A stretch of DNA of 64,000 nucleotides, from positions 62,001-126,000 of the forward strand of contig NZ_JXDB01000009.1 in the NCBI RefSeq assembly GCF_001281265.1, given 5' to 3'. The number at the start of each line of letters is the position of its first letter. Positions within the stretch are counted from its first letter, which is position 1. This DNA comes from Apilactobacillus kunkeei DSM 12361 = ATCC 700308. GTDB lineage: Bacteria; Bacillota; Bacilli; Lactobacillales; Lactobacillaceae. The position numbers and the translations under genes were made by a program. This document shows, one piece after another, positions 1 through 64,000 of the stretch. The notes under the pieces were generated by a model. That model saw only the letters and a list, made by a program, of their open reading frames with translations, was not told the origin of the DNA and did no database searches.

Positions 1-333
1 GTTTCTGTTTTCTAAACCAAATGCGATATCGTCTTGAACCGTTGATGCAACGAACTGGTTGTTAGGATCTTGGAAAACAATCCCGATTCTATCTCTTATG
101 TCATTAACAGTATCTTCGTTTAGTGCAATCCCATCAACCTTGATACTGCCGCTTTGTGCCTTTAATAATCCATCTAGTAAGCTAATTAGTGTCGATTTTC
201 CACTACCGTTTTTTCCGATAATGGATACCCATTCACCCTCATTAATATCAAAAGATAAATCATTTACAGCAAAGTTGGTTGAATCAGTATATTTAAATTT
301 TAGGTTTGATACATTGATAATCTTACTAGACAC
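1..333 (-). CDS. ecfA1: Energy-coupling factor transporter ATPase EcfA1 (N-terminal part, cut by window edge)
   Basis: ATP-binding subunit of the ECF transporter module, which energises uptake of vitamins and other micronutrients by partner S components at the membrane. Only the first 111 codons are in the window; the gene runs off the left end. The visible part has the P-loop IIGKNGSGKST (about residues 35-45) and the Q-loop segment with FQDPNNQFVASTV, which is characteristic of EcfA1/CbiO rather than of general ABC ATPases. I place the start at a GTG (333) because GGGGTG lies six bases before it; a second in-frame GTG at 342 overlaps that ribosome binding site. It lies downstream of rplQ behind a hairpin element, the usual lactobacillus order (rplQ-ecfA1-ecfA2-ecfT). 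Family assignment is firm; start codon moderately sure. Confidence 0.9.
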   Translation of the reverse strand, partial: MSSKIINVSNLKFKYTDSTNFAVNDLSFDINEGEWVSIIGKNGSGKSTLISLLDGLLKAQSGSIKVDGIALNEDTVNDIRDRIGIVFQDPNNQFVASTVQDDIAFGLENRN

Positions 334-358
334 TTCATTCACCCCGTTTAAAATTATG

Positions 359-468
359 TATAAAAAAATCACTAATAGGCTATTGATGCGAAGCAAAGCT
401 CCATTCAAGCTAGACTTGGGGCTTGCCCATCATCATAACGCTTTATATCAATAGCCCTAGTGATTTGT
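359..468 (-). ncRNA. L17 downstream element (L17DE)-like structured RNA with terminator-like 3' end
   Basis: In the rplQ-ecfA1 gap the minus-strand RNA can fold into a long closed structure. The outer helix pairs 458-466 with 366-374, the next pairs 447-456 with 378-387, and inner helices include 440-444 with 395-399 and 421-425 with 406-410. The closing strand is followed by seven U residues, so the 3' side looks like an intrinsic terminator. The Rfam family L17DE is described as a conserved structure immediately downstream of rplQ in lactic acid bacteria and Listeria; position and architecture fit, but I have not run a covariance model. Confidence 0.7.
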
Positions 469-497
469 TGTTACTATTTAATTAAGTTTACGATTAA

Positions 498-881
498 TTA
501 ATCAACTAATTGTAAAATAACCATTGATGCACCGTCACCACGACGAGGCATAGTCTTTAGAATACGAGTGTAACCACCGTTACGTTCTGCATACTTAGGA
601 GCAATTTCATCAAATAGCTTTTGTAATGCAGTAGTAACAGTTACGTCATCACCATCTTCTTTAGCGTCAGCAACTACGTTTTGTAGGAATGCTGCAGCTT
701 GACGACGAGCATGAAGATCTCCACGCTTACCAAGAGTAATCATCTTTTCAGCAGTTGAGCGTACTTCTTTAGCACGAGCTTCAGTGGTCTTAATTTCACC
801 GTTTACTAACAAGTCAGTAGTTAGGTTACGTAGTAATGAACGACGGTGTGCACTAGTACGTTGTAATTTACGGTAACTCAT
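498..881 (-). CDS. rplQ: 50S ribosomal protein L17
   Basis: L17 binds 23S rRNA in the large subunit near the exit-tunnel side. The 127-residue protein begins with [20 protein letters not shown], the signature N-terminus of the family, and has the usual bacilli length. It is the last ribosomal gene of the S10-spc-alpha cluster, 21 bases after rpoA, and is preceded by an AAGGAGG ribosome binding site. Downstream lies the L17DE-like RNA element, which probably ends or attenuates the long transcript before ecfA1. No unusual residues seen. Confidence 0.98.
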
Positions 882-902
882 AAATGGATATCCTCCTTTA
901 TA

Positions 903-1853
903 CTAATCTTCTTTACGCAATGACAATCCAAGGGCTTCTAACTTATTCTTTACTTCAACAAGTGACTTACGTCCTAAGTTACGAACCTTCATCATGTCTG
1001 CTTCGCTTTTGTTGGTTAATTCTTGAACAGTGTTGATTCCTGCACGCTTCAAACAGTTGTATGAACGAACTGATAAGTCCAATTCTTCAATTGTCATTTC
1101 AAGCATCTTTTCTTTGTGTGTTTCTTCCTTTTCAACCATAACTTCAGTGTTCTTGGCTTCATCGGTAAGATCAACAAACATAGCAAGATGGTCGTTTAGA
1201 ATCTTGGCTGCTAAACTAATTGCTTCACTAGGAGTGATGGAACCATCAGTCCAAACATCAAGAGTTAGCTTATCAAAGTCAGATCTTTGACCAACACGTG
1301 CGTTTTCAACTTGATAATTAACACGTTCGATTGGGGTATAAATGGAATCAACTGGTAAGACACCGATTGGCATTCCATCATTACGAGCCTTATTCTCATC
1401 AGCAGAAACATATCCGCGACCCTTGTTTGCAGTCATTCTCATGTGGAATGTAGAACCTTCAGCAACTGTAGCGATGTGTAAGTCTGGATTTAAGACAGTT
1501 ACATCACCATCAGCCTGAATGTCTCCAGCAGTTACTTGAGCTGGACCTGTAACATTGATTTCCATTTCTTTGTCTTCGCCATCTTCGGCATCCAACTTCA
1601 ATGAAATCTTCTTAACATTTAAAATAATTTGAGTTACGTCTTCTACAACACCAGGTACTGTAGAAAATTCATGTAAAACATCATCAATTTGAATGCTAGT
1701 TACGGCTGCACCAGGTAAAGATGAAAGTAAAATTCTACGCAACGAGTTTCCAAGAGTTGTTCCGTATCCACGTTCTAGTGGTTCAACAACAACTTCTCCA
1801 TAATTATCAGTTTCATCAATCTTATGAATATTAGGTTTTTCAAATTCAATCAT
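903..1853 (-). CDS. rpoA: DNA-directed RNA polymerase subunit alpha
   Basis: The alpha subunit dimerises to start RNA polymerase assembly and contacts promoter UP elements and activators. The 316-residue sequence has an N-terminal assembly domain (to about residue 230, with [17 protein letters not shown] near residue 30) and a C-terminal domain (about 245-310) containing [19 protein letters not shown] and the helix-hairpin-helix region [14 protein letters not shown]. Length is standard for bacilli. It lies between rpsK (73 bases upstream) and rplQ, the classical alpha-operon position, so its output is tied to ribosomal protein synthesis. Confidence 0.98.
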
Positions 1854-1926
1854 TCTTATCTTCTACCCCTTTCAAAACGCTCTGAGTTAAATATTAATTA
1901 GTCCATCATACAGAGATGAGAATAAA

Positions 1927-2316
1927 TTAAACTCTACGACGCTTTGGAGGACGAGATCCATTATGTGGAACTGGAGTAACATCACGAATAGCAGCAACTT
2001 CTAAACCAGTTGATTGAAGTGCACGGATAGCTGATTCACGACCTGAACCAGGACCTTTAACAGCAACTTCAACAGTCTTCATACCATGTTCCATAGCTGT
2101 CTTAGCAGCGGCTTCTGAAGCCATTTGAGCAGCAAATGGAGTTGATTTACGACTTCCACGGAATCCTAAAGCACCAGCAGATGACCAAGCAATTGCATTA
2201 CCTTGCATGTCGGTAATCATAACTAATGTGTTATTAAAAGTAGAGTGAATGTGAGCAACACCAGATTCGATGTTCTTCTTTACTCTACGCTTACGAGAAC
2301 CTTTCTTTTGAACCAT
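1927..2316 (-). CDS. rpsK: 30S ribosomal protein S11
   Basis: S11 sits on the platform of the small subunit near the P and E sites and contacts helix 45 of 16S rRNA. The 129-residue protein has a basic N-terminus ([11 protein letters not shown]), the conserved core [14 protein letters not shown] and the C-terminal [18 protein letters not shown]. It follows rpsM by 23 bases and precedes rpoA, as in other bacilli. An AGGAGG site precedes its ATG. Confidence 0.98.
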
Positions 2317-2339
2317 GATTTACTAACCTCCTTTATTTA

Positions 2340-2705
2340 TTATTTTTTCTTACCAGCAATAGTTACTTTTTTACCCTTACGAGTACGGGCGTTGTTCTTT
2401 GTGTGTTGACCTCTAACAGGTAAACCACGACGGTGACGCATTCCACGGTAAGAACCAATTTCTTGAAGCTTCTTGATATTCATTCTTACTTCACGACGTA
2501 AGTCACCTTCAATTTTGTAATTGTCAACAACTTCACGGATTTTATCTTCTTGGTCTGGAGTTAGATCACGAACACGAACATCTTCTGAAACGCCAGCCTT
2601 TGAAAGGATTTCAGCAGCTCTGCTTTGACCGATTCCAAAGATGCTAGTTAGACCAATAACGATACGCTTATCACGTGGTAAATCAATTCCGGCGATACGA
2701 GCCAT
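2340..2705 (-). CDS. rpsM: 30S ribosomal protein S13
   Basis: S13 lies in the head of the 30S subunit and forms bridges to the 50S subunit and contacts with the P-site tRNA. The 121-residue protein starts [14 protein letters not shown], has the helix-hairpin-helix segment around [11 protein letters not shown], and ends in a lysine/arginine-rich tail ([15 protein letters not shown]) that reaches the tRNA. Family length is normal. It follows rpmJ by 27 bases. Confidence 0.98.
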
Positions 2706-2732
2706 TCAAACACACCTCCTGTTTATATAAAA

Positions 2733-2849
2733 TTACTTACCTTGTCTTTGTTTATGTTTTGGATTTGAGCAAATGACCATAACACGGCCTTTTCTCTTAA
2801 TTACTTTACAATTTTCACACATTGGTTTTACTGATGGACGAACCTTCAT
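2733..2849 (-). CDS. rpmJ: 50S ribosomal protein L36 (zinc-binding type)
   Basis: This 38-residue gene encodes L36, the smallest large-subunit protein, which helps pack 23S rRNA near the GTPase centre. The translation begins [20 protein letters not shown] and contains the zinc ribbon ligands Cys-x2-Cys (residues 11 and 14), a third Cys near residue 27 and a His near residue 32, so it is the zinc-dependent form. It ends KHKQRQGK, with a terminal Lys. It lies between infA and rpsM, its normal place. Confidence 0.96.
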
Positions 2850-2882
2850 TATATAACCCTCCTATACTTCAAGACAGTATCC

Positions 2883-3101
2883 TTACTTATAACGGTAAGT
2901 AATACGTCCCTTGCTTAAATCATATGGTGACATTTCAACTGTGACACGATCACCAGGTAAAATACGAATGTAATGCATTCTGATTTTACCGGAAACGTGA
3001 GCTAAAATTTCGTGACCATTTTCTAGTTCTACACGAAACATAGCATTTGGTAAGGTTTCGCTAACCTTACCTTCAATTTCAATAACATTATCTTTAGACA
3101 A
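2883..3101 (-). CDS. infA: Translation initiation factor IF-1
   Basis: IF-1 is a single OB-fold protein that occupies the A site during initiation and assists IF-2 and IF-3. I start it at a TTG (3101), with GAGGAGG seven bases upstream; this gives a 72-residue protein beginning (M)[12 protein letters not shown], the normal family length. Longer in-frame starts would add an unrelated hydrophobic extension that is really the untranslated leader. It lies between adk and rpmJ and has its own candidate promoter at 3207-3235. A UUG start on an initiation-factor gene is notable. Confidence 0.96.
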
Positions 3102-3206
3102 AGAATTTTCCTCCTCGAAAAATACGATTACTACATAAAGGTAGCCAAATGCCAAGATATTATCGACAAAGACCGCCATGTAGCTAATCGCAAATACACA
3201 TGGGTT

Positions 3207-3235
3207 AGTTTATCACACAAACATACTTCCAGCAA
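3207..3235 (-). promoter_or_regulatory. Candidate promoter for infA-rpmJ-rpsM...
   Basis: On the minus strand, a -35 TTGCTG (3230-3235) is separated by 17 bases from TAAACT (3207-3212), with an extended TGA just before it. It lies in the adk-infA gap and would start a transcript about 100 bases before infA, allowing the alpha-operon genes to be made independently of the upstream superoperon. Assigned from sequence match only. Confidence 0.45.
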
Positions 3236-3260
3236 CAAATGCTAGCCGCAGAAGCAATTA

Positions 3261-3917
3261 CTAGAATTGCTTAAGTATTTTGTCAATGTCTTTAGTAACA
3301 TCATCAATATCTTGACCACCATCAACAGTGAATAATAAATCACGTTCTTTGTAAAAATCAATTAATGGTGTATTCATCTTGATGTTTACATCTAAACGAT
3401 TCTTAACTGTTTCAGGCTTGTCATCACTACGTTGATAAAATTCATGGCCACCACAAATATCACAAGTATCTTCAACTTTTGGCATTTTGTATAGCTTGTG
3501 GTAAGTGGCACCACAGTTCTTACAAATAAATCTACCAGAAAGTCGATCAACAAGAACTTTAGGGTCAACGTCAATATTTATAACAGCATCCAATGGACGA
3601 TCAAGCTCTTTACAAATTTCTTGTAAAGCATTTGCTTGTTCGATAGTTCTAGGAAAACCGTCTAACATATATCCTTTTTTAGTATCATCTTGTGAAAGAC
3701 GATCTTTAACAATTCCACATGTTACATCATCAGGAACCAAGTTCCCTTTGTCAATATATTGTTTTGCCTTTAATCCCATTTCAGTTTGGTCTTTTATAGC
3801 GGCACGAAAGATATCTCCAGTAGAGATATGTGGAATACCATAATTTTCAATAATGGATTCAGCTTGTGTACCTTTACCAGCTCCAGGAAGCCCCATTAAG
3901 ATTAAGTTCATTGACAT
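3261..3917 (-). CDS. adk: Adenylate kinase (zinc-binding, long-lid form)
   Basis: Adenylate kinase interconverts ATP + AMP and 2 ADP in the cytoplasm. The 218-residue protein has the P-loop GLPGAGKGT (residues 9-17), the AMP-binding DGFPRT (86-91) and a long LID domain carrying four cysteines (132, 135, 152, 155) that would bind structural zinc, as in Gram-positive Adk proteins. It starts at an ATG with GGAGG nine bases upstream; a second ATG two codons in is possible. It lies between secY and infA, its usual place. A short hairpin spans its stop codon, but no U-run follows. Confidence 0.97.
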
Positions 3918-3941
3918 ATTTAATTACCTCCATTCACACTT

Positions 3942-5258
3942 TTATAAATCATTTGGACGAGGTGATTGAATGAATCCAACATATTCTTGTTTCATCATTA
4001 AACCACGAATTTGTCTAATTGTTTCGATGGCAACACCAACAACAATTAGTAAACTAGTACCACCTAAACCGATGGATTCGTCTAAGCTCCAAACGTTTTG
4101 TGCAATTAAAGGAATTAAAGCAACAATTCCTAGGAATAGGGCTCCAACTACGCTAAGTCTCATTAAGACTTTTGATACGTAAGTTTGAGTTCCATTTCCT
4201 GGCCAAACACCTGGAATATAGCTTCCTTGTTTTTGCAAGTTTTCTGAAAGTTTTTCAGGGTTAACTTGAACAAAAGCGTAAAAGAATGTAAAGACAACAA
4301 TTAATACAGTGTATAAGGTAGCACCTGAAAGAGTTTGCATATTAAATACGTTACTCAATACTTGGTACCAACCATCACCAGAATGTTTACCTGCAAAGAA
4401 AAGCAAGATTGCTTGTGGTGTTGAGATAAACGAACTGGCGAAGATAACAGGGATAACACCGGCAACGTTAACCTTTAAAGGTAGGTAACTATTGTCACCC
4501 GCGCCTGTTTCTCTTCTAGTATATTGAATTGGAATCCTACGTTCAGCTTGTTGGAACCAGGTAACAAAAGTAACAATTATTAGAATTACAACGAATAGCG
4601 CAGCTAAGAATAAGATAGAAGGCCATAATTGTGAAGAAGTATCTCCAACGATGTATTCCTTATATAATTGTTGAACTCCTGTAGGAATTCTTGCGATAAT
4701 ACCGGCGAAGATGATCATTGAAACACCTTGACCGATACCACGATCAGTAATCATGTCACCCATCCAAGTTGTTAACATTGAACCACCGGTTAAAATTAAA
4801 CCGATACTCAAATAAGTAGCAGGACCAGGATTTTGAACAAGGTTCAAACTGCTTAAAGTGTTAAATCCGGCTGTAATTCCAATAGACTGCACGAAAGCAA
4901 GAAATACTGTAAGTATTCTGGTAACTTGGTTCAACTTACGTCTACCCACGTCACCTTGTTTGCTCCATTCAACAAAACGAGGAACGATGTCCATTTGTAA
5001 TAGTTGAACGATGATTTGCGCAGTAATATATGGTGAAACACCCATAGCAAATAGTGAATAGTTAGTTAATCCACCACCACTAAAGGTGTTTAAAATGCTA
5101 ACCAAGCCAGATGAAGCAACGCTTTGGAGTGCTTTAGCATTTATACCAGGAACTGTAATATAAGCACCTAATCTAAAAACAATCAATACTCCCAAAGTAA
5201 ACATGATTTTATTTCTAATATCTTTTACCTTAAAAGCGTTTTTCAAGGCTGATAGCAT
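3942..5258 (-). CDS. secY: Protein translocase subunit SecY
   Basis: SecY forms the membrane channel through which unfolded preproteins are exported or inserted. The 438-residue protein shows about ten hydrophobic segments, the plug region after TM1 (GLVSILNTFSGGGL), and the long cytoplasmic loops (around QQAERRIPIQYTRR and the C-terminal loop) that contact SecA and ribosomes. Length is normal. The start codon directly abuts the rplO stop, implying translational coupling with the ribosomal genes. It serves, among others, the exported proteins encoded near 48-50 kb. Confidence 0.98.
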   Translation of the reverse strand: MLSALKNAFKVKDIRNKIMFTLGVLIVFRLGAYITVPGINAKALQSVASSGLVSILNTFSGGGLTNYSLFAMGVSPYITAQIIVQLLQMDIVPRFVEWSKQGDVGRRKLNQVTRILTVFLAFVQSIGITAGFNTLSSLNLVQNPGPATYLSIGLILTGGSMLTTWMGDMITDRGIGQGVSMIIFAGIIARIPTGVQQLYKEYIVGDTSSQLWPSILFLAALFVVILIIVTFVTWFQQAERRIPIQYTRRETGAGDNSYLPLKVNVAGVIPVIFASSFISTPQAILLFFAGKHSGDGWYQVLSNVFNMQTLSGATLYTVLIVVFTFFYAFVQVNPEKLSENLQKQGSYIPGVWPGNGTQTYVSKVLMRLSVVGALFLGIVALIPLIAQNVWSLDESIGLGGTSLLIVVGVAIETIRQIRGLMMKQEYVGFIQSPRPNDL

Positions 5259-5690
5259 TTAGATCACCTCGATCTTACCGCCAGCATTTTCGATGGCTGA
5301 TTTAGCAGCATCAGAAAATTTGTTAGCCTTAACAGTTAGCTTCTTGTTAAGTTCACCGTTACCTAGAATCTTAATTCCGTCCTTGGCACTCTTAACAATA
5401 CCAGCTTCCATTAAAGTTTCTGGTGTAACTTCAACACCGTCGTCAAATTGATCTAAAGTAGATAAGTTAACGATAGCGTATTCCTTACGGTTAATGTTAG
5501 TGAAACCACGCTTAGGAATTCTACGGTAGAAAGGCATTTGGCCCCCTTCGAATCCAACACGTGTCTTACTACGAGCCTTTTGACCCTTTTGTCCACGACC
5601 AGAAGTCTTACCTTTACTTCCTAATCCACGACCTAGACGTTGTCTTGATGAACGTGAACCTTCGGCAGCTTTTAATTCATGTAATTTCAT
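5259..5690 (-). CDS. rplO: 50S ribosomal protein L15
   Basis: L15 is a late-assembling large-subunit protein. The 143-residue sequence opens [20 protein letters not shown] and continues with the long glycine- and basic-rich arm ([15 protein letters not shown]) that threads into 23S rRNA, then a globular C-terminal domain. It sits between rpmD and secY, with no gap to secY, the standard spc-operon order. Confidence 0.98.
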
Positions 5691-5715
5691 TTGAAGTGCA
5701 CCTCCTTGTTATTTA

Positions 5716-5898
5716 TTACTTAACTTGTTCAACTTTAACTAAGTGTGCGATATGGAACAATGCTCCACGAGTTGCTTCGTTGTCAGGTTTAACAACAGTA
5801 CTGTTAATACGACCTAAACCTAGCGCCTTAACAATTTTACGTTGTTTGGGGAGACGGTGTTCTGCACTGTGAGTTAAAGTAATCTTTAATTGAGCCAT
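5716..5898 (-). CDS. rpmD: 50S ribosomal protein L30
   Basis: L30 is a small (60-residue) large-subunit protein. The sequence [21 protein letters not shown] and the following [14 protein letters not shown] match the family; a Gram-positive short L30 of about 60 residues is usual. It lies between rpsE (14 bases upstream) and rplO (25 bases downstream). Confidence 0.97.
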
Positions 5899-5912
5899 CT
5901 TCTAACCCCTCC

Positions 5913-6416
5913 TTATTCTGCTAAATGTTGAGCAGAAACGCCACGTAAAGTAGCAACTTTTTCTGCACTCTTCAATGCTTTTAGTCCTTCAAAAGTAGCA
6001 CGAATAGCATTGATTGGAGTATCTGAACCTAAACGCTTACTTGTAACATCGTCAATACCAGCTAATTCCATAACTGAACGAACGGCACCACCAGCGGCAA
6101 CACCAGAACCTTCTTCAGCAGGTTTTAACATGATCTTACCACCACCATAAGTACCGATAATTTCATGAGGAATAGTAGTACCAACCTTAGGAACACTAAT
6201 TAAGTTCTTACGACCATCTTCAACAGCCTTACGGATAGCATCTGGAACTTCTTGAGCTTTACCAGTACCAAATCCGACGTGACCATTTCTATCACCAACA
6301 ACAACTAAAGCAGCAAAACGTAGACGACGTCCACCTTTAACAACCTTAGTAATACGGTTGATTGATACGACAGTATCTTCAAGTTCTAATTTATTTGGAT
6401 CAATAAATTCAGCCAT
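5913..6416 (-). CDS. rpsE: 30S ribosomal protein S5
   Basis: S5 helps maintain decoding accuracy and lines the mRNA entry channel. The 167-residue protein has the N-terminal double-stranded-RNA-binding domain (about residues 10-75, with [18 protein letters not shown]) and the C-terminal domain with [19 protein letters not shown]. The VKGGRR loop, where spectinomycin resistance arises in other bacteria, looks wild type. It follows rplR by 20 bases. Confidence 0.98.
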
Positions 6417-6436
6417 TGCGGTTATTCCTCCTTTTA

Positions 6437-6793
6437 TTAAAATTCTAGTCCGTTTTCACGTGCAGCTTCAGCAAGAGCTTGTACACGTCCATGGTATAAG
6501 TAACCACCACGGTCGAAAACAACATTTTTAACATTTTTTTCAACGGCACGTTTGGCAACTAAAGCACCAACAGATGATGCTTGTTCAGTCTTGTTTGAAC
6601 CGTTAACTTCTTTGTCTAGAGTTGAGGCACTAGCAAGCGTAACACCCGCTACGTCATCAATAACTTGAGCGTAGATGTTTTTGTTAGAACGGTAAACGTT
6701 CAAACGTGGGCACACAGCAGTACCAGAGATTTTGTTACGGACACGCAAGTGACGACGTTGACGTGTCTTGTTTTTATCTGGTTTATTAATCAA
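6437..6793 (-). CDS. rplR: 50S ribosomal protein L18
   Basis: L18 brings 5S rRNA into the large subunit together with L5. I start it at a TTG (6793) six bases after AGAGGTG, giving a 118-residue protein beginning (M)[18 protein letters not shown], the family N-terminus; an in-frame GTG nine bases earlier overlaps the ribosome binding site and is unlikely. It ends with the conserved [21 protein letters not shown]. It lies between rplF and rpsE. Confidence 0.96.
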
Positions 6794-6847
6794 AATAGTC
6801 ACCTCTTAAATATTAATTAAAATAGTTAAGCAATGAGATGTAACTCA

Positions 6848-7387
6848 TTACTTACCTGTCTTACCTTCCTTACGACGAACAACTTCGTTTTCGTAACGAA
6901 TACCTTTACCTTTGTAAGGTTCAGGTGAACGAACAGCACGAACACGAGCTGCAAAGTCACCAACGTGTTCCTTGTTGATACCGCTGATAGTAATAGTTAA
7001 ACTATCTGGAGTTTCAACCTTAAGATCATCATTGATTTCCATTTCAACAGGGTTGGAGTAACCAACGTTTAATTCTAGGACAGAACCTTTAGCTTGAGCA
7101 CGGTAACCAACACCGACTAGCTTAAGTGTCTTAGTAAAACCATTTGATACACCTTCAACCATGTTGTTTAAGTTAGCACGCATAGTACCGTGCATTGCAC
7201 GGGTCTTGTTATCGTATCTAACTGCTGGTTCAAAAGTTACAACGTTATCATTAACGTTCATCTTGATAATTGGTGAGAATTCACGAGTTAGTGAACCCTT
7301 AGCACCTTTAACAGTTACGTTGTTACCTTCAGTTGATAATTCAACACCTTCAGGTAAAACAATCTTTCTGTAACCAATACGACTCAT
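6848..7387 (-). CDS. rplF: 50S ribosomal protein L6
   Basis: L6 lies near the sarcin-ricin loop and the factor-binding site. Starting at the ATG at 7387 (GGAGGTG seven bases upstream) gives 179 residues beginning [17 protein letters not shown], the normal family start; a longer reading frame adds seven residues with no support. It has the two repeated alpha/beta domains and ends [26 protein letters not shown]. It follows rpsH by 31 bases. Confidence 0.97.
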
Positions 7388-7418
7388 TTCATTACACCTC
7401 CAATTCAAGCAAAAAGTA

Positions 7419-7817
7419 TTACCAAATGTAAGCTAATACTTCTCCACCAATTTTTTTAGCACGAGCTTCTTTATCAGTGATAACACCTTCAGAAGTTGAG
7501 ATAATTGCAATACCTAAACCATTTAATACCTTAGGAATTGAATCAGATTTTACGTATGAACGTAGACCAGGTTTTGAAATACGCTTCAAACCAGTGATAA
7601 CACGTTCATTGTTCTTACCATATTTTAGGAATACGCGGATAACGCCTTGTTTGTCGTCTTCAACGTATTCAACATCGCGAACAAAACCTTCACGTTTTAA
7701 GATTTCAGCAATGTTGTTTTTGATTTTTGAAGCTGGAACTTCAACTGAATCGTGACGAGCCATGTTGGCGTTACGAATTCTAGTTAATAAGTCAGCGATT
7801 GGATCTGTCATGGACAT
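7419..7817 (-). CDS. rpsH: 30S ribosomal protein S8
   Basis: S8 binds the central domain of 16S rRNA early in assembly and in many bacteria represses its own spc operon. The 132-residue protein begins [18 protein letters not shown] and ends with the conserved [23 protein letters not shown]. An ATG two codons downstream is an alternative start; AGGAGGT is eight bases from the first. It lies between rpsZ and rplF. Confidence 0.98.
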
Positions 7818-7850
7818 TAACGTAGACCTCCTATCTAATTATAGTTAATT

Positions 7851-8036
7851 TTACCAACTTGCCTTCTTCATACCAGGGATTTGGCCTTTGTGCGCAAGAT
7901 CTCTGATGCATAGACGGCATAAATGAAACTTCTTGTAAACTGAATGAGGTCTACCACAGCGTTCGCAACGAGTGTAATTTCTTGTTGAGAATTTAGCAGG
8001 ACGTTCACTTTTTACAACTAATGCTTTTCTAGCCAT
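7851..8036 (-). CDS. rpsZ: 30S ribosomal protein S14, zinc-binding type Z
   Basis: S14 lies in the head of the 30S subunit. This is the short, zinc-binding paralogue: 61 residues with CERC and CRLC pairs (about residues 24-27 and 40-43), the form built into ribosomes when zinc is available. Many lactobacilli also have a zinc-free copy elsewhere; none is in this window. It lies between rplE and rpsH, as in bacilli generally. Confidence 0.97.
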
Positions 8037-8054
8037 ATTATTTATACCCTCCTA

Positions 8055-8597
8055 TTATTTTGCAAATGGCATACCGAATTGAGTTAACAATTCTTTGGAT
8101 TCTTCGTCAGTGTTAGCAGTTGTAACAATAACGATATCTAATCCACGTACACGGTTAACGTTATCGTAGTTAATTTCTGGGAAAATTAATTGTTCACGAA
8201 CACCTAGAGTGTAGTTACCACGACCGTCGAATGAACGGTTGTTAACACCATGGAAATCACGAACACGTGGTAATGAAACGTTAACTAACTTGTCTAAGAA
8301 GTCATACATACGTTCACCACGTAGAGTAACTTTGGCACCAATTGACATACCTTCACGTAAACGGAAGCCGGCGATTGATTTCTTAGCCTTAGTTACTAGA
8401 GGTTTTTGACCAGAAATTAGAGTTAATTCTGAAACAGCTTCGTCTAAGTTCTTAGCGTTAGTAACAGCGTCACCAACACCCATGTTTAGAACGATCTTTT
8501 CAATTTTTGGAGCTTGCATAACTGAAGAGTAGTTAAACTTTTCAACTAATGCTTTTGTAATTTCATTTTTGTACTTTTCTTGTAAACGGTTTGACAT
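8055..8597 (-). CDS. rplE: 50S ribosomal protein L5
   Basis: L5 binds 5S rRNA and contacts the P-site tRNA. The ATG at 8597, ten bases after AAGGAGG, gives 180 residues beginning [21 protein letters not shown]; a longer frame adds seven residues lacking support. Conserved segments include [12 protein letters not shown] and [10 protein letters not shown]-like [13 protein letters not shown]. It lies between rplX and rpsZ. Confidence 0.97.
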
Positions 8598-8625
8598 GGA
8601 AAGGTATCCTCCTTTCAATTAAATT

Positions 8626-8934
8626 TTAATCGATTGATTTGTTTGATTTTTTAGAAATACGAACTTTCTTACCATTTTCAATTTTGAATCCAACCTTAGT
8701 TGGTTCGTTAGTTGATGGATCAATTAACATAACGTTTGAAACATGAATAGGAGCTTCAACTTCATTAATGCCACCTTGTGGGTTAGCTTGTGAAGCTTTT
8801 TGATGTTTCTTAACAATGTTAATGCCTTCAACGATTACGCGATCTTTTGAAGCGATAGTCTTGGTAACAGTACCTTCTTTACCTTTATCCTTACCACTAA
8901 TAACGCGAACTTTGTCACCGGTTTTAATAAACAT
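8626..8934 (-). CDS. rplX: 50S ribosomal protein L24
   Basis: L24 starts large-subunit assembly and lies at the tunnel exit. The 102-residue protein contains the N-terminal KOW motif ([19 protein letters not shown], residues 5-23) and the [20 protein letters not shown] segment. It follows rplN by 32 bases and precedes rplE. Confidence 0.98.
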
Positions 8935-8966
8935 TTCTTGGCACCTCCTTGGTTGACATTGATTAA

Positions 8967-9335
8967 TTAAAGTACTTCAGGGGCTAGAGAAACGATCTTC
9001 ATGAATTCGTTGTCACGTAGTTCACGTGCAACTGGTCCGAAAATACGAGTTCCCTTTGGACTTTTATCATCTTGAACAAGTACGGCAGCATTTTCATCGA
9101 AACGGATGTATGAACCATCTGCACGACGTGATACTGACTTAGTTCTTACGATTACAGCCTTAACAACGTCACCCTTTTTGACAACGCCACCTGGTGTTGC
9201 TTGTTTAACAGTAGCAACAACGATATCACCGATACCTGCATATCTTCTGCTTGATCCACCTAAAACTTTAATAGTTAAAAGTTCACGAGCACCTGAGTTA
9301 TCAGCAACTTTCAAACGACTTTCTTGTTGAATCAT
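8967..9335 (-). CDS. rplN: 50S ribosomal protein L14
   Basis: L14 forms part of intersubunit bridges and the landing site for the silencing factor RsfS. The 122-residue protein opens [20 protein letters not shown] and ends [16 protein letters not shown], both invariant hallmarks. It lies between rpsQ and rplX with a normal AAGGAGG site. Confidence 0.98.
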
Positions 9336-9387
9336 TAGCTAATACCCTCCTTCCGGTATTTACTCAGAATACGATAAAATTCTTATG

Positions 9388-9648
9388 TTAGATAATAACA
9401 GCTTTTTCAACGATATTAACTAGACGGAAATTCTTAGTAGCTGATAGCTTACGTGTTTCCATAATTTCTACAACATCGCCCATTTTAGCTTCATTGTTTT
9501 CATCATGAGCCTTGTACTTCTTTGAGTACTTAACACGTTTTCCGTAAGTAGGATGTGTTTTGTAAGTTTCAACAACAACAGTGATGGTTTTGTCCATCTT
9601 GTCTGAAACAACACGGCCTCTGTAGACCTTACGCATATTACGTTCCAT
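9388..9648 (-). CDS. rpsQ: 30S ribosomal protein S17
   Basis: S17 is a primary 16S rRNA binder with an OB fold. The 86-residue sequence has [19 protein letters not shown] and [16 protein letters not shown], typical of the family. The ATG at 9648 is ten bases after AGGAGG; an internal ATG at codon 5 is a less likely start. It lies between rpmC and rplN. Confidence 0.97.
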
Positions 9649-9672
9649 ATTACATTGACCTCCTATCGTATT

Positions 9673-9867
9673 CTATTTGTTTAGTTCTTGTTGACGCAAA
9701 GCAGTTTTGATACGTGCAATGTTCTTGCGAACTTGCTTCAATCTTGCAGTGTTTTCCAATTGACCAGTAGCTAATTGAAAACGAAGGTTGAATAGTTCTT
9801 CTTTATAGCTTTGTTCTTTTTCATGCATTTGAGCAGTGGTTAGTTCATTAATTTCTTTAGCCTTCAT
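9673..9867 (-). CDS. rpmC: 50S ribosomal protein L29
   Basis: L29 sits by the tunnel exit and contributes to the docking site for trigger factor and SRP. I choose the ATG at 9867, eight bases after AGGTGG, giving the usual 64 residues starting [14 protein letters not shown]; an in-frame GTG four codons earlier overlaps that site. The core [20 protein letters not shown] is diagnostic. The start overlaps the rplP stop by 11 bases, suggesting translational coupling. Confidence 0.97.
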
Positions 9868-10291
9868 TTGATTCGCCACCTACTTCCTCACGTTTAATAA
9901 TCTTTGTTCGAACAGGAAGTTTAGCTGAAGCTAAACGTAAAGCTTCTAGAGCTACTTCTTCAGAAACTCCACCAACTTCGAATAGGACTTTTCCACGTTT
10001 AACTGGAGCAACCCATCCTGCTGGAGAACCTTTACCATTACCCATACGAACCCCTACACCTTTTTCAGTGTATGACTTGTGAGGGAAAATCTTAATCCAA
10101 ACTTTCCCACCACGCTTCATATGTCTTGTCATAGCAATACGACAAGCTTCGATTTGACGGTTAGTGATCCAATGTGAATCGATTGATTGTAAACCAAATT
10201 CACCGAATGAAACAGTGTTTCCACCCTTTGAATGACCACGTAACTTACCACGGTGTTCACGACGGAACTTAACACGTTTTGGTACTAGCAT
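9857..10291 (-). CDS. rplP: 50S ribosomal protein L16
   Basis: L16 helps position A-site tRNA near the peptidyl transferase centre. The 144-residue protein begins [20 protein letters not shown] and contains [22 protein letters not shown]. The [21 protein letters not shown]-like segment is present as [17 protein letters not shown]. It overlaps rpmC by 11 bases and lies two bases after rpsC. Confidence 0.98.
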
Positions 10292-10293
10292 GT

Positions 10294-10965
10294 TTATTTC
10301 CCTCCTTTATCGTTTTCTTGAGCATCGTTAACTGCTTGTGGTAAAACTTCACCACGGTAGATCCAAGTTTTTACACCAATTGATCCGTAAGTAGTGTGAG
10401 CTTCTTCCCAAGCGTAATCGATGTCTGCTCTTAGTGTATGCAATGGAACAGTTCCTTCAGCGTATGCTTCCACACGTGACATATCTGCACCATTTAGACG
10501 ACCAGCAACTTGAGTTTTGATACCCTTAGCACCGGCACGACGAGAGCGTTGCATTGATTGACGCATTGCGCGACGGAATGCTACACGGCCTTCCAATTGA
10601 CGAGCAATGTTTTCACCAACAAGTTTTGCATCTAAATCAGGTTTCTTGATTTCGATGATGTTGATGTGAACTCTCTTACCTGTTAAATTGTTTAATTCTT
10701 TACGAAGATTTTCGACTTCTGATCCGCCTTTACCGATAACCATACCTGGTTTAGCAGTGTGAATTGAAACGTTAACACGCTTTGCAGCACGTTCGATAAC
10801 AACTCTTGATACGGAAGCGTCAGCGAGTCTCTTACTAATGTATTCACGGATTTTTAGGTCTTCGTTAAGATCGTTAGCAAAGTCAGCTTTTTCAGCGTAC
10901 CATTTTGCGTCCCAATCGCGAATAACTCCGACACGTAATCCAGTAGGATTTACTTTTTGACCCAC
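10294..10965 (-). CDS. rpsC: 30S ribosomal protein S3
   Basis: S3 forms the mRNA entry tunnel with S4 and S5 and has helicase-like activity there. The 223-residue protein has an N-terminal domain beginning [19 protein letters not shown], a KH domain (about residues 40-108, with [20 protein letters not shown]) and the C-terminal domain with [19 protein letters not shown]. It follows rplV by 12 bases. Confidence 0.98.
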
Positions 10966-10977
10966 GGCTAATCCCTC

Positions 10978-11325
10978 CTATTTTTCTGATACTACAACTG
11001 TGATATGACTAGTACGTTTGTTGATTGGAGAAGCAGAACCTTTTGCTCTTGGACGGAAACGTTTTAAAGTTGGTCCTTCATTAACAAAAACTTCGCTTAC
11101 TACCAAGTCTTCACGATCTAAATCAAAATTATTTTCTGCATTTGCTACAGCTGACATTAAAACTTTTGAAACAACTGGTGAAGCTCCTCTTGGAGTGAAC
11201 TTCAAGATTGCAGCTGCTTCTGAAACGCTTTTACCTCTAATAAGATCAACTACAAGGCGGACCTTACGTGCGGCAATGCGAACAGTTCTAGCAGTAGCTT
11301 TTGCTGATGTAACTTGTTCAGCCAT
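10978..11325 (-). CDS. rplV: 50S ribosomal protein L22
   Basis: L22 lines the nascent peptide tunnel with a long beta-hairpin that can influence macrolide binding and stalling peptides. The 115-residue protein starts [20 protein letters not shown] and ends [22 protein letters not shown], where the hairpin tip [11 protein letters not shown] looks intact. It lies between rpsS and rpsC. Confidence 0.98.
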
Positions 11326-11341
11326 TTGTTATCCTCCTTGC

Positions 11342-11617
11342 TTAAACAGTTTTCTTATCGTCGTTTCCATGTCCATGGAAAGTACGAGTTGGTACGAATT
11401 CACCTAGTTTGTGACCTACCATATCTTCTTGAATATAAACTGGAACGTTCTTTCTTCCATCATAAACAGCGATAGTGTAGCCAATGAAACTAGGGAAGAT
11501 TGTTGAACGACGTGACCATGTCTTGATTACGTCTTTCTTGTCTTGGTCTTTTTGAGCATCGATTTTCTTTAAAAGATGCTTATCGGCAAAAGGTCCCTTT
11601 TTTAAACTACGAGACAT
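11342..11617 (-). CDS. rpsS: 30S ribosomal protein S19
   Basis: S19 lies in the 30S head next to S13 and contacts the large subunit. The 91-residue protein begins [20 protein letters not shown] and contains [22 protein letters not shown] and the conserved [16 protein letters not shown]. It is 63 bases from rplB, preceded by GAGGAGG. Confidence 0.98.
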
Positions 11618-11680
11618 TATGAAACCTCCTCTTCAAAATCAGTATAGGGAAGTGTATACCCGAAGGTATAACTTAATTTA

Positions 11681-12520
11681 TTACATCTTTGATCCCTTAC
11701 GACGGCGAACGATGAACTTGTTGGAACGAGCCTTCTTACTACGAGTCTTCTTACCAACAGTCTTCTTGTGCCATGGTGATAATGGTGATGGGTAACCAAC
11801 TGGAGCTTTACCTTCACCACCACCATGAGGGTGATCATTAGGGTTCATTACAGAACCACGAACGTGTGGACGTTGGCCCTTGTAACGGTTACGACCAGCT
11901 TTACCAATGTTAACTAATGAGTGTTCTTCGTTACCAATGCTACCAACAGTTGCACGGTTAACTGAAAGAATCATACGAACTTCACCTGATGCTAGACGAA
12001 CTAGTGCGTATTTTCCTTCCTTACCCAATAGTTGAGCTGAAGTACCAGCAGAACGAACTAATTGTCCACCCTTACCTGGTTTTAATTCGATATTGTGAAT
12101 AACAGTACCTACAGGGATATCCTTCAATGCTAATGCATTACCTGGTTTGATATCAGCGTTTGGTCCTGATTGAACCTTGTCGCCAACTTTTAGACCCTTA
12201 GGTGCTAGAATGTATGACTTGATACCGTCAGTGTAAACAACTAACGCAATGTTAGCAGTACGGTTTGGATCGTATTCAATAGTCTTAACGATACCATCAA
12301 CGTCGTCATGGTTACGCTTGAAATCAATAATACGGTATTGATTCTTGTTACCACCACCACGGTGACGAACAGTCATATGACCATAGTTGTTACGACCAGC
12401 AGTGTGTGACTTAGGAGCCAATAATGACTTTTCAGGTTTTGAAGTAGTCAAAACACTGTAGTCAATGCTAGTCATGTTACGACGACCATTACTGGTTGCC
12501 TTGTATTTTTTAATAGCCAC
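11681..12520 (-). CDS. rplB: 50S ribosomal protein L2
   Basis: L2 is one of the oldest ribosomal proteins, needed for subunit association and peptidyl transfer. The 279-residue protein has the N-terminal extension, an OB-fold domain with [19 protein letters not shown], an SH3-like domain, and the C-terminal [18 protein letters not shown] whose conserved His is important for peptidyl transferase assembly. It lies between rplW and rpsS. Confidence 0.98.
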
Positions 12521-12545
12521 GGTGTTTTCCTCCTAAATTGATATT

Positions 12546-12833
12546 TTATTTATTGCTAAATAAGTTAATTTCTTTTGAATCGTTTGATAAAGTAACGATC
12601 GCCTTACGACGCTTCTTAGTGTAACCTGAGAAACGACCTTGGCGCTTTAGCTTACCTTTAAGATTCATAATATTTACGTTTGCAACTTTAACATCAAAGA
12701 TGTCTTGAATTGCGTTCTTCACTTGTGTTTTAGTTGCTCGTAAGTCAACATCAAAAGTGTATTTCTTTTCGTCCATCATAGCAGTTGATTGTTCTGTAAT
12801 AACGGGACGTAGGATAATATCACGTGATTCCAT
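12546..12833 (-). CDS. rplW: 50S ribosomal protein L23
   Basis: L23 sits at the tunnel exit and is the main docking point for trigger factor and SRP. The 95-residue protein begins [20 protein letters not shown] and has [20 protein letters not shown]. Its ATG shares one base with the rplD stop codon (TAATG arrangement), so the two are probably translated in a coupled way. Confidence 0.97.
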
Positions 12834-13456
12834 TATGCGAGCACCTCCTCTACTTGAGAAAGAGCAGCCTTTGTGATGACAATCTTGTCACTGTTTACAA
12901 CGCTCAATGTGTTTAAACCTTTAGCTGAAACAATTTCAACGTTCTTTAGGTTACGAGCTGATAATACAGCGTTCTTGTTGTCTTCTTCCAAGACTACTAA
13001 TGTCTTAGTTGAAGCATTTAGCTTGTTTAGTGCTTCTGAGAAGTCTTTAGTCTTAGGAGCATCAAAGCTTAATGAGTCAACAACTACGAAGTTGTCGTTA
13101 GCAACCTTTTCTGATAGAACAGATTTGATAGCTAGACGGCTAACCTTCTTTGGTAAGTGGTAGCTGTATGAACGAGGAGTTGGTCCGAAGACAATTCCAC
13201 CCCCACGCCATTGTGGTGAACGGATTGAACCTTGACGAGCACGTCCAGTACCCTTTTGACGCCATGGCTTCTTACCACCACCTCTAACAGCGCTTCTGTT
13301 CTTTACAGCGTGTGTACCTTGGCGCATTGATGCTCTTTGCATCAAAACAACGTCAAATACAACACTGTCGTTTTGTTCGATAGCAAAAATTTCATCGTTT
13401 AATTCAACATTTCCGTTCTTACTACCATCTTGTTTGTATAATGCTACGCTTGTCAT
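12833..13456 (-). CDS. rplD: 50S ribosomal protein L4
   Basis: L4 reaches the peptide tunnel through a long loop and, in some bacteria, represses its own S10 operon. The 207-residue protein contains the loop region [21 protein letters not shown] (about residues 53-73), which contacts macrolides and looks wild type, followed by [20 protein letters not shown]. It overlaps rplW by one base and lies 17 bases after rplC. Confidence 0.98.
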
Positions 13457-13473
13457 TTATGGTTCCTCCTTTC

Positions 13474-14109
13474 TTATTTTTGTGATCCGCGAGCTGCAGA
13501 TTTAACAGTTAGGAATGACTTGTTGGCACCAGGAACGTTACCCTTAATTAGGATTACGTTGTTGTCAACATCAGCCTTAACTACTTCAAGATTTTGAATA
13601 GTAACTTGTTTGTTACCCATTCTACCTGGTAATTTCATACCCTTAGTAACACGGTTGATAATTACACCAAGTGAACCAGGACGACGGTGGTATCTAGAAC
13701 CGTGAGTTTCAGGACCTCTAGCTTGACCATCTTTATGAATGTTACCTTGGTAACCATGACCCTTTGTAATACCTGTTACATCTACGATGTCACCGGCTTC
13801 AAAAATGTCTGCCTTGATTTCGTCTGCTACATTGTAATCGCTAAGCTCAACATCTCTGATTTCTTTAATGAAGCGCTTAGGATTTGTATTTGCTTTTGCT
13901 ACATGACCTTTTTCTGGTTTGTTACTTAAAACATCACGTTTGTCTTCGTAACCAAGTTGGATAGCGTTGTATCCATCAGTTTCAGTTGATTTAGTTTGTA
14001 GAACAACGTTTGGAGTTACATCTACAACAGTAACTGGTACTAATTCACCGTTTTCAGTGAAAACTTGAGTCATTCCGACTTTTCTACCTAAGATTCCTTT
14101 TCTGGTCAT
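13474..14109 (-). CDS. rplC: 50S ribosomal protein L3
   Basis: L3 starts 23S rRNA folding and reaches toward the peptidyl transferase centre. The 211-residue protein starts [17 protein letters not shown] and contains the extended loop [17 protein letters not shown] (about residues 130-146) and [15 protein letters not shown]. It follows rpsJ by 34 bases. Confidence 0.98.
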
Positions 14110-14143
14110 GAGTACACCTCCGATATATTGTAATTTTGATTAA

Positions 14144-14452
14144 TTATAGTTTAATTTCGATATCAACACCGCTTGGTAAATCAAGCTTCATTAGTGAATC
14201 AACTGTTTTTGGTGTTGGGTTTAAGATGTCGATAAGACGTTTGTGAGTCAACATTTCAAATTGTTCACGTGACTTCTTAAACTTATGTGGTGAAGCTAGA
14301 ACAGTATAAACAGTTCTATCTGTTGGCAATGGAATTGGACCAGAAACACTAGCACCAGTTCTTTGCGCAGTAGCCACAATCTTTTCAGCTGATTGATCTA
14401 AAGTACGATGTTCATATGCCTTTAAACGGATACGAATCTTTTGCTTTGCCAT
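14144..14452 (-). CDS. rpsJ: 30S ribosomal protein S10
   Basis: S10 lies in the 30S head and, as NusE, also joins transcription antitermination complexes. The 102-residue protein begins [20 protein letters not shown] and has [23 protein letters not shown] with the loop that pairs with NusB or S14. It is the first gene of the S10-spc-alpha superoperon; the 150-base leader and a strong promoter lie immediately upstream. Confidence 0.98.
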
Positions 14453-14606
14453 TATTTTCCCTCCTCGTCTGTATTTTAAATACGACTAACTCCGTGGAAA
14501 TTACCGGCGCACCCTTCATGACAAAGTGGCCGGGTGTGTCGCAACCTCCCACATCAACGCTTTTCTCATATCTGCTTGAGAGCATACTAACCCCTCGAAC
14601 AGGTAC
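14453..14606 (-). promoter_or_regulatory. S10 operon leader RNA (probable autoregulatory structure)
   Basis: Between the predicted transcription start (about 14606) and rpsJ lies a GC-richer, strongly structured leader, in contrast to the AT-rich DNA around it. On the minus strand it contains GACACACCCGGCC followed by CATGAAGGGTGCGCCGG, which can form competing helices (CCGGC with GCCGG, CACCC with GGGTG). Rfam describes an S10 ribosomal-protein leader in Firmicutes; I infer this is such an element, controlling rpsJ-rplC-rplD and downstream genes. Ligand and mechanism are not visible from sequence. Confidence 0.65.
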
Positions 14607-14612
14607 TTGTAT

Positions 14613-14641
14613 ATAATACTAGATTTTCTGCGGTGTTTCAA
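14613..14641 (-). promoter_or_regulatory. Promoter of the S10-spc-alpha superoperon
   Basis: Minus-strand -35 TTGAAA (14636-14641) and -10 TATTAT (14613-14618) are separated by 17 bases. The roughly 160 bases upstream (14642-14800) are extremely AT-rich with A- and T-tracts and contain no gene, suggesting an UP-element-like region that boosts this ribosomal promoter. I see nothing else in that stretch. Confidence 0.8.
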
Positions 14642-14800
14642 GGGTTTTCACTCATTTTATTAAAAATATTTTCGTTTTTTCTCAATAAAACTTTTTTAAA
14701 AAATTTGAAAATTTTTTATTTTTTCTGCAATAATTATGTTTATATGATCATTTAACTAAATTATTGAATTAAATTGTTTTTAATAACTAAATTTTCTATG

Positions 14801-14836
14801 TAAAAAAAGAAGCGTTGAAATTAATCAACACTTCTT
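14801..14836 (-). terminator. Terminator after fusA
   Basis: A 12-bp hairpin (14807-14818 with 14825-14836) lies 17 bases after the fusA stop; on the minus strand it is followed by a run of seven U. It ends the str operon before the S10 promoter region. Confidence 0.85.
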
Positions 14837-14852
14837 AATTTAGAAACACTAA

Positions 14853-16943
14853 TTACTTGCTTCCACCGTTCTTTTCAATAATTTCTTCTTGAACTGCGGC
14901 TGGAACTGGTGAATAGTGATCGAATGTCATTGAGAAAGTACCTCTACCTTGAGATGCTGAACGCAATGTAGTTGCGTAACCAAACATTTCTGATAGTGGA
15001 ACCATAGCATGGATTAGTTGAGCTTTGTTTCTAACTTCCATACCATCAACGTTACCACGACGTGCAGTAACTTGTCCCATAACATCACCCATGTATTCTT
15101 CTGGAACCACGATATCAACTTTCATGATTGGTTCTAGGATAACTGGGCCAGCTGACTTAGCAGCATTTCTTAATGCTAATGATGCAGCAACCTTAAATGC
15201 AGCTTCTGATGAATCGACATCATGGTAACTACCATCATATAACTTAGCCTTAACGTCAATCAATGGGTAACCAGCTAGAACACCGTTTTCCATTGATTCT
15301 TTTAGACCTTGTTCAACTGAAGGAATGTATTCACGAGGAACAACCCCACCAACGATAGCATTTTCGAATTCGAAACCTTTACCAGTTTCATTTGGAGTAA
15401 ATTCAATCCAAACGTCACCATATTGACCTTTACCACCAGATTGACGAACGAATTTACCTTGAGCCTTAGTTGGCTTAGTAAATGCTTCTCTGTAGGCAAC
15501 TTGTGGTTGACCAATAGTAGCTTCAACCTTGAATTCACGTTTCATACGGTCAACGATGATGTTCAAGTGAAGTTCACCCATTCCGGCGATAATAGTTTCA
15601 CCAGTTTCGTTATCAGTTTCAGCCTTAAATGTAGGATCTTCTTCTGATAGCTTTTGTAGGGCAATGTTCATCTTATCTTGGTCAGCCTTAGTCTTAGGTT
15701 CAACAGACACAGAAATAACTGGATCTGGGAATACCATTGATTCTAGGTGTAATGGGTGCTTTTGATCAGTTAGTGAGTCACCAGTAGTGGTGTTCTTCAA
15801 ACCAATAGCGGCAGCGATATCACCAGAGAATACTTCTGGGATTTCAGTTCTATCATTTGAGTGCATTTGTAGTAAACGACCAACACGTTCACGTTTGTCC
15901 TTAGTTGCGTTAAGAACGTATGAACCTGATTCTAGAGTACCTTGGTATACACGAATGAAAGTTAAACGACCAACGAATGGGTCAGTTGCGACCTTAAATG
16001 CTAGGGCAGCAAATGGCTTGTTGTCATCAGCTTTAAGTTCAATATCTTCACCTGATTCAGGATCAGTAGCCTTGTATGGACGAACATCAAGTGGTGATGG
16101 TAAGAAGTCCAATACGGCGTCCATTAACATTTGGATACCCTTGTTCTTAAATGCTGAACCAGCTAATACTGGGTAGTATTCTAGGTTAAGAGTACCTTGA
16201 CGGATGGCAGCCTTGATTTCAGGCACAGAGATTTCTTCACCTTCAAGGTATTTTTCCATGATTCCGTCGTTGATGTCAGCAAGTGATTCGATTAAGTTAG
16301 CACGTGCTTCATCAGCTTTTTCTTTGTATTCATCAGGAATATCAACGATATCATAGTTTGAACCATTTTCATCTAGATCGTAGATGTATGCTTTCATTTC
16401 TACTAAGTCGATAACACCTTGGAAAGTATCTTCCTTACCGATAGGAATTTGGATAGCGTGTGCGTTAGCATCTAGACGTTCGTGTAGAGATTCTACAGAA
16501 GCTTCGAAGTCAGCACCTAGCTTATCCATCTTGTTAGCGAATACGATACGAGGAACTTCGTATTCTGAAGCTTGACGCCAAACAGTTTCTGTTTGAGGTT
16601 CAACCCCAGCAGCAGCATCCAAGATAGTAATTGAACCATCTAGAACACGTAGTGAACGTTCAACTTCGGCAGTGAAGTCCACGTGTCCTGGAGTATCGAT
16701 GATGTTGATACGAGTATCTTTCCAACGTGCAGTAGTAGCAGCTGAAGTGATAGTGATACCACGTTCTTGTTCTTGTACCATCCAGTCCATTTGTGAAGCA
16801 CCATCATGAGTTTCACCAATTTTGTGGATTCTACCAGTGTAGTACAAAATACGTTCAGTAGCAGTAGTCTTACCGGCATCAATATGAGCAGTGATACCGA
16901 TATTACGAGTTTTTTCTAATGGGAATTCACGTTTGTTAGCCAT
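14853..16943 (-). CDS. fusA: Elongation factor G
   Basis: EF-G is the GTPase that drives translocation and, with RRF, ribosome recycling. The 696-residue protein has the G domain with AHIDAGKTT (residues 17-25), DTPGH and NKMD motifs, then domains II-V including the domain IV region [16 protein letters not shown]. Family length is normal. It is the last gene of the str operon, after rpsG with a 107-base gap that holds a terminator-like hairpin (16983-17017), so EF-G output may be adjusted separately. No tuf gene follows here, as in other lactobacilli. Confidence 0.98.
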
Positions 16944-16982
16944 TATAAAAAGTTTCTCCTCTCAAAAATAAATCTCTTTTGT

Positions 16983-17017
16983 AAAAAAGTGGCTAATATA
17001 ATAACACATTAGCCACT
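16983..17017 (-). terminator. Intercistronic terminator/attenuator between rpsG and fusA
   Basis: The minus-strand RNA forms a perfect 10-bp stem (17008-17017 with 16989-16998) followed by six U, a typical intrinsic terminator lying inside the operon. Immediately upstream is a second perfect 7-bp hairpin (17026-17032 with 17037-17043). No convincing promoter follows before fusA, so it probably reduces rather than blocks fusA transcription. Confidence 0.65.
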
Positions 17018-17050
17018 CATTAAATGTACAAATAAGTTTGTACGTTTATT

Positions 17051-17521
17051 TTACCAACGGTAGTGAGCAAATGCACGGTTAGCTTCTGCCATCTTATGAG
17101 TGTCTTCACGTTTCTTAACTGAAGCACCTGTGTTGTTAGCAGCATCCATAAGTTCACGACCTAGGCGTTCAACCATTGTGTGTTCACCACGTAGACGTGC
17201 GTAGTTTACAATCCAACGTAAACCTAGAGTAACACGACGGTCAGGACGTACTTCGATAGGAACTTGGTAGTTTGATCCACCAACACGACGAGCCTTAACT
17301 TCTAGTACAGGCATAACGTTGTTCATAGCTTCTTCGAATACGTCAACTGGGTCATTTCCAGTTTCTTTCTTAATAAGATCAAATGCACCATATAAAATTT
17401 CTGATGCAGTTCCTCTCTTACCATCTAACATCAAACGGTTAATTAAGCTTGAAACCAATTTTGAGTTGTAGATTGGATCAGGAAGAACTTCACGTTTTTG
17501 AACATTTCCTTTTCTTGGCAT
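17051..17521 (-). CDS. rpsG: 30S ribosomal protein S7
   Basis: S7 nucleates assembly of the 30S head and touches E-site tRNA; in E. coli it represses the str operon. The 156-residue protein starts [20 protein letters not shown] and contains [21 protein letters not shown] and the C-terminal [11 protein letters not shown]. It follows rpsL by 40 bases with an AAGGAGG site. Confidence 0.98.
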
Positions 17522-17561
17522 TTAAAAATCCTCCTTGTTTTCTTATAGCGGAATAAATGTT

Positions 17562-17975
17562 TTAGTCTTTAGGCTTCTTAGTACCGTATTTTGAACGACC
17601 TTGACGACGGTCAGCAACACCGGCAGTATCTAGAGCACCACGAACGATGTGGTAACGTACCCCAGGTAAATCCTTAACACGACCACCACGAATTAAAACA
17701 ACACTATGTTCTTGAAGGTTGTGACCAATACCAGGAATGTATGCAGTAACTTCAATCAAGTTTGAAAGTCTAACACGGGCGTACTTACGTAGAGCTGAGT
17801 TAGGCTTCTTTGGAGTCATAGTACCAACACGGGTAGCTACTCCACGTTTTTGAGGAGCAGGGTTGTTAGTTTGCTTCTTCTTGTAACTGTTGTACCCATG
17901 GTTTAAAGCTGGGGCTTTTGATTTAGAACTTCTAGAATGACGACCTTTACGTACTAATTGGTTAATAGTAGGCAT
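17562..17975 (-). CDS. rpsL: 30S ribosomal protein S12
   Basis: S12 controls decoding fidelity at the A site. The 137-residue protein starts [20 protein letters not shown] and has both streptomycin-related loops in wild-type form: [11 protein letters not shown] and [14 protein letters not shown]. It is the first gene of the str operon; a consensus promoter lies about 100 bases upstream, next to the divergent prepilin peptidase gene. Confidence 0.98.
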
Positions 17976-18073
17976 CTAAAAATTCCTCCTTCCAAAAAAA
18001 TTTATTTTTAAGTCCACACATCCAGGTGGTTCTTTTTTATGTAAAAGTTCACCGGATGAATAAGCACTTAATA

Positions 18074-18102
18074 ATATTATCACGACGTCATATTTGTGTC
18101 AA
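18074..18102 (-). promoter_or_regulatory. Promoter of rpsL-rpsG-fusA
   Basis: The minus strand carries a perfect -35 TTGACA (18097-18102), a 17-base spacer and TAATAT (18074-18079) with an extended TGA, giving an untranslated leader of about 90 bases. The leader contains a small CCACC/GGTGG-type hairpin near 18008-18030. Confidence 0.85.
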
Positions 18103-18147
18103 TGAAACTTAAGAATTCTTTCGTGAATATTATTGGAGGTTTTAAAT

Positions 18148-18807
18148 ATGTTTTTATTCATTTTATTTATCCTGGGCTCTTCCTTTGGATCATTTCTCAC
18201 TGCCCTATTCTATCGACTAGAACATCAAGAAAGTTTGGTCGGATTTTCCCATTGTGATGTCTGCAAACATCGACTAGAAGTGATTGATTTAGTCCCTATC
18301 TTCTCTTATCTACTCAATAATGGTAGATGCAGGTACTGTCATAATACCTACTCGAGCTTCTCGTTTGTAAACGAAGTCTTCTTAGGAACAATCTTTCCAT
18401 TAATATTTATTGAAACCAGAAGTATGCTGCCATTGCTTATCATTGTCTATCTTTTCTACTTAAGTCTAGAAGATATGCACAAGCAAATGGTTTCAAGTAT
18501 TATTTTACACTCACTGTTATTAATTGTTTTTATTTTTGCTCTCCCATTCTCTAGAATTTTGATATTAATGCCGATTTATTTTTTCTTCTATCTTTTAAAC
18601 TACAACTTCCACTTTATCGGTGAAGCAGATATTGATCTGTTTGCGATTTTGTTTCTATTAATCGGTAACCACATTCTATTAATTATCTTTGTTGCAAGTC
18701 TCTTCGCACTATTTGCCTATCCGTTTATTAAACAAATCAGTGGTAAAATCCCGTTTATTCCATTTATATATTTATCCTATTTGATGTTTCTATGTATAAA
18801 AAAATAG
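18148..18807 (+). CDS. comC: Type 4 prepilin peptidase (A24 family, ComC-like)
   Basis: Membrane aspartyl protease that trims and often N-methylates prepilin-like proteins, such as the pseudopilins of the competence machinery. The ATG at 18148, eight bases after GGAGG, gives 219 residues. The cytoplasmic zinc-type cysteines CDVC (36, 39) and CRYC (61, 64) are present, followed by about six membrane segments. The catalytic aspartates appear as D109 (LSLEDMHKQMV) and D161 in GEADIDL, where the family usually shows GxGD. It is the only plus-strand gene in the first 35 kb, lying between divergent rpsL and convergent rpoC. Whether a comG operon exists elsewhere cannot be seen. Confidence 0.88.
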   Translation: MFLFILFILGSSFGSFLTALFYRLEHQESLVGFSHCDVCKHRLEVIDLVPIFSYLLNNGRCRYCHNTYSSFSFVNEVFLGTIFPLIFIETRSMLPLLIIVYLFYLSLEDMHKQMVSSIILHSLLLIVFIFALPFSRILILMPIYFFFYLLNYNFHFIGEADIDLFAILFLLIGNHILLIIFVASLFALFAYPFIKQISGKIPFIPFIYLSYLMFLCIKK

Positions 18808-18836
18808 CAACCGCTATTCAGCGATTGCTATTTTTA
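18798..18836. terminator. Bidirectional terminator between comC-like gene and rpoC
   Basis: A hairpin with arms 18802-18815 and 18820-18833 is flanked by A-runs on the left and T-runs on the right, so it can stop transcription from both the plus-strand peptidase gene and the minus-strand rpoC. Confidence 0.85.
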
Positions 18837-18845
18837 ATTTGTAAA

Positions 18846-21800
18846 TTATTGGTTATTTACGTCTTCTTCATTCATACGTTTTTCAATTTGGCTAATTGAG
18901 TAAACGTCGTTTGAATCAACTTTTGGTGATTCTTGTTCTTCAACTTTAGCGTTGATTTCACCGTAAGTCTTCATTCCAGTACCAGCTGGAATTAGCTTAC
19001 CAATAATAACATTTTCCTTAAGACCAACTAATGGATCGTTCTTTCCACGGATAGCAGCATCTGTTAGAACACGAGTAGTTTCTTGGAATGATGCAGCTGA
19101 TAAGAAACTGTTAGTTTCTAGGGCAGCCTTGGTAATACCTAAGATAACTGGACGTGCAGTTGCTGGAATCTTACCAGAAATAACTGCGTCAGCATTAGCT
19201 TCCTTAAAGTCATTAATATCCATTAAAGTACCTGGTAGAACTTCAGTGTCACCTGAGTCCATGATTCTTACCTTACGTAGCATTTGACGAACCATGATTT
19301 CAGCATGCTTATCACTAACTTCTATCCCTTGCATACGGTAAGTCTTTTGAACTTCACTTAGCAAGTATACTTCAGTTGATAGTGAATCACGAACTTTGAT
19401 TAGTTCCTTAGGATCAATTGAACCTTCGTTAATAGCTTGTCCACGACGGATGAAGTCACCTTCAGCCACGTTCATACGAGCATTAATTGGAACCTTGTAA
19501 GTTCTAGTGTCGGCGTCACCCTTAACAGTAACTTCCTTCACTCTTTCAGCAGGGTTTTCTTCAATTAGAGATACAGTACCTGTAACTTCAGTAATTTCTG
19601 CTTTACCTTTAGGGTTTCTAGCTTCGAAGATTTCTTGAACACGAGGAAGACCTTGTGTGATATCGGCGTTACCAGCAACCCCACCGGTATGGAAGTTACG
19701 CATAGTTAATTGAGTACCAGGTTCACCAATTGATTGAGCAGCAACAGTACCAACTGCTTCACCAACTTCTACAGGTGAACCAGTAGCTAAATTACGACCG
19801 TAACATTTTTCACAAACCCCGTGAACTGTATTACAAGTGAATGCTGAACGAATTTCAACTTCTTCAATTCCAGCAGCTTCAATTGCTTCAGCTTCAGGTT
19901 CGTTAATCATTTGGTTATGCTTAACAATTACTTCACCAGTTTCTGGGTTCTTAACTGTCTTCATAGCATATCTACCAATGATTCTGTCGTATAGAGGTTC
20001 AATCATTTCGTTACCTTGCTTCAATGCAGCTACGATAACTCCACGATCAGTGTTACAATCTTCTTCTCTGATAATAACATCTTGAGCCACATCAACTAGA
20101 CGACGAGTTAAGTAACCTGAGTTGGCAGTCTTCAAGGCAGTATCAGTCATACCCTTACGGGCACCGTGGGTTGAAATGAACATTTCAAGAACTGATAGAC
20201 CTTCACAGAAGTTAGCAGTGATAGGTAATTCCATGATTTCACCATTAGGTGCAGCCATCAAACCACGCATACCAGCTAATTGAGTAAAGTTAGAGATGTT
20301 ACCACGGGCACCGGAGTCACTCATCATAAAGATAGGGTTTTGAGGATCGAAGTTCTTCAACAAGTCGTTTTGAATTTCATCCTTAGCATCACTCCAGATA
20401 CCGATAACTCTTTCGTAACGTTCTTGGTCAGTAATTAAACCACGACGGAATTGTTTTGTAACGTTTTCAACTTTTTTGTGTGAATCAGCAATAATTTGAG
20501 GTTTTGACTTAAGGTCAGTAACATCAGTGATACCAACAGTTAAACCTGACTTAGTTGATTCGTTGTAACCTAAGTCCTTCATTCTATCTAGTAGTTGTGA
20601 AGTTTCAGTTACCTTGTATTGCTTGTAAACTTCAGCAATGATGTCTGATAAGAAACCTTTCTTGAAGGCACCGTTTAGAGGAGCATTCTTCAAGTGTTCA
20701 TGGATATCTTCACCAGGTTCTAGGAAGAAACTGTCAGATAAGTGACCATGTAGGTTAGTATCAGTTGGTTCGTTCAAGTATTGGAATGTCTTTGGAAGAA
20801 TACCGTTAAAGATAATCTTACCAATAGTTGTTACCAAAATCTTGTCCTTTTGTTCATCAGTGAATGGTTTTTCACTCATTGATGAAGCAGCAATACCAAC
20901 ACGAGTATGCCAGTGAGTTAAACCACTTTGGTATGAAAGTCTTGCTTCTTCAGGTGTGTTGAAGATCATACCTTCACCTTCGCGGCCTTCTTCTTCCATA
21001 GTTAGGTAGTAGTTACCAATAACCATATCTTGAGAAGGAGCAACGATTGGGTTTCCATCACGAGGAGCAAGAATATGAGTAGCAGCTAGCATCAATAGTC
21101 TTGATTCAGCTTGAGCTTCGTCTGATAAAGGAACGTGGATGGCCATTTGATCACCATCAAAATCGGCGTTATAAGCTTCACAAGCTAATGGGTGAAGACG
21201 CATTGATTTACCTGAAACCAATACTGGTTCGAATGCTTGAATACCTAATCTATGCAATGTAGGCGCACGGTTAAGTAATACTGGATGTTCCTTAATTACG
21301 TCATCCAATACATCGAATACTTCTTCATCTTTACGTTCGATTTGACGTTTAGCAGACTTAATGTTTGAAGCACTACCACGTTTTACAAGTTCTTTCATAA
21401 TGAAAGGCTTGAATAATTCCATGGCCATTGGAACTGGAAGTCCCATTTGGTTGAACTTCAAGAATGGTCCAACATCAATAACAGAACGACCAGAGTAATC
21501 AACACGCTTACCAAGTAAGTTTTGTCTGAAACGACCTTGCTTACCTTTAAGCATGTGTGATAGTGACTTAAGTGGACGGTTACCAGGACCGGCAACAGGA
21601 CGACCACGACGACCGTTATCGATTAAAGCATCAACAGCTTCTTGTAGCATACGTTTTTCATTTTGAACAATGATACCAGGAGCATGTAAATCTAATAATC
21701 TCTTTAGACGGTTATTTCTGTTAATAACACGACGGTACAAGTCATTTAAGTCAGAAGTGGCGAAACGGCCACCTTCTAGTTGTACCATTGGTCTTAAGTC

Positions 21801-22508
21801 AGGTGGAATAACTGGAATTGCTTCCATTACCATCCATGACAAGTCATTACCTGATTGTAGGAAGGCTTCTAGAATATCTAGACGTCTAACCGCTCTAACA
21901 CGCTTTTGACCAGTAGCCTTCTTTAGTTCATCTTTTAATTCAGCAACTTCTTTATTGATATCAACATTGTTCAATAAAGTTCTAATTGCTTCAGCACCAA
22001 TCTTAGCTTCGAAACGGTTACCATATTCAAGTTTCTTTTCACGGTAATCTTGTTCTGAGATTAGTTGCTTGTTTTCTAGTGGAGTATCACCAGGATCTGT
22101 AACAACGTATGAAGCAAAGTAGATAATTTCTTCCAAGGCACGTGGGCTCATGTCTAATACAAGACCCATACGACTTGGAATTCCTTTAAAGTACCAAATG
22201 TGAGTTACTGGAGCAGCTAATTCAATGTGACCCATACGTTCACGACGTACTTTAGCACGTGTAACTTCTACTCCACAACGATCACAGACGATACCCTTGT
22301 ATCTAATACGTTTATATTTACCACAAGCACATTCCCAATCCTTTGTAGGACCGAAAATTCTTTCGTCGAATAGACCATCTTTTTCTGGTTTTAAAGTTCT
22401 GTAGTTGATAGTTTCTGGCTTTTTAACTTCACCAAATGACCAACTACGAATTTTATCAGAAGAAGCTAATCCAATTTGCATGCTTGAAAATTTGTTTACA
22501 TCGACCAA
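18846..22508 (-). CDS. rpoC: DNA-directed RNA polymerase subunit beta'
   Basis: Beta' forms one jaw of RNA polymerase and carries the catalytic magnesium site. The 1220-residue protein starts at TTG (22508) after AAAGGGGA and opens (M)[15 protein letters not shown]. It shows the N-terminal zinc ribbon (CACGKY...CDRC, near residues 60-78), the invariant NADFDGDQ (about residue 450), the trigger-loop region with [19 protein letters not shown], and the second zinc site CEKC. It lies 17 bases after rpoB and ends at a bidirectional terminator. Confidence 0.98.
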
Positions 22509-22525
22509 TGGATAGTCCCCTTTCT

Positions 22526-25500
22526 TTATTCCTTAAAGTTGGTGTTTGCTTTGTCGTCTTGTTCAGACTTTTCTTCATCTTTATCTTCTTGTTCTTTCTT
22601 TTGCTTTTCAGCTAGTTTGCTTAAAGCATCAACGTTAACAACACCGTCGTCTTCTTCACTGTCTAAATCACGAAGTTCGATTTCTTTGTTGTCTTCGTTA
22701 AGAACCTTCATGTCTAATCCTAGAGCTTGAAGTTCTTTTACAAGAACACGGAATGATTCAGGAACACCTGGCTTAGGAATTGGTTCACCCTTAACAATAG
22801 CTTCGTATGTCTTAACACGACCAACAACGTCATCTGACTTGTAAGTCAAGATTTCTTGTAGTGTGTATGCGGCACCATAAGCTTCTAGGGCCCAAACTTC
22901 CATTTCACCAAAACGTTGTCCACCAAATTGTGCTTTACCACCAAGTGGTTGTTGAGTAACTAGTGAGTAAGGTCCAATTGAACGAGCATGGATCTTATCG
23001 TCAACCATGTGAGCAAGTTTCAAGTAGTGCATTACACCAACTGCAACACGTTTATCAAATGGTTCACCGGTTCTACCATCGTATACAATTGACTTACCAT
23101 CTGAAGCCATACCGGCTTCCTTAACAGCATCCCAGATATCTGAATCACGAGCACCGTCGAATACCGGTGTACTTACGTGGATACCTAGTTTTCTAGCAGC
23201 CATACCTAAGTGTAATTCAAGAACTTGTCCAATGTTCATACGTGAAGGCACACCCATGGGACTCAATAGAATATCAATTGGAGTACCATCTGGTAAGTAA
23301 GGCATATCTTCTTCAGGAATAACAATGGAAACAGTACCCTTGTTACCGTGACGACCAGACATCTTGTCCCCTACTTGGATCTTACGTTTTTGAGCAATGT
23401 AAACTCGAACCATCTTGTTTACACCTGGTGCTAATTCATCACCATTTTCTCTAGTGAAGACCTTAACGTCTTGAACGATACCGCCACCACCGTGAGGTAC
23501 ACGTAGTGAAGTATCACGGACTTCTCTAGACTTTTCACCGAAGATAGCATGTAGTAAACGTTCTTCAGCTGATAATTCTGTTACACCCTTAGGAGTAACC
23601 TTACCAACTAAAATGTCACCATCATGTACTTCAGCACCAATTCTGATAGTTCCTTCTTCGTCAAGGTTTCTTAAAGCGTCTTCCCCAACGTTAGGAATTT
23701 CTCTAGTCATTTCTTCAGGTCCAAGTTTGGTATCTCTAGTTTCTGATTCGTATTCTTCAATATGAATTGAAGTGTATACATCTTCTCTAACTAATCTTTC
23801 TGAAATACCGATGGCATCTTCGAAGTTGTAACCTTGCCAAGTCATGAACGCAACAACTGGGTTTTGACCTAAAGCAAGTTCTCCGTTTTCCATTGAAGGA
23901 CCGTCAGCTAGAATTTCATCAGCGTCAACCTTGTCGTTTACACGAACGATTGGACGTTGGTTGTAGTTCTTACCACCATTGGAACGTTGGAACTTCATTA
24001 GTTTGTAAGTATCTAATGAACCGTCTTCTCTTCTAACACGTACTTCATCAGCATCAACGTATTCAACAGTACCTGGATGTTTACAGATTAAAGCAACACC
24101 AGAGTCATGAGCCGCCTTGTATTCGATACCAGTACCAACTAGTGGTGCATGTGGGTTAACCAAAGGAACAGCTTGACGTTGCATGTTGGCACCCATCAAG
24201 GCACGGTTGGAGTCATCATTTTCCAAGAAAGGAATACATGCAGTGGCAACTGAAACTACTTGCTTAGGAGAAACGTCCATGTAGTCAACGTTTTCAATCT
24301 TAGTTTCAATATTATTTGACTTGTATCTAGCCATAACAACATCGTTCTTGAATGATCCGTCTTCATTTAATGGAGAGTTAGCTTGAGCAACTACGAAGTT
24401 ATCTTCTTCGTCAGCTGATAAGTAATCAATCTTATCAGTTACTTTGTGAGTATCCCATGATACACGACGGTAAGGTGTTTCAACGAAACCGTACTTGTTA
24501 ACCTTAGAATAACTTGAAAGTGAGTTAATCAAACCAATGTTAGGACCTTCAGGAGTTTCAATAGGACAAATACGACCATAGTGAGTGTAGTGAACATCAC
24601 GAACTTCGTATCCGGCACGGTCTCTGGTCAAACCACCAGGTCCTAATGCAGATAGACGACGTTTATGAGTTAATTCACCCAATGGGTTAGTTTGGTCCAT
24701 GAATTGTGACAATTGTGATGAACCAAAGAATTCCTTAATTGAAGCTACTACAGGACGAATGTTGATTAATTGTTGTGGAGTAACAGTAGTAGTGTCTTGA
24801 ATTGACATACGTTCTCTTACTACACGTTCCATTCTTGCTAGACCAATTCTGAATTGGTTTTGTAGTAATTCACCAACAGAACGGATACGACGGTTACCTA
24901 AATGGTCAATATCATCAGGTTCACCAATTCCTTCTTGCAAGTTGAAGAAGTAGTTGATAGCAGAAATAATATCTGCTGGAGTGATGTGATGGTAATCCAA
25001 TGAGATGTTGTCGTTTCCAATCATGTTAACAACATGATCTGGGTCTTTTTCTGATTGTACTTTGATGATTTGTACAGTCATTGGTTCTGGAACAACTGAT
25101 TGTTCTGAAGGGTTGAAAGTGTATGCCTTAAAGTCTTCGCGGTCCAAGTATGGAGCTAATTCCTTCATGACATTCTTATCAATTACAGTACCCTTCTTAG
25201 CAATAATTTCTCCAGTATCTGGATCAGCTAAAGTTTCAGCAAGGGTTAATCCTAGTAAACGAGTCTTTAGGCTTAACTTGTTGTTAGTCTTGTATCTACC
25301 AACAGGAGCCATGTCGTAACGTTTTGGATCGAAGAAACGAGTAGTCAATAGGCTACGAGATGAATCAGCAGTCTTAGGTTCACCCGGACGTAGACGTTCG
25401 TAAATGTCCTTTAATGCTTCTTCAACACGTGAATCTTCTGTGTCTTTGTGGACATCTTTTTCAAGAGTCAATGAAAGACTATCATTGCTACCCAAAATTT

Positions 25501-26125
25501 GAGTAATTTCGTCATCTGAACCGAAACCTAATGCACGAACTAGTTCAGTAATTGGTAGCTTTCTAGTTCTATCAATACGAACGTATGATAAGTTCTTTGC
25601 GTCAGTTTCGAATTCCATCCAGGCACCACGGTTAGGAATTACAGTAGTACCATAGCTGATACGTCCATTCTTGTCTTCTTCTTTGTGGAAGAATACACCA
25701 GGAGAACGAACTAATTGTGAAACAATTACACGTTCTGCCCCGTTAATAATGAAAGTACCTTGATCAGTCATCAATGGGAAATCGCCAAAGAATACATCTT
25801 GGGTCTTAATTTCACCAGTTTCATGATTGGTCAATTTCAATGTGATATGAAGTGGAGCTGAGTAGTTAGCCTCATGATCTCTTGCTTCATTAACAGTGTA
25901 CTTAGGTTCTAATAATTGGTAATCAACGAATTCTAAGGATAGTTTTCCTTGGAAATCATCAATTGGCATAATGCTGTTAAACATTTCACGCAAACCTTCA
26001 TCTAAGAACCACTTGTATGAATCGGTTTGAATTTCAATTAAATTAGGTAAATCAAGAACTTCCTTGATTTGAGAGTAACTTCTACGAATACGGTGTTTAC
26101 CATATTTAACTAAATGTCCTGCCAA
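22526..26125 (-). CDS. rpoB: DNA-directed RNA polymerase subunit beta
   Basis: Beta forms the other jaw of RNA polymerase and the rifampicin pocket. I start it at TTG (26125), eight bases after GGAGGGG, giving 1199 residues starting (M)[19 protein letters not shown], the lactobacillus family start; a GTG nine bases earlier overlaps the binding site. The rifampicin region [18 protein letters not shown] and [12 protein letters not shown] looks wild type. The C-terminus ends in an acidic, glutamine/lysine-rich tail of about 40 residues. The 190-base leader contains a terminator-like hairpin and a structured element. Confidence 0.98.
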
Positions 26126-26216
26126 GTTCTTCACCCCTCCAAAAATTTCTACGCAAGTGAAATATTACAATTGTGTTACAAATGCATTTTTTTACCCTTT
26201 TTATCTAAAAATGAGC

Positions 26217-26261
26217 AAAAAAAAACCAAAATAAGCAATTCAAATTGAAGCTTATTTTTGG
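26217..26261 (-). terminator. Terminator-like attenuator in the rpoB leader
   Basis: Inside the leader between the rpoB promoter and rpoB, the minus-strand RNA forms a 11-12 bp stem (26250-26261 with 26226-26236, one bulge) followed by nine U. This is a strong intrinsic terminator placed upstream of an essential gene, so it must be read through or regulated. See the hairpin just upstream. Confidence 0.75.
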
Positions 26262-26270
26262 TTAATATAG

Positions 26271-26303
26271 GCGTGTCTGACGGACAATAGATCGCCGACA
26301 CAC
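26271..26303 (-). promoter_or_regulatory. Structured leader hairpin upstream of rpoB (possible Lacto-rpoB motif)
   Basis: A 7-bp helix (26297-26303 with 26271-26277, one G-U pair) encloses a loop that can pair further (GGCGA with UUGUC). It sits between the promoter and the attenuator. A Lacto-rpoB RNA motif has been described in the leaders of rpoB in Lactobacillales; position agrees, but I cannot check the consensus. Confidence 0.5.
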
Positions 26304-26329
26304 ATTTCACTTCGTAGTTATATATTTGT

Positions 26330-26358
26330 ATGATACTCTCGAAGGTATATAAAGTCAA
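26330..26358 (-). promoter_or_regulatory. Promoter of rpoBC
   Basis: Minus-strand -35 TTGACT (26353-26358), 17-base spacer and -10 TATCAT (26330-26335). The predicted start near 26323 gives a leader of about 200 bases before the rpoB TTG codon. The promoter directly follows the clpC terminator. Confidence 0.85.
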
Positions 26359-26370
26359 GATTTAGACAAT

Positions 26371-26402
26371 AAAAAAAGAGGGATAATTCCCTCTTTTTTA
26401 TT
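26371..26402 (-). terminator. Terminator after clpC
   Basis: Hairpin GAGGGA/TCCCTC (26378-26393) with A-runs and T-runs on both sides begins at the clpC stop codon. On the minus strand it is followed by seven U, ending the ctsR-clpC transcript just before the rpoB promoter. Confidence 0.85.
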
Positions 26403-28899
26403 ATGCCTTAACGGCTTCTTTTTTAGTGATTGTAATCTTGCCTTTAGATGCTCCGATTGAAACGTCATCCCCTGGTTTAATTTCACCAGAAAGAATTTCT
26501 TCAGAAACTTTATCTTCGACATCATTTTGCAATGCGCGACGAATTGGACGAGCACCGTATTCAGGATTGAAACCATTCTTAGCAATCAATTCGATTGCTG
26601 CTGGGGTCATCTTCACGTTGATGCCTAAGTCGTGAACTCGTTTCAACAAATCGTTAGACATTAATTTAACAATTTCTTGAACTTGTTTTTCGTTTAGTTC
26701 GTGGAAGATGATTGTTTCATCGATACGGTTTAAAAATTCTGGTCTGAAGAATCTCTTCATTTGTTCTTCGACTGTCTTTCTCATTAGCTTGTAGTTTTCA
26801 TCGTCATGATCTAGTTCAGCACCAAAACCAACGGTCTTCTTATCACGTAGTGTTCTAGCACCTAAGTTAGAAGTCATAATCAAGACAGTGTTTCTAAAGT
26901 CGACATGTCTACCCTTAGAATCTGTTAGGTATCCATCATCTAATACTTGTAGTAGCAAGTTGAAGACATCTGGATGAGCCTTTTCTACTTCATCGAATAG
27001 AACAACTGAGTATGGATGTTGTCTTACCTTTTCGGTCAATTGGCCACCTTCATCGTATCCAACGTATCCTGGAGCTGAACCAACCATTCGAGAAGCGGAT
27101 TCTTTTTGCATGTATTCTGACATATCAATTCTGATAATGTCGTCCTTTGAACCAAACATTTCTTCAGCTAAGTCCTTAGCTAATTCAGTCTTACCAACAC
27201 CGGTAGGTCCTAAGAAAATGAATGAACCGATTGGTCTGTTTGGATCCTTGATACCACTTCTAGCACGTCTGATTGCACGTGATACGGCAGAAACGGCTTC
27301 GTTTTGACCAATAATCTTCTTGTGTAGGATTGATTCTAGGTTAACCAAACGCTTGCTGTCAGCCTTAGTCATCTTAGTTACTGGCACACCAGTCCATTCT
27401 GAGACAACCTTAGCGACATCTTCACCAGTTTCTTCGATATCAAAGTTGTGGTCTTCTTGACGTTGCTTTCTGATATCAGCGGTTTCTTGACGCTTAGTCT
27501 TTAGTTCTTCTTGTAGTTCTTGTTCCTTTTGACGAAGTGAAACGGCATCTTCGAAGCGTTGTTCTTCGATGGCACTTTCCATTTGAGCACTGTATTCGTT
27601 AATCTTGTTTTCTAGTTCTTCTAATGGATTGTTTTCGTCTAAGTTGTTAATTCTAACCATTGCGGCAGCTTCATCCATCAAGTCGATTGCCTTATCAGGT
27701 AGAAAACGGTTGCTAATGTATCTGCTTGATAAATCAACGGCCTTTTCGATAGCGTCATCAGTAATCTTTACTTGATGGTGGCTTTCGTACTTAGGACGAA
27801 TTCCCTTTAGGATTTCGACAGCTTCATCTCTAGTAGGTTCATCAACTGAAACAGTTGCGAATCTTCTAGCTAATGCGCCATCTTTTTCGATGTACTTTTG
27901 GTATTCATCCAAAGTAGTAGCACCGATTGTTTGAAGGTCTCCTCTAGCAAGTGCTGGTTTTAGGATGTTAGAAGCATCTATAGCTCCTTCAGCACCACCG
28001 GCACCCATTAGAGTGTGTAGTTCATCAATGAATAGGATTACGTTACCCACTGACTTGATTTCACTGATAATCTTCATTAGACGCTTTTCAAACTCACCAC
28101 GGTACTTAGTACCAGCGACTAGAGTTCCCATTTCAAGCATCATGATACGCTTGTTTTGCATGTCTTCTGGAACTTGTCTGTGAGCAACCTTTAATGCTAA
28201 ACCTTCAACAACGGCAGTCTTACCTACCCCTGCTTCCCCGATTAACACTGGGTTATTCTTAGTACGACGACTAAGAATTTGAATTACACGTTTGATAACA
28301 TCGTCTCTACCAATGGTAGGATCGATTAGACCATCCTTAGCTGACTTAGTTAGGTCAGTCGCAAGTGAGTCTAATGTAGGTGTAGTTCCGTTGTTACGAG
28401 CTGCTCTGCTTCCTGGTAGTGGAATATTCTTTGAGTTTGAACTTGAATCACCTGGGAATCCCATCTTACGTAATAGTACCTTCTTTACATCGTTTACTTC
28501 GACCACGTTTAATGCCACTAGAATTCTAGCAGCTAAAGTGTCTGGAGTATCTAGGATAGCAAGTAATAAGTGTTCTGTTCCTATCTTAATTGCACCGTAT
28601 TTCTTCGCAATTTGGCCAGATAAGGTCAAAATTGCTTCAGCCTTAGGAGAGTATGGTAGGTATGTGTCCTTGTCTGAATCGGTAAGGTTACCGTATCCAA
28701 CCAATATTTCCATTTCGCCTTTAATATCATCTTCGTGCACATCGCATTGCTTTAAAGCTGACTTTGCGATGCCGTTATCTTCCATTGATAAAGCTAGTAA
28801 TAAGTGTTCCGTCCCAATTCCTTGGTGGCCAAACACTTTGGCTTGTTCTTGTGCCAAAATCAATACGTTCTTTGCGCTTGGAGTAAAAATGTTATCCAT
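26401..28899 (-). CDS. clpC: ATP-dependent Clp protease ATP-binding subunit ClpC
   Basis: Hsp100 unfoldase that delivers misfolded or regulatory proteins to ClpP. The 832-residue protein has the two-repeat N domain (to about 150), AAA1 with GEAGVGKT (about 220) and [14 protein letters not shown], the UVR-type M domain (about 430-470), AAA2 with GPTGVGKT (about 560) and the C-terminal D2 small domain with [12 protein letters not shown]. It follows ctsR by 15 bases and shares its CtsR-controlled promoter. The mcsA and mcsB genes found between them in Bacillus are missing, as is usual in lactobacilli. Confidence 0.97.
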
Positions 28900-28914
28900 A
28901 TCGTGCCTCGCTTT

Positions 28915-29382
28915 CTAGCTTTTGTATCTTAAATGATCCAATATTGCGACCATTATATTCGCTCTAATCTCATTTTCAAGTAGTTTGTTGCCAATGGATA
29001 GTGTCTGCTTGTTAATAGATGCTAACACTAAATCGGCTTCATTGTCAGTAATTAGATCATTTAACACCAAAGTGTTGATAATTGCCTTACCTTCACGTTG
29101 CGTTAAACCATCGCCAATGGCATTAATCAGCGTATCTAAAATATCTATATTATCAAGCAGCTTCACCTTTTCAATGCGAATGTATCCACCGCCACCACGC
29201 TTACTTTCGACTACGTATCCATTTTGAATGGTAAACCTAGTCTTAATAACGTAATTAATTTGTGATGGAACCACATCGAAATGGCTAGCAATATCAGATC
29301 TACTTATTTCGACTCTCTCGTCTTCAGCAATCATTTCCTTTAAATACTTCTCAATAATATCTGAAATATTCTTACCCTGCAT
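28915..29382 (-). CDS. ctsR: Transcriptional repressor CtsR
   Basis: CtsR is the heat-sensitive repressor of clp genes. The 155-residue protein begins MQGKNISDIIEKYLKEMIAE and has the winged-helix DNA-binding domain with HFDVVPSQINYVIKTRF and the beta-wing glycine stretch KRGGGGYIRI (about residues 60-69), the thermosensing loop. Start at ATG after AAGAGGTGG. Its own promoter carries a CtsR box, so it should repress itself and clpC. Confidence 0.97.
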   Translation of the reverse strand: MQGKNISDIIEKYLKEMIAEDERVEISRSDIASHFDVVPSQINYVIKTRFTIQNGYVVESKRGGGGYIRIEKVKLLDNIDILDTLINAIGDGLTQREGKAIINTLVLNDLITDNEADLVLASINKQTLSIGNKLLENEIRANIMVAILDHLRYKS

Positions 29383-29397
29383 AATACCACCTCTTTC

Positions 29398-29414
29398 TTT
29401 GACTAATTCTGACT
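29398..29414 (-). promoter_or_regulatory. CtsR operator
   Basis: Two direct heptads, AGTCAGA (29408-29414) and AGTCAAA (29398-29404), are separated by three bases. This fits the known CtsR target (RGTCAAA-N3-RGTCAAA) with one mismatch in the first half. It lies just downstream of the -10 of the ctsR promoter, where binding would block transcription until heat shock. Confidence 0.8.
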
Positions 29415-29417
29415 ATA

Positions 29418-29445
29418 ATTATACGGACTTATATTGAAAATGCAA
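29418..29445 (-). promoter_or_regulatory. Promoter of ctsR-clpC
   Basis: Minus-strand -35 TTGCAT (29440-29445), 16-base spacer, -10 TATAAT (29418-29423). The CtsR box begins four bases downstream of the -10. Confidence 0.8.
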
Positions 29446-29460
29446 AGATTTTTAACGAAA

Positions 29461-29497
29461 AACAAAAAAGAGAAAACAAATTAATGCTTTCTCTTTT
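29461..29497 (-). terminator. Terminator after the tRNA cluster
   Basis: Minus-strand hairpin AAAAGAGAAA with TTTCTCTTTT, followed by U residues, 11 bases after tRNA-Pro. It ends the eight-tRNA transcript ahead of the ctsR promoter. Confidence 0.75.
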
Positions 29498-29507
29498 GGT
29501 TATATTA

Positions 29508-29581
29508 TCGGGAAGACAGGATTCGAACCTGCGACCCCCTGGTCCCAAACCAGGTGCTCTACCAAGCTGAGCTACTTCCCG
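29508..29581 (-). tRNA. tRNA-Pro(UGG)
   Basis: Cloverleaf with CGGGAAG/CTTCCCG acceptor stem, anticodon loop TTTGGGA (anticodon TGG) and T loop TTCGAAT. The 3' CCA is not encoded. Last gene of the cluster. Confidence 0.95.
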
Positions 29582-29593
29582 AAAATAAAAAAA

Positions 29594-29667
29594 TGCACCC
29601 AGTAGGAGTCGAACCTACAACCTTCTGATTCGTAGTCAGACACTCTATCCAGTTGCGCTATGGGTGC
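29594..29667 (-). tRNA. tRNA-Arg(ACG)
   Basis: Acceptor stem GCACCCA/TGGGTGC, anticodon loop CTACGAA (anticodon ACG, whose A34 is normally converted to inosine by TadA), T loop TTCGACT. CCA not encoded. Confidence 0.95.
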
Positions 29668-29691
29668 ATAATAGTATTAAATTATTTGAAA

Positions 29692-29777
29692 TGCCGAGGA
29701 CCGGGATCGAACCGGTACGGTTATCACTAACCGCAGGATTTTAAGTCCTGTGCGTCTGCCAATTCCGCCACCCCGGC
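29692..29777 (-). tRNA. tRNA-Leu(UAA)
   Basis: An 86-base class II tRNA with a long variable arm (CGGTTAGTGATAACCG), acceptor GCCGGGG/CCTCGGC and anticodon loop CTTAAAA (anticodon TAA). CCA not encoded. Confidence 0.95.
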
Positions 29778-29790
29778 AGAACTATGCAAA

Positions 29791-29862
29791 AGCGGAAGAC
29801 GGGATTCGAACCCGCGACCCCCACCATGGCAAGGTGATGTTCTACCACTGAACTACTTCCGC
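29791..29862 (-). tRNA. tRNA-Gly(GCC)
   Basis: A 72-base cloverleaf with acceptor GCGGAAG/CTTCCGC, anticodon loop TTGCCAT (anticodon GCC) and the U73 discriminator usual for bacterial glycine tRNA. CCA not encoded. Confidence 0.95.
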
Positions 29863-29866
29863 ATAA

Positions 29867-29940
29867 TGCCGACTAGATGATTCGAACACCCGACCTCTTC
29901 ATTACTAGTGAAGCGCTCTAGCCAACTGAGCTAAGTCGGC
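29867..29940 (-). tRNA. tRNA-Thr(AGU)
   Basis: Acceptor stem GCCGACT/AGTCGGC typical of threonine tRNA, anticodon stem CTTCA/TGAAG and loop CTAGTAA, so the anticodon reads AGT. The T stem has two G-U pairs. A34 in a threonine tRNA is unusual in bacteria, where A34 is mostly limited to tRNA-Arg(ACG). CCA not encoded. Confidence 0.92.
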
Positions 29941-29961
29941 AGCAATTATGCAAATTGCAAA

Positions 29962-30045
29962 TGCGGGCGAAGGGATTCGAACCCCCACTTCCATAAGGAA
30001 ACTAGAACCTAAATCTAGCGCGTCTGCCAGTTCCGCCACGCCCGC
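29962..30045 (-). tRNA. tRNA-Leu(UAG)
   Basis: An 84-base class II tRNA with acceptor GCGGGCG/CGCCCGC, long variable arm, and anticodon loop TTTAGGT (anticodon TAG). CCA not encoded. Confidence 0.95.
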
Positions 30046-30080
30046 ATGATTATATTAAAATGTATATGGCATAGAGCCAA

Positions 30081-30153
30081 TGAGCCGTGGCAGGTTCGAA
30101 CTGCCGACCCTCTGATTAAAAGTCAGATGCTCTACCGGCTGAGCTAACGGCTC
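30081..30153 (-). tRNA. tRNA-Lys(UUU)
   Basis: Acceptor GAGCCGT/ACGGCTC, anticodon loop CTTTTAA (anticodon TTT), T loop TTCGAAC. CCA not encoded. Confidence 0.95.
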
Positions 30154-30156
30154 ATA

Positions 30157-30229
30157 TGGAGGATACAGGGCTCGAACCTGTGACCTCCTGCTTGTAAGGC
30201 AGATGCTCTCCCAACTGAGCTAATCCTCC
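30157..30229 (-). tRNA. tRNA-Val(UAC)
   Basis: First gene of the cluster. Acceptor GGAGGAT/ATCCTCC, anticodon loop CTTACAA (anticodon TAC), T loop TTCGAGC. CCA not encoded; only three bases separate it from tRNA-Lys, so both are cut from one precursor. Confidence 0.95.
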
Positions 30230-30270
30230 ATGAGGTCTTTCGAGTTATCTCTTAACAAGACAACTATTTA

Positions 30271-30299
30271 ATAATATCATTTCTAGCAATCAATGTCAA
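30271..30299 (-). promoter_or_regulatory. Promoter of the tRNA cluster
   Basis: Perfect minus-strand -35 TTGACA (30294-30299), 17-base spacer, -10 TATTAT (30271-30276) with extended TGA, about 40 bases before tRNA-Val. All eight tRNA genes follow with no further promoter visible. Confidence 0.85.
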
Positions 30300-30405
30300 C
30301 AAGAAATTTTACTTAATGTTGATATGACTTACTTCTGAGCCGTTCTCTTTAACTCAACAAAAAATATTATATCTAAATTTATTCTGTCTGTCTACCCCTT
30401 TTTTC

Positions 30406-30444
30406 AAAAAAATAAAAAAGCGACAATCTTTCGATTATCGCTTT
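30406..30444 (-). terminator. Terminator after serS
   Basis: A perfect or near-perfect 12-bp stem (30433-30444 with 30417-30428) closed by a GAAA tetraloop and followed by a U-run on the minus strand, 17 bases after the serS stop. Confidence 0.9.
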
Positions 30445-30460
30445 AGTTATAACTATTCAA

Positions 30461-31744
30461 TTAGTCTTCTTTTTCGATCTTAGTCTTACCACCCATGTAT
30501 GGTTGTAGTACTTCTGGAATGTTAATTGATCCATCTTCATTTTGGAAGTTTTCTAAGATAGCAGCTACAGTTCTACCAACAGCTAAACCAGAACCATTTA
30601 GCGTGTGAACGTATTGTAGCTTACCATTTTCATCCCTGTATTGGATATGTGCACGACGCGCTTGAAAATCAGTTGTGTTTGAACAACTTGAGATTTCACG
30701 GTAACGACCTTGAGCTGGCATCCATACTTCAATGTCATGGGTCATTGCAGCAGTGAAACTCATGTCACTAGTAGTTAGTGTAATTACGTGGTAAGGAATA
30801 CCTAACATCTTCAATAGGTCTTCGGCATGGGCAGTGATGCTTTCTAGTGCATCCCATGATTGTTCAGGTTTAGTGAATTGAACCATTTCTACCTTATTGA
30901 ATTGGTGTAAACGGATTAGACCTCTAGTATCTCTTCCGGCACTACCAGCTTCTGATCTAAATGCTGGTGATAATGCTGTGAACTTAACTGGTAGTTTGTC
31001 TGCATCCATTACTTCATCTCTGTAGTAGTTAACCAATGGTACTTCGGCAGTAGGAATCATTGTTAAATCACTGTCAGCGATTTCGAAACCAGCCTTTGTT
31101 TCCTTAAACTTAGGAAATTGACCAGTACCAAACATTGATGCTGAATTTACCATGTATGGTGGTAATACTTCTTTGTAACCGGCCTTAGCATTTTGGTCTA
31201 AGTAGAAGTTGTAGATGGCACGTTCTAGTTGTGCACCTGCACCCATGTAGTAAACAAAACGGCTACCGGCAACCTTAGCACTTGCTTCAAAGTCTAAGAT
31301 ACCTAATTTTTCACCTAGGTCCCAGTGGTGTTTTGGTTCGAAGTCAAACTTACGAGGTTCACCGTATTTTCTTAGTTCAACGGCGCCTTCTTCAGTCAAA
31401 CTAACTGGAACATCATCAGCTGGAATATTTGGTAAGTGTGCAGCTAGGTCTTGTTGATCTTGTTCAACCTTTTCAAGTTGTTCATCTAATTCCTTAACTT
31501 CCTTACCTACTTGTTGCATTTCAGCGATTGCGTCAGAAGCGTCTTCCTTATTACGCTTTGCTTCCGCAATTTTCTTTGATACATCGTTTTTCTTAGCTTT
31601 TAATCCTTCACTTTTTACGATTAGTTCACGACGCTTTCCATCGTAACCTAATAGTTCATCGATTGTTTCAGCTTTGATATTTCTAGTAGCTAACTTTTCT
31701 TTTACCCAGTCAGCGTTTTGACGAATCATTTTCATATCTAACAT
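30461..31744 (-). CDS. serS: Serine--tRNA ligase
   Basis: Charges tRNA-Ser (and pre-charges tRNA-Sec in organisms that have it). The ATG at 31744, with GGAGG eight bases upstream, gives 427 residues starting [20 protein letters not shown]; longer frames run into the T-box. The N-terminal coiled-coil arm (about residues 30-105) is followed by the class II core with motif 2 [21 protein letters not shown] and motif 3 [16 protein letters not shown]. Expression is under a T-box leader, so it rises when uncharged tRNA accumulates. Confidence 0.97.
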
Positions 31745-31769
31745 AGTAAATACCTCCAATTTTGCAAAT

Positions 31770-31985
31770 AAAAAAGAAGACCTCCATCCATTGGGACGAA
31801 GGTCTTCTTTTCGCGGTACCACCCAAGTTCTTAGCATGTGCTAAACACTCGTTTGGAGATAACGGTCACCTGCCGTGTAGCATTACCTACCCGCTTTTGC
31901 GTATGCCGGAATTTCGACTTGCAATTCACACCGACCATTGCATCTCTTTACTGTCTACTTAAAAACATACCTTGCGTTTATTTGT
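31770..31985 (-). promoter_or_regulatory. T-box leader of serS
   Basis: The minus-strand RNA carries the T-box core TGGGTGGTACCGCG (31813-31826) after a long stem I region (about 31860-31965), followed by a terminator hairpin (31774-31783 with 31801-31810, six U after it). Known T-boxes bind uncharged tRNA through a specifier codon in stem I and the NCCA end in the antiterminator bulge. I could not assign the specifier codon with confidence. The bulge reads UGGU, which pairs ideally with an A73 tRNA and only by wobble with G73 of tRNA-Ser. Confidence 0.88.
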
Positions 31986-31992
31986 TGACTCA

Positions 31993-32021
31993 ATAATATT
32001 ATAAAAAAATGTGATTGGCAA
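31993..32021 (-). promoter_or_regulatory. Promoter of serS
   Basis: Minus-strand -35 TTGCCA (32016-32021), 17-base spacer, -10 TATTAT (31993-31998). The -35 abuts the stop codon of the upstream kinase gene, so the two genes have separate promoters. Confidence 0.75.
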
Positions 32022-32663
32022 CTATTTTAAGTTCAATTCAGCAATTTTTTCGTCAATTTGTTTTAGAACTGCTGCTAAGTCTTCATCGTTTTCGATAAAG
32101 TCAAACTTGTCACCGTCAATTTGCATCTTAGAAGATAAGTCGTAGTTGTCATACCAGTCGTTATAACGACTATTTAAGTCTTGGTAATAGTTGTATAGTT
32201 CTGGATCTTTATCAACTTGTTCATAACTTCTACCACGTTTTTTAATTCGTTTTAACATGGTATCGAATGAAATGTTGATGTGGATTAATAAGTCAGGATT
32301 TTTTTGGTTCAATGAACCAGGAATTTCTTCCATCATATTTTCCAACAATGAATCGTAGATATCAGCTTCAGTTGAAGTAGCACGTTTCATATCAGCATTC
32401 AATCTAAATAGTAATGAATCTTCGTAGATAGAACGGTCCATAACGCTTAACTTTTCGTTGTGGGCCTTTTCAATATTGTTTAGACGAGTATTTAAGAAGT
32501 AGATTTGCAATAAAAATGCATACTTCTTAGGATCCTTATAAAACAAAGGAAGAATTTCGTTATCGTCCACTGATTCGTAATATCCTGTTGAATCAAGATG
32601 AGCAGATAGGATCTTAGTTAAAGAGGTTTTTCCGGCTCCAATGGTTCCAGCAAGTACTATCAT
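32022..32663 (-). CDS. Deoxynucleoside kinase (dAK/dGK family)
   Basis: Phosphorylates salvaged deoxynucleosides (deoxyadenosine, deoxyguanosine and/or deoxycytidine) to monophosphates. The 213-residue protein has the P-loop GTIGAGKTS (residues 6-14), the ERS-like switch MDRSIYEDSLLF (about 75-86) and the LID motif KRIKKRGRSYE (about 140-150), all of the dNK superfamily. Lactobacilli often carry two tandem subunits (dAK and dGK); only one copy is here. Substrate preference cannot be read from sequence. An AAGGAG site precedes the ATG. No clear terminator separates it from the serS promoter. Confidence 0.88.
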   Translation of the reverse strand: MIVLAGTIGAGKTSLTKILSAHLDSTGYYESVDDNEILPLFYKDPKKYAFLLQIYFLNTRLNNIEKAHNEKLSVMDRSIYEDSLLFRLNADMKRATSTEADIYDSLLENMMEEIPGSLNQKNPDLLIHINISFDTMLKRIKKRGRSYEQVDKDPELYNYYQDLNSRYNDWYDNYDLSSKMQIDGDKFDFIENDEDLAAVLKQIDEKIAELNLK

Positions 32664-32743
32664 AATAATCTCCTTAATTTCGTTTTCTAATATACTATTT
32701 TAATACATTCAAGTCGTTTTGAATATGAAGAAATTGATGGCAA

Positions 32744-32772
32744 ACAAAAAAGATGCCGTTAAAACAGCATCT
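32744..32772 (-). terminator. Terminator after the LysP-type permease gene
   Basis: Minus-strand hairpin AGATGCTGTT/AACGGCATCT (about 32751-32772) followed by TTTTTTG, nine bases after the permease stop. Confidence 0.85.
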
Positions 32773-32780
32773 TCATTATA

Positions 32781-34238
32781 TTATTTTTCTTCATCTCTTA
32801 AATCAGAAGGAGATACATCAACCTTGTCTAGCGGAATTAGATGAGTCTTGTACTTAATCTTGTAACCAATGTATAGGATTAATACAAGTGGTACTGAGAT
32901 GTAAGTAATTCCGATTTGTTCCCAATCCCAGTTAGCAAATGAGGTTACGTTTTGACCACAGATAACCAGGATACATAGAATTAAAGTAATGATTGGTCCA
33001 ATTGGGAACCAAGTAGCATGATACTTCAATTCGTCTAGTGAATGACCTTGCTTGATGAAGGCTCTTCTGAAACGGTAATGTGATAGTGCAATTCCGACCC
33101 AGGCGATAAAACCAGTAAGACCAGAAGCAGCAACTAACCATAGGTAAATTTGTGGACCTTCAATACTTGTAATGAAAGTAAGTAAGGCAATCACAGTAGT
33201 TACAGCTAAAGCACCAACAGGAATACCGCGACGATTAGTCTTACCCATAGCCTTAGGAGCGAATCCTTGGTGAGCCATTGAGTAAAGCATTCTAGTTGAA
33301 GCATACATTCCTGAGTTAGCTGATGAAATAACTGAAGTTAAGATAACAGCGTTCATAACAGAAGCAGCGGCAGCTAAACCGGCACGCTTAAATACGATTG
33401 TAAATGGACTAATTGCAACATCGGTGGCACTTGATCCCAATAGATCAGGACTAGTATAAGGGATAATTGCACCAATTATGAAGATTGCTAGGATGTAGAA
33501 TAAGATAATTCTCCAGAAAACATCCTTGATGGCACGTGGAACGGCTTCTCTTGGGTTATCTGATTCACCAGCAGTAATACCAACCAATTCAGTTCCTTGG
33601 AATGAGAAACCAGCGACAACGAATACCGCTAAAATCATTGGAATACCACCAACAAATGGGGCTTGTTTATATGTGAAGTTAGATAGACCAATGTAGTGGC
33701 CACCCATAATACCAAAAATAGTCAAAACACCAACAGCTAAGAAGATAAAGATTGTAATAACCTTAATCAATGACATCCAGAATTCTGTTTCACCGAATGA
33801 CTTAACTGATAATGCGTTCACACAAAGGATTAGTGCTAAGGTAATCGCACTGAAAATCCAACCTGGCATGTGTGGTAACCAGAACTTCATTACTAATGCT
33901 GCAGTTGAGATATCAACGGCAACGGTAATGGCCCAGTTGAACCAGTAGTTCCAACCCATCGCAAATCCAAGAGCTGGGTCGACGTACTTACCTGCGTAAG
34001 CCGCGAATGAACCAGAGACAGGTGTGTTGGTTGCCATTTCACCTAAACTGGTCATTAAAAAGTAAACCATCAGTCCCATTAATAAATAAGCAACTAATGC
34101 TCCACCAGGTCCAGCTTGACTAATAACTGAACCAGAGGCAACGAATAGACCGGTACCGATTGAACCACCTAAGGCAATCATAGAAACGTGTCTAGTCTTT
34201 AAGCCTCTCTTTACATGATTATTTGAGTTTTCACTCAT
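32781..34238 (-). CDS. lysP: Lysine-specific APC-family permease (LysP-like)
   Basis: Proton-coupled amino acid importer in the cytoplasmic membrane. The ATG at 34238, eleven bases after AGAGGG, gives 485 residues. It opens with a basic cytoplasmic segment (VKRGLKTRHVSMIALGGSIGTGLFVASG), the hallmark of the AAP branch of the APC superfamily, followed by about twelve membrane segments including GFSFQGTELVGITAGES in TM6. Lysine specificity is inferred mainly from the lysine riboswitch in its leader, which would switch the gene off when lysine is plentiful. Transcribed alone. Confidence 0.88.
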   Translation of the reverse strand: MSENSNNHVKRGLKTRHVSMIALGGSIGTGLFVASGSVISQAGPGGALVAYLLMGLMVYFLMTSLGEMATNTPVSGSFAAYAGKYVDPALGFAMGWNYWFNWAITVAVDISTAALVMKFWLPHMPGWIFSAITLALILCVNALSVKSFGETEFWMSLIKVITIFIFLAVGVLTIFGIMGGHYIGLSNFTYKQAPFVGGIPMILAVFVVAGFSFQGTELVGITAGESDNPREAVPRAIKDVFWRIILFYILAIFIIGAIIPYTSPDLLGSSATDVAISPFTIVFKRAGLAAAASVMNAVILTSVISSANSGMYASTRMLYSMAHQGFAPKAMGKTNRRGIPVGALAVTTVIALLTFITSIEGPQIYLWLVAASGLTGFIAWVGIALSHYRFRRAFIKQGHSLDELKYHATWFPIGPIITLILCILVICGQNVTSFANWDWEQIGITYISVPLVLILYIGYKIKYKTHLIPLDKVDVSPSDLRDEEK

Positions 34239-34287
34239 GATGTATTTCACCCTCTATAAGTATTTCTAAGAGGTGCCGATAATAACT

Positions 34288-34322
34288 AAAAAAGTCCCTT
34301 CCTGTAAACACAAGAAGAGACC
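34288..34322 (-). terminator. Riboswitch expression-platform terminator
   Basis: Minus-strand stem of 13 bp with G-U pairs (GGTCTCTTCTTGT with ACAGGAAGGGACT) followed by six U, directly after the lysine aptamer. This is the off-state terminator of the riboswitch. Confidence 0.85.
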
Positions 34323-34344
34323 ATAATAATTTCTTTTAATTATT

Positions 34345-34518
34345 GATCACAAAGCACTCCGTGGAATGAACCACGACAGTCTCTAGCCTCTTAAGCTAGA
34401 ACCCAACGAACTCGTCTCATAAAGGAAACGGTCGTTTCGGCAGGCATCCCCTTTCACCTTCAATCATAGTCGCTTTATCGACTCATGATGATTACTCTTG
34501 TCAGCTGCGCCTCTTCTT
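34345..34518 (-). promoter_or_regulatory. Lysine riboswitch (L box) upstream of lysP
   Basis: The minus-strand leader contains the conserved core landmarks of the lysine aptamer in order: AGAGGCGCAGCTG, AAGAGTAA, GGTGAAAGGGGATGCC, GCCGAAACG, a TTGGGTTCTAGC arm, GAGACTGTCG and GGAGTGCTTTGTG. These fit the five-helix junction that binds lysine. With the terminator just downstream it should stop transcription at high lysine. Confidence 0.93.
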
Positions 34519-34531
34519 AGATTTCTATAAT

Positions 34532-34560
34532 ATTATATATTAATGTGGACTTGATTACAA
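34532..34560 (-). promoter_or_regulatory. Promoter of the lysine riboswitch-lysP transcript
   Basis: Minus-strand -35 TTGTAA (34555-34560), 17-base spacer, perfect -10 TATAAT (34532-34537), about 10 bases before the aptamer. Confidence 0.8.
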
Positions 34561-34562
34561 TA

Positions 34563-35066
34563 CTATTTTACTTTCATTTCAAAAACGAGATTGTCATCGT
34601 ATTCATCCACCTGTGAAAAACCTAAACTGTGCAAAACCTTTTGTGAAGGTAAATTGCGAGCTTCAACCGTTGCTTCAACTACCTTTACAGGTGCCTTTAG
34701 ATGATTTAAAACTTCGCCCAATGCATATGTCATGTATCCACGCTGTTGATAACTTGTGTTAATAAAGTAACCTAATTCGATATTTTCGTAATCTGGTTCA
34801 AAGTTATCCCCAATTTCCGGAAAAATATTGATAATTCCAATTAGTTTTCCACCGTTGATAAGTCGAATTGCATATGTTTTATTGGTATCATTTTCAGATT
34901 CAAATAACATGTGGGCCTTTCTTTCATCGTTAACTGGCTCAAAACCGGTCTTTTTTGCTAGTTTTTCGTCTCGCATCATTTCATAATAGTCGGAAAAGTC
35001 ATCTGTGCGTAACTCAGTGACTGCCACTTCTTTTTTTGGTGAATTGTTCTTTTCATCCACAATCAT
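34563..35066 (-). CDS. GNAT-family N-acetyltransferase (RimJ/RimL-like)
   Basis: Likely transfers an acetyl group from acetyl-CoA to an amine on a protein or small molecule in the cytoplasm. The 167-residue protein has the acetyl-CoA motif around ELGYFINTSYQQRGYMTYAL (about residues 97-116; Q-x-x-G-Y form) and the C-terminal SQKVLHSLGFSQVDEY. Substrate unknown. ATG at 35066 follows AAGGAGA. It is divergently arranged with the hydrolase gene at 35116 and stops just inside the lysP promoter region. Confidence 0.82.
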   Translation of the reverse strand: MIVDEKNNSPKKEVAVTELRTDDFSDYYEMMRDEKLAKKTGFEPVNDERKAHMLFESENDTNKTYAIRLINGGKLIGIINIFPEIGDNFEPDYENIELGYFINTSYQQRGYMTYALGEVLNHLKAPVKVVEATVEARNLPSQKVLHSLGFSQVDEYDDNLVFEMKVK

Positions 35067-35115
35067 TATCTCCTTGCGTTAAAATGTATGTAAAACATAT
35101 TTGAGAGGTGCTTAC

Positions 35116-35925
35116 ATGAGAATCATAAGAGAATCGATTCGTCAAAACTCAAACGCTTTTCTTCAAGGATATCTTAAATCTGCAGATGTGCAAACTAATC
35201 AATACAAATATCCTGCCGTAATCGTCGTTCCCGGTGGATCTTACACCCACATTTCACTCCACCAAGCGGAAAGTTTCGCACTTAATTTTAGTGCCAACGG
35301 TTACCAAAGTTTCTATCTAAGATACACATTCGAACAAGAAGCAATGCCACTAATGCCAAATCCACTAGAGGAATTGGCCAACAGCATTAAATACATTCGA
35401 GAACATGCCAATGAATTCAATGTCGATGAAAACCGCATCGTAATTGCCGGCTTCTCCATTGGAGGTCATATTTGTAGTCTCTATAATGACTTTTACCACA
35501 CCGATTGGATGCAAAAACTAGCCGGTGTGGATAACGCAGATATTTTAAAACCAAACGCGGTTATCTTAAGCTACCCTGTGACTAACTTAACTTGTGGTTT
35601 CCCCAAGGATAAGGAAAGTATCCTAAATTGGGTATCAGATGACCAACAAGTAAAAGCTGACGAACACGTTTCATCTAAAAACATGCCAACATTTATCTGG
35701 CACACCGCCGACGATCCATTCGTTCCTGTGGAAAACGCGCTTAAGTATTCCATCAAGTTAAATGAATACAATGTAGATAACGAACTCCACATCTTCCACC
35801 ATGGTCCTCACGGAATGGGACTCGCTAATAACATTACATCCTGGAATGAAGACTCCAATAACGCCCGTGTCGCCAAGTGGTTTGACCTTGCTATTACCTG
35901 GTTAGACGAGATTTGGGCAAAATAA
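35116..35925 (+). CDS. Alpha/beta hydrolase (BD-FAE/acetyl-esterase-like)
   Basis: Probable cytoplasmic carboxylesterase acting on small acyl or acetyl esters. The ATG at 35116 after AGAGGTG gives 269 residues. It has the oxyanion-hole region VVPGGSYTHIS, the nucleophile elbow GFSIGGH (serine near residue 116), an acid in HTADDPFVP and a C-terminal histidine in HHGPHGMGLA, completing a Ser-Asp-His triad. No signal peptide. Similar lactobacillus enzymes are often called acetyl xylan esterase-like, but the substrate cannot be told. Confidence 0.85.
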   Translation: MRIIRESIRQNSNAFLQGYLKSADVQTNQYKYPAVIVVPGGSYTHISLHQAESFALNFSANGYQSFYLRYTFEQEAMPLMPNPLEELANSIKYIREHANEFNVDENRIVIAGFSIGGHICSLYNDFYHTDWMQKLAGVDNADILKPNAVILSYPVTNLTCGFPKDKESILNWVSDDQQVKADEHVSSKNMPTFIWHTADDPFVPVENALKYSIKLNEYNVDNELHIFHHGPHGMGLANNITSWNEDSNNARVAKWFDLAITWLDEIWAK

Positions 35926-35956
35926 AAGAACTGATGACATTCATCAGTTCTTTTTT
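35924..35956. terminator. Bidirectional terminator between hydrolase and PAP2 genes
   Basis: A perfect 12-bp stem (35926-35937 with 35941-35952) with a U-run on the plus side and an A-run on the other serves two convergent genes. Confidence 0.88.
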
Positions 35957-35957
35957 A

Positions 35958-36626
35958 TTATAGATATGAATGTAAAACTGGACGCCAGTGTTGTTTTAAT
36001 CTTGGCGCATATCTTACATATAACATTTCAGATACTTGTACCCAAGTGTAGCCGATTACTACGGCACCAACAGTGTCTGTTGGGAAGTGGGCATTTAGAT
36101 AAATTCTAGATACCATTACCAATAGGACAAATAGGAATGTTAGTACATATAGTAATCTTCTGATTAAGTTACTTTGGATATGTGGAAGAATAACAATCCA
36201 TACAACCGCAATGACGATAAAGATACCTAATACGTGTCCACTTGGGAAACTAAATCCAGTATCAGATGCGCTGTGGAACACTGGACGATCACGTCTAACA
36301 ATGTTTTTAACGATGAATCCAATTACGTCAGCACCAGCTAAAGTAAAGATTCCCCATAAAGCTTGAAGCTTAAACTTGAATCCCCACATAAAGAATGCCA
36401 AAACGAAAATCCAGATGATATCCATCTTGGGACTAGCTAAAGTGGTAACCATGTGCATGATTGTGTCCTTGAATCCGCCAGTAGTTTTTTGGATTTGACC
36501 GATAAAAATTGAGTCAAGAAATCTTAGGTAGCCTGAGTCAATCATTACCGATGCAGTAATAAATAATGATAAAACTAACCCAACGAAAAGCCTAATACCG
36601 CGGGTGTAATCCTTATCGATGATCAT
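35958..36626 (-). CDS. PAP2-family membrane phosphatase
   Basis: Membrane phosphatase acting on lipid phosphates, probably undecaprenyl pyrophosphate or phosphatidic-acid-type substrates at the outer face of the membrane. The 222-residue protein has all three signature motifs: KNIVRRDRP (107-115), PSGH (128-131) and SRIYLNAHFPTD (173-184), and about six membrane segments. Its C-terminal tail is basic. Transcribed singly, divergent from the TauE-type gene. Recycling of the cell-wall lipid carrier is plausible but not proven. Confidence 0.9.
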   Translation of the reverse strand: MIIDKDYTRGIRLFVGLVLSLFITASVMIDSGYLRFLDSIFIGQIQKTTGGFKDTIMHMVTTLASPKMDIIWIFVLAFFMWGFKFKLQALWGIFTLAGADVIGFIVKNIVRRDRPVFHSASDTGFSFPSGHVLGIFIVIAVVWIVILPHIQSNLIRRLLYVLTFLFVLLVMVSRIYLNAHFPTDTVGAVVIGYTWVQVSEMLYVRYAPRLKQHWRPVLHSYL

Positions 36627-36718
36627 AATGCATCGATCCTCCTAATCACTTTTTAATGTCATTATACCACAGCTAACGCTATTCTTAAGGGTATTTTCTA
36701 ATTTTGGAACTTTGAATA

Positions 36719-36747
36719 AGTGCAATGAAACTAATAATTGTTATAAT
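36719..36747 (+). promoter_or_regulatory. Candidate promoter of the TauE/DUF1634 pair
   Basis: A perfect -10 TATAAT (36742-36747) with an extended TG lies 35 bases before the gene; the -35 (GTGCAA, about 36720-36725) is weak. Nothing else is visible in this 155-base gap. Confidence 0.55.
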
Positions 36748-36781
36748 ATTAAGTAATTTATAATTTTAGGAGGAGCTACAA

Positions 36782-37615
36782 ATGATTGAAACAGTCATTC
36801 TAATGATTGTCATCGGTGTCTTAGCGGGTATCGGTGGCGCTGTCCTAGGATTGGGTGGTGGAATTATCGTCACCCCTGTCCTAACACTCTTCTTCCATTT
36901 AGATATTAAATATGCCATCGGGGCCAGTATCGTTGTGGTCATCGCCACTAGTTCTGGTTCTACTATCGCTTATCTAAAAGATGAAGTATTAAACCTACGT
37001 GTTGCAATGTTTTTAGAAATTGCCACTACTATTGGTGCACTATCTGGGGCCTTACTTACAGGAATTCTAGAGCCTAAATACCTTTACATACTATTTGGAC
37101 TATTACTACTATTCTCCGCATTTAACATGGTCAAGAAATTATTGAACAAAAACAAGTCCAATCTAAGCACCAAAGATGATAAATTAGCTGAAAAACTTCG
37201 TCTTAACTCAAGTTACTACGATAAGGCTGAAAAGAAACAAATCGACTACAAGGTGGAAAACATCCCCGGCGGTCTATCCGTAATGTTTGGTGCTGGCCTT
37301 GCTTCCGGTCTACTAGGAATTGGTTCAGGTGCCTTCAAGGTAATCGCTATGGATACCTTCATGAAGATGCCTTTAAAACCATCAAGTGCAACTAGTAACC
37401 TAATGATGGGAGTTACTGCAGCAGCTTCTGCAACTGTTTACTTCTTCAACGGTTCAATCTTGCCACAAGTTGCCGTGCCATTAGCACTAGGAATTCTAGT
37501 CGGCGCGACAATCGGTTCTCGTATCATGCAAGTGCTTCCTGCTAGATGGATTCGTATTATCTTCGTCCCTATCATGTTCTACATCGCATGTAGCATGTTA
37601 TACAAAGGATTCTAG
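36782..37615 (+). CDS. TauE/SafE-family sulfite/sulfonate exporter-like permease
   Basis: Membrane transporter of the TSUP family, which moves sulfite, sulfonates, or organic acids. The 277-residue protein shows the duplicated TauE fold: an N-terminal half with GIGGAVLGLGGGIIVTPVL and a C-terminal half with GAGLASGLLGIGSGAFKV, each with about four membrane segments, separated by a charged cytoplasmic loop (about residues 118-160). AGGAGG precedes the ATG. The DUF1634 gene follows by 11 bases, a pairing seen in many lactobacilli and related bacteria, suggesting they form one transporter. Substrate unknown. Confidence 0.87.
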   Translation: MIETVILMIVIGVLAGIGGAVLGLGGGIIVTPVLTLFFHLDIKYAIGASIVVVIATSSGSTIAYLKDEVLNLRVAMFLEIATTIGALSGALLTGILEPKYLYILFGLLLLFSAFNMVKKLLNKNKSNLSTKDDKLAEKLRLNSSYYDKAEKKQIDYKVENIPGGLSVMFGAGLASGLLGIGSGAFKVIAMDTFMKMPLKPSSATSNLMMGVTAAASATVYFFNGSILPQVAVPLALGILVGATIGSRIMQVLPARWIRIIFVPIMFYIACSMLYKGF

Positions 37616-37626
37616 GAGGTTAGATC

Positions 37627-37995
37627 ATGAATACACAACAACCAGCAACTAAAGAAGAAATGAATCGTATCGAATTAGTAATCGGAAAGATTTTACGTGT
37701 CGGTGTTGTCATCTCAGCTACAATCATGATTATTGGATTATTACTACTCCTAATCACTGGTAAGTCTGGATATGCTCACGACGCCTTTCCTACAACTTTT
37801 AAAGCCATCTTTAGTGGCATTGCGACATTAAAACCATACGCGATTATGATGCTTGGAATCTTCTGTCTAATCCTTACTCCCGTATTACGAGTAATCGTAT
37901 CAATCTATTCCTTCTACAAGGAAAAGGATATGCTATACGTCTGGATTACCACATTCGTTCTAATCATTTTAATCATCAGTTTTTTCTTCGGATAA
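37627..37995 (+). CDS. DUF1634-family membrane protein
   Basis: A 122-residue protein with three membrane segments (about residues 25-45, 72-92 and 103-121) and a short loop KSGYAHDAFPTTFKAI. It matches the DUF1634 family, which usually accompanies TauE/SafE permeases; I infer it is an accessory subunit of the preceding transporter. Function not known experimentally. It ends at a strong convergent terminator. Confidence 0.8.
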   Translation: MNTQQPATKEEMNRIELVIGKILRVGVVISATIMIIGLLLLLITGKSGYAHDAFPTTFKAIFSGIATLKPYAIMMLGIFCLILTPVLRVIVSIYSFYKEKDMLYVWITTFVLIILIISFFFG

Positions 37996-38000
37996 AACGC

Positions 38001-38036
38001 AAAATAAAAAGCAACGAGATTATCTCGTTGCTTTTT
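38001..38036. terminator. Bidirectional terminator after DUF1634 gene and ThrE subunit
   Basis: Stem GCAACGAGAT/ATCTCGTTGC (38011-38020 with 38022-38031) with flanking A- and T-runs; overlaps the 3' end of the minus-strand ThrE_2 gene. Confidence 0.85.
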
Positions 38037-38481
38037 TTGTTATGAAATATTTTTTCAATCTTAAGTATAGTTGATTTAAAAATTCCGCAAACAAAAAACC
38101 AGATGCGATTCCACCAGCAATGAAGATGACTTGGATCAAGTTGGACTTGGCCAGCGCATAGTTACCAATTGCTAGGCACTTCATAACTTGGTAAGCTTGA
38201 CCCCCAGGAACTAATGGCACCAACGCAGGAATATTGAAGATAATGACCGGCATCTTCTTGTAGCGCGATGCAAAGATACTCAATATCCCAACAGTGAAGG
38301 TTCCTAAAATATCTGCGGCTAAGTATCCGCCCATGTGAATGTTAACGATATGAAAGACTAACCAGCCAATCAAACTAACGATTCCGGCCATGTTCAATGC
38401 TTTTCTGGGTAGATTAATTAATAAACCAAATCCGATGGTGGCGAAATAAACGCACACACTATAAATAATTACGGTTACCAA
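38020..38481 (-). CDS. Threonine/serine exporter, small subunit (ThrE_2 family)
   Basis: A 153-residue membrane protein with about five membrane segments and the motif NIPALVPLVPGGQAYQ, the hallmark of the ThrE C-terminal (DUF3815-type) half. Starts at TTG six bases after GGGGTGA. It lies six bases after its partner, so the two together equal one full ThrE exporter of threonine and serine. Its 3' end overlaps the terminator, so the last codons form part of the hairpin. Confidence 0.87.
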   Translation of the reverse strand: MVTVIIYSVCVYFATIGFGLLINLPRKALNMAGIVSLIGWLVFHIVNIHMGGYLAADILGTFTVGILSIFASRYKKMPVIIFNIPALVPLVPGGQAYQVMKCLAIGNYALAKSNLIQVIFIAGGIASGFLFAEFLNQLYLRLKKYFITKKATR

Positions 38482-38487
38482 TATAAA

Positions 38488-39243
38488 TCACCCCAAAATC
38501 TTAATTGCCATTGCCACACCAAAGCCTAGTGCACAGGCGCTCATAATCGCTTCAATTCCTCTTGATGGACCCGATACCAAGTTACCGGATAACGTATCTC
38601 TTACCGCATTGGTAATTGGTACTCCCGGAACTAGTGGCATCAAGCCCCCGATGATTAAATCATCGGCACTCTTGGCAATACCGGCTCGAATAATCAGAAT
38701 CGACATAAAGCCGATACAAATAGCCGCAATAAATTCATTTAAGAAACGAATGTCCGTGTAGTGATCGGTCAAACAATAGATGCACCAACCCATCATCCCA
38801 ACGAATCCGGCCGCCCAGAAATCGGTGTAATTACTTCTAAATACCACTTCCAGAGTGGAACTAACCATAAATGCACCAATCATTTGAAGCCAGAATGGGA
38901 ATGGTCTAACATCCTTGTCCATTTTCTTTAAGCGGCGATAGAATTCACCAAGTGAGATTTTCTTATCAGCGAACTGACGAGAGTAATCATTAACCGTTGA
39001 TACCTTCTCCAAATCAAACGTTCTTTTATCAATTGCTGTGACCTGTGAACCCATGTCAGGAGTTGCCGACATGATAATCCCGGTCAAAGTAACGTACGCC
39101 CTGGCCTCGGTGGCCCCGGCATTTCTTGAAATTCGATCAATGGTATCGGTAACTCTGACCATTTCAGATCCATTTTCAATCATAATCTTTCCAGCAAGTA
39201 GACAGGTCTCAACGACTAACTTACTTCTTTGTCTTTCGTTCAA
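38488..39243 (-). CDS. Threonine/serine exporter, large subunit (ThrE/DUF1212)
   Basis: The larger half of a split ThrE exporter. Starting at TTG (39243), six bases after GGAGGTG, gives 251 residues beginning (M)NERQRSKLVVETCLLAGKIM. It has the ThrE cytoplasmic domain with ENGSEMVRVTDTIDRI and the repeat-like membrane motif GGLMPLVPGVPITNAVRDTL, matching the PALVPLVPGG of the small subunit. Transcribed with it, next to a DtxR-type regulator gene upstream. Confidence 0.88.
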   Translation of the reverse strand: MNERQRSKLVVETCLLAGKIMIENGSEMVRVTDTIDRISRNAGATEARAYVTLTGIIMSATPDMGSQVTAIDKRTFDLEKVSTVNDYSRQFADKKISLGEFYRRLKKMDKDVRPFPFWLQMIGAFMVSSTLEVVFRSNYTDFWAAGFVGMMGWCIYCLTDHYTDIRFLNEFIAAICIGFMSILIIRAGIAKSADDLIIGGLMPLVPGVPITNAVRDTLSGNLVSGPSRGIEAIMSACALGFGVAMAIKILG

Positions 39244-39337
39244 CCATCTCACCTCCGTGTCATCTAATGTTTTTCTAATTATAACATTGATTATGATGAT
39301 AATAAAAAAGACTGAATTTTTCAATTCAGTCTTTTAA

Positions 39338-40006
39338 TTAATCAGCATTTCTTATAAATACGTAGTGAGAAGCCTTGTAGCTAATATCACTTTCTTGATT
39401 ATCAGTTAGATTTTGGACTGTTACAGGTCCTTCGAACGGTGAATGCTTAATTACCTTAAGCTTGTCGCCAATATCTAATTGAATGTCGCCTAAGTAAGTT
39501 AGTAGGTCATGATTATCGATGAAACGATCAACTACTACTGTTTCGCCGTCATCGGCATCGTTTAATAGGCGATGGCTATCTTCTTTATAGTGTCCTGACA
39601 TGTTTGGAATAACTCCTCCATGTGGACAGTGAGATGGGTTCCCCAATTTTTTGTACATTGCTTCTAGCAATCTACCACTGGTAGAATGTTCCAACACTTC
39701 AGCTTCTTTATCAACATCTGGAAGTGGATATCCTAGTTCGTTTACTAAAAAACTTTCCCAAATACGGTGTTTTCTAACTAGGACTTCAGCTAACTTGATT
39801 CCGTCGTCAGTTAAGGACACTCCAGAGTATGGTTCGTGTTCAACTAATCCTTCATCTAATAGCTTGTTAACCATTTCAGTAACTGATCCTGGTGCAATGT
39901 CCAAACTAATGGCAATCCTCTTGTTGGATACCTTTTCTTTGGTTCCACCTAGCTCAAAAATAATTTTTAAATAGTCCTCTTTTTTTGGGGTCATTTTTAT
40001 ATCCAT
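39338..40006 (-). CDS. DtxR-family metal-dependent transcriptional regulator (MntR-like)
   Basis: Metal-sensing repressor that binds DNA when loaded with Mn2+ or Fe2+. The protein (about 222 residues) has an N-terminal winged helix with MTPKKEDYLKIIFELGG and SLDIAPGSVTEMVNKL, the dimerisation/metal domain with HRIWESFLVNELG, EVLEH and NPSHCPHGG (the Cys and His are typical ligands), and a C-terminal SH3/FeoA-like domain. Start uncertain: ATG at 40006 is only two bases after AGGAG, while ATG at 39994 gives the usual MTPKKE start. Downstream is the ThrE pair; the divergent neighbour is an unknown small gene. Confidence 0.9.
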   Translation of the reverse strand: MDIKMTPKKEDYLKIIFELGGTKEKVSNKRIAISLDIAPGSVTEMVNKLLDEGLVEHEPYSGVSLTDDGIKLAEVLVRKHRIWESFLVNELGYPLPDVDKEAEVLEHSTSGRLLEAMYKKLGNPSHCPHGGVIPNMSGHYKEDSHRLLNDADDGETVVVDRFIDNHDLLTYLGDIQLDIGDKLKVIKHSPFEGPVTVQNLTDNQESDISYKASHYVFIRNAD

Positions 40007-40106
40007 GTCTCCTAAATTCAAATCTACTAAAGAGTATCTTACAACTTTATATATTATTTTACCATTTTTATTTCTATTTTTCGGGGAAAATTATATAATT
40101 AGGGCG

Positions 40107-40127
40107 AGATATTAAATATTAATATCT
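40107..40127. repeat. Perfect 9-bp palindrome upstream of a small unknown gene
   Basis: AGATATTAA, three bases, then TTAATATCT form a perfect inverted repeat. It lies directly downstream of a perfect -10 TATAAT (40094-40099) and 25 bases before the 40152 start, an operator-like position; in RNA it would form a weak AU-rich hairpin. Confidence 0.55.
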
Positions 40128-40151
40128 ACGATACGAAAGTGAGGCGTTTTT

Positions 40152-40496
40152 ATGGGAGAAAAGTTATTCCATTTCGATGAGCTTAGCGAACAAGCCAAAG
40201 TTACTAGTATCAAGTCATTCAGCGGATTTTATGTTCGCTGTTACAGAAGCCAAAACATGGAGATTTTAAGTCAGGTTCCTGACCAATCGATGTTATGGCA
40301 AATCAATCAGGAGGTCTACCGCAACAAGTTCGAATCAGTAGAACATGCTGCCAAGGACACCATCATTTATTGTAGTCATAGCTATGCCAAGTTATTGGGA
40401 GAATTGGATATGCAATACTTCGCCAATGGTAGTAGCGAAATCACTTGGGATGAGTGGTATGACAAACAATTTGTTGCTGCTCCTCACGGGGTATAA
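40152..40496 (+). CDS. Uncharacterised 114-residue protein
   Basis: I do not recognise this family. The soluble protein has no signal peptide or membrane segment, is rich in aromatic residues and ends in a negatively charged region with WDEWYDKQFVAAPHGV. A -10 TATAAT and a perfect palindrome precede it, and GTGAGGCG gives a weak ribosome binding site six bases before ATG. It stands alone, divergent from the DtxR-family regulator and followed by a terminator. Coding is supported by its start signals, length and terminator rather than by homology. Confidence 0.68.
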   Translation: MGEKLFHFDELSEQAKVTSIKSFSGFYVRCYRSQNMEILSQVPDQSMLWQINQEVYRNKFESVEHAAKDTIIYCSHSYAKLLGELDMQYFANGSSEITWDEWYDKQFVAAPHGV

Positions 40497-40502
40497 TTTA
40501 AA

Positions 40503-40557
40503 AGGACGTTTTTCAAAACAAAAAAGACTCTTTTCGTTTTGAAAAGCGCCTTTTTTA
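40503..40557. terminator. Bidirectional terminator
   Basis: A long imperfect stem (GGACGTTTTTCAAAAC with GTTTTGAAAAGCGCC) with T-run on the plus side; the complementary arrangement also serves the minus-strand CDF gene. Confidence 0.75.
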
Positions 40558-40566
40558 TTTTATCCA

Positions 40567-41481
40567 TTAATCAATATCGTTTCTGGAATCGAGATATAAA
40601 TCCTCTTTCTTCCCGCGTTCCACTTCGGCTTGAAGTGTGACGTGTTCGATGCCGTACTTATCATGTAAAAGTTTGGCAACAGGATCATAAATCTTTTCAG
40701 CCTCAGAAATTAGCATGTCTCGCATGTTAATGTGGGCTGAGAATACGATACTGTTTTCATCTACCGACCAGATGTGGACGTGGTGAACTCCGGTAATTCC
40801 TTCAATGTTCATCATGTCCTTTTGAATTGCATAGCAATCCACCATTGGCGAGCCCTGCATCAAAATCTTAACGGTCTTTTTGATGATTGGGTATGCTTCA
40901 GCTGAAATGTATAGTGCCACAATGATTGTGATGATTGGATCCACTAGCACCCAATCGAATAACTTAATTAAAATCCCACCTAGGATAACACCAAGTGAAG
41001 CTAAAGTATCACTCAATAGATGTAGGTATGTAGCTCGAATGTTTAGGTTATGCTTTGAACCACGACTTAGTAGTAGTGTGGATACCAAATTAGCAACTGT
41101 CGAAACCACAGCAACAATTAGCATTAAGTTCCCGTTAATCTGTTCTGGTTTGAATAGTTTTTGCACCCCTTCAACGATTAGGACAACGGAGATAATCACT
41201 AGAAATAGTGAATTTAGAAACGCTGAGATAATCTGAGCTCGCTTGTAACCAAAGGTATTCAATTGATTTTGGGGTCTTTGACTAATTCGGTGTGCATAAT
41301 AACTACCTACTACTGATGCAGAATCCGCGAAATTATGAAAAGCATCTGATAATAGTGACAAACTTCCTGAAAAAACTCCCCCTAAAAACTCAATTAAAGT
41401 AATTAATGAGTTTAAGATTGTCACCGTGAAGAAACGACGTTGCGACATGGCGTTAACATCGTTATGTTCATGTTCGTGCAT
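40567..41481 (-). CDS. czcD: Cation diffusion facilitator (CzcD-like zinc/cadmium exporter)
   Basis: Proton-antiporting exporter of Zn2+ and related metals. The ATG at 41481, after GAGGAGG, gives 304 residues with an N-terminal histidine-rich stretch (HEHEHND), six membrane segments, the metal-site motifs SDAFHNFADS (TM2) and HLLSDTLASLG (TM5), and a C-terminal cytoplasmic domain with GVHHVHIWSVDENSIVFSAHIN. The H-x3-D pairs in TM2 and TM5 indicate zinc specificity. It stands alone and follows a terminator; metal-responsive control is likely but no clear operator is visible. Confidence 0.9.
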   Translation of the reverse strand: MHEHEHNDVNAMSQRRFFTVTILNSLITLIEFLGGVFSGSLSLLSDAFHNFADSASVVGSYYAHRISQRPQNQLNTFGYKRAQIISAFLNSLFLVIISVVLIVEGVQKLFKPEQINGNLMLIVAVVSTVANLVSTLLLSRGSKHNLNIRATYLHLLSDTLASLGVILGGILIKLFDWVLVDPIITIIVALYISAEAYPIIKKTVKILMQGSPMVDCYAIQKDMMNIEGITGVHHVHIWSVDENSIVFSAHINMRDMLISEAEKIYDPVAKLLHDKYGIEHVTLQAEVERGKKEDLYLDSRNDID

Positions 41482-41529
41482 GATGCCACCTCCTCTGTTC
41501 AATTTCATTATACCTTTTGTCAGAATACA

Positions 41530-41558
41530 AAAAAAGCTGATTTAAAAAAATCAGCTTA
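41530..41558 (-). terminator. Terminator after the 41556 GNAT gene
   Basis: Perfect 10-bp stem (AAGCTGATTT/AAATCAGCTT, 41534-41543 with 41548-41557) followed by seven U on the minus strand; overlaps the acetyltransferase stop codon. Confidence 0.85.
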
Positions 41559-42098
41559 GGCAATTAACATTGGTTGTTTAATTACTCTTTCGTATGCGTA
41601 GTTCATTACGACGTTTGATGGGTCTGTTGCAGAGATTGGAACTACTCTGCCAGTTTCTACAAAACCAGCTTTCTTGATGACATGTTGCATGCCCAAGTTA
41701 AGTGGGTTTGTGTCAATACGAACACTTTGAACGTTGTCCATTTTTTCCACTGCATTGAAGATTCCTTCAAATAACTTTTGAGCTAATCCTCTACCGTGGT
41801 GTCTGTTGGAAACTGCAACGCGGTGAATTGATAGGTAAGGGCCGTCAGTCAACCATTGACCATCAAGATTTTCGTAACTAGTGTCTAGTCCGTCAATCAC
41901 GGCAGCTGTGCCTAAGATTTCACCATCTTCTTCAAGTACAACAGTCCATCCGTTTACGATGTCATTCATTAATGATTCTGCATTTGGGTAGCCTGTTTGC
42001 CATTGGTTCACACCCTGTTTGGCAAGCAATTCCTTCCCTTCGAAAATAATTTGTTCAATTGCGTTAAAATCTTCGATTTGTGCTCTTCTCATTAACAT
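41556..42098 (-). CDS. GNAT-family N-acetyltransferase
   Basis: A 180-residue acetyl-CoA-dependent acetyltransferase of unknown substrate. The core has LSIHRVAVSNRHHGRGLAQKLF (about residues 89-110), with the R-x-x-G-x-A CoA pyrophosphate-binding loop, and DTNPLNLGMQHVIKKAGF. Start at ATG after GGGGGG; a second ATG two codons later is possible. Single gene with its own terminator. Confidence 0.84.
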   Translation of the reverse strand: MLMRRAQIEDFNAIEQIIFEGKELLAKQGVNQWQTGYPNAESLMNDIVNGWTVVLEEDGEILGTAAVIDGLDTSYENLDGQWLTDGPYLSIHRVAVSNRHHGRGLAQKLFEGIFNAVEKMDNVQSVRIDTNPLNLGMQHVIKKAGFVETGRVVPISATDPSNVVMNYAYERVIKQPMLIA

Positions 42099-42195
42099 GA
42101 TCTAAGCCCCCCTTTTTGTGTTTGATTTAAATATTTAGCATCTTAGCGACTAGAAAATATTACCACCATTTTTCCAAAAAGCAAAGACTTTTTTA

Positions 42196-42235
42196 CAAAA
42201 AAATGGACTTTTATGAAAACTCTCATAAAGCCCAT
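42196..42235 (-). terminator. Terminator after the 42274 gene
   Basis: Minus-strand stem ATGGGCTTTATGA/TCATAAAAGTCCAT (42203-42216 with 42223-42235) followed by seven U. It ends the rluD-DUF1003-42274 operon. The rest of the 42099-42273 gap shows nothing else clear. Confidence 0.85.
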
Positions 42236-42273
42236 CATGACGCACGTTTGGAACATGTTAAAAATCAGTAATT

Positions 42274-42672
42274 TTAGTCCTCAATCATTCGCCAATTTCC
42301 TTCAGCTGCTTTGGAAATTTGGTTTAAGAAATGAAGAACTGAGGCTGCTCTTTTTTCATCATGTTCGTTTAAAATATTAAGTCCCTTTCCAGAAACCATT
42401 GGTTCTCCTAATGAGAAGTTACCATCTTGTAGACTACCTTCTGAGAAAGCAACGACTGTTTCACCACTTTCGATTTCCGTGATGATGAAGAACATTGAGA
42501 AGTCATCGTCTTCCTTCATGTATGCTGGCATTGCCCAGATGTTGTCGGCAATTTCTTGCATTTCTTGATCCATGAATTTGTAGTACTTGTGGTTGTCTTG
42601 TGTAACTGGTGTTTCAAGTACAAACATCATCTTATTGAAAACGTCTGCACCTAATTGAATGTTATCTTCCAT
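42274..42672 (-). CDS. Uncharacterised 132-residue cytoplasmic protein
   Basis: I do not recognise the family. The protein is acidic and soluble, with MFFIITEIESGETVVAFSEGS in a predicted beta-rich middle and no membrane or signal segment. Its ATG shares a base with the stop of the DUF1003 gene (TAATG), so it is translated in a coupled way and is probably a real gene of that operon. Function unknown. Confidence 0.75.
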   Translation of the reverse strand: MEDNIQLGADVFNKMMFVLETPVTQDNHKYYKFMDQEMQEIADNIWAMPAYMKEDDDFSMFFIITEIESGETVVAFSEGSLQDGNFSLGEPMVSGKGLNILNEHDEKRAASVLHFLNQISKAAEGNWRMIED

Positions 42673-43433
42673 TATTGATTCTCCTGTTGTTTTAGTTTTT
42701 CTTTTAATTTAGTGTTTTCATCACGCAACTTAGCTAACTCACTTCTGACTTCACCTAAGATTTGTAGTTGTAATTTTTCAACTTCCAAATCATGAGGTAA
42801 TTGATTTTGGGTTAAGTGGTCTAGCTTAGCGTGAATAATTCTTAGTTCATGTTCAGACTTTAAGTTAACATGAAAATCATTTTCTGAGTGCAAACGGTCA
42901 CGTTCAGCGGCACGGTTTTGACTCATCATGATGATGGGTGCTTGAATTGCTGAGAAACAACTCAAGAATAGATTTAATAGAATGTACGGATAAGGATCAA
43001 AGTGGACACCGAATAGTGCCAAACCATTAATGACCATCCAAATAATCAAGATGACGATAAAGATGAAGATAAAGGTCCAACTACCACCGAATCTAGCGAC
43101 GGCATCGGAAATCTTTTGTCCAAATGTTAGGCTTTGTTGCAGTGCTTCGTTGACGTCTCTGATTTCATAGTTATCGCTTTGTAGTGCCTTGGTTAACTTA
43201 CGGTTAATCTTTTGACTTTGTTTCAAGTCAGCATTGATTAATGAGTCCACCCTGGACATTCGATACTTCAATAGATGGTGAGAACAGATAAAACTGGTGA
43301 CCTTAGCTCCTGGATAATCGGCCTTGACCGCATTAGAAATCGGTTGGGCCAAGTCTCCTAAGTAGAAACCTTCATCAGAATATAGTTGTGCATCATCGAC
43401 AATGCAATGTACTAATTTGGCTTTTTCAGTCAT
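42672..43433 (-). CDS. DUF1003-family membrane protein with coiled-coil tail
   Basis: A 253-residue protein with two membrane segments (about residues 116-136 and 147-165) separated by GLALFGVHFDPYPY and preceded by the GQKISDAVARFGGSWTFI motif typical of DUF1003. The N-terminal 100 residues are soluble; the C-terminal 60 form a charged coiled coil (RSELAKLRDENTKLKEKL). Function unknown. It overlaps the pseudouridine synthase gene by eight bases and the 42274 gene by one, so the three form a tightly coupled operon. Confidence 0.85.
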   Translation of the reverse strand: MTEKAKLVHCIVDDAQLYSDEGFYLGDLAQPISNAVKADYPGAKVTSFICSHHLLKYRMSRVDSLINADLKQSQKINRKLTKALQSDNYEIRDVNEALQQSLTFGQKISDAVARFGGSWTFIFIFIVILIIWMVINGLALFGVHFDPYPYILLNLFLSCFSAIQAPIIMMSQNRAAERDRLHSENDFHVNLKSEHELRIIHAKLDHLTQNQLPHDLEVEKLQLQILGEVRSELAKLRDENTKLKEKLKQQENQ

Positions 43434-44316
43434 TATAATCCTCCTTCACCACAGACTTCATATCCGCTGGTAATTCAACTTCAAAAGTGCGAACTTGATT
43501 TGCTAGCTCATCATTAAACTGTATGTAGTAAGCATGAAGCGCTTGGCGCTCAATTCCTCTATCAAGTGGGCCTTGATATAATTCATCCCCCAATAGTGGA
43601 TGACCTAGTGATGTCATGTGAACTCTGATTTGATGGGTCCTACCAGTGTGGAGTTTCAAACGCACTAGTGTGGCATCATCAAACTCGCTAACATTCCAGT
43701 ATTCGGTCTTGGCTTTTTGACCATCTTCGGTGACCTCTCTTCTGAAATTGTCACCGACACGGCCGATTGGTTTATCAATCATCCCATGATCATTTAGACC
43801 GATACCGTCCACAACAGCGTAGTACATCTTATCAATCTTGTGTTGCGCGACCTGTTGATTAGCTAGACTATTGGCTAAACGGTTCTTGGCGACCAAGACA
43901 ATGCCAGATGTGAAACGATCCAATCGCGTAATTAGATGGGGCCTCAAATCAGTACTACCCTGTTTTTTCAAATAGCCTTTAATGCGGTTGACCAACGTAT
44001 CGACACGGTTAGATGGTCCTGGCACACTGGTTAAGCCAGCTGGTTTGTTCACCACCAACCAATTATCATCTTCATAGATGACATCGATGGGCTCATCACT
44101 GAATGCAACCTCATCGTCACTTGTTTCCGGTGGAAAGATTACCGTCACTTCGTCGCCCACAGCAAGCTTATAATCCAAACCAACTACGTTACCATTCACT
44201 AGAATTGTCCCAGTTGATTTAACATCATTATACATCCGATGCGAGACGCCATGGGCACCTAAAAACTTCTTGATACCAGCATTTTGTTCATCTTGATTTT
44301 GCCATGTGAATTGCAC
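43426..44316 (-). CDS. RluA-family 23S rRNA pseudouridine synthase (RluD-like)
   Basis: Converts specific uridines in rRNA (or tRNA) to pseudouridine. The 296-residue protein starts at GTG after GGAGG. It shows an N-terminal S4-like RNA-binding part (about residues 12-60), then the catalytic domain with TRLDRFTSGIVLVAK containing the catalytic aspartate (D133); families usually show HRLD, here TRLD. The TGRTHQIRVHM motif near residue 225 completes it. Target site cannot be read. It overlaps the DUF1003 gene by eight bases. Confidence 0.9.
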   Translation of the reverse strand: MQFTWQNQDEQNAGIKKFLGAHGVSHRMYNDVKSTGTILVNGNVVGLDYKLAVGDEVTVIFPPETSDDEVAFSDEPIDVIYEDDNWLVVNKPAGLTSVPGPSNRVDTLVNRIKGYLKKQGSTDLRPHLITRLDRFTSGIVLVAKNRLANSLANQQVAQHKIDKMYYAVVDGIGLNDHGMIDKPIGRVGDNFRREVTEDGQKAKTEYWNVSEFDDATLVRLKLHTGRTHQIRVHMTSLGHPLLGDELYQGPLDRGIERQALHAYYIQFNDELANQVRTFEVELPADMKSVVKEDYND

Positions 44317-44413
44317 AATAATTTCCTCCGAGTTGTATTAATTACCATGTATGTTATATTAACATACTAGAAAAGCAAACTCATATTATTAATGGAAAGA
44401 AGATACATATCAT

Positions 44414-45046
44414 ATGTTAGATTATAGTGAACAAAATAATTGGAAGAATGAATTTGGTAAATGCCAATCACCAATTATGTTATCAACTCATGATAGTCAA
44501 CATCTTGCTGATTATCTGCCAATTCATGCCAATGAGTTCTATCAATTAAATACAGAAATTGATGACCAAACTACCATTCGTTTGACTGGAATGGGCCAAG
44601 CTACCATCTTTAATCGCGACTTCAAATTCAAACAAGTGCATTTTCATGCTCCTGCTGAACATATCGTCGACGGTAAGATAAATCCAATTGAAATTCATCT
44701 AGTTCATGAAAATGAAATTGGCCAAACTGTAGTAGTGGCAATATTTCCTACCTTGGGAAACGCTAACGCAGAGTTACAAGATATTATCAATAACTTTGAA
44801 GAAGGCAATCGCCACAGTGTGTCATTAAAACTAACCAACTGGATTTCCAGTCTTTCTACCGGTTTCCACTATCAAGGATCACTAACCACTCCTCCTTTAA
44901 CAGAGGGTATTGAATGGTTAGTCATTGATAATTCAAATCTGACGGTAAGCCCAAAACAAGTCGACTGGTTCATTGCTCAATTCGGCAAAAACAATCGTGA
45001 TTGCCAACCATTAAATGAAAGAAATGTTCAATATTACAACAAATAA
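44414..45046 (+). CDS. Alpha-class carbonic anhydrase, cytoplasmic
   Basis: Zinc enzyme interconverting CO2 and bicarbonate. The 210-residue protein has the QSPI segment (18-21), zinc-ligand histidines H76 and H78 (VHFHAPAEH) and H95 (EIHLVH), and GSLTTPPLTEGIEWLV with the conserved threonine of the active site. It lacks a signal peptide, whereas most bacterial alpha-class enzymes are periplasmic or secreted, so it should act in the cytoplasm, perhaps supplying bicarbonate for biosynthesis. Start at ATG after AAGAAGATACATATC, a weak site (GAAAGAAG). Alone on the plus strand, ending at a strong terminator. Confidence 0.88.
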   Translation: MLDYSEQNNWKNEFGKCQSPIMLSTHDSQHLADYLPIHANEFYQLNTEIDDQTTIRLTGMGQATIFNRDFKFKQVHFHAPAEHIVDGKINPIEIHLVHENEIGQTVVVAIFPTLGNANAELQDIINNFEEGNRHSVSLKLTNWISSLSTGFHYQGSLTTPPLTEGIEWLVIDNSNLTVSPKQVDWFIAQFGKNNRDCQPLNERNVQYYNK

Positions 45047-45077
45047 AAGAAGCCACTAAAGTGGCTTCTTTTTTTAT
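45047..45077. terminator. Bidirectional terminator after carbonic anhydrase
   Basis: Perfect 11-bp stem (45047-45057 with 45060-45070) flanked by A- and T-runs, between two convergent genes. Confidence 0.87.
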
Positions 45078-45427
45078 ATTTCATCAATTTCTTTTAACAA
45101 TTCTCTAATTTGCTTCTTTTGTTCCGCATTTGGTTTCCCCTCAGACATATTCATGATATCTAGTATTTGTTGACCATCATTGATTACATCTTCAGTCTTA
45201 GAATTCATATTTTTTAGATATGCTGTTGTTAAAATAGTTTGAAGATGTTCCATTGCATCTTCATCTCCATTCATAGAGCTTTTCCCCATTCTATGAATTA
45301 ACATTTTTACATTTCTTAGTTTGCGTTTATTTTCCACGTGTTGATTATAATACGGTAGAAAAAGTGCAACGAATACTGAGGACGCTTCAGCAATCGCAGC
45401 GACCCACTCGGCCATATCACTATGCAT
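45074..45427 (-). CDS. Uncharacterised small membrane-anchored protein
   Basis: The ATG at 45427, seven bases after GGAGG, gives 117 residues. The first 25 residues (AAIAEASSVFVALFLPYY) form one membrane segment; the rest is a charged, helical cytoplasmic region with internal methionines and a C-terminal coiled part (KKQIRELLKEIDEI). No known domain seen. It sits 22 bases downstream of the fumarate-reductase-like gene's position but on the same strand, after that gene's stop at 45450 in the reverse direction, so it lies between two strong terminators. I cannot assign a role. Confidence 0.65.
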   Translation of the reverse strand: MHSDMAEWVAAIAEASSVFVALFLPYYNQHVENKRKLRNVKMLIHRMGKSSMNGDEDAMEHLQTILTTAYLKNMNSKTEDVINDGQQILDIMNMSEGKPNAEQKKQIRELLKEIDEI

Positions 45428-45449
45428 ATACAACCCTCCTTAATTTTTA

Positions 45450-46838
45450 TTATTTTGTTAAATACTTATAAACCTGTTGTCCGGATTGACGACCAAATAC
45501 CACTGTTTCCGCTATTGAATTACCACCAATTCGGTTATTACCGTGCAAACCTCCAGACGTTTCTCCAGCAGCAAATAAACCATTAATCACGTCATTGTTC
45601 TTGTCTAGAACTTGAGTGAAGTGGTTAATTTTAATGCCACCCATTGTGTAGTGAACGGCTGGAGCAATGTGAATGGCCATATAATCTGGATGAATTAATT
45701 GGCGACTCATTCCGGTGGTACGGCCAAGGTCATCCTTACCATCTTCAACAGCCTGGTTCCATTTTGCAATTGTATCTGACAATTTCTTTTCATCAGCACC
45801 AATTTTTCTTGCTAAGTCGATAATAGTATCTCCATGAATTACCATACCCATAGAATCATAAAACTTCACTGCTTGAGCATGATTGACCACTTCTTCATCT
45901 AAAATTAAATAAGCATGCTTAGTGTCTTGTTTGTTAATTGCATCAGTTACCTTCTGTCTAGTGTCCAGTTCATTAACGAAGCGTTCTCCCTTTGTATTTA
46001 CCAAAATGGCACCTTCGCCACGAATAGCTTCACCAATTAAGAAGGCATGATCATTATCTTGTTGAACAGTTGGATGAACTTGAATCTTATCCATATCTAC
46101 CAAAGCTGCCCCAACATTACTGGCTAGTTTTAAACCATCGCCGGTTGCTCCTTCTTGGTTAGTGGTACGGTAATGAGTCAGGTCATCACGGTATTGACCT
46201 ATTAGTTGCTTGTTCGCACCAAAACCACCGGTAGCTAGAATGACCGCACCGGACTTGATTGAATGAACGTTGCCATCGGCATCCTTAACTTCAACACCTG
46301 AGATGTTAGCACCAGATTTATCAATTTTGGTAACATCAACATTGTTGTAAACTTCGATGCCCATCTTTTCGATGATTTGTAGGAAACTAGTTACTAAATA
46401 AGCACCAATCGGAGCTTGTGAACTTGGACGATGAGTACGCTTAGTATTCATCGCACCAGTAATTGTTAAGTCATCTAGTTTGATGTCGTGTTGAGCTAAC
46501 CAATCAACGGTTAACGCAGCATGTTCGGTAAAGTATTTCAATAAATCAACATTATTTTGTTTGCCACCACCAATATATGTATCATTGTAGAAGTCTTGAA
46601 AACTGTCTACCACGTGGTGTTGTAATTGAACGGAAGTTTCAGCAGCATTCATTCCAGAAGAAGCTCTGGTCGAGTTACCACCTAACTTATCCATCTTTTC
46701 TAATACGACAGGTTTTAGACCCAGTTCTGCAGCTTGAATTGCACTAATTAATCCTGTGGCACCAGAACCAACGATTGCTACATCATATTGTTTCTTTAGT
46801 TCTTTGATGTCATTTGGATGAAAAATATATTTAGCCAT
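45450..46838 (-). CDS. FAD-dependent fumarate reductase-like flavoprotein
   Basis: Cytoplasmic flavoprotein of the fumarate reductase/succinate dehydrogenase flavoprotein family, probably reducing fumarate or another enoate to re-oxidise cofactors. The ATG at 46838 after GGAGG gives 462 residues. It has the FAD-binding DVAIVGSGATGLISAIQAAE (18-37), LEKMDKLGGNSTRASSG, the ATGGFGAN loop, and HYTMGGIKIN plus GNNRIGGNSIAETVVFGR in the substrate/FAD region, including the proton-donor arginine. No heme or FMN domain, so electrons must come from another source. Possibly the methacrylate/urocanate reductase branch. It follows adhP, with a terminator between. Confidence 0.87.
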   Translation of the reverse strand: MAKYIFHPNDIKELKKQYDVAIVGSGATGLISAIQAAELGLKPVVLEKMDKLGGNSTRASSGMNAAETSVQLQHHVVDSFQDFYNDTYIGGGKQNNVDLLKYFTEHAALTVDWLAQHDIKLDDLTITGAMNTKRTHRPSSQAPIGAYLVTSFLQIIEKMGIEVYNNVDVTKIDKSGANISGVEVKDADGNVHSIKSGAVILATGGFGANKQLIGQYRDDLTHYRTTNQEGATGDGLKLASNVGAALVDMDKIQVHPTVQQDNDHAFLIGEAIRGEGAILVNTKGERFVNELDTRQKVTDAINKQDTKHAYLILDEEVVNHAQAVKFYDSMGMVIHGDTIIDLARKIGADEKKLSDTIAKWNQAVEDGKDDLGRTTGMSRQLIHPDYMAIHIAPAVHYTMGGIKINHFTQVLDKNNDVINGLFAAGETSGGLHGNNRIGGNSIAETVVFGRQSGQQVYKYLTK

Positions 46839-46869
46839 AACCAAACCTCCTAATGTCATTATTTTAGTA

Positions 46870-46901
46870 CAAAAAAAGCATTGTCCAAAAGACAATGCTT
46901 T
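46870..46901 (-). terminator. Terminator after adhP
   Basis: Perfect 11-bp stem (46875-46885 with 46891-46901) followed by seven U on the minus strand, between adhP and the flavoprotein gene. Confidence 0.87.
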
Positions 46902-46914
46902 AATTAGTTAAAAA

Positions 46915-47931
46915 TTATTTAGTAAAATCGATAACCATTCTACCAACAATCTTACCGTTCTTCATTTCGTCGATAACATCGTTAATTTCTGATAGCTTTC
47001 TAGTGTGAACGATTGGCTTAACCTTACCTTCAGCACCGAATTGGAAAGTTTCACGTAGATCTTCTCTGGTACCAACTAGTGAACCTTCAACGTGGATTCC
47101 GTTCAATACAGTTTGGGCAATGTTTAGGTCCATGTTACCTTTTGGTAGCGCCACGGCAACTAGGTGACCGTCTGGACGTAAAGCATTGATAGCTTGATCA
47201 AAGGCGATTGGGTTAACAGCAGTGATAACTGAAACGTGGGCACCACCATTAGTTTCTTCCTTAACCTTTTCTGATAGGTTTTCTGAACGGTAGTCAATAC
47301 CCTTCTTAGCACCTAGTTCTTCGGCCTTTTCTAGGTTGTTACCACGAGCAACGGCGATAACGTTTGCACCAAAGACGTTGTTGGCGAATTGAACACCTAG
47401 GTTACCTAAACCACCGGCACCTACCATTTCAACCCATTGACCTGGCTTAGTGTGACCAACTTTTAGTGCCTTGTACATAGTAACACCGGCACAAGTTAAT
47501 GAAGTAGCTTCGATTGGGTCTAAACCTTCTGGAACCTTAACAGCGTACTTAGCATCAACAATTACTTGTTCAGCCATTGCACCGTCAACAGTAAAACCAG
47601 CATTCTTAACTTCTCGACATAATGTTTCTCTACCACTTAGGCAGTATTCACAATGACCGCATCCCTTGAAGAACCAAGCGATTGATACACGATCACCAAT
47701 TTTTAGATTATCTACATCATCGGCAACTTGAATAACTTTACCTACACCCTCGTGACCGATAATACGGCCAGCTTGGTCACCAAAGTCTCCATTGGCAACG
47801 TGTAAGTCGGTGTGGCATAAACCACAGTATTCAACTTGAACTAGAGCTTCACCATTTTCAATTGGGCGAAGTTCAACATCTTTAACATCTACATATCCAT
47901 CTGAGTTGTCTCTTACTACTGCAGCTTTCAT
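46915..47931 (-). CDS. adhP: Zinc-dependent alcohol dehydrogenase AdhP
   Basis: NAD-dependent medium-chain alcohol dehydrogenase reducing acetaldehyde to ethanol in fermentation. The ATG at 47931, nine bases after AAGGAG, gives 338 residues. Catalytic zinc ligands are in CGLCHTDLH (about 36-44) and GHEGVGKV (about 60-66); the structural zinc is held by [15 protein letters not shown] (about 90-104). The NAD fold has [14 protein letters not shown] terminator follows. The 260-base region upstream contains a Rex-like site, fitting control by the NADH/NAD ratio. Confidence 0.94.
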
Positions 47932-48057
47932 TGATAAAATCTCCTTCATAAATACAAACTTGATATTGTTTTCACATATAATGTAACACCTTATAGTCAG
48001 ATAATAAAGCTAAAAATAATAAATTTTTAATGACATTTTTATCATTTAGCTCTAACA

Positions 48058-48075
48058 TTGTGAAAAGTATCACTA
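48058..48075. promoter_or_regulatory. Candidate Rex operator upstream of adhP
   Basis: TTGTGA, six bases, TCACTA matches the Rex consensus TTGTGA-N6-TCACAA at 11 of 12 positions. Rex is the NADH-sensing repressor known to control adh genes. It lies about 130 bases before adhP; I could not define the adhP promoter clearly (TATAAT-like DNA is abundant). The rest of 47932-48162 is AT-rich with no other feature I can support. Confidence 0.4.
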
Positions 48076-48162
48076 TTCATAAGGGTTCTATCATTTTTCA
48101 AAAATTCTATCCTAATTTATTTTTTTATGTCATTAATGGTGATGGTCAAAAAATAAAATAAA

Positions 48163-48196
48163 TAAAAAAGCTTAACCAAAATGGTTAAGCTTTTTT
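48163..48196 (-). terminator. Terminator after the exported-protein cluster
   Basis: Minus-strand hairpin AAAAAAGCTTAACCA with TGGTTAAGCTTTTTT (48164-48195), followed by U; it ends at the stop of the 48198 gene. Confidence 0.85.
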
Positions 48197-48197
48197 A

Positions 48198-48920
48198 TTA
48201 ATATTTTAGGTAGCCAAATACTTTAGAAAGAACTCTTAGATATTCTTTGTTCAATTCCCAACTACTTCTGTATTCTTTATAAGACTTTTTATCACTGTTT
48301 AATACTTCATTACCATGAATATAATACTTATCTGTATGTTTAAGTAATGCTTTATACTTTTTACTCTTATTAATACTTTCTGATTTTCTTTGAATAGAAG
48401 CTAATTTATCATAATCCTTTTTATCGATATGATTCTTTAGTAACGGAATGATATTTTTTTGCATTGCGCCAATGTACAATGCATAACCGTTAATTTGGAC
48501 TACTTTATCATATAGCCTATCTCTAAATCTTTTTTGATTTCCATAAATGTACGGATCTAAAGTTGTCCACTTTTTGATATTCATTTTCACAGATTTTTGT
48601 AATTCTTTGTAGTTTGCCTTAACTGGTCTTTCATTGCTATGCCAGAGATTCTTTGAATATTTGTTGTATGGAAGATTTAAAGCATAAACTGCCGGATCAC
48701 CAATTGGTGACCACATCGAATATGAACCAATCTCATCATTATAGATTGTAGCAACATGATAGAAAGTATCCTTACTTGTCTTATGGTTTACTTTCTTAAC
48801 GTGTTTCTTAGCGGCATGTGCAGTTACATTACTTGTTTCAACACTAGTTAATGAACTAACAGCTCCTCCTAAAGTAAACACTACAGCAAATGTGGCAAAT
48901 ACTTTTTTTGCACTAATCAT
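48198..48920 (-). CDS. Uncharacterised secreted protein
   Basis: A 240-residue protein with a clear signal peptide (MISAKKVFATFAVVFTLGG..., predicted cleavage after AHA near residue 36) and a mature N-terminus that is strongly basic (KKHVKKVNHK). The mature part is rich in lysine, tyrosine and asparagine and helical, with no domain I recognise. It is transcribed last in a three-gene group of exported proteins. Composition is more AT-rich than the surrounding housekeeping genes. Function unknown. Confidence 0.75.
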   Translation of the reverse strand: MISAKKVFATFAVVFTLGGAVSSLTSVETSNVTAHAAKKHVKKVNHKTSKDTFYHVATIYNDEIGSYSMWSPIGDPAVYALNLPYNKYSKNLWHSNERPVKANYKELQKSVKMNIKKWTTLDPYIYGNQKRFRDRLYDKVVQINGYALYIGAMQKNIIPLLKNHIDKKDYDKLASIQRKSESINKSKKYKALLKHTDKYYIHGNEVLNSDKKSYKEYRSSWELNKEYLRVLSKVFGYLKY

Positions 48921-48937
48921 TTTATTATCCCCTTTAA

Positions 48938-49336
48938 TTACTCATCTTTGGTGTATTTAATACCGGTACCTAATGCTGCTAAACCTTCTGCACTAGTAAT
49001 TTTAAATGACTTTCTGTCGTCTGATAATTTCGCATGACCTACAGTACCATCGTTAAACTTGAAAGTAATGTTGTTTCCGTCGATAGAGTATGTACTCTTA
49101 ATGTCTTTTCCATACTTTCTTAATTCGGTTACTGTGTTTCCATCAAACTTCATTGTATCTTTAGAAGTCATAAATCCCGCATTGATAGTGGCAGTATAAC
49201 TACCGCTTAATTGATTTGGTGCGAAAGTACTCTTACCAACGTTGAAAATAAATAGGACGACAACGATGATTCCACCAATCCATACGCATTGTTGAGCTCT
49301 GTTTAAATTCTTGAATTTAGCTTTTAGATTATTCAT
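48938..49336 (-). CDS. Uncharacterised membrane-anchored exported protein
   Basis: A 132-residue protein with a basic N-terminal segment, one membrane span (about residues 18-33, IGGIIVVVLFIFNVGK) and an external beta-rich domain (SGSYTATINAGFM ... KLSDDRKSFKIT) that resembles lipocalin-like extracytoplasmic domains common in lactobacillus small proteins. No known family assigned. It lies 11 bases after the 49348 gene and 17 before the 48198 gene. Confidence 0.72.
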   Translation of the reverse strand: MNNLKAKFKNLNRAQQCVWIGGIIVVVLFIFNVGKSTFAPNQLSGSYTATINAGFMTSKDTMKFDGNTVTELRKYGKDIKSTYSIDGNNITFKFNDGTVGHAKLSDDRKSFKITSAEGLAALGTGIKYTKDE

Positions 49337-49347
49337 ATTTGTTCACC

Positions 49348-49800
49348 CTATTTTAATTCCTTTACTTTGCGGTAGATGTGATGATCATATTGAACCTTTA
49401 AGTGGTTCTTATTAATCTTGGTGATTGTAATCTTAGAATTCTTTGACGCTCTAAAGCTACTACCAGCATGAGTATCATATAGAATGGTAAACTTGTTGTG
49501 ACCAACCACCTTGTATCTTAAATGGTAGTTGTCCAATGGTGGCATTCCTGCTTCCCATGAAGTAAATGTCTTGGCTCTCATATCCAATGTTTCCACTAGA
49601 TCAGCACCAAAGTGCTTTGTTTCATACTTACCTCTTAGTGCCTTTGGCATACCGTGTTTCCAGGCAGACTTCTCATGTTTCTTGTGGCGCTTAGCTGCAT
49701 TTGCAGTCACACCTGGTTGTACCATTTGAGTAGAAACAATAGCGCTACCACCCAAAATTGTTGCAACGGAAAGCGTTGCAATAATTTTATTTAATTTCAT
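49348..49800 (-). CDS. Uncharacterised secreted small protein
   Basis: A 150-residue protein with a signal peptide (MKLNKIIATLSVATILGGS..., cleavage after ANA near residue 35) and a basic mature N-terminus (KRHKKHEK). The mature part contains WKHGMPKALRGKYET, a P-K-A-L-R-G-K/T-W/Y motif I recall from uncharacterised lactobacillus secreted proteins. ATG at 49800 after AAGGGGG. First gene of the three-gene cluster. Confidence 0.75.
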   Translation of the reverse strand: MKLNKIIATLSVATILGGSAIVSTQMVQPGVTANAAKRHKKHEKSAWKHGMPKALRGKYETKHFGADLVETLDMRAKTFTSWEAGMPPLDNYHLRYKVVGHNKFTILYDTHAGSSFRASKNSKITITKINKNHLKVQYDHHIYRKVKELK

Positions 49801-49933
49801 AATTCATCCCCCTTAATATTTATGTATATGAAATAAATAAATCAATTATAAATATTACCATAAAAAATAGAAAAATAAGAAAATGATAAGAATATTAAAC
49901 TTTTCTTAAGGAAGTAAGACACTAATATACAAA

Positions 49934-49966
49934 AAAAGAGCCCAATTTCAATTGTTGAGCTCTTTT
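49934..49966 (-). terminator. Terminator after guaA
   Basis: Minus-strand stem AAAAGAGCTCAA/TTGGGCTCTTTT (one wobble) followed by a U-run, 15 bases after the guaA stop. The 49801-49930 gap otherwise holds an AT-rich region with an extended -10-like TGGTAATAT that probably drives the exported-protein cluster. Confidence 0.85.
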
Positions 49967-49980
49967 CATGTAGGAACTTA

Positions 49981-51537
49981 TTATTCCCATTCAATTGTCG
50001 AAGGTGGCTTACTAGTAATATCGTATACTACACGGTTTACCCCTTCTACTTCGTTTGTGATCTTAGTTGAAATTTCTGACAAGACATCCCAAGGAATCTT
50101 AGCAAAATCAGCAGTCATTCCATCAATGGAATTAACTGCACGGATTGCGATGGTGTAGTCATAAGTACGACCATCACCCATTACACCAACACTTCTAAAG
50201 CCAGGTAAAATGGTGAAGTATTGCCAAATATCCTTATCTAATCCAGCAGCGGCAATTTCGCGACGTAAAATGTAGTCACTATCTCTAACAATTTCTAGCT
50301 TGTCTTCAGTAACTTCACCGATAACACGAATACCTAGACCAGGACCTGGGAATGGTTGACGCCATACTAAGTAGTCTGGCATTCCCATTTCTTCACCCAA
50401 GCGTCTAGTTTCGTCCTTGAATAATGAACGAACTGGTTCGATTAGTTTGAATTGTAGGTCTTCTGGTAGACCACCAACGTTATGGTGTGACTTGATAGTT
50501 TCAGCGGTGTTAGTACCACTTTCAATAACGTCAGTGTATAGGGTACCTTGAGCTAAGAAATCAACATCCTTAAGCTTCAAAGCTTCTTCATTGAAGACTT
50601 CGATAAATTCATTACCGATAATCTTTCTCTTTTGTTCAGGATCAGTAACACCGGATAACTTGTCTAAGAAACGTTTACTTGCATCAACTTGGATGATGTT
50701 TAGACCAAACTTACCTTCTAGACTATCCATTACTTCCTTCACTTCGTTCTTACGAAGTAAACCATGGTCAACAAAGATACAAGTTAGTTGATCACCAATG
50801 GCCTTGTTCAATAACACACCAGTTACACTTGAATCTACCCCACCGGATAGACCTAAGATAACTTTCTTGTCGCCAACTTCTTCTCTGATTTGCTTGATTT
50901 GTAAGTCAATAAAGTCATTCATTGACCAGTTAGCTTCTGCGCCACAAACGTTAAACACGAAGTTCTTTAGGATGTCAGTACCGTACTTGGTATTTCTAAC
51001 TTCCGCATGGAATTGAATCCCATAGAACTTTCTAGCGGTATCTTGCATTGCAGTAATTGGGCAACCGTCAGCAGTTGCCACATTTTCAAAGCCATCTGGA
51101 ACCTTACGTACAAGGTCTCCATGACTCATCCAAACTGGTTCTTCCTTAGGCAAATCTTTGAATAGTTCCGCATTATCAGACGTAATGTCGATGTCAGCGT
51201 GACCATATTGTCCATGGTCTTCTCCATCAACTTGTCCTCCACCTAGGTTATATGCCATTAGTTGCATACCATAGCAAATACCTAGAATTGGAATATTCAT
51301 TTCGAAAATTTTAGGATCAACAGTCAATGCATCTTCAGCATAAACACTGTTAGGACCTCCAGAGAAGATAATCCCTTTAGGGTTAAAAGCCTTGATTTCG
51401 TCGATGGTCATATCATGGGGCTTTAATTCAGAATACACACCAAAATCACGGATACGACGGGTGATTAATTGATTGTATTGACTTCCAAAGTCAAGCACCA
51501 AGATTTTATCAAACGATGATAAATCCATTTCAGCCAA
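49981..51537 (-). CDS. guaA: GMP synthase (glutamine-hydrolysing)
   Basis: Converts XMP to GMP using glutamine. I start it at TTG (51537), eight bases after GGAGAG, giving 518 residues beginning (M)[19 protein letters not shown]. The N-terminal amidotransferase domain has GICYGMQLM with the catalytic Cys (about residue 85), then the ATP pyrophosphatase domain with [10 protein letters not shown] (about 225) and the C-terminal dimerisation domain ending KPPSTIEWE. It has its own consensus promoter and terminator. No guanine riboswitch is seen. Confidence 0.97.
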
Positions 51538-51569
51538 ACCATTCACTCTCCAATCATTAAATTGTATTT

Positions 51570-51598
51570 ATCATACATAGAAAAATGAATGGCGTCAA
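51570..51598 (-). promoter_or_regulatory. Promoter of guaA
   Basis: Minus-strand -35 TTGACG (51593-51598), 17-base spacer, -10 TATGAT (51570-51575), about 30 bases before the TTG start. The leader is too short for a riboswitch. Confidence 0.85.
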
Positions 51599-51605
51599 AT
51601 TAAAT

Positions 51606-52529
51606 CTAGTACTTTCTAAGCAAAATTTTATCGATACGATGGTTGTCTGTTTTGTGAATAATTAGGTCCGCCCTAGTCTTGGTAGGCTTAATATTTTCCA
51701 GCAAATTAGGTAAATTAATTTGTTGCCAAACATCCTTGGCGGTATCGATGGCCTTCTTACGATCGGTATGAGCCATTTCGTAGTAGTAGTTAGATGGATT
51801 TTGGAACGCGGTATCCATTAGCTCTTCGAAACGTTCGATGTACCATTGTTCAATCAAATCATCATCGGCGTCGATGTAGATGGAGAAGTCGGTAAAGTCG
51901 GAAACGTAGATTTGTTGGTTACTTGGTAGTTGTAACGTGTTAATCCCTTCGATAATCAAGACGTCTGGTTGGTCGATGATATCGAACTTGTCTGGAATGA
52001 TATCGTAGACGTCGTGTGAGTAGACCGGTGCTTTGACGTTGTGTTTTCCTGACTTCACTTCGTTTAAGAAGTTAATCAATGACTTCATGTCGTAACTTTC
52101 TGGGAATCCTTTTCTGTCCATGATGCCACGACGTTTTAACTCAGCGGAATTGTACAAGAATCCATCGGTAGTGATTAATTGGATTTTCTTGTCTTCAAAG
52201 TATCTTGATAGTAGTACTTCCAATAGTCTGGCGGTAGTAGACTTACCAACGGCCACACTTCCGGAAATCCCGATGATAAATGGCACCTTACGGTCTTGTT
52301 TATCCAAAAAGGCGGTCTTGGTCTTTTGCCATTGGTTGAAGTTTTGGGTACAAAGGTCCAACAAATGAACGATGGGAATATAGACGTCGCGCACGTCTTG
52401 GATGGAAATCTCATCGTTAAAGGCCTTGATTTGTTTTAGCCCGTCGGTAGTAACGGGAATCGAGCGTAACTTGTATAAGTCCTTCCACTCGTCTTTCTTA
52501 AATGCGTAGTAATTGATTGGATCTGACAA
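51606..52529 (-). CDS. coaA: Pantothenate kinase, type I
   Basis: First committed step of coenzyme A synthesis, phosphorylating pantothenate. The TTG at 52529, seven bases after GGAGG, gives 307 residues starting (M)SDPINYYAFKKDEWK. P-loop GSVAVGKST lies at residues 90-98, followed by LITTDGFLYNSAELKRRGIMDRKGFPESYD and the substrate region. Length and motifs are those of CoaA, the feedback-sensitive form. It follows the HelD gene's terminator region and has a weak extended -10 promoter (TGGTATTAT, 52565-52573). Confidence 0.95.
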   Translation of the reverse strand: MSDPINYYAFKKDEWKDLYKLRSIPVTTDGLKQIKAFNDEISIQDVRDVYIPIVHLLDLCTQNFNQWQKTKTAFLDKQDRKVPFIIGISGSVAVGKSTTARLLEVLLSRYFEDKKIQLITTDGFLYNSAELKRRGIMDRKGFPESYDMKSLINFLNEVKSGKHNVKAPVYSHDVYDIIPDKFDIIDQPDVLIIEGINTLQLPSNQQIYVSDFTDFSIYIDADDDLIEQWYIERFEELMDTAFQNPSNYYYEMAHTDRKKAIDTAKDVWQQINLPNLLENIKPTKTRADLIIHKTDNHRIDKILLRKY

Positions 52530-52593
52530 TTTTACGCCTCCGTTCAAATAAAAGTAGTACGTCCATAATACCACCGAACATCTTAAAAACGAC

Positions 52594-52630
52594 ATAAAAG
52601 CGCCTAATCCCTATGGATAGGCGCTTTTAT
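52594..52630 (-). terminator. Hairpin after HelD gene
   Basis: A 13-bp stem (52594-52606 with 52618-52630) with only a short U-stretch on the minus strand, so termination may be partial. Confidence 0.6.
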
Positions 52631-52646
52631 TTGTTACTAATTCCGA

Positions 52647-54947
52647 TTATTGTAAATCATATAAATCGCTAGGCACAACATCAAACAAATGAGTTGGCTT
52701 TCCTTCAGCGATAATTGTTAGTTCATGCATGGCACGAGTACAGATTGTGTAAACCAATTGACGGTCTGCTTCGTCACCAAAATGTTTGTCATCTGCGTCA
52801 AACATAACCACAGAGTCAAATTCTAGCCCTTTAGCAAGGTAAGCAGGTATTACTAGGGTTCCAGTGGTCAAGCGTTGGTTCTCGGTCTGTATAAGCGTAT
52901 TTTTTACGTTTCTGTCGTCTAATTGTTCGGATAATAACTTCGCATCAGCCAAAGTTTTGACAATAATGGCTGTTGTATCGTGTTTTTCCTTATCATTATC
53001 AATTCTAGCAACTAATTTATCGAGTGCGGCATTCCTATTTTCTACAACTTGCATGACTGGTTTGTCCCCAACACGCGCGAATGATTCGATTTGGCTACCG
53101 CCTTCTAGAATGTGCTTAGTGAAGTCAGTGATTTGTTCAGTTGAACGGTATGACTTAGTAAGTTGCACGACGTTAGTCTTTTCAGGATCAAACATGGTTG
53201 ATAGTTCTGATAGCAATGTATGACTATTTTCATGGGTGAAGATAGCTTGGTTCAAGTCCCCTAATAGGGTGAAACGAGCACGTGGGAAAGTGAACTTCAT
53301 AAATGCCATTTGGAATGCGGTGTAGTCTTGGACTTCATCAATGAATAGGTACTTGATGTCGGTCTTAGGACGTTTACCTGAGATACGGTCGAATAGGTAT
53401 AGGTATACTGAAACATCTGACATTGAGATGTGGCCGTTCTTCATTTGGTTGATTGAAGTATCAACTGACTTGGCCCAGTCTTCCTTGGTTAGGTCGTACT
53501 TGGATAAGTCGATTAGGTTTGGCACGTTTCTTAAGAAGTGCACTAGTTGGTTATTAACCCCTAGGAAACGACCGTGGACGATTTGTTTTCTAATACGCTT
53601 GAAGGCACCGATAACGATGTGTCTTGCTAGGAAGTCGAATTCTTTATCAGCATTTTCGAATTCGTCTGGATGGGCGTTTTGCACGGCTTGAATTTGTTCT
53701 CTACTCAAGTCTTGCACAGCTTGTTCTACCCATGGTTTCTTCATTTCGACTTTGACACGACGGTTCAAAATCTTGATTAAGCGTTCCTTGGTAGCGTCTA
53801 GACGATTTCTTAGGTTGTAGTTTTCATTAAAACTGTAGTAAATTTCTGCGATTTGTTCCTTTGAGATAAAGATATCGCCTTGGAACTTCAAGTTTTTGAA
53901 CTTCATGTCTTCACTGTTCAAATGGTTAGTGTAGGCAGTTTCAGCCTTGAAGAATTCCAGACTATTCTTTAGGTTGTTGATGTTTCTTAGTTTCTTATCT
54001 TCAGAATTATCTTCTTCGAAACGTTCTGAAAGGGTTTCAACCTTAAACTTAGGCACACGCAAACTACTGTATTGGTAGTAAGTCATTTGCACCATATTTT
54101 GTTCACCCAATTCAGGCAAAACTTGGTTGATGTAATCATTAAACAATTGATTAGGTGAGAACAATACGACTTGCGCTGAACTTAGTTTTCCTCTGTATTG
54201 GTACAGTAGGAAAGCGACACGTTGCAATACTGCAGCGGTCTTACCTGAACCAGCGGCCCCTTGCACGAATAACAAGTCGGACTTGGTATCTCTGATAATC
54301 TTGTTTTGTTCTCTTTGGATGGTAGTAACGATACTCTTCATCTTAGTATTGGACTTACCATTTAGGTTATCCAATAGCATTTGATCTCCAACCACTTGGT
54401 CGGTATCAAAGATGGTTTCAATCTTGCCATCCTTGATTTGGAATTGACGTTTTAAAGTTACGTTTACGGTTTGTTCACCCATTGGTGTGTGGTAGGTCAA
54501 TTTACCAATTTTGCTATCGTAGTAGATACTCGAAATTGGAGCACGCCAGTCATAAATCAAATAGTGATCTGGACTATCGGCAAAAGAACCTAAACCGATA
54601 TAAATAGTTTCTGCCTTGTGTTCGCCTTCTTCTTCGAAGTCTAGACGAGCAAAGTAAGGACGTTCTTGCATCTTGGCAAGCTTGTCGTATTCCTTAGTTG
54701 CATGTTTCCAACTATTTTCACGTTCTTCTAGCATTTGTTGTTGTTGGCGAATGGAGACTGATGTTTCCATCATTCCAGAGTAAGTACTGGTCTTCAAACG
54801 CACATCATTATAGAAGTTTTTATTGATATCGTGTTCATCTTTTTCGGCACGATTAATTTTCTTAACGGCTTCAGCTTTGGCAACTTCAACCTTGGCTAAA
54901 ACATCATTTAAGTGTTTTTGTTCTTGTTCTTTAATTGATTCAGACAT
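52647..54947 (-). CDS. helD: HelD-like RNA polymerase-associated helicase (UvrD/Rep superfamily)
   Basis: Superfamily 1 ATPase that binds RNA polymerase and helps release or recycle stalled complexes. The 766-residue protein has an N-terminal coiled coil (to about 70) that enters the polymerase, a Walker A GAAGSGKT (about 235), LFIDEVQDYT (Walker B), and the C-terminal motor motifs KSYRST and VIPAYLAKGLEFDSVVMFD. The UvrD-like NTPase split across a long insert is the HelD pattern. Divergent from the phosphoglycerate mutase-like gene. A DNA repair role is less likely given the polymerase-binding arm. Confidence 0.9.
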   Translation of the reverse strand: MSESIKEQEQKHLNDVLAKVEVAKAEAVKKINRAEKDEHDINKNFYNDVRLKTSTYSGMMETSVSIRQQQQMLEERENSWKHATKEYDKLAKMQERPYFARLDFEEEGEHKAETIYIGLGSFADSPDHYLIYDWRAPISSIYYDSKIGKLTYHTPMGEQTVNVTLKRQFQIKDGKIETIFDTDQVVGDQMLLDNLNGKSNTKMKSIVTTIQREQNKIIRDTKSDLLFVQGAAGSGKTAAVLQRVAFLLYQYRGKLSSAQVVLFSPNQLFNDYINQVLPELGEQNMVQMTYYQYSSLRVPKFKVETLSERFEEDNSEDKKLRNINNLKNSLEFFKAETAYTNHLNSEDMKFKNLKFQGDIFISKEQIAEIYYSFNENYNLRNRLDATKERLIKILNRRVKVEMKKPWVEQAVQDLSREQIQAVQNAHPDEFENADKEFDFLARHIVIGAFKRIRKQIVHGRFLGVNNQLVHFLRNVPNLIDLSKYDLTKEDWAKSVDTSINQMKNGHISMSDVSVYLYLFDRISGKRPKTDIKYLFIDEVQDYTAFQMAFMKFTFPRARFTLLGDLNQAIFTHENSHTLLSELSTMFDPEKTNVVQLTKSYRSTEQITDFTKHILEGGSQIESFARVGDKPVMQVVENRNAALDKLVARIDNDKEKHDTTAIIVKTLADAKLLSEQLDDRNVKNTLIQTENQRLTTGTLVIPAYLAKGLEFDSVVMFDADDKHFGDEADRQLVYTICTRAMHELTIIAEGKPTHLFDVVPSDLYDLQ

Positions 54948-55099
54948 TTGAGCTACGCTCCTATCTTAAAATTTGGTTATTAATTTTAGCACATATATGA
55001 TAGAAAGAAAAGTCATCCCAGACTTAACCTAATCTTTTCTCTACCTCTTCCATATATGATAAAATGTAGGCATACAAATATGTCAGGAGGTTTTTTCTG

Positions 55100-55762
55100 A
55101 TGATTAACATTTATCTTGTTCGTCATGGACAAACTTATTTAAATAAATACAACCGTATTCAAGGAATCGCTAACGCCCCTCTTACTGAAAAGGGAATTGC
55201 CGATGCCATTGATGCCGGAAAAAGATTAAGTTCAATTACATTTAATCACGCATATTCCAGTGATATGCCTCGTGCTTTTGATACTGGAAAATATGTATTG
55301 CAACAAAATCCCTCAGATATTGAAGAACCTATTGCAGATAAAGCTTTCCGTGAAGAAAACTTTGGTTACTTTGAAGGAAACGATAGCGAAGCTGCATGGC
55401 ACCAAATTGGTGGACCAGACGGCATGGACAATTACGCCAAGATGATTAGCAAACTAGGTATGGGTGGTACAGCCGATTTAATCGCTGCCCACGATCCATA
55501 CGGTGATGCTGAAAACAATCAAGACTTATTGAATCGTTTCATCCCTGGCTTAAAGAAAGTCATTCAAAACGCTAACGACGGTGACAACATCATGATTGCG
55601 GCTCACGGTACCATCATCAGATGGGCTGTTGACCAATTCAAGGATGACACCATCGACGTTTCCGAACCAATCGAAAACGGAAGTGTTTCAAAGCTAGTAT
55701 CAAATGCTCACGCCAGTGAAATCAGCGTTGAATACTACAACAACTTAAGTGAAAACGTCTAA
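55100..55762 (+). CDS. Histidine phosphatase/phosphoglycerate mutase family protein
   Basis: Member of the histidine phosphatase superfamily; could be a phosphoglycerate mutase or a broad phosphatase. The 220-residue protein has the RHG signature VRHGQTYLNK (catalytic His about residue 9), a second conserved His in AAHGTIIRW (about 170) and the acid-base Glu in FREENFGYFEG. AGGAGG precedes the ATG. A single gene with its own terminator. Sequence does not separate mutase from phosphatase; lactobacilli usually have several paralogues. Confidence 0.87.
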   Translation: MINIYLVRHGQTYLNKYNRIQGIANAPLTEKGIADAIDAGKRLSSITFNHAYSSDMPRAFDTGKYVLQQNPSDIEEPIADKAFREENFGYFEGNDSEAAWHQIGGPDGMDNYAKMISKLGMGGTADLIAAHDPYGDAENNQDLLNRFIPGLKKVIQNANDGDNIMIAAHGTIIRWAVDQFKDDTIDVSEPIENGSVSKLVSNAHASEISVEYYNNLSENV

Positions 55763-55771
55763 TCAACGTAA

Positions 55772-55806
55772 AAATAACCGTTACTTAACAAAGTAACGGT
55801 TATTTT
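55772..55806. terminator. Bidirectional terminator between phosphatase and oppF
   Basis: A perfect 15-bp stem (AAATAACCGTTACTT with AAGTAACGGTTATTT) flanked by A- and T-runs, ending two convergent operons. Confidence 0.9.
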
Positions 55807-55807
55807 T

Positions 55808-56749
55808 TTAGCTGTTTAAGCGATCCTTGTACATTTGAATTTCGTCATCGGCAGCACGAACATAATGGTTAGGAGCAATTTCAACTAACTTACGTTGCTT
55901 TCCGTCACTTTCAACACTTGCATCGTAATCTACGATCTCACGTTGTCTTTCAAATTCAGGGTCCGGTACTGGAACAGCTGAAAGTAAACTTCTAGTGTAG
56001 TCGTGTAATGGATGAGCATATAGTTCATCGGCATCAGCGATTTCTAACATACGACCATAGTGCATGACACCGATACGGTCACTAATGTATTTAACCATTG
56101 ATAAATCATGGGCAATAAATAAGTATGTTAGCTTACGTTTCTTTTGTAAGTCCTTAAGTAGGTTAACTACTTGGGCTTGGATTGACACGTCCAATGCTGA
56201 GATTGGTTCATCGGCAATGATGAACTTAGGTTTAACAGCTAAGGCACGGGCAATCCCAATTCTTTGACGTTGTCCACCAGAGAATTCATGCGGATATCTA
56301 TTGGCATGTTCTTTGTTCAAACCAACAGTTTCCAATAATTCTTCGACTTGGGCATCACGATCAGCCTTGTCTTTGGCTAAGTGGTTAATGTCGATACCTT
56401 CTGCAATAATGTCTTTAACCTTCATACGAGGGTTTAATGATGCGTAAGGGTCTTGGAAGATAGTTTGGATATCACTTCTGAATTCTTTTTCATCTTTTTT
56501 AGTCTTTAATTTTGAAACATCTTTACCTTCAAAGATGATTTCGCCACCTGTTGGTTCATACAAATGACTAATTGCACGACCTGTGGTTGTCTTTCCGGAG
56601 CCAGATTCACCAACTAGTCCGAAGGTTTCCCCTTCATGGACGTTGAAGGTAATATCATCAACAGCTCTAACTTCGTCTTTACGACCAACGTTAAAGTATT
56701 GTTTTAAATTCTTTACTTCTAAAATTTTTGGTGCATCTTTATCTAACAT
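55808..56749 (-). CDS. oppF: Oligopeptide ABC transporter ATP-binding protein OppF
   Basis: One of the two ATPases powering oligopeptide import. The 313-residue protein has Walker A GESGSGKTTT (about 47-56), FQDPYASLNPRM, the SGGQRQRIGIARAL signature, IIADEP and the C-terminal oligopeptide-type extension containing the PVPDPEFERQREIVDY stretch. Last gene of the operon; 11 bases after oppD. Confidence 0.96.
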   Translation of the reverse strand: MLDKDAPKILEVKNLKQYFNVGRKDEVRAVDDITFNVHEGETFGLVGESGSGKTTTGRAISHLYEPTGGEIIFEGKDVSKLKTKKDEKEFRSDIQTIFQDPYASLNPRMKVKDIIAEGIDINHLAKDKADRDAQVEELLETVGLNKEHANRYPHEFSGGQRQRIGIARALAVKPKFIIADEPISALDVSIQAQVVNLLKDLQKKRKLTYLFIAHDLSMVKYISDRIGVMHYGRMLEIADADELYAHPLHDYTRSLLSAVPVPDPEFERQREIVDYDASVESDGKQRKLVEIAPNHYVRAADDEIQMYKDRLNS

Positions 56750-56760
56750 ATTGTCACCAC

Positions 56761-57807
56761 CTATCCTTGTTTAGTATTTTTAAAGTGTTCTTGACGCTTT
56801 ACGATGTCAGCTGGTGGAGTCACTTTAGGAGCTCTATCATCTAACAACCATGTTGCCGCGTAGTGAGTGTCAGAAACTTTAAAGAATGGTGGTTGTTCAA
56901 TTGTGTCAATCTTTAATGCATACTTATTTCTAGCAGCAAATGCATCCCCTACTGGTGGTTCCAATAGGTCTGGAGGAGTACCTGGGATTGATGGTAATAC
57001 ATCTTCGTCGGTATCCAAAGTAGGCATTGAACCTAATAATCCCCAAGTGTATGGGTGCTTTGGATTGTAGAAAATTTCATCAACAGTTCCGTATTCAACG
57101 ATTTTACCCGCATACATAACTGCAACACGATCAGCCATTCCTGCAACTACCCCTAAATCATGGGTAATGAAGATGATTGAAGTGTTAATCTTAGTTTGTA
57201 ATTCCTTCATTAATTCCAGAATCTTAGCTTGGATGGTAACGTCCAACGCAGTGGTTGGTTCATCAGCGATTAAGATTTCTGGGTAGTTTACTAACGCAAT
57301 CGCAATCACGATTCTTTGTCTCATCCCACCAGAGAATTGGTATGGGTAGTCATTGATTCGTTCTTCGGCATTAGTAATACCTACAAGTTTCAACATTTCC
57401 AAGGCTTTAGCCATTGCTTTTTCTTTGGATAAACCTTGGTGAATCATTAGTGGTTCAGCAACTTGACGACCAATCTTCATAGTTGGGTCCAATGAAGTCA
57501 TTGGATCTTGGAAGATTTCAGCAATCTTGCTACCACGTAATTTACTTAATTCTTTTTCATCTAGTTTTAAAATGTCTTGGCCATCGAATTCGATGCTTCC
57601 ATCGACAACATCAGCGTTGGCTGCGTTCAAACCCATAATGCTTCGAGTAGTTACTGATTTACCAGAACCTGATTCCCCAACGATTGCTAGGGTTTCACCC
57701 TTCTTTAAATCAAAACTAATGTCACGAATGGCTTGAACAGTACCCGCGTAAGTTTTGAAATTAATTGATAAATTTCTAACTTCTAGGATGTTTTCCTTGT
57801 TTTCCAT
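56761..57807 (-). CDS. oppD: Oligopeptide ABC transporter ATP-binding protein OppD
   Basis: Second ATPase of the peptide importer. The ATG at 57807, six bases after AGGTG, gives 348 residues with Walker A GESGSGKSVT, FQDPMTSLDPTMKIG, the FSGGMRQRIVIAIAL signature and the long C-terminal region of the OppD type; I see no complete iron-sulfur cysteine cluster. It starts nine bases after oppC and precedes oppF. Confidence 0.96.
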   Translation of the reverse strand: MENKENILEVRNLSINFKTYAGTVQAIRDISFDLKKGETLAIVGESGSGKSVTTRSIMGLNAANADVVDGSIEFDGQDILKLDEKELSKLRGSKIAEIFQDPMTSLDPTMKIGRQVAEPLMIHQGLSKEKAMAKALEMLKLVGITNAEERINDYPYQFSGGMRQRIVIAIALVNYPEILIADEPTTALDVTIQAKILELMKELQTKINTSIIFITHDLGVVAGMADRVAVMYAGKIVEYGTVDEIFYNPKHPYTWGLLGSMPTLDTDEDVLPSIPGTPPDLLEPPVGDAFAARNKYALKIDTIEQPPFFKVSDTHYAATWLLDDRAPKVTPPADIVKRQEHFKNTKQG

Positions 57808-57816
57808 TCTTGTCAC

Positions 57817-58836
57817 CTACTCTCTTGATTTAGGGTCAAATGCATCTCTTAGACCATCACCTAAAATGTTGAATGCAATCATTAATAATGAAAGAACGAT
57901 TGCTGGAACCCACATTTGATATGGTAAGAATTGGAATGACTTTTGACCGTTACTAATCAAAGTACCTAATGAAGCTGCTGGAGCTGGAACCCCAATTCCG
58001 ATAAATGATAGGAATGCTTCGAAGAAGATAGCACTTGGAATAGTGAACATAGTATTAATAATGATCACTGAAGTTAAGTTTGGTAATAAGTGCTTGAAAG
58101 CAATCTTAAATGAACTTTCACCCAGCGAACGTGCAGCTAGCACGAATTCTTGACTCTTTAGTTCAAGTGTTTGAGCACGAACTAAACGAGCCATGTTGAT
58201 CCAACTGGTAAATGCAATCGCGATGATGATTGCAGGAATACCTGGTTTTAATACCAATAGTAGAAGAATCATCACAACTAGGTTAGGAATTGATAGTAGG
58301 ATTTCAATGACACGTTGCATGAAAGTATCAACTTTTCCACCAATCCAACCTGAGATAATTCCGTAAGCAACCCCGATAGTCAAATCGAAGAAAGTTGCAA
58401 CAACGGCGATTAATAGTGAAATTCTAGTACCGAATAATGTTCTTGCGAACAAGTCACGACCTAAGTAGTCACTACCTAACCAGAAGTAATGGTTAGCAGC
58501 AGCACCAGTATAGGCGTTAACACGTGCTCCACCTTGCACTAAAGTTCCATTAAATCCAGGAATGTCAATTCCAGGAATACGTGGTGGTAAGTTGTTTAAG
58601 TTTGGATGAGTTGAAATGCTGCTGAATGCAGGAATCAATGCTGATCCAAATGATACGACAAATAAGAAAATCAAAATGTATAGTGAAATCATTGCCGCTT
58701 TGTTTTTCTTTAGACGACGCCATGAATCCTTCACAAAAGTAAGAGAAGGAGCCGCAATTTTTTCATTATCTAAATGTGCACCATCTGATAATGGTTCAAA
58801 GGCGTCTTTTGGTAGTTGTTTTGCTTTATCTGCCAT
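57817..58836 (-). CDS. oppC: Oligopeptide ABC transporter permease OppC
   Basis: One of the two channel-forming subunits. The 339-residue protein has a basic cytoplasmic N-terminus, one membrane segment followed by a periplasmic-side loop and five further segments, and the EAA loop AARSLGESSFKIAFKHLLPN (about residue 230) that couples to the ATPases. It begins one base before oppB's stop, so the two are coupled. Confidence 0.95.
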   Translation of the reverse strand: MADKAKQLPKDAFEPLSDGAHLDNEKIAAPSLTFVKDSWRRLKKNKAAMISLYILIFLFVVSFGSALIPAFSSISTHPNLNNLPPRIPGIDIPGFNGTLVQGGARVNAYTGAAANHYFWLGSDYLGRDLFARTLFGTRISLLIAVVATFFDLTIGVAYGIISGWIGGKVDTFMQRVIEILLSIPNLVVMILLLLVLKPGIPAIIIAIAFTSWINMARLVRAQTLELKSQEFVLAARSLGESSFKIAFKHLLPNLTSVIIINTMFTIPSAIFFEAFLSFIGIGVPAPAASLGTLISNGQKSFQFLPYQMWVPAIVLSLLMIAFNILGDGLRDAFDPKSRE

Positions 58837-58837
58837 T

Positions 58838-59767
58838 TTATTCTCTTCCCCCTGCTACTCTGATTCTTGGATCGATTATTCCGTATACGATGTCGGTGAT
58901 TAATAATACGACACATAATAGGAAACAATACATAACTGTAAGTCCCATGATTGTTGGGTAATCGTTTGTTAACACTGAGTTAACGAATTGTTCACCAATA
59001 CCTGGAATTGCGAAAATGTTTTCAACAACTAGCGATCCAGTCATGATGTTTACGGCCAATGGACCGATGATTGTTACCAATGGGATTAAACTATTTCTTA
59101 GAGCATGGTGGTAAATAATACCGAATTTGCTTAGTCCCTTGGCTCTTGCTAGTTCAATGTAGTCTGAACTTAAAACGTCAACCATTTCAGTACGTACGAA
59201 ACGTGCCGATTCGGCTAATGGCATTGCTGCCAATGCTAATGTTGGAAGAATTGTGTATGCAAATCCACTCCAACCGGCGATTGGTAGTAATCCCCACTTC
59301 AAAGCAATTACGTATTGTAGTAATACTGAGAAGACGAATGATGGAATTGAAATTCCTAGAATTGAGATGATAGTAGTTGAAGTATCAACCCAAGTACTCT
59401 TCTTGATTGCCCCGATAGCACCAACAATGATACCAGCGATAACACCGACAACCATTGCTTGAGCACCCAATAGAAGTGATGGTCCCATACGACTTGAGAT
59501 TAGGTATGAAACTGGTTGATCACTGAATTGGAATGATGTTCCAAAGTTACCGTGAACAGCGTTCACTAGGTAACTAATATATTGTTGCCAAACTGGTTTA
59601 TCCAAGCCGTATTGTTTTAACACCATATAACGTTCGGCTGGGGAAAGTTTGGCTTCGTTAGTCAACGGTGTTCCTGGCATTAACTTCATTAAGAAGAACG
59701 TCACAGTCACAACTATGAATAACGTTAATAACAAGTAAAAAACTCGTTTTGCTAAAAACTTAACCAT
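58838..59767 (-). CDS. oppB: Oligopeptide ABC transporter permease OppB
   Basis: The other channel subunit. The ATG at 59767, nine bases after GAGG, gives 309 residues with six membrane segments and the EAA loop RAKGLSKFGIIYHHALRN (about residue 217). A 115-base gap separates it from oppA, containing a perfect stem-loop that may cap or slow transcription between the two. Confidence 0.95.
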   Translation of the reverse strand: MVKFLAKRVFYLLLTLFIVVTVTFFLMKLMPGTPLTNEAKLSPAERYMVLKQYGLDKPVWQQYISYLVNAVHGNFGTSFQFSDQPVSYLISSRMGPSLLLGAQAMVVGVIAGIIVGAIGAIKKSTWVDTSTTIISILGISIPSFVFSVLLQYVIALKWGLLPIAGWSGFAYTILPTLALAAMPLAESARFVRTEMVDVLSSDYIELARAKGLSKFGIIYHHALRNSLIPLVTIIGPLAVNIMTGSLVVENIFAIPGIGEQFVNSVLTNDYPTIMGLTVMYCFLLCVVLLITDIVYGIIDPRIRVAGGRE

Positions 59768-59813
59768 ATTTTTTATCCTCACAATCTTTCGGGAAAATGC
59801 CCCTTTATGTACG

Positions 59814-59865
59814 GAAGAGTTTTAGATTCGACTATATCCATTATAGTAGTTATCTAAAACTCTTC
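59814..59865 (-). repeat. Perfect 14-bp stem-loop between oppA and oppB
   Basis: Arms 59814-59827 and 59852-59865 are perfectly complementary; the loop itself can form a second 6-bp stem (59831-59836 with 59842-59847), giving a tall hairpin. It is not followed by a U-run on the minus strand, so it is not a simple terminator; it could stabilise oppA mRNA at its 3' end or reduce transcription of oppBCDF. Confidence 0.7.
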
Positions 59866-59896
59866 TCAATGAAAAAACTTAATTTAATTTAACTTT

Positions 59897-61522
59897 TTAC
59901 TTTTTTGAAATTGTAGCATCTCTAAAGTCGGTTGATAATCCTGTAGGGAAGAATTGTACTCCACTTACACGTGGTTTAATTACATTTGGTTGAACCTTAT
60001 GGTATAGAGGAATTACGCCTTGATCATTCATTAGGATTTTTTCAGCGTTTACAAGGTCATCCCAACGTTTTGCAACATTGTTTGAATCTGAACCCTCGGC
60101 ATTTTTAACCAATTCATCGTATTTTGCATTGCTCCACTTACCGTTGTTGTATGAACCATCAGAAGTGAGTAATGACATAAATGAAATTGGGTCAGGGAAG
60201 TCTGCGTACCAACCACTAACTACCATATCGAATTGACCATTTTGTGAACGACTTAATCTAGTTTTATAAGGAACATTTAGAGAAGAAACTTTTAGACCAG
60301 GTAGGTTAGCAAATGCAGTTTGTAGGTATTCTGTTGTGCTCTTACCTTGTGGTGTGTCATCAGCTAATAATGTAAAGTTAATTGATTTCTTACCAACTTC
60401 CTTTAACCCCTTAGCCCATAGTTTTTTAGCTTCGGATACATTATAAGAAACACCAGTTTTAGTCCCAGCTGCTTTTGTAAAATCAACACCCTTGTATTGT
60501 GACATACCAGGAGAAACAAGTCCTTGAGCAGAAGTAGAACCGTCACCCAAAGTATCTTTAGTGAATTGATCTCTATCTATTACAAGTGATAGAGCTTTTC
60601 TAATGTTAGCGTTCTTAAAGTATGAATCCGCCTTTTCATTCATTTCTAGATAGAATGTACTTGCCTGCTTTACGTTATGTAATTCAGAACTTGATTTGTA
60701 CTTACCAACTTGTTGTTGACCAACTAATGTAGTTTCGTCAAGTTGACCAGTTTCATATTGGTTTAATGCAGTGTTAGCATCTTTTTGAACACTGAATTTA
60801 ATACCAGCAACCTTAACCTTGCTTGCATTGTAGTAGTCCTTGTTCTTAACCAAAGTCCAAGTATCGTTTGTACCATTCCAACCTTCAACCTTGAATGGTC
60901 CATTGTACAACATCGCTTTACTGTTTGTGGCATAAGCAGAACCATATTTTTCAACGGTCGCTTTATCTTGAGGGTAGCAAGCCGCCATCGCAACGATGTA
61001 CTTGAAGTATGATTGAGGTCTATTAAGTGTAACTACAAGTTTGTAGTCACCTTCAGCTTTAACACCTAATGATGAGACTGGTGCCTTTCCTGCTGAAATT
61101 TCTGTTGCATTCTTAACATGATCTAATAAGTATGAATATTGTGAAGCAGTCTTAGGATTTACAGTACGTTGCCAACCATAGACAAAGTCTTTGGCAGTTA
61201 CGGGCTTACCATTACTCCACTTTGAATGACGTAAGTTGAATGTATATGTTTTACCGTCTTTTGATACCTTGTAACTTTCAGCAACACCTGGCTTAATAGT
61301 ATTATTAGGTCCATTTAATAATAAACCTTCGTTACTATTACCAACCATTACCATGCTTTCACTATCTGTTAATTTTGAAGCATCTAATGTATTTAATCCA
61401 GCTGATTCTTGCCAATTAATATACTTACTTGTGGATTCCTTTGAAGAATTACCACAAGCCGCTAGTAGGAATGCTGATGCAGCACCAACAACCCCTAGCT
61501 TTACTACGGATTTCATTTTCAT
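59897..61522 (-). CDS. oppA: Oligopeptide-binding lipoprotein OppA
   Basis: Extracellular lipoprotein that captures peptides for the Opp importer. Starting at ATG 61522 (eight bases after GGGGG) gives 541 residues with a lipoprotein signal ending LLAACGNSS (Cys about 22), so it is anchored to the outer face of the membrane. The mature protein has the SBP_bac_5 fold with HSKWSNGKPVTAKDFVYGW and other conserved segments. Two other ATGs (61528, 61516) could also serve. It is separated from the permease genes by a stem-loop, consistent with higher OppA than channel levels. Confidence 0.94.
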   Translation of the reverse strand: MKMKSVVKLGVVGAASAFLLAACGNSSKESTSKYINWQESAGLNTLDASKLTDSESMVMVGNSNEGLLLNGPNNTIKPGVAESYKVSKDGKTYTFNLRHSKWSNGKPVTAKDFVYGWQRTVNPKTASQYSYLLDHVKNATEISAGKAPVSSLGVKAEGDYKLVVTLNRPQSYFKYIVAMAACYPQDKATVEKYGSAYATNSKAMLYNGPFKVEGWNGTNDTWTLVKNKDYYNASKVKVAGIKFSVQKDANTALNQYETGQLDETTLVGQQQVGKYKSSSELHNVKQASTFYLEMNEKADSYFKNANIRKALSLVIDRDQFTKDTLGDGSTSAQGLVSPGMSQYKGVDFTKAAGTKTGVSYNVSEAKKLWAKGLKEVGKKSINFTLLADDTPQGKSTTEYLQTAFANLPGLKVSSLNVPYKTRLSRSQNGQFDMVVSGWYADFPDPISFMSLLTSDGSYNNGKWSNAKYDELVKNAEGSDSNNVAKRWDDLVNAEKILMNDQGVIPLYHKVQPNVIKPRVSGVQFFPTGLSTDFRDATISKK

Positions 61523-61577
61523 TTCCATTACCCCCAATTTCCTTACTAAAAAGTTTTTGTTTAAAAGGATTGTGAAA

Positions 61578-61607
61578 ATAATACCACCAATCTATTATAA
61601 AGCGCAA
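61578..61607 (-). promoter_or_regulatory. Candidate promoter of oppA
   Basis: Minus-strand -35 TTGCGC (61602-61607), 18-base spacer, -10 TATTAT (61578-61583) with extended TGG, about 55 bases before oppA. Tandem direct repeats lie immediately upstream. The rest of the 300-base gap (61635-61800) is AT-rich with a short palindrome near 61696-61708. Confidence 0.6.
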
Positions 61608-61612
61608 TACTT

Positions 61613-61634
61613 TTTCTAATTTATTTCTAATTTA
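61613..61634. repeat. Tandem 11-bp direct repeats upstream of oppA
   Basis: TTTCTAATTTA occurs twice in perfect tandem (61613-61623 and 61624-61634), one DNA turn apart, starting five bases upstream of the oppA -35. Such spacing suits a regulator binding on one face of the helix. A 13-base palindrome (61696-61708) lies further upstream. Confidence 0.65.
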
Positions 61635-61803
61635 GTTGAATATTTGTATCTTAAAAAGTAAAGAAAACGTTAATTTATCAGACCATTTAGATACATTAGA
61701 TAATCTAATTATTATAAAAGATATGCTCATAATTATATTAAAACTCTCTAATTTTTATTAGACTTTCTCTTTTTTATAACCATTCTTATTAATGATACGT
61801 AAA

Positions 61804-61812
61804 TGGTATAAT
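61804..61812 (+). promoter_or_regulatory. Candidate promoter of hflX
   Basis: An extended -10 TGGTATAAT (61804-61812) lies 28 bases before the hflX TTG start; a -35-like TTCTTA sits about 18 bases upstream. Confidence 0.55.
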
Positions 61813-61839
61813 GGATAAAAATAACAAGGAGGTATTCAT

Positions 61840-63111
61840 TTGGATACAGAACAACAAACTGCCGTTATCATCGGTTTAAACCTAGACAATGAGCAATTCG
61901 AGTACTCAATGACTGAATTAGCTGCCCTAGCTGAAGCTAATAACCTAGAAGTTGTGGCTCGTCTGGTTCAAAAGCTAGATCATCCCGATAAAGCCACATA
62001 CTTCGGTAAAGGTAAAGTTGAAGAACTAAAGATGACCGTATTGGATAAAGACGCTGACATGGTCATTGTTAACGATGAACTATCACCTAGCCAAATCAGA
62101 AACTTAGAAAAACAAACTGAAACAAAAATCATCGACCGTACAGGTCTAATTTTAGAAATCTTTGCCAACCGTGCCAGAACTCACGAAGCCAAACTTCAAG
62201 TTCAATTGGCCAAGTTGCAATACCAACTACCTCGTTTGCACACCAGTGCTAGTCAACGACTAGATCAACAAACTGGTAGCGGGGGTGGTGGGTTCACCAA
62301 CCGTGGTTCCGGTGAATCTCAACTGGAATTAAACCGTCGTGTGATTGAAAAGGATATTTCTCACATTAAACAAGAACTAAAGGATATCCAAAAATCAGAC
62401 TTAACCCAAAGAAAGCAACGTGATGGAAAAAACATCCCTACTGTTGCCTTAGTTGGATACACCAATGCCGGTAAGTCAACCATCATGAACCAACTGGTTA
62501 ACCGCTACGGTGAAAACCAAGAAAAACAAGTCATGGTTAAAAACATGTTGTTTGCTACCTTGGATACCAGCGTTAGAAAACTAATTTTCGATGACAACAA
62601 AACTATGTTGTTATCTGACACCGTTGGCTTCGTAAGTAAGTTACCTCACCAATTGGTGAAGGCCTTCCGTTCTACTTTGGCCGAAGCTGCTAATGCGGAT
62701 CTATTGGTCCAAGTAGTCGACGAAGCCGATGAAAATAAGGAACTAATGATGAAGACCACCGAACAAACATTGAAGGAAATCGGGGTCGAAAATATCCCAA
62801 TGATTACCGTCTTCAATAAGGCCGACATCCTAGACGAACCTCGTCCCCAACGTGCTGGTGATAACCTAATCATGGCAGCACTTGAAGAAGACTCCATTGA
62901 TGAATTGATTCAAATCATTAGAGAAAATAGTTACAAGGATTACGTCACCGAAGAATTTTTAATTCCGTTTGATAAAGGTGACATCGTCAACTACCTAAAT
63001 ACTAAGGCCAACGTGCTTTCAACCGAATATGTTGCCGAAGGAACCAAGATTAAAGCAGAACTAACGGCAGTTGACAGTGAACGATTTAAACAATATCTTA
63101 TTAATAACTAA
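61840..63111 (+). CDS. hflX: GTPase HflX
   Basis: Ribosome-associated GTPase that rescues stalled ribosomes under stress and can split subunits. Starting at TTG (61840) after AAGGAGG gives 423 residues. The N-terminal HflX domain (to about 190) includes the coiled-coil arm and GGGGFTNRGSGES, followed by the GTPase with GYTNAGKST (about 205), DTVGF and NKAD. AzlC follows after a 25-base gap on the same strand. Confidence 0.95.
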   Translation: MDTEQQTAVIIGLNLDNEQFEYSMTELAALAEANNLEVVARLVQKLDHPDKATYFGKGKVEELKMTVLDKDADMVIVNDELSPSQIRNLEKQTETKIIDRTGLILEIFANRARTHEAKLQVQLAKLQYQLPRLHTSASQRLDQQTGSGGGGFTNRGSGESQLELNRRVIEKDISHIKQELKDIQKSDLTQRKQRDGKNIPTVALVGYTNAGKSTIMNQLVNRYGENQEKQVMVKNMLFATLDTSVRKLIFDDNKTMLLSDTVGFVSKLPHQLVKAFRSTLAEAANADLLVQVVDEADENKELMMKTTEQTLKEIGVENIPMITVFNKADILDEPRPQRAGDNLIMAALEEDSIDELIQIIRENSYKDYVTEEFLIPFDKGDIVNYLNTKANVLSTEYVAEGTKIKAELTAVDSERFKQYLINN

Positions 63112-63136
63112 TTTTTTTCTAAGGATGTGATGAGAT

Positions 63137-63844
63137 ATCGACAATCAACTAACTGCAAGGTCAGCAATTAAAGAAAGTATCCCCACCATGTTTGGATACA
63201 TTGGAATTGGATTAGCCTTTGGAATTATCGGGAAATCCCTTGGCTTTAGCCCCTGGCTAGTCGCCATCTTATCATTGACTGTTTATGCTGGATCAGCACA
63301 ATTTATTTTGGTATCAATGATGGCTTTGCATAATCCAATCTTTTCGATTGTGCTAGCAATTTTTCTGGTAAACTCCAGAATGATTCTAATGAGTATCACC
63401 ACCGCTCCATATTTCAAAAATGATTCGATGTTAAAGAATATTTTAATTGGTTCTTTTTTAACCGATGAGAGTTTTGCGTTGGGTATGAATAAAGTTAACT
63501 ACACAGATAATCAGTTAACGTTTACCTGGTTCAATACCGCTAACATCGTCTCTTATCTAACCTGGGCTGGTGCCTCGTTTGTCGGCGCAGTTGCCGGTAG
63601 TTTTATCCATAATCCATACGCAATTGGATTAGACTTTGCCCTTGTTGCAATGTTTATCGGATTATTATATCTACAAGTGATTGCCAAAAACGGTATGCCA
63701 TTGAAATTAAAGCTACTGATGATTTTAATCACCTTAATCATGGTATTTATTGGATTAATCTTTATTCCAAGAAACCTATTAATCCTACTAGTAACACTAA
63801 TTACTTGTCTGATTGGAGTGATTATCAAACATGTCTTCTTTTAA
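63137..63844 (+). CDS. azlC: Branched-chain amino acid exporter subunit AzlC (apparent AUC start)
   Basis: AzlC forms, with AzlD, an exporter of branched-chain amino acids or their analogues. In-frame reading upstream of the first ATG (63188) gives DNQLTARSAIKESIPT, an N-terminus I recall from AzlC relatives, preceded by ATC (63137). An AAGGATGTGA ribosome binding site (nine of ten bases as AAGGAGGTGA) ends six bases before that ATC, whereas ATG 63188 has no such site. I therefore place the start at ATC, which is rare; an ATG-to-ATC change or sequencing error is possible. About 235 residues with about six membrane segments. Overlaps azlD by 14 bases. Confidence 0.85.
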   Translation: MDNQLTARSAIKESIPTMFGYIGIGLAFGIIGKSLGFSPWLVAILSLTVYAGSAQFILVSMMALHNPIFSIVLAIFLVNSRMILMSITTAPYFKNDSMLKNILIGSFLTDESFALGMNKVNYTDNQLTFTWFNTANIVSYLTWAGASFVGAVAGSFIHNPYAIGLDFALVAMFIGLLYLQVIAKNGMPLKLKLLMILITLIMVFIGLIFIPRNLLILLVTLITCLIGVIIKHVFF

Positions 63845-64000
63845 TTTCACGCTATTAACCATCATTGGATGTACCTTAGTAACATGGCTTTCACGTGTAT
63901 TGCCATTCATCCTGTTAAAGAAATTTAAACTATCAAAAACTGTTGAAGAGTTTTTAAGTTTTGTCCCCATCGTGATCATGGCAACGTTATGGTTCTCACA
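63831..64000 (+). CDS. azlD: Branched-chain amino acid exporter subunit AzlD (start only)
   Basis: The window ends inside this gene. The visible 56 residues start MSSFNFTLLTIIGCTLVTWL and continue into a hydrophobic segment, matching the small membrane partner of AzlC. The 14-base overlap with azlC implies a coupled pair. Identity rests on the pairing and membrane pattern. Confidence 0.8.
   Translation, partial: MSSFNFTLLTIIGCTLVTWLSRVLPFILLKKFKLSKTVEEFLSFVPIVIMATLWFS

Follow-up and report, generated by a model that had tools for sequence, protein, structure and literature searches.

The window analysed here, a 64,000-nucleotide stretch that forms part of contig 9 of the Apilactobacillus kunkeei DSM 12361 assembly (G000), carries at its end an AzlC-family permease gene, azlC, preceded by hflX and followed by azlD. 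The features of the locus are:

61840..63111, + strand: hflX (GTPase HflX), the upstream neighbour; matches TIGR03156 at 417.7 bits, over the cut-off
63120..63131, + strand: extended Shine-Dalgarno (SD) sequence TAAGGATGTGAT of azlC; predicted duplex of -11.9 kcal/mol with the anti-SD, which the genome's own 16S rRNA has
63130..63171, + strand: 13-codon out-of-frame ORF (ATG at 63130, TAA at 63169-63171); not conserved
63131..63133, + strand: in-frame TGA that bars an azlC start further upstream; the same in all six ATC genomes
63137..63139, + strand: inferred AUC start codon of azlC; AUY in nine of nine orthologs, aligned with a standard start in 73 of the 80 named homologs
63137..63844, + strand: azlC (AzlC-family permease), by translation 235 codons from the ATC and then TAA
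63188..63190, + strand: first in-frame ATG of azlC (codon 18), a rival start; weak SD, inside a predicted helix of residues 7-34
63831..64000, + strand, running off the window: azlD; ATG start, overlaps the end of azlC; Pfam AzlD PF05437, E=1.6e-13

The azlC locus and its upstream region

The azlC frame (63134-63844) opens behind the TGA with GAT at 63134, ATC at 63137 and then GAC, AAT, CAA and CTA, and holds no ATG, GTG or TTG before codon 18, the ATC being codon 1. Its product matches Pfam AzlC (PF03591; E=1.9e-38, 132.5 bits against a gathering score of 32.1) from residue 16 onward and scores 71.1 bits against the NCBIfam equivalog TIGR00346 (azaleucine resistance protein AzlC), whose cut-off is 332.35; it is a member of the AzlC family and not the named equivalog and, being so far below that cut-off, has its substrate assigned from the family only. 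Solved structures offered no sequence relative at E up to 1, and the plasmid collection no match.

The gene order recurs among the orthologs: hflX adjoins azlC in all nine orthologous loci (by DNA match, four of them read), azlD has its ATG at the same place in all nine, and every hflX-linked azlC found in the genus has AUY at the start position. In two other genus genomes (G007 and G010; loci L179 and L180) the region 3' of hflX holds a hairpin-and-T stretch, identified by eye, together with other genes and no azlCD, so the genus has seen a gain or loss of azlCD at this site.

Read-through from hflX into azlC is rejected for the ATC genomes, where hflX lies in another frame and a TGA intervenes, and so is coupling to hflX termination at a fixed distance, the gap being 25 bases in the window and about 91 in G015. 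A promoter candidate, TTGACA-17-TATCTT at 63071-63099 (10 of 12 positions), was likewise discarded: its region has three sites of this kind, fewer than the 4.8 that shuffled sequences have on average. Rfam gave nothing at gathering score over 62700-64000, with no riboswitch or T-box recognised there. The predicted RNA fold of 63090-63180 contains an 11-pair stem of 63093-63103 with 63128-63138, taking in the last SD bases and some of the start codon, that could link the end of hflX to the azlC SD and start; at a z of -0.10 it is no more stable than shuffles and, by eye, it is not kept in G008, G006 or G015, and it was rejected as a control element.

Start codon and Shine-Dalgarno sequence across Apilactobacillus

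The initial annotation placed the azlC start at the ATC on the strength of an almost perfect ribosome binding site spaced for it. Both features of that site are borne out: 63121-63131, part of TAAGGATGTGAT, agrees at 10 of 11 positions with AAGGAGGTGAT, the complement of the anti-SD, and nine bases separate GGATG (63123-63127) from the ATC at 63137-63139. The 16S gene of the same genome (G000, contig 4) carries the anti-SD itself, GGATCACCTCCTTTCT, at its end; this sequence was found in seven of the 16 genus genomes, the others perhaps lacking it through rRNA missing from drafts; a longer anti-SD pattern beginning with TT gave no match. An extended SD at proper spacing precedes the AUY codon in all nine orthologs, with one conserved mismatch and duplex energies of -9.3 to -11.9 kcal/mol, as against only -1.8 to -5.1 kcal/mol at Met18 in the same nine genomes. 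By folding, the site is predicted to be partly paired in all nine, with 25-55% of the SD and 4-37% of the start codon unpaired, the start codon of G015 being predicted to be nearly wholly paired.

As a control, a mechanical selection of 73 non-overlapping conserved ORFs in the window, of which a few small ones are doubtful, was scanned over the first 60 codons, with ATG given a bonus of 1.5 in choosing the preferred standard start. Among these, azlC is unique in having a near-cognate codon whose SD is at least 3 kcal/mol better than that of the preferred standard start: its ATC scores -11.9 and its ATG -5.1, a gap of 6.8, and the next-largest gap is 2.2. In absolute strength the azlC SD is not outstanding, since 39 of the 65 window genes compared exceed it in SD strength (median -12.7; the 65 omit from the 73 azlC itself, the first ORF and six more that looked doubtful or small, or lay overlapping or antisense).

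The conserved SD mismatch also creates an ATG within the SD in all nine genomes (63125-63130 in the window), directly abutting a TGA (AUG-UGA) in seven and opening a short out-of-frame ORF in G008 and G006; this ATG is possibly only a by-product of a weakened SD. The 13-codon out-of-frame ORF noted in the initial annotation does exist in the window, but its conservation fails, with no such ATG in G008, G006 or G015.

The initial annotation had also proposed comparing azlC starts in sister strains. Among 16 genus genomes, nine hold an azlC ortholog at 73-100% identity; A. ozensis and A. xinyiensis (G013 and G014) have a homolog at 58-62% only, and the remaining five (G001, G007, G009, G010 and G011) only a paralog at 29-31%. 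At aligned codon 1 the orthologs read ATC in six, namely that of the window and five more (G000, G002, G004, G012, G005 and G003), and ATT in three (G008, G006 and G015), each with its SD; a standard start occurs there in none of the nine, and the comparison thus favours the AUC start. The frame runs without stop or gap in all nine. No usable standard start lies near the AUY codon, the one blemish being an in-frame GTG three codons 5' of the ATT in G008 and G006, which falls inside the SD and is in our judgement probably too close to serve as a start.

Outside this group the same codon position carries ordinary starts. Of 30 loci read in the comparison that includes the nine orthologs, the other 21 have ATG (17) or GTG (4). 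The best-matching named genomes were those of Apilactobacillus kunkeei (two), A. waqarii, A. zhangqiuensis, A. nanyangensis, an Apilactobacillus MAG and A. apinorum. Among the best 80 of 232 named loci, aligned codon 1 is ATG in 63, GTG in six, TTG in four, ATC in five and ATT in two; all seven AUY loci are from Apilactobacillus, in genomes already counted among the nine above (the genus and named sets overlap and their counts are not additive). A further 30 loci were taken from 238 matching genomes, of which 21 were new and read for their start codon; all 21, many from the same species as the named ones, have a standard start. In the AzlC-like paralog encoded elsewhere, TTG is the first standard codon in the four genomes read. 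In a quickly built AzlC tree (82 rows), the nine AUY rows group together as a clade (SH-aLRT 100) and the codon state changes only once, which implies one evolutionary event; the A. ozensis and A. xinyiensis genes fall elsewhere on the tree and have a different upstream gene.

Selection on codons 2-17 and competing readings

Between groups, codons 2-17 show a pS of 0.45-0.93 and a pN/pS of 0.18-0.36, with Fisher tests giving p values of 0.010, 0.008, 0.0002 and 0.003 for four pairs that are not independent, as they share sequences and branches; codons 18-235 show a pN/pS of 0.04-0.21. The N-terminal codons hence behave as coding sequence and are held, though less tightly than the remainder of the gene. 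L5, P16 and T17 are invariant across 49 aligned AzlC sequences, and a structure model built from those 49 (mean pLDDT 76.5, pTM 0.67; pLDDT 87 over residues 1-10 and 82 over 11-20) places residues 7-34 in a single helix that runs across Met18 at a pLDDT of about 80.

On this basis, translation of azlC very likely starts at AUC 63137, or at AUU in the three sister genomes, and the start is very probably both real and old. The alternative that fares best accepts this position and opposes the regulatory part of our reading alone: the AUY codon would be an early change fixed by drift, harmless and merely tolerated. The single origin on the tree fits such a history, as does the dispensability of azlC suggested by the five genus genomes that have only the paralog, and we regard it as a real possibility, if short of probable. 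ATG is one base change away, yet none of the nine genomes has acquired it despite the synonymous divergence given above, an argument that is itself weakened by their relatedness.

A start at the ATG of codon 18 (63188), with the upstream codons as a relic, is far harder to sustain. Met occupies codon 18 in all nine AUY genomes, whereas most homologs have Val and Met is rare there among those with standard starts, and the Pfam match begins close by, at residue 16; for the former reason the internal start keeps some small weight, and a second, shorter product from Met18 is conceivable. As the sole start it is improbable, given the purifying selection on codons 2-17, the weak SD at this ATG, and the fact that initiation there would cut the predicted helix and lose all three invariant residues. 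Still less credit is due to translation from the out-of-frame ATG at 63130 followed by a +1 shift: all six ATC genomes have this ATG, from which a +1 shift would lead into the azlC frame, but the ATG overlaps the SD, is absent from the three ATT genomes, and comes with no known shift signal recognisable by eye. Finally, AUC start codons are very rare, which might speak for a sequencing error or a decayed gene, but nine separate assemblies agree on AUY, where an error would not recur, and an open, ungapped frame with codons 18-235 so tightly held makes this reading scarcely credible; a recent loss of ATG, the other alternative first raised along with sequence error, is unlikely in view of the old, clade-wide AUY state and the selection on codons 2-17.

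Known near-cognate starts and a possible link to IF3

Near-cognate starts have been described in several bacteria and can be compared with that of azlC. In Staphylococcus aureus, ccpN (AUA), cvfC1 (AUU), citZ (AUA) and infC (AUA) have such starts, AUA and AUU starts with an extended SD yielding about 10% as much as AUG does in poor medium and the ccpN start up to 30% in rich medium (PMC13009471). These cases resemble azlC in the use of a near-cognate codon in a Firmicute, in the extended SD reported for infC, cvfC1 and ccpN, and in the conservation of the cvfC1 and ccpN starts in relatives; they were found by Ribo-Ret, with reporters for cvfC1, ccpN and citZ (PMC13009471), whereas the azlC start is identified by comparison alone, in a gene that encodes a transporter subunit, and is AUC or AUU. 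In Streptomyces, the GTC start of sigR is repressed by IF3 (PMC5472188), and the resemblance lies in a genus-conserved non-standard start in a gene followed by that of a functional partner (rsrA there, azlD here); the difference is in the codon and in the experimental demonstration of both IF3 repression and stoichiometry for sigR (PMC5472188). The infC gene itself starts at ATT in Escherichia coli and ATC in Streptomyces (PMC5472188) and shares the AUY start with azlC, but infC is autoregulated, whereas azlC would be an IF3 target only. The AUU start of Borrelia burgdorferi pncA, missed by databases that list a shorter protein, is a further likeness, with the difference that the longer PncA has genetic and crystallographic confirmation (PMC13398362). 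Expression of Bacillus subtilis rny-lacZ persists, though much reduced, in an AUC mutant (PMC10303841), and adding IF3 to a reconstituted system lowers the proportion of product that the CAU initiator begins at AUU (PMC10158994). Experimentally characterised non-standard starts are very few, and annotation that assumes ATG, GTG or TTG misses them (PMC5472188).

Set beside these systems, azlC is a further case of the already known near-cognate starts, one whose possible regulatory role we infer from sequence and from the behaviour of other genes. The recurrence of AUY in all nine genomes points to a site that has been long kept and is weak and possibly regulated. The ordinary initiator fMet-tRNA would read AUC or AUU, guided by the extended SD: it would pair with the first two bases while the SD holds the complex, to yield a predicted product of 235 residues with fMet first. 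Since the CAU anticodon would leave the third base of AUY unpaired, many such complexes should be rejected by IF3, so that synthesis of AzlC would reach only a small fraction of that from AUG and its output might vary inversely with IF3 activity. The weak start would thereby hold AzlC below HflX and AzlD in amount, and its retention for such a purpose is about as likely as not.

Within the literature library searched, azlC together with start codons gave three papers, none of them on the azlC start as judged by title and abstract; searches for Apilactobacillus with azlC found no papers, and phrase searches for AUC, AUU and ATC starts gave no azlC case among the matches listed. An annotation restricted to ATG, GTG and TTG would probably overlook this start, and the comparison of aligned start codons and SDs can reveal such starts without ribosome profiling. 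With its single origin and nine genomes, the AUY state also provides a natural test of whether weak starts are kept as control devices.

The infC gene of Apilactobacillus bears on the same question. In all 16 genus genomes (L147-L162; the window genome's own copy, L159, is at 53828-54031 of contig 7) it lacks ATG, GTG and TTG at the SD-spaced site, the start region reading GGAGGTGA ATT ACC (GCC in two) ATA GCA AAC GAT ATG ATG. The ATA is the likely start on this evidence, with the ATT and the downstream pair of ATGs retained as alternatives. As a pointer to IF3 control of azlC, this site is a lead only. A small IF3-controlled gene set that includes azlC and infC, in which AUY is kept by selection against AUG, is a tentative and rather doubtful extension; if true, it would couple AzlC-family transport to the state of the initiation machinery. 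The ATA is spaced nine bases from GGAGG, as is the azlC start from its SD in the window genome, and resembles the infC AUA reported for S. aureus.
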